This document shows positions 1 through 11,144 of a DNA stretch of 11,144 nucleotides, in pieces. Position 1 is the first letter of the stretch. The number at the start of each line of letters is the position of its first letter. Both the position numbers and the translations under genes were made by a program. This DNA is from an uncultured Acholeplasmataceae bacterium (GTDB taxonomy: Bacteria; Bacillota_I; Bacilli_A; Acholeplasmatales; Acholeplasmataceae). Under the pieces are notes generated by a model. The model worked only from the letters and a program-made list of their open reading frames with translations. It did not search any database and had not been told where the DNA came from. The stretch is from contig CALKAH010000306.1 of the NCBI GenBank assembly GCA_937983315.1, positions 1 to 11,144 of the forward strand, given 5' to 3'.

Positions 1-53
1 TCTTCAGGCGGCAGTTCTTCGGAGTGAGGGTTCGAATCCCTTCGACCGCACCA
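1..53 (+). tRNA. tRNA-Leu(CAG), 5' end outside the window
   Basis: Visible are the 3' side of the anticodon loop with CAG at 5-7, the 3' strand of the anticodon stem (10-14), an extended variable region of about 11 nt (15-25), the T stem-loop (GAGGG, TTCGAAT, CCCTT at 26-42), the acceptor 3' strand CGACCGC (43-49), discriminator A50 and an encoded CCA (51-53). The long variable region limits the choice to the Leu/Ser/Tyr class. Discriminator A and anticodon CAG point to leucine. The D arm and 5' acceptor strand lie upstream of the window. Confidence 0.9.
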
Positions 54-66
54 CCCTACATATGAT

Positions 67-100
67 AGACCTCGCGATTATTGATCGAGGTCTTTATTTT
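67..100 (+). terminator. Rho-independent terminator after the tRNA
   Basis: AGACCTCG (67-74) pairs perfectly with CGAGGTCT (86-93) around an 11-nt loop and runs into TTTATTTT. It ends the tRNA transcript. Confidence 0.85.
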
Positions 101-136
101 CATTCGAGCAACATGCTTTCCTCACATGCAATCACT

Positions 137-145
137 TGATATAAT
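137..145 (+). promoter_or_regulatory. Extended -10 promoter of the DUF4256 gene
   Basis: TGA followed by a perfect TATAAT (140-145) gives a TGn extended -10 element. No convincing -35 is present 17 bp upstream, which is usual for extended -10 promoters. The start codon is 30 bp downstream of the -10, with a strong SD between. Confidence 0.7.
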
Positions 146-174
146 GTAGACGCATATCACAAGGAGGTGCAACG

Positions 175-714
175 ATGAATTCTATCACACAAGAACACAT
201 CAACGTATTATTAAAAGAACGCTTTGAAAAACATCCTAGACGACATCCAGGTTTAATGTGGAGTCATATCGAACAATCTATCCATAGCAACAAAGATCTT
301 GTCAAAGCCTTGATCCGAATGGAAGAAACGGGTGGCGAACCCGATGTCACAACATTAGGTGGAAAACTGGTCTATGTCGATTTTTCTAAAGAAACACCCG
401 AGAACAGAAGAAATCTTTGTTATGATGAAGAAGCTCGTTTGAATAGAAAGAAATTCCCTCCCGCTACATCTGCTGAGAAGCTCGCTTTAGAAATCGGCAT
501 TGAACTTCTTGATGAAGAATTGTATCACGAACTTCAACAGATTGAACCACTCGACTTAAAGACATCATCGTGGTTAAAAACTCCTCAAACCATCCGTGAT
601 TTGGGTGGAGCGCTTTTTGGAGATCGCCGATATAATCGCACATTTATTTATCATAATGGTGCGGATTCATATTATGGTGTCAGAGGATTTAGAGGGTATA
701 TCATTTTATCATAA
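175..714 (+). CDS. DUF4256 family protein
   Basis: A 179-residue soluble protein with no signal peptide or membrane segment. It matches what I know of the DUF4256 family: an N-terminal helix with ERFEKHPRRHPG, then MEETGGEPDV (about 49-58), LCYDEEA (81-87), a central GIELL segment, SSWLKTP and a conserved C-terminus with GGALFGDRRY, YHNGADSYY and RGFRG. The length is typical of the family. The function of DUF4256 is unknown to me, and the motifs do not reveal an active site. The start is fixed by a near-perfect SD, AAGGAGGTG (161-169), 5 nt upstream. The gene is monocistronic, with its own promoter upstream and a terminator directly after the stop. Confidence 0.88.
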   Translation: MNSITQEHINVLLKERFEKHPRRHPGLMWSHIEQSIHSNKDLVKALIRMEETGGEPDVTTLGGKLVYVDFSKETPENRRNLCYDEEARLNRKKFPPATSAEKLALEIGIELLDEELYHELQQIEPLDLKTSSWLKTPQTIRDLGGALFGDRRYNRTFIYHNGADSYYGVRGFRGYIILS

Positions 715-716
715 GG

Positions 717-747
717 ACTCAATCTTTTAGGTTGAGTTTTTTGTTTT
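717..747 (+). terminator. Terminator of the DUF4256 gene
   Basis: ACTCAA (717-722) pairs with TTGAGT (732-737), followed by TTTTTGTTTT. The stem begins 2 nt after the stop codon. Confidence 0.75.
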
Positions 748-773
748 GTCCGAATAAAGGTCTTTTATACTCG

Positions 774-782
774 TGTTATAAT
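774..782 (+). promoter_or_regulatory. Extended -10 promoter of the NTase-GNAT/galM operon
   Basis: TGT plus a perfect TATAAT (777-782) forms an extended -10. Transcription would start near 789, so an ATG at 797 would have almost no leader. This supports the downstream start at 809. Confidence 0.7.
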
Positions 783-798
783 AAGGGTAGTATAAGAT

Positions 799-802
799 GA
801 GG
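799..802 (+). promoter_or_regulatory. RBS that decides the start at 809
   Basis: GAGG, in GATGAGG, sits 6 nt before ATG 809. The in-frame ATG at 797 overlaps this SD, and the only purine run before it (AAGGG, 784-787 region) lies at or upstream of the expected transcription start. Confidence 0.6.
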
Positions 803-808
803 ATTTGT

Positions 809-1807
809 ATGTCAATCAAAGAAAAACTAAACGCATTATGCAAAATTGCTCAAACCTTTAATCGTGAAAAAATCACATGGAACCTCGGTTCATCAGGGAT
901 GCTTTTTTTACGAGGAATCGTCCATCAATTTAACGATCTTGATCTGATGATTGCCATCGAAGATATCGAAAAAGCAGCTATCATTTTAGACGCGTTTGGT
1001 GATCGATTACCACCAAGATCCACGCAAAAGTATCAAACAAAGCATTTTATAGAATATATCATTGATGGTGTTGATGTCGACTTAATGGCTGAGTTTGTGA
1101 TCTTAAAAGATCAACAATCCTATACATTTGAGATACACAAAGGCGATGTTTTTGATTGGATGATGTTAGGATTTGAAACAATCTATCTCGCATCAATCAA
1201 AGAATGGAAATACTACTACCATCTCATGGAACGTCACGATAAAATTTCAATTCTTGAATCCATCAGTGACTACCATTCGATTGAACTATATTTAAAGAAA
1301 CCATCACAAGATGATATACCTAACATTGAGCAGTTTAAACACGCTTTTGTTGTTCGTGAAGAATCACTACACGGAGGTTGTGGATTAACAGGTTTTGATA
1401 ACATCAACGATTGGTTAAACTATCTAGAACTACTCAATCACAAAGAAACCGTTCCAGCAGGACGTGTTCTATCATCAGAATATCTATGTATAAGAAAAAG
1501 TGACGACAAGATGGTAGGCATCGTTAACATCAGACACGAACTCGATGATGAACTCTTGAAACATGGAGGGCATATCGGCTATTCAATTCATCCCGATGAA
1601 AGACAGAAGGGATATGCAAAAGAACAATTGCGATTAGCATTGTTAGAATGTCAACGTATAGGTATCAATCCCATCTTGATCACCTGTAATCAACATAATG
1701 AAGCTTCAAGAAAAACAATTCTTCATGCAAAGGGTGTTTTAGAAAATACGTTTGTTGAAGAAGATGGCAATATTGTCGAACGTTATTGGGTAACTATGAA
1801 TACATAA
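809..1807 (+). CDS. Nucleotidyltransferase-fold domain fused to GNAT acetyltransferase
   Basis: A 332-residue protein with two recognisable parts. Residues about 20-150 look like a polymerase-beta-type nucleotidyltransferase: GSSG at 27-30, an N-D-L-D-L motif with D43 and D45, and a third acidic pair D89/D91 in VDVDLM. This is the G-S...DxD...D pattern of the superfamily, so the metal ligands appear intact. Residues about 172-332 are a GNAT acyltransferase: HGGHIGY (252-258), a strand, then the acetyl-CoA loop RQKGYA (265-270), LALLEC, LITCNQHNEAS and a final RYWV strand. Substrates are unknown. By family analogy either half could modify a small molecule, an antibiotic or a protein. The gene is followed 15 nt later by galM, so the two are probably co-transcribed. 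Domain calls are recognition from sequence, and the catalytic activity is inferred. Confidence 0.8.
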   Translation: MSIKEKLNALCKIAQTFNREKITWNLGSSGMLFLRGIVHQFNDLDLMIAIEDIEKAAIILDAFGDRLPPRSTQKYQTKHFIEYIIDGVDVDLMAEFVILKDQQSYTFEIHKGDVFDWMMLGFETIYLASIKEWKYYYHLMERHDKISILESISDYHSIELYLKKPSQDDIPNIEQFKHAFVVREESLHGGCGLTGFDNINDWLNYLELLNHKETVPAGRVLSSEYLCIRKSDDKMVGIVNIRHELDDELLKHGGHIGYSIHPDERQKGYAKEQLRLALLECQRIGINPILITCNQHNEASRKTILHAKGVLENTFVEEDGNIVERYWVTMNT

Positions 1808-1809
1808 AA

Positions 1810-1815
1810 GAGGAG
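1810..1815 (+). promoter_or_regulatory. RBS that decides the galM start at 1823
   Basis: GAGGAG lies 7 nt before ATG 1823 but only 1 nt before the in-frame ATG at 1817, so translation should begin at 1823 (MITRKHLKTS). Confidence 0.75.
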
Positions 1816-1822
1816 AATGAAC

Positions 1823-2833
1823 ATGATCACAAGAAAGCATTTAAAAACATCCGTTGGGGATGTCCAAGAAATCCATGTTAAACGCGGTGAACTTGATGTG
1901 ACACTCATCAACTATGGAGCAGCCATTTATTCAGTCAAGATGAATGGTAAGGAATTAACGGTAAGACCTGATGGTATGGAAGATTTCTTGCACGCAAAGT
2001 TTTATTATGGAAAGACAATCGGTCGAACAGGTGGACGCTTGATTGCACCTTCTTATACAATCAATGGTATTTCATATCCCGTGAAACCTTATCGCGGAGA
2101 AACGACTAAACTACACGGTGGTCCCACCGGATTTTCATTCCGTCATTTTGATGTGATCAAAGCGGTTGATGAAAAACATCAAAGTATGATATCCATGAAA
2201 TATGTCAGTGCAGATGGCGAAGAAGACTATCCTGGTGAACTTACGCTCTTTGTTCACTACACGATCACCGATGATAACCGTGTTCGCATTGCCTATGAAG
2301 CAACTTCCACCAAAGATACACTTTGCAGTATTACTAACCATATTTACCTTAACTTAGATGGTGAAGGTACCATTAACGAACATTTCATGAAGGTAGAAGC
2401 TTCGAAATATGTCGCACTTGATGAAAATCTTGTACCTGTTGGTCAGGCAACTGTTGAAAAGACTCCTTATGATTTAAGAAGAATAGGTTCTATCACGGGT
2501 AAACTCAAAGCGCTAAGCCAAACACCGATTGGAGGATTTGATCATACGTGGTTGTTCGATAAGAATCCAGGACGTGCGATCATTCAAAATTCACATCGTA
2601 ACCTTCAAGTCGAACTTAAAACCAATTATCCTGCAGTTGTGATCTTCGCACATAACGTCCCATCACTGGATGTCTTGCCCGAACGATTTGGCAACGGAGT
2701 TCGTTCTGCACTAACCCTTGAATGTGAGTATGAACCAGGTGGAATTCACTTTCCGGGGATGAATACAGCCATCCTCAAGAAGGGTGAAAAGTATGATCAC
2801 TATATGGAATTGGCCTTCTCCACCCTTGATTAA
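1823..2833 (+). CDS. galM: Aldose 1-epimerase (galactose mutarotase)
   Basis: A 336-residue cytoplasmic enzyme interconverting the alpha and beta anomers of aldohexoses, mainly galactose at the entry to the Leloir pathway. All family landmarks are present: GRTGGR with R68 and R72 (substrate arginine region), LHGG with H98, NHIYLNLDG with H173, GFDHTW with D240/H241, and the C-terminal LECEYEPGG with E300. In characterised GalM proteins the second His and the C-terminal Glu act as catalytic acid and base, and both are kept here. Length fits the family. No other galactose genes are in the window, so it may serve general sugar turnover. It shares a transcript with the upstream NTase-GNAT gene and ends at a strong terminator. 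Confidence 0.93.
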   Translation: MITRKHLKTSVGDVQEIHVKRGELDVTLINYGAAIYSVKMNGKELTVRPDGMEDFLHAKFYYGKTIGRTGGRLIAPSYTINGISYPVKPYRGETTKLHGGPTGFSFRHFDVIKAVDEKHQSMISMKYVSADGEEDYPGELTLFVHYTITDDNRVRIAYEATSTKDTLCSITNHIYLNLDGEGTINEHFMKVEASKYVALDENLVPVGQATVEKTPYDLRRIGSITGKLKALSQTPIGGFDHTWLFDKNPGRAIIQNSHRNLQVELKTNYPAVVIFAHNVPSLDVLPERFGNGVRSALTLECEYEPGGIHFPGMNTAILKKGEKYDHYMELAFSTLD

Positions 2834-2850
2834 TAAGAAAATGTAAAATG

Positions 2851-2877
2851 TGAGTGCTTATAGCACTCATTTTTTTA
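2851..2877 (+). terminator. Terminator of the galM operon
   Basis: A perfect 8-bp stem TGAGTGCT (2851-2858) / AGCACTCA (2862-2869) with a 3-nt loop, followed by eight T. Confidence 0.9.
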
Positions 2878-2900
2878 TTCAAGAAAATGATGCAAAGGTA

Positions 2901-2929
2901 TTGTGTGACGAATAGTACTGTGCTATAAT
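2901..2929 (+). promoter_or_regulatory. Promoter of the padR operon
   Basis: TTGTGT (2901-2906), a 17-bp spacer and TATAAT (2924-2929), with TGC in front of the -10 (2921-2923) as an extended element. This is the only promoter in the window with a reasonable -35 at ideal spacing. Confidence 0.75.
2912..2926. promoter_or_regulatory. Candidate PadR operator
   Basis: ATAGTAC-T-GTGCTAT is a 15-bp inverted repeat with six of seven arm positions complementary. It overlaps the spacer and the first bases of the -10, where a bound dimer would block RNA polymerase. PadR proteins commonly repress their own operon; that this one does so here is inference. Confidence 0.4.
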
Positions 2930-2936
2930 TAGTTCG

Positions 2937-2944
2937 TAGGAGGG
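2937..2944 (+). promoter_or_regulatory. RBS that decides the padR start at 2951
   Basis: TAGGAGGG abuts the in-frame ATG at 2945 with no spacing, but lies 6 nt before ATG 2951. The latter is therefore the start. Confidence 0.75.
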
Positions 2945-2950
2945 ATGACG

Positions 2951-3316
2951 ATGAACGCTCAGTTCAAACGAGGCATCATTGAATTATGTGTCTTATCCGT
3001 GCTAGTTGAAAAGGATAGTTACGGTTATGAAATCATCAGTAAACTATCAGAGCATTTAGATGTAGGTGAAAATACCATTTATCCAATTTTAAGACGTTTG
3101 ACCAGTGACGATTACTTTAAAACATATCTCGAAGAATCATCCGAGGGAGCACCTCGTAAATACTATCAAATGACAAAAAAAGGATTTATCTATTATTTAT
3201 CACTGAGAGAAGAGTGGGACGCATTTATTGGTGGCGTCTATCACGTGATTAACCAGGGAGGTAAAAAAAATGAAGACATTCTTAAACGATTTAAAGAACG
3301 AATTGATCAAGAATAA
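2951..3316 (+). CDS. PadR family transcriptional regulator
   Basis: A 121-residue protein, close to the size of short PadR (subfamily 2) regulators. The winged-helix signature is clear: an N-terminal helix with FKRGIIELCVLSVL, then YGYEI (about 24-28), the recognition region NTIYPILRRL (about 41-50), and the wing GAPRKYYQMTKKG (about 66-78), followed by a dimerising C-terminal helix. Short PadR proteins typically repress an adjacent operon and respond to envelope stress or small molecules. Its last 47 nt overlap the next gene in another reading frame, which implies translational coupling. This pairing of PadR with a HAAS/DUF4097 protein is common in Firmicutes. A near-palindrome on its promoter is a candidate autoregulatory site. 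Confidence 0.92.
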   Translation: MNAQFKRGIIELCVLSVLVEKDSYGYEIISKLSEHLDVGENTIYPILRRLTSDDYFKTYLEESSEGAPRKYYQMTKKGFIYYLSLREEWDAFIGGVYHVINQGGKKNEDILKRFKERIDQE

Positions 3317-4223
3317 AGTTGATATGGAAGAAATTGCTGAAATTATTCATGATCATGAAGAAATGATTGCAACTGCAATGGAAGAAGGATTAACCGAAGA
3401 AGAAATACCGGCGAGGTTTGGCGATCCAAAGATATTGGCAAGAGAATTAGCTGAACAGTCTAGAAAACAATCTAAACGGATTGAAAAAGATGGATATACC
3501 TTATATAAGAGCTTTACACCTGAAGAACAAACATTAAATGTGTTTATCCAAATGGTTGCTGAAGATGTGGTGATTCAACCTTCTGAAGATGATGACATTC
3601 ATGTTTATTATCAAGGTAAGGGACATATTGATCGTTATGAAATCTCCTACTCTAAAGACACATTAAAACTTCAAGCACCAAAAACATTAGGACTCTTGTT
3701 CATGCGTTCTTCATCCGATGATATCGATTTCTTAATTGAAATTCCTAAACGTCTTCAAATTGAAGAAGTCAAACAACATGGTGTAAGTTCAGATGTCAGA
3801 TATCAAAATCTCGATGCAAACAAACTCATTATCAATACAACAAGTGGTGATCTATCGATTCAAACAGCTCATTTTCAGTATGTGAAAGTCAATACAGTCA
3901 GTGGTGATCTTGTATTTGAAGATGTCAAGATTGGTGAATTTGAAGCGTCACAAGTGAGCGGTGATTTAAAGATTGAACGCGCAATAATTGAAGGAAACAT
4001 TCATTCAAGCACCGTAAGTGGTGATATCGAAATCAACGATACGGAAGCTAATGAAGTAGAATTTAGCGCTGTTAGCGGTGATGTTAATGGTAAAGAATTC
4101 TATCCAAAAACGATCAAATTCAAATCTGTTTCTGGTGATATGAACTTAACTAACAAAGAGTCAAGAGAAATCAAAGTCATTAAAAACAGTTCATTATCCG
4201 GAAGCATTAATATACATAGTTAA
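3270..4223 (+). CDS. HAAS (DUF1700) domain plus DUF4097 beta-repeat protein
   Basis: A 317-residue protein. Residues 1 to about 70 resemble the HAAS/DUF1700 helical domain (FLNDLKNEL, then DHEEMIATAMEEGLTEEEI, RFGDP, LARELAEQ), which typically partners a PadR regulator. Residues about 85-317 match DUF4097, a putative adhesin-like fold sometimes called Toastrack. It contains seven copies of an SGD/SGS turn at residues 192, 211, 230, 250, 269, 288 and 310, spaced 19-22 residues, as expected of a beta-helix or beta-solenoid. No signal peptide or transmembrane helix is visible, whereas many HAAS proteins have one, so this copy looks cytoplasmic. The SD AGGGAGG (3255-3261) lies inside padR, 8 nt before the start. 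A role in envelope-stress sensing is inferred from relatives only. Confidence 0.85.
   Translation: MKTFLNDLKNELIKNKVDMEEIAEIIHDHEEMIATAMEEGLTEEEIPARFGDPKILARELAEQSRKQSKRIEKDGYTLYKSFTPEEQTLNVFIQMVAEDVVIQPSEDDDIHVYYQGKGHIDRYEISYSKDTLKLQAPKTLGLLFMRSSSDDIDFLIEIPKRLQIEEVKQHGVSSDVRYQNLDANKLIINTTSGDLSIQTAHFQYVKVNTVSGDLVFEDVKIGEFEASQVSGDLKIERAIIEGNIHSSTVSGDIEINDTEANEVEFSAVSGDVNGKEFYPKTIKFKSVSGDMNLTNKESREIKVIKNSSLSGSINIHS
3843..4199 (+). repeat. Seven SGD-turn protein repeats inside the DUF4097 gene
   Basis: The codons for Ser-Gly-Asp (Ser-Gly-Ser in the last) start at 3843, 3900, 3957, 4017, 4074, 4131 and 4197. Most repeats read (T/V)-(V)-SGD-(L/I/V/M) followed by an alternating hydrophobic strand. 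Codons vary between copies (agt, agc, tct, tcc), so this is a conserved protein period and not a recent DNA duplication. Confidence 0.85.
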
Positions 4224-4230
4224 GCCATAT

Positions 4231-4263
4231 GAAAAAGCGAGCACAGGTTGTGTTCGCTTTTTC
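4231..4263 (+). terminator. Strong terminator after the padR operon
   Basis: A 15-bp stem (4231-4245 with 4249-4263; one G-T pair) around a 3-nt GGT loop. The A-rich 5' side and T-rich 3' side would make it work in both directions. Confidence 0.9.
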
Positions 4264-4299
4264 ATCAATATCAAATTTGAAGAAGCGAACATAAGATAG

Positions 4300-4308
4300 T
4301 GATAAAAT
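4300..4308 (+). promoter_or_regulatory. Extended -10 promoter of the nuclease gene
   Basis: TGA plus TAAAAT (4303-4308) is one base from consensus with a TGn extension. A TTGAAG at 4277-4282 is 20 bp upstream, longer than ideal, so the -35 is doubtful. Confidence 0.55.
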
Positions 4309-4338
4309 AGAGTCAAAGATTCATTTTGGAGAAGACGT

Positions 4339-4956
4339 ATGAACGCATATGATTCGCTCGATATCACTGAATACATCAATGGTAAACGCGTCGATTATAT
4401 CGATGACACACATACTTATTATGTCGATGGAGTAAAAGTGCCAAGTGTCACACAAATTGTGGCTGCTGTTTTACCATCACCCTATAATGATGTAGAACCT
4501 ACCATTCTTCAACAGGCAGCTCATCGTGGTGTTGCACTTCATAAGGAAATTGAACTCTTTGAAAAACATCAACTTCCTGGATCTTCAATTGAATTTAATA
4601 ATTACATATTCTTAAAAAAATACCATCGTATAGAGTCACTTGATAACGAAAAGCTTGTCATCATTGAAAACGAAGGTAAGATTGTTTGTGCGGGTCGACT
4701 GGATATGATTATCAAAAGTGAGTTAATCAAGGGGATTGGCATAGGTGACGTCAAACGTACTTCAAACATTCATTTTGAACATCTCAAGCTTCAGTTAAAT
4801 CTTTATCGCTTGGGTTATATGCAGTCATATAACAAGACCATTCAATATCTCAAATGCTTTCACCTTCGTAAATTTGTTTATGAACTTATCGATATCCCTA
4901 TTGATGAAAACTTCGCGATTTTAGCCTTGAATAATTACAGTAAAATGGTTTTATAG
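4339..4956 (+). CDS. Stand-alone PD-(D/E)XK (RecB/Cas4-like) nuclease
   Basis: A 205-residue protein with the ordered signature of the RecB-type PD-(D/E)XK superfamily. PSVTQIV (about 34-40) near the N-terminus is typical of phage-like members. Then come helix RGVALHKEIE with H68, strand CAGRLDMI with D122, strand GDVKRTS with D137 and K139, and helix LKLQLNLYRLGY with Q152 and Y156. All metal and catalytic positions seem present, so an active Mg-dependent DNase is likely. There is no helicase domain and no iron-sulphur cysteine cluster, which separates it from AddB or Cas4. The biological role is unknown; relatives are found in phages and in repair genes. The SD GGAGAAG (4328-4334) supports the start. 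It has its own promoter and lies 159 bp before the HTH/PrsW operon. Confidence 0.8.
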   Translation: MNAYDSLDITEYINGKRVDYIDDTHTYYVDGVKVPSVTQIVAAVLPSPYNDVEPTILQQAAHRGVALHKEIELFEKHQLPGSSIEFNNYIFLKKYHRIESLDNEKLVIIENEGKIVCAGRLDMIIKSELIKGIGIGDVKRTSNIHFEHLKLQLNLYRLGYMQSYNKTIQYLKCFHLRKFVYELIDIPIDENFAILALNNYSKMVL

Positions 4957-4970
4957 GGCAATCATTACAG

Positions 4971-5039
4971 AAAAGCAGTTAATTTATAATTTACTATCTA
5001 TTGTTTCACGAGATGAAATTATAATGAAATGCTTTTTTT
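4971..5039 (+). terminator. Possible weak terminator after the nuclease
   Basis: AAAAGCA (4971-4977) can pair with TGCTTTT (5030-5036), and TATAATTT (4985-4992) with AAATTATA (5016-5023), before seven T (5033-5039). The internal loop is asymmetric and the apical loop is 23 nt, so this is a weak structure and the U-tract may be coincidental. Confidence 0.3.
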
Positions 5040-5056
5040 GTTAAGCTGTAGTTAAG
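5040..5056 (+). promoter_or_regulatory. Direct repeat GTTAAG x2 upstream of the HTH operon
   Basis: GTTAAG occurs at 5040-5045 and 5051-5056, 11 bp apart, so both copies face the same side of the helix, about 40 bp upstream of the -10. It could be a binding site for one of the operon's HTH proteins; nothing else supports this. Confidence 0.25.
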
Positions 5057-5090
5057 TACAAACCATCTTTTTAATTTTAATCACAACGTT

Positions 5091-5096
5091 TATAAT
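5091..5096 (+). promoter_or_regulatory. -10 of the HTH-solenoid/PrsW operon
   Basis: A perfect TATAAT 20 bp before ATG 5116. The position 17 bp upstream (TTTTTA) is a poor -35 and there is no TGn. Transcription would begin around 5103, just at the SD, giving a very short leader. Confidence 0.5.
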
Positions 5097-5103
5097 GAAG
5101 TTA

Positions 5104-5110
5104 GAGGTGA
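5104..5110 (+). promoter_or_regulatory. RBS that decides the start at 5116
   Basis: GAGGTGA lies 5 nt before ATG 5116. The upstream in-frame ATG at 5095 overlaps the TATAAT element and has no SD. Confidence 0.7.
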
Positions 5111-5115
5111 GAAGA

Positions 5116-6423
5116 ATGCCGGATATCATTGATAACGTTAAAGTCGGAGAATATATTAAGCAGTTACTCAAAAAGAAAAACATGACGCAAGATGATCTAG
5201 CACAACACTTAAATATCTCAAAAGCAGCTGTATCACAAAATTTGAGGGGTAAAAGCACATTTGATATTAACAATCTAATTGCTATTGCAAATCTATTTGA
5301 GATAACACTCGATGAGCTTTTAAGTCTTAAAACAGAAGAGTCAAAAGAAACTCGATCTGAATATCAAAAGGTTGTTAGTCAAGGACTTGATGCGATTAAG
5401 ACAGTTCAGCCACAAGATCTTCATATTGCAGAACCTGATTTGTATGGGAAAGTTCTAGTTGACTATATCATTGATCAACGCAAACTTTCCATGCTTATCT
5501 ATCTAATTGAGCACAATGTAACGCTTGTTCATGCATATTATCATCGAGCAAAGCAGATATATCTTCATATCATCAAATATCTTCTCGAGGAAAAACGCAG
5601 CGAGTATCAACAATTCGTTACTCTCTATACAGAAATTGTTGGATCATTCAAGGTAGAAGATGAACAACTTGAGATGATCATATGGGGATATCTAAACCAG
5701 GAAAATCATCAAGGGTACATTGAAAGCATCTTAAAAAATAAAACATCATTAAAAACAAGACTATTTGCAATCAAACAAGAGAATGAATGCATCCCATTTA
5801 CGCGAAAGGATTTACTTTTAGTAATTGCGAAATACAAACTTCTAACAATATTGGATACGCTACTCACAGTTCAAAAAAGAGATGATGATTTTATAGAAAT
5901 CGTTCAGTTATTTCTCCAACATGATTTTGAAGAAGGCATTAGATATTTTATTGGTAAATATTATAAGTCACCTATTACGACATTCAAAAAGACCTTACTT
6001 GACGTCCAAAAAGGATTTTTGCTAGCCGTTCAATCTAATCACCTTGAGCTCGTCATCGATTTTGCTTCTCACGGATTATTTACTGATTTAACAACGATTA
6101 CTAAAGAAGCAATTAAATGTAAACATGAGTCAATTTATTCATACCTTCTTGCAAATTATTCCACTGAAATCATCTACAAGCGAATAGCTGAAACCTGCAT
6201 TGAGACGAATAACTTGCACTTACTTGAATCGATTTCAAGCAAATTAACAAAAGATGACCTCAATTATCTAATCAGTTGGGTTAAAATTGATCAAATGGAA
6301 TTGCTGACATATCTTCTAAAAAAAGGTGCTCGTATCGATGAGAAGTACTACAATCTCGATACTTTTAAAAAGATAAACGCATTGATTGATTCATTATTAG
6401 ATAAGGGGAGTGTTTCAGAATGA
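5116..6423 (+). CDS. XRE-type HTH protein with ankyrin-like solenoid
   Basis: A 435-residue soluble protein. Residues about 11-70 are a good Cro/CI (HTH_3) domain: GEYIKQLLKKKNMTQDDLA, recognition helix around SKAAVSQNLRG (35-45), then a LIAIANLFEITLDELLSL closing helix. The remaining 350 residues are helical and leucine-rich with irregular units of roughly 30-35 residues. Some resemble ankyrin repeats, such as the last one with MELLTYLLKKGARID, but most are degenerate, so another alpha-solenoid is possible. Such a domain usually binds a protein or ligand, which suggests a sensor-regulator; this is inference. It is the first gene of a three-gene operon and its TGA overlaps the next ATG (ATGA). 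No catalytic motif was found. Confidence 0.75.
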   Translation: MPDIIDNVKVGEYIKQLLKKKNMTQDDLAQHLNISKAAVSQNLRGKSTFDINNLIAIANLFEITLDELLSLKTEESKETRSEYQKVVSQGLDAIKTVQPQDLHIAEPDLYGKVLVDYIIDQRKLSMLIYLIEHNVTLVHAYYHRAKQIYLHIIKYLLEEKRSEYQQFVTLYTEIVGSFKVEDEQLEMIIWGYLNQENHQGYIESILKNKTSLKTRLFAIKQENECIPFTRKDLLLVIAKYKLLTILDTLLTVQKRDDDFIEIVQLFLQHDFEEGIRYFIGKYYKSPITTFKKTLLDVQKGFLLAVQSNHLELVIDFASHGLFTDLTTITKEAIKCKHESIYSYLLANYSTEIIYKRIAETCIETNNLHLLESISSKLTKDDLNYLISWVKIDQMELLTYLLKKGARIDEKYYNLDTFKKINALIDSLLDKGSVSE

Positions 6424-7082
6424 CATTTATTAAAGACAATTTTGAAATTATTATGATTATTATGTTTATTGCATCTTTTGTTTTACTTACAATCATATTA
6501 TCAATGAATAAATATTTTGCCTTGTATTTTTCAAACAAGAGATTTAAAATACATTCTCATTATGAAGTGAACGCATATGACGGTCGTCGCGACTTCACCA
6601 TTACCATTTTCAACAACAATATAAATGAAGTTAGATTATCTGGATTTGGTTTTGTATATAAGGATCAAAATATTGATTTTTACAAAAACTATTTACTTGA
6701 TCATGCGTTGCCCTCAGATCATAAACTTGTCATACACTCGAGGGACTATCTCACATCTCGAATTGATGTTAACCAATTAAAATCCATAATTTCTGACATC
6801 AATAAAGGTTCACTAGATGTATCATCTATGAAAACTTTCGTTACCGATTCACTAGGTTTATCGGTTACAGCAAAAGCAAAGCAAGTTAAAGATGAAGTCA
6901 GAAAGATGTTAAAGATTGATCGCGATAATTTAAGAAAACAGCATAAAGAGCAAATTCGCAAAAAGAGAGCAGATGATGCGCTTTTCCGTAAAAAGAATAA
7001 GATGGAAAAGCAAATTAAATTTAGAGATAAAACGGGCAGAATCTTGTTAAAGATAAAGGGCTTATTTGCTAAGAAGCATTAG
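6420..7082 (+). CDS. Single-pass membrane protein with basic C-terminal tail, unknown function
   Basis: A 220-residue protein I do not recognise. Residues 8-29 form one strong hydrophobic helix. The flank after it is basic (NKYFALYFSNKRFK) and the short N-terminus is near neutral, so the positive-inside rule places the large C-terminal part in the cytoplasm. Residues about 42-110 alternate like a small beta-sandwich (FTITIFNNNINEVRLSGFGF). Residues about 152-220 are a helical segment dense in Lys/Arg, possibly nucleic-acid or lipid binding. The start overlaps the previous stop by 4 nt, with SD AAGGGGAG (6403-6410) 9 nt upstream. Lying just before a PrsW-type protease, it is a natural candidate substrate or partner, but no cleavage site can be named. 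By eye it is very AT-rich. Confidence 0.7.
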   Translation: MTFIKDNFEIIMIIMFIASFVLLTIILSMNKYFALYFSNKRFKIHSHYEVNAYDGRRDFTITIFNNNINEVRLSGFGFVYKDQNIDFYKNYLLDHALPSDHKLVIHSRDYLTSRIDVNQLKSIISDINKGSLDVSSMKTFVTDSLGLSVTAKAKQVKDEVRKMLKIDRDNLRKQHKEQIRKKRADDALFRKKNKMEKQIKFRDKTGRILLKIKGLFAKKH

Positions 7083-7090
7083 GTGATCTA

Positions 7091-8248
7091 ATGAATAAAA
7101 TCGAAATCGCAACAATGGTTAAAGAAAGTCGAATATCAAAAGGTATAGATGAAGAGTCTATCATACAAGCATTAGGCATTGATCAAAGATTGTTTAGTCA
7201 ATATGAAAATGCCGAAGCGATGATACCGGATAGTTTATTAAAGAAATGGGCTGATATACTATCGATACCCTATGAGGATTTGAATCTTGAAGAAGATGTT
7301 GATTTTGATCCGCCAAAGTTTGTTACTGGACTTATTATGTATCCACCACACGCACGAAAAATCACTTTTAAGGATATATTTGGTGGATTCAAAGCGAGCA
7401 TTAAAGAAAAAGGAAAACAGAAGAGTCTAGAAATACTAGAAAACCATCTTTTTCATCCAGATAGGTTGCAAAATCAAACACCTAAATTATATATTTTCAC
7501 ATTTGTTACGCTATTTATCGTATTCTGGGCAGCATCATTAATTGGTGACATTGTTTTAACAAACTTATCATTGAGTATGATTGTTCCACTGTCGCTATTG
7601 GTTCTTATGCTTGAATTACATTATCCGAAAAATGTTAAGGGTATTTCTTTACTTTCGCATTATGCACTCGGAGGTATATTCTCGATTTTCACGGTGTTCT
7701 TAGTGAGAAGTTATACGGGGTATGTTGATGTTCCCTTTTTAGGTGATTTACTGACTGCTTTTGTAGAAGAACTGTCAAAAATATTCATCGTGTTGATTAT
7801 ACTAAGTAGAATGCGTGTTAAACACGTGATGACGGGAATATTAATTGGTTTTGCAGTAGGTGCTGGGTTTAATGCATTCGAAAATTCTCAATATGGTGTT
7901 GTTACATTTTTCGAAGAATTTGATTTAAATGCCATGTACGATACATTATTTATCAGAAGTATCTATGACTTATTTGGTATTGGTCATCACTTCTGGACAG
8001 CAATTTTAGGTGGGACTCTTGTTATGGTTAGCTCGACAACATCCATTCGAGTTAAAGCATTATTTCATCCCCTATTTCTACAGACTTTTGTACTTGTAAT
8101 GCTCATCCACGCATGTTTTAATTTTTCGAGTTATGTATCGATATGGTTGACTATCGTAATTGTGGTTATAAGTTTGGTCATCTTTATTAGATTCTATTCG
8201 ATTGCATATCGGAGATATTACTTGAATGATACACTTCCTAAAGAATAA
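7091..8248 (+). CDS. HTH domain fused to PrsW-type intramembrane metalloprotease
   Basis: A 385-residue protein. Residues about 5-64 look like a divergent XRE-type HTH (helices around ATMVKESRISKGI, ESIIQALGID, LFSQYENAE, LLKKWADILSI, then PYEDL). After a linker, from about 134 onward come roughly eight hydrophobic segments. The PrsW signature is complete: FVEELSK (E226/E227), GFNAFENSQY (E264), GHHFWTAILGG (H299/H300) and LIHACFNF (H340). These positions correspond to the family's proposed zinc ligands and catalytic residues. B. subtilis PrsW cleaves the anti-sigma factor RsiW; this protein's substrate is unknown. The SD AGGTG (7081-7085) overlaps the previous stop, so the genes are coupled. 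A soluble DNA-binding-like head on a membrane protease is unusual and suggests that it talks directly to DNA or to the first gene's product. Confidence 0.85.
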   Translation: MNKIEIATMVKESRISKGIDEESIIQALGIDQRLFSQYENAEAMIPDSLLKKWADILSIPYEDLNLEEDVDFDPPKFVTGLIMYPPHARKITFKDIFGGFKASIKEKGKQKSLEILENHLFHPDRLQNQTPKLYIFTFVTLFIVFWAASLIGDIVLTNLSLSMIVPLSLLVLMLELHYPKNVKGISLLSHYALGGIFSIFTVFLVRSYTGYVDVPFLGDLLTAFVEELSKIFIVLIILSRMRVKHVMTGILIGFAVGAGFNAFENSQYGVVTFFEEFDLNAMYDTLFIRSIYDLFGIGHHFWTAILGGTLVMVSSTTSIRVKALFHPLFLQTFVLVMLIHACFNFSSYVSIWLTIVIVVISLVIFIRFYSIAYRRYYLNDTLPKE

Positions 8249-8250
8249 AA

Positions 8251-8284
8251 CCAACAGAAGAGCGATTTGCTCTTTTTTTGTTGG
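8251..8284 (+). terminator. Terminator of the HTH/PrsW operon
   Basis: AAGAGC (8258-8263) pairs with GCTCTT (8269-8274) around GATTT, with a seven-T tract from 8273. An outer CCAACA/TGTTGG pairing (8251-8256 with 8279-8284) can extend the hairpin. Confidence 0.85.
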
Positions 8285-8314
8285 AATGAAATAGAAAAAA
8301 TAAAAACATTGGGT

Positions 8315-8320
8315 TATAAT
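8315..8320 (+). promoter_or_regulatory. Probable -10 of the lipoprotein gene
   Basis: A perfect TATAAT 63 bp before the start codon. No -35 match and no TGn element are seen, so the strength is uncertain. The leader between about 8327 and 8383 holds no structure I can support. Confidence 0.5.
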
Positions 8321-8383
8321 AAAACCATAATGTCGATACTGCAACTCTGATTGGCACCGAATAAAAGAAAGAAGGCGTGTCAG

Positions 8384-11144
8384 ATGAAAAAAATCGTTCT
8401 GATCATCTTTTTGATGATTGTTTTAGCGTTGGTGGGGTGTTCAAAAGATCAAAAAGTAGAAGTCACCTTTGATACCAATGGCGGTTCAGCCATTGAAACG
8501 ATCACATCACTCACCGACTTGTTAGCAGGTATTCCATCAACAGCACGCGCGGGTTATACATTTGATGGATGGTATACCGATGAAGACTTAACAGAATCCT
8601 TTGATCCATTAGATGAAAGGGATTCATGGGAATTAACAATCTATGCGAAGTGGATTGCTAATGCCAAAACCTATTCAGTTGAACATTATCAGGAGGAACT
8701 GAATGGTTCATTTACTTTAATCGATACCGATAACCTCGAAGGTGTTACTGATCAGGTTGTCACCTTGACAGCAAACACCTATGAAGGATTTACGTACCAA
8801 GCATCACATGCATTAGGGGTAGCAACGATGACACTACCTGCGACAGGTGATGCTGTATTAAAAGCGTATTATACGAGAAACACCTATATCGTTAACTTAA
8901 ATGAAGCGGGGGGAACCCATGTCACGAATCCGCTGTTTAAGTACGGACAAACCATCGTCTTACCAGAAACAACACGTTTTGGATTCACATTCTTGGGATG
9001 GGGAACATATCCAACGACCATGCCTGCTGGGGATTTAAATTTGACGGCATTATGGGAAGAACTTGATCAATTTGTGGTTACCTTTGATTCTAAAGGTGGA
9101 TCGACGGTTGATGCACAAACGATCTATGATGGATATCTCGCTACAGAACCAACCAGTCCAACACGCATAGGATATACATTCAATGGTTGGGTTATCTCAG
9201 GAGGTTCTTCAACCTATCTCTTTACAACACCTGTGACTGAAAATATGACCTTGGAAGCACGATGGACACCCATTCTTGTCAACTACACAACGCGTATTTA
9301 TACAGAAGCACTTGATGGTTCATATGTGTTATCCAATACCGTCATCAACCAAGCATTAACAGAAAGTACTGCAACAGCTGCAATGCCTGATGTTTTAGGA
9401 TTTACAGAACATACAACTCATCAAGATCGTATCATTGAAGGTACGGTTTTAGGTGATGGTTCATTGATACTCTCTCGTTATTATTCTCGAAACACGTATA
9501 CGATTACATTTGAAGCAAACGCCAATCTTTCAATTCAATCGATTGTTGCGAAATATCAAGCCAATATCGTCGCACCGTCAAATCCAATTCGTAGTGGCTA
9601 TGAATTTATGGGATGGTATCAAGATTCCGCATTAACAACACCTTATGTATTTACAACGATGCCAGCAGGTGGAACAACTGTTTATGCCAAGTGGCAAGGT
9701 CTACCAACAACACTCAATTTCAATAGTAATGGTGGAACAACAGTCACTTCAATCACTGCACCATTAGGCGATACCATCATCGAACCTGCATCACCAACCA
9801 AAGAAGGATTTAGTTTTGCTGGATGGTATGAAGATGTTGAACTCACTCAATCCTTTACAACATGGATTATGCCTGCGGGTGGTATGACACTTTATGCGAA
9901 GTGGAATGCTAATCTCTATACCATCACGTTTGAAGAAAATGGAGGTTCAACGGTAGCTGATATCATACAAGGATATCAAACTGCAGTAAGTGCTCCTCTA
10001 TCCCCAACAAAGACAGATTATCTATTTGCTGGATGGTATCGTGATCTTGAACTTCAACAACCTTATACCTTTACAACGATGCCTTTAAACGGACTAACAC
10101 TGTATGCAAAATGGATCACTGAAGAAGAAGGTATGAATCTAGGATATATCGCTACATTAGATCCATATACAGAAGTCCATGTTCAAGGTACGGTCTTCAT
10201 GATGTCAATCGATCCTTATGTTGGATTCTATATCACAGATGGATACGCCAATATCTATGTCATGTATGACCAAGATCTTGTTGTTTTGGGATCATCCTAT
10301 GAAATGGATGCTATCCTGATTCATCAAGATGGACTACCAAAACTTGCCTATGTCCAAAATGTTGAGCTGATTGTTCAAACCTATGATGTCATCACACCAA
10401 CACCGATGACAATGAACCAGATGATCGCATTATCAAGCGAACAACCTTATGCACAATCGATTGAACTTACGGGTATATTGAAACAAGGTAACCTGGATAG
10501 CATACGCGATTTATTGACAGGTGAAGAAGTTTATTTAAGTAAGCAATTTATCCCAACATCCTATGCAGATGGTTATGATGATCATGTCACGATTAAGGGT
10601 GTTATTCATCGCTATCAGGGTTCTTGGATTCTTGGCGTTTATGAGATATCGATTACACCTCTAACATCGCTTGATCGCGCAGAAATGGTGAGAGATTACT
10701 TAGATGCTTCCTATCCGACAAGTTTTGAAGGTATGGATCCTTTCCCGTTCATCACCGATGATCCATGGGGATTCTCATCCATCAGTATGGCATTCGATAG
10801 TCTTGATGAACCCTATTATGATCTTGTCAATCAACGGTTTGTTGCGGTCACAGAAGTTATCGTGATGAACGTCAATGTTGATATGGATATTGATGGAATT
10901 ATATACGATCATGCGCTATTATTTGACTTACAACCACGACTCTATCAAACCATTGATGATGTCATTGATGGTAGCGATTCAATGATATATAACCTTCATG
11001 GTACGATTGTGATGGCACATCCAGAATGGGGTATTTATGTCATTCAAGATTCGACAGGAGATCTTTATTTGCGAGGATCACTTGATCTAAACTATGGCGA
11101 TGAAGTTGCAGTCACTATCACGCGTGTTTCACAATCCCATATGA
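8384..11144 (+). CDS. Large lipoprotein with InlB B-repeats, MucBP-like repeats and OB-fold-like tail (3' end outside the window)
   Basis: Open from ATG 8384 to the window edge, at least 920 codons without a stop. The N-terminus is a lipoprotein signal: KK, a hydrophobic core and lipobox LVGC with lipidated C19, so the protein is anchored on the outer face of the membrane. Six InlB B-type (Listeria-Bacteroides) repeats lie at about residues 25-90, 166-224, 231-294, 370-437, 441-507 and 511-577, each ending near (F/Y)-x-GW...A-x-W. Between them, at about 95-165 and 295-369, are two MucBP-like segments that end in YTR or YSR. After residue 585 come several sheet-rich units such as VHVQGTV...GFYITDG and YNLHGTI...GIYVIQD that look like OB-fold repeats. 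The SD GAAGG ends 8 nt before the start. A role in surface adhesion or ligand binding is inferred from these domains. Confidence 0.88.
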   Translation, partial: MKKIVLIIFLMIVLALVGCSKDQKVEVTFDTNGGSAIETITSLTDLLAGIPSTARAGYTFDGWYTDEDLTESFDPLDERDSWELTIYAKWIANAKTYSVEHYQEELNGSFTLIDTDNLEGVTDQVVTLTANTYEGFTYQASHALGVATMTLPATGDAVLKAYYTRNTYIVNLNEAGGTHVTNPLFKYGQTIVLPETTRFGFTFLGWGTYPTTMPAGDLNLTALWEELDQFVVTFDSKGGSTVDAQTIYDGYLATEPTSPTRIGYTFNGWVISGGSSTYLFTTPVTENMTLEARWTPILVNYTTRIYTEALDGSYVLSNTVINQALTESTATAAMPDVLGFTEHTTHQDRIIEGTVLGDGSLILSRYYSRNTYTITFEANANLSIQSIVAKYQANIVAPSNPIRSGYEFMGWYQDSALTTPYVFTTMPAGGTTVYAKWQGLPTTLNFNSNGGTTVTSITAPLGDTIIEPASPTKEGFSFAGWYEDVELTQSFTTWIMPAGGMTLYAKWNANLYTITFEENGGSTVADIIQGYQTAVSAPLSPTKTDYLFAGWYRDLELQQPYTFTTMPLNGLTLYAKWITEEEGMNLGYIATLDPYTEVHVQGTVFMMSIDPYVGFYITDGYANIYVMYDQDLVVLGSSYEMDAILIHQDGLPKLAYVQNVELIVQTYDVITPTPMTMNQMIALSSEQPYAQSIELTGILKQGNLDSIRDLLTGEEVYLSKQFIPTSYADGYDDHVTIKGVIHRYQGSWILGVYEISITPLTSLDRAEMVRDYLDASYPTSFEGMDPFPFITDDPWGFSSISMAFDSLDEPYYDLVNQRFVAVTEVIVMNVNVDMDIDGIIYDHALLFDLQPRLYQTIDDVIDGSDSMIYNLHGTIVMAHPEWGIYVIQDSTGDLYLRGSLDLNYGDEVAVTITRVSQSHM
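8456..10114 (+). repeat. Six InlB B-type repeats within the lipoprotein gene
   Basis: The units span about 8456-8653, 8879-9055, 9074-9265, 9491-9694, 9704-9904 and 9914-10114. Core motifs run TFDTNGGS, FDGWY, YAKW (unit 1) through TFEENGGS, FAGWY, YAKW (unit 6). Units 4 to 6 are the most alike and share the DNA string tttacaacgatgcc at 9649-9662 and 10069-10082, suggesting later duplication of the 3' units. Units 2 and 3 have diverged, with FLGWG and FNGWV in place of GWY. Confidence 0.8.

Follow-up and report, generated by a model that had tools for sequence, protein, structure and literature searches.

A conserved two-gene operon from an Acholeplasmataceae bacterium and its relatives with a predicted autoregulator, a putative membrane partner and an optional PrsW protease

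The locus investigated here is located on a stretch of 11,144 nucleotides from an uncultured Acholeplasmataceae bacterium, a member of the wall-less relatives of Acholeplasma (contig CALKAH010000306.1; hereafter the window), and comprises three consecutive genes, designated A, B and C. The initial annotation regarded them as one apparently undescribed membrane-proteolysis module, which raises the question which of the three genes form a conserved unit, what the DNA-binding protein A acts upon and whether the protease C is an integral part of the system. The basic layout is as originally described: the three open reading frames, the 4-nt stop/start overlap between A and B (ATGA, 6420-6423) and the junction TTAGGTGATCTAATG between B and C, in which an SD-like AGGTGA overlaps the stop codon of B, are all present (Table 1). 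A second in-frame ATG for gene A is found at position 5095, and the downstream start was chosen because it is favoured by the homologues and by the Shine-Dalgarno sequence. Of the single promoter and the single terminator proposed for the locus, the terminator has been borne out whereas the promoter itself had been missed. The comparison with related loci showed that the two-gene arrangement of A and B is general and that the three-gene arrangement is not.

Table 1. Features of the A-B-C locus; positions refer to the window.
Feature	Position	Strand	Remarks
Operator O2 (predicted)	4978-4994	+	degenerate 17-bp palindrome GTTAATTTATAATTTAC, consensus GTTMAGTNNNACTKAAC; 73 bp upstream of O1; 11/14, weak
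Extra half site GTTAAG	5040-5045	+	11 bp upstream of O1; GTTAA at such spacing in several relatives
Operator O1 (predicted)	5051-5063	+	GTTAAGTACAAAC; 40 bp upstream of -10
-35 TTTTTA	5068-5073	+	weak; read by eye
Promoter -10 TATAAT	5091-5096	+	position conserved in relatives (20/23 loci)
Shine-Dalgarno GAGGTG of gene A	5104-5109	+	read from sequence
Gene A	5116-6423	+	435 aa; XRE-type HTH (~residues 7-69) and ankyrin-like helical solenoid (~82-434); proposed autoregulator
Gene B	6420-7082	+	220 aa; N-out single TM helix (~8-39), cytoplasmic beta-sandwich domain (42-152), basic helical tail (154-217, net +17)
Gene C	7091-8248	+	385 aa; weak N-terminal HTH and PrsW intramembrane protease; optional third gene
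Intrinsic terminator	8256-8276	+	9-pair stem, then T-run

Judged from gene order, the conserved unit is formed by the first two genes. B is located directly downstream of A in all 22 loci in which DNA beyond A is visible (the window, L001-L007, L009-L014, L016-L018, L052, L137-L139 and L152), 17 of which are the window itself or were found via A, while the other five (L052, L137-L139, L152) were found via B. The proposed link between A and a membrane protein is thus upheld. In each of the 17 loci measured, B starts between -13 and +4 nt relative to the end of A, and the pairwise distances of A and B are correlated (r 0.93, 136 pairs), as would also be expected from plain common descent. The distribution of the pair is patchy, with seven of 160 genomes in the order of G005 and nine of 90 in the order of G010. 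Decayed A-B remnants were detected in two further loci (G018, G019), and in G008 and G196 A was seen only at contig ends. Relatives of all three proteins are present in the protein collection, and those of A come from genomes labelled as Acholeplasma, Acholeplasmataceae or Izemoplasmatales or carrying one of a few broader Bacilli designations.

The N-terminal domain of A is of the XRE/Cro type, with matches above the Pfam cut-off for HTH_3 (E 2.3e-11) and HTH_26 (E 7e-10). Its mean identity among 17 loci amounts to 66%, compared with 31% for the solenoid. The order of domains, an HTH followed by a helical solenoid, is shared with the RRNPP regulators (ComR, PrgX, Rgg, PlcR), and ComR, PrgX and Rgg are among the top Foldseek rows for A. 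However, ankyrin chains align to far more residues of the solenoid than RRNPP proteins do, and among ORFs of at least 50 aa the neighbour of A encodes a membrane protein (B, 220 aa in the window) instead of a peptide pheromone in 22 of 22 loci. From autoregulators of the XRE, P22-c2 and SinR type, A differs by the ankyrin-like solenoid and the coupled membrane partner. The structure of this partner was predicted with high confidence values (AlphaFold2 pLDDT 91.4). B contains one hydrophobic stretch, whose C-terminal flank is richer in K/R than the N-terminal one in all 45 relatives; this charge-based topology leaves about nine residues outside the membrane. The tail carries a net charge of +11 to +31 across the same 45 relatives. 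No Pfam or NCBIfam family scored above its cut-off for B, which accordingly belongs to a family matched by no Pfam model.

The region upstream of A harbors a promoter and two predicted operators, O1 and O2. A generic sigma-70 scan did not list the -10 element (nine sites found versus 17.6 expected in shuffles), whose assignment is instead supported by a position shared among 20 of 23 loci. In just as many loci the GTTAAG motif of O1 is located 39-40 bp upstream of a -10 with at least five of the six letters of TATAAT, which is exact in 15 loci and one letter off in five. This arrangement was recovered in a mean of 0.03 and a maximum of one of the 23 loci in 300 dinucleotide-shuffle sets, and among the upstream regions of 181 other ORFs from the same loci it was absent. 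Locus L152, which was fetched once O1 had already been defined, exhibits the one-letter variant GTTAATAAATAAC at the place of O1. The O2 palindrome is present in 21 of 23 loci with scores of 10-14 out of 14. Its summed score is 273 versus 204 +/- 3.7 (maximum 213) in shuffles, a descriptive value, since the consensus was read from the same scored sequences; both operators were defined on the loci used for scoring, several of which are close relatives. In the window, O2 represents the best palindrome of the upstream stretch (11/14), with shuffles averaging about 9. The distance between O2 and O1 ranges from 63 to 76 bp, with 16 loci at 72-76 bp, three at 66 bp and two at 63 bp. With respect to the helical turn these 21 spacings are clustered (R 0.71), though imperfectly because of the three 66-bp loci. 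L010 and L130, in both of which the HTH has diverged, contain GQKNL or SRKNL in the segment that elsewhere reads D[ILM][QN]N[LM], and neither O1 nor O2 is found at the conserved place in them; the GTTAAG of L130 is located off this place, at -41 from the start codon. The initial annotation had proposed that the soluble HTH protein controls the operon, and the two operators in its own promoter, conserved in 20 (O1) and 21 (O2) of 23 loci, speak in its favour. A thus appears to be an autoregulator.

In the genomes with A that were searched, the O1-promoter pattern is restricted to A. The search for the O1-promoter pattern (GTTAAGNNNNAACN{24,29}TATAAT) in 16 genomes with A, including G018 with its decayed copy and G008 with a copy cut by the contig end, resulted in nine matches, one each in nine genomes and all at A, and in none for the reversed control. 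The strict pattern is unmatched in the other seven genomes because their sites differ slightly. Among the 160 genomes, 19 matches were obtained, seven of them in genomes with an intact, partial or decayed A and all seven at A. The remaining 12, compared with nine for the reversed control, stem from A-less genomes, and none precedes an A. Two of them are located before an S16-like ribosomal protein gene in two A-less genomes and have a good -35, so that A is not the only place of the pattern within the order. For O2 at a score of at least 13/14, nine of the ten matches listed from the fetched loci (0.69 Mb, with some overlap) correspond to A promoters (eight distinct sites), and the remaining one is internal to an ORF of an A-less genome. 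Within these searches the operator pattern of genomes with A was seen only at A, which most likely reflects a regulator of essentially its own operon and little else. A single-operon regulon would be normal in this group of bacteria, since 21 transcription factors of A. laidlawii are described to regulate only their own operon (PMC5138195); the section of that paper on these factors names no pair of an XRE-ankyrin and a membrane protein.

The third gene encodes a member of the PrsW family (PF13367, E 9.3e-19, 68.2 bits versus a cut-off of 23.5). The residues E226, E227, E264, H299 and H340 are invariant in 31 aligned sequences, and we take the conserved Glu-Glu and His motif residues to be catalytic. 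The N-terminal HTH of C is weak and remains below the cut-off (HTH_3, E 0.026); of the two HTH proteins proposed to flank the membrane protein, that of A passes the Pfam cut-off and that of C does not. A PrsW gene follows B in five (window, L001, L004, L011, L013) of the 20 loci in which the visible downstream sequence amounts to at least about 600 nt. On the genome level, 19 genomes with A-B were searched for PF13367 (G001-G007, G009-G017, G040, G197, G198); matches were obtained in five (G001, G002, G004, G011, G012) and none in 14, and some of these absences may be gaps since many assemblies are metagenomic and of untold completeness. The protease also occurs apart from the pair. PF13367 exceeds the cut-off in 14 of 160 and five of 90 genomes of the two orders, and 14 of these 19 PrsW-bearing genomes are devoid of A-B. 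The idea of the three genes as one unit is therefore not supported; as regards PrsW, this is the outcome that the initial annotation itself had named as a refutation.

Nevertheless, A-B and PrsW are adjacent in four of the five genomes that contain both; the exception is G002, whose PrsW is located elsewhere (L021), beside a kinase-like gene. Their co-occurrence exceeds the expectation (5 versus 1.2 among 250 genomes, Fisher p 0.004, a value that ignores kinship). In the PrsW tree (49 rows), the linkage to A-B changes at least twice based on the five locus-verified rows, and three times once two short metagenomic contigs or all nine labelled rows are included. On these two contigs (3,824 and 3,732 bp), all three genes seem to lie side by side, as judged from the equal sizes of the matched contigs, which are too short for other layouts. 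The linkage thus recurs, yet most genomes with A-B exhibit no PrsW match, and the association is accordingly recurrent but not required. On the basis of these occurrence patterns, there is a real though non-obligate association of PrsW with A-B, and the best reading of the protease is that of an optional, lineage-specific add-on.

The same observations bear on an obligate circuit of regulated intramembrane proteolysis, in which PrsW cuts B and thereby frees or destroys a regulator. The recurrent linkage, the excess of co-occurrence and the two short contigs are in its favour; the 14 A-B genomes with no PrsW match and the remote PrsW of G002 are not, and B exposes only about nine residues to the outside, an N-terminus that by eye looks alike whether or not PrsW is linked to the locus. 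We therefore regard such a circuit as unlikely. Its archetype is the B. subtilis PrsW-RsiW-SigW system, in which, as outlined in PMC5358783 and PMC6686233, RsiW is cleaved by PrsW and then by RasP, and membrane proteolysis frees a transcription factor. The resemblance consists in a PF13367 protease with conserved motifs and in a single-pass protein with a cytoplasmic domain beside a DNA-binding protein. In contrast to RsiW, B matched none of the anti-sigma Pfam models and has almost no extracytoplasmic part, and most A-B genomes show no match to the PrsW that such a circuit requires; on these three counts an RsiW/PrsW-type anti-sigma circuit was rejected. The extra N-terminal domain of C is reminiscent of PrsW proteins fused to cytoplasmic signalling domains (PilZ, cNMP, FHA, Zn-ribbon; PMC3482391), although it is a weak HTH, which is not among the domains given there.

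Our preferred reading, to which we assign a probability of roughly 60%, is an autoregulated A-B operon in which A binds O1 and O2, B serves as a membrane partner that feeds back, and PrsW is an optional addition. A would be a cytosolic XRE-type protein that occupies both operators at its own promoter and, as far as detected, nowhere else, and its output would therefore be the level of A and B. O1 would be bound just upstream of the -35, and O2 at a distance of another six to seven helical turns in the upstream direction. Because O1 abuts the -35, repression and class-II-like activation would both be possible, and the roughly equal helical phase of O2 suggests cooperative binding or looping. 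The membrane-anchored and cytoplasm-facing B most likely binds the ankyrin-like solenoid of A and would inform A of the membrane state or of how much B is free, resulting in a homeostatic feedback loop from membrane to promoter. Since no target of A other than its own operon was detected, the loop would in the simplest case serve to keep B at a fixed level and to shift this level once B becomes occupied, is lost or is cleaved. An HTH-PrsW protease would have joined the operon in a minority of lineages, and there it probably cuts or clears a membrane protein, with B as the obvious candidate. A further-reaching version, which we put forward only tentatively, is that of an undescribed class of membrane-to-DNA switch, i.e. 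an ankyrin-type XRE regulator with one promoter and two helically phased operators, gated by a membrane-anchored beta-domain partner, into which HTH-PrsW has been plugged more than once as an optional switch for the removal of this partner.

XRE autoregulation is common and therefore says little about function. What is unusual about A-B is the combination of an ankyrin-like solenoid, a promoter with two operators and a membrane partner, and the searches of the literature collection used here listed no paper that names the A-B pair or an HTH-PrsW fusion. All in all, its conservation in sequence and gene order characterizes A-B as a real and well-conserved two-gene system with an optional protease, and as a variant of autoregulated HTH operons. 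What looked like a protease cassette would thereby become a compact and testable circuit of one dedicated regulator, one two-operator promoter and one membrane partner. The presence of the protease in some relatives and its absence from others provides a natural comparison for what PrsW adds, and B offers a first candidate for what the HTH-PrsW proteases in this group may cleave.

The combination of a private, apparently autoregulated two-gene operon, as in type II toxin-antitoxin systems, with a short coupled second gene could also indicate a toxin-antitoxin-like or defence pair, with A as the autoregulating antitoxin and B as a membrane-acting toxin. The patchy distribution in seven of 160 and nine of 90 genomes and the two decayed copies would fit as well. 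This explanation is improbable, since B homologues are found without A in eight of nine genomes tested for A, five of them clear (E 1e-20 or better; G413, G422, G212, G155, G156) and three remote (G114, G042, G046). B therefore has a role beyond the pair, and these solo homologues argue against a protein that is simply toxic. Both proteins are, moreover, long and well conserved. The initial annotation had also suggested to look for prophages and defence islands as the genomic surroundings. The profiles of A, B and C had no match in viral contigs, B alone had none in plasmid and phage collections, and the PADLOC defence-model matches of A and C are confined to their HTH parts, with AbiEi (E 0.031) as the only one for B. 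Quite improbable, finally, is a role of A-B as a membrane tether for DNA, with another regulator binding the operators. The strongly conserved HTH and the membrane anchor of B with its positively charged tail would suit it. However, neither of the two loci with a diverged HTH retains the operators at their place, and one would expect many sites for a tether instead of a pattern that genomes with A show only at A.

Two minor observations concern homologues outside the pair. A solo A-like protein of G006 (L132) is encoded after a recombinase-like gene, and remote B-like genes adjoin a phosphopentomutase-like gene in G040, G042 and G046, the first of which also harbors A-B.

The components of the A-B pair also occur apart from it. 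A-like regulators, which combine an HTH with a solenoid, exist on their own, as is documented by genome G006, where such a gene stands without B and is preceded by a recombinase-like gene (L132, 1613-2902). Remote B-like one-TM proteins adjoin a phosphopentomutase-like gene in three genomes (L134, 1838-2893; L141, 3290-4384; L155, 3208-4236), and this neighbor represents a conserved A-less context of the remote B-like genes. The HTH-PrsW protease, the optional third member C, likewise has a second conserved context, namely the vicinity of a kinase gene resembling butyrate kinase, which it adjoins in G002 and G055 (L021, L072).

Decayed copies of A-B are present as well (L019, L135, L136). In G018 (L019), both putative operators of the A promoter, the GTTAAG box O1 and the 17-bp palindrome O2, are retained upstream of the broken A gene. 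A GTTAAG box at O1 spacing was also observed in two A-less genomes, where it lies ahead of the consensus promoter that serves an S16-like ribosomal gene (L119, L121).

The genes flanking A-B-C in the window are compiled in the table below. The exonuclease-like gene upstream of A has a counterpart in L001 (720-1349), which is equally positioned ahead of A. Downstream of A-B, the loci L003, L005 and L011 encode proteins that resemble the surface protein of the window, a likeness judged by eye.

Genes flanking A-B-C in the window
Position	Feature	Basis or remark
797-1807	GNAT acetyltransferase domain, C-terminal to a part with a weak nucleotidyltransferase match	
2945-4223	PadR-family regulator gene overlapping a HAAS/DUF4097 toastrack gene	
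4339-4956	Phage-type exonuclease-like gene, stand-alone	phrog_298, E 7.7e-15; weak Cas4 matches
8372-11143	Surface protein of large size, lipoprotein-like and carrying InlB/List_Bact repeats	Flg_new, E 5.3e-81; continues past the window end
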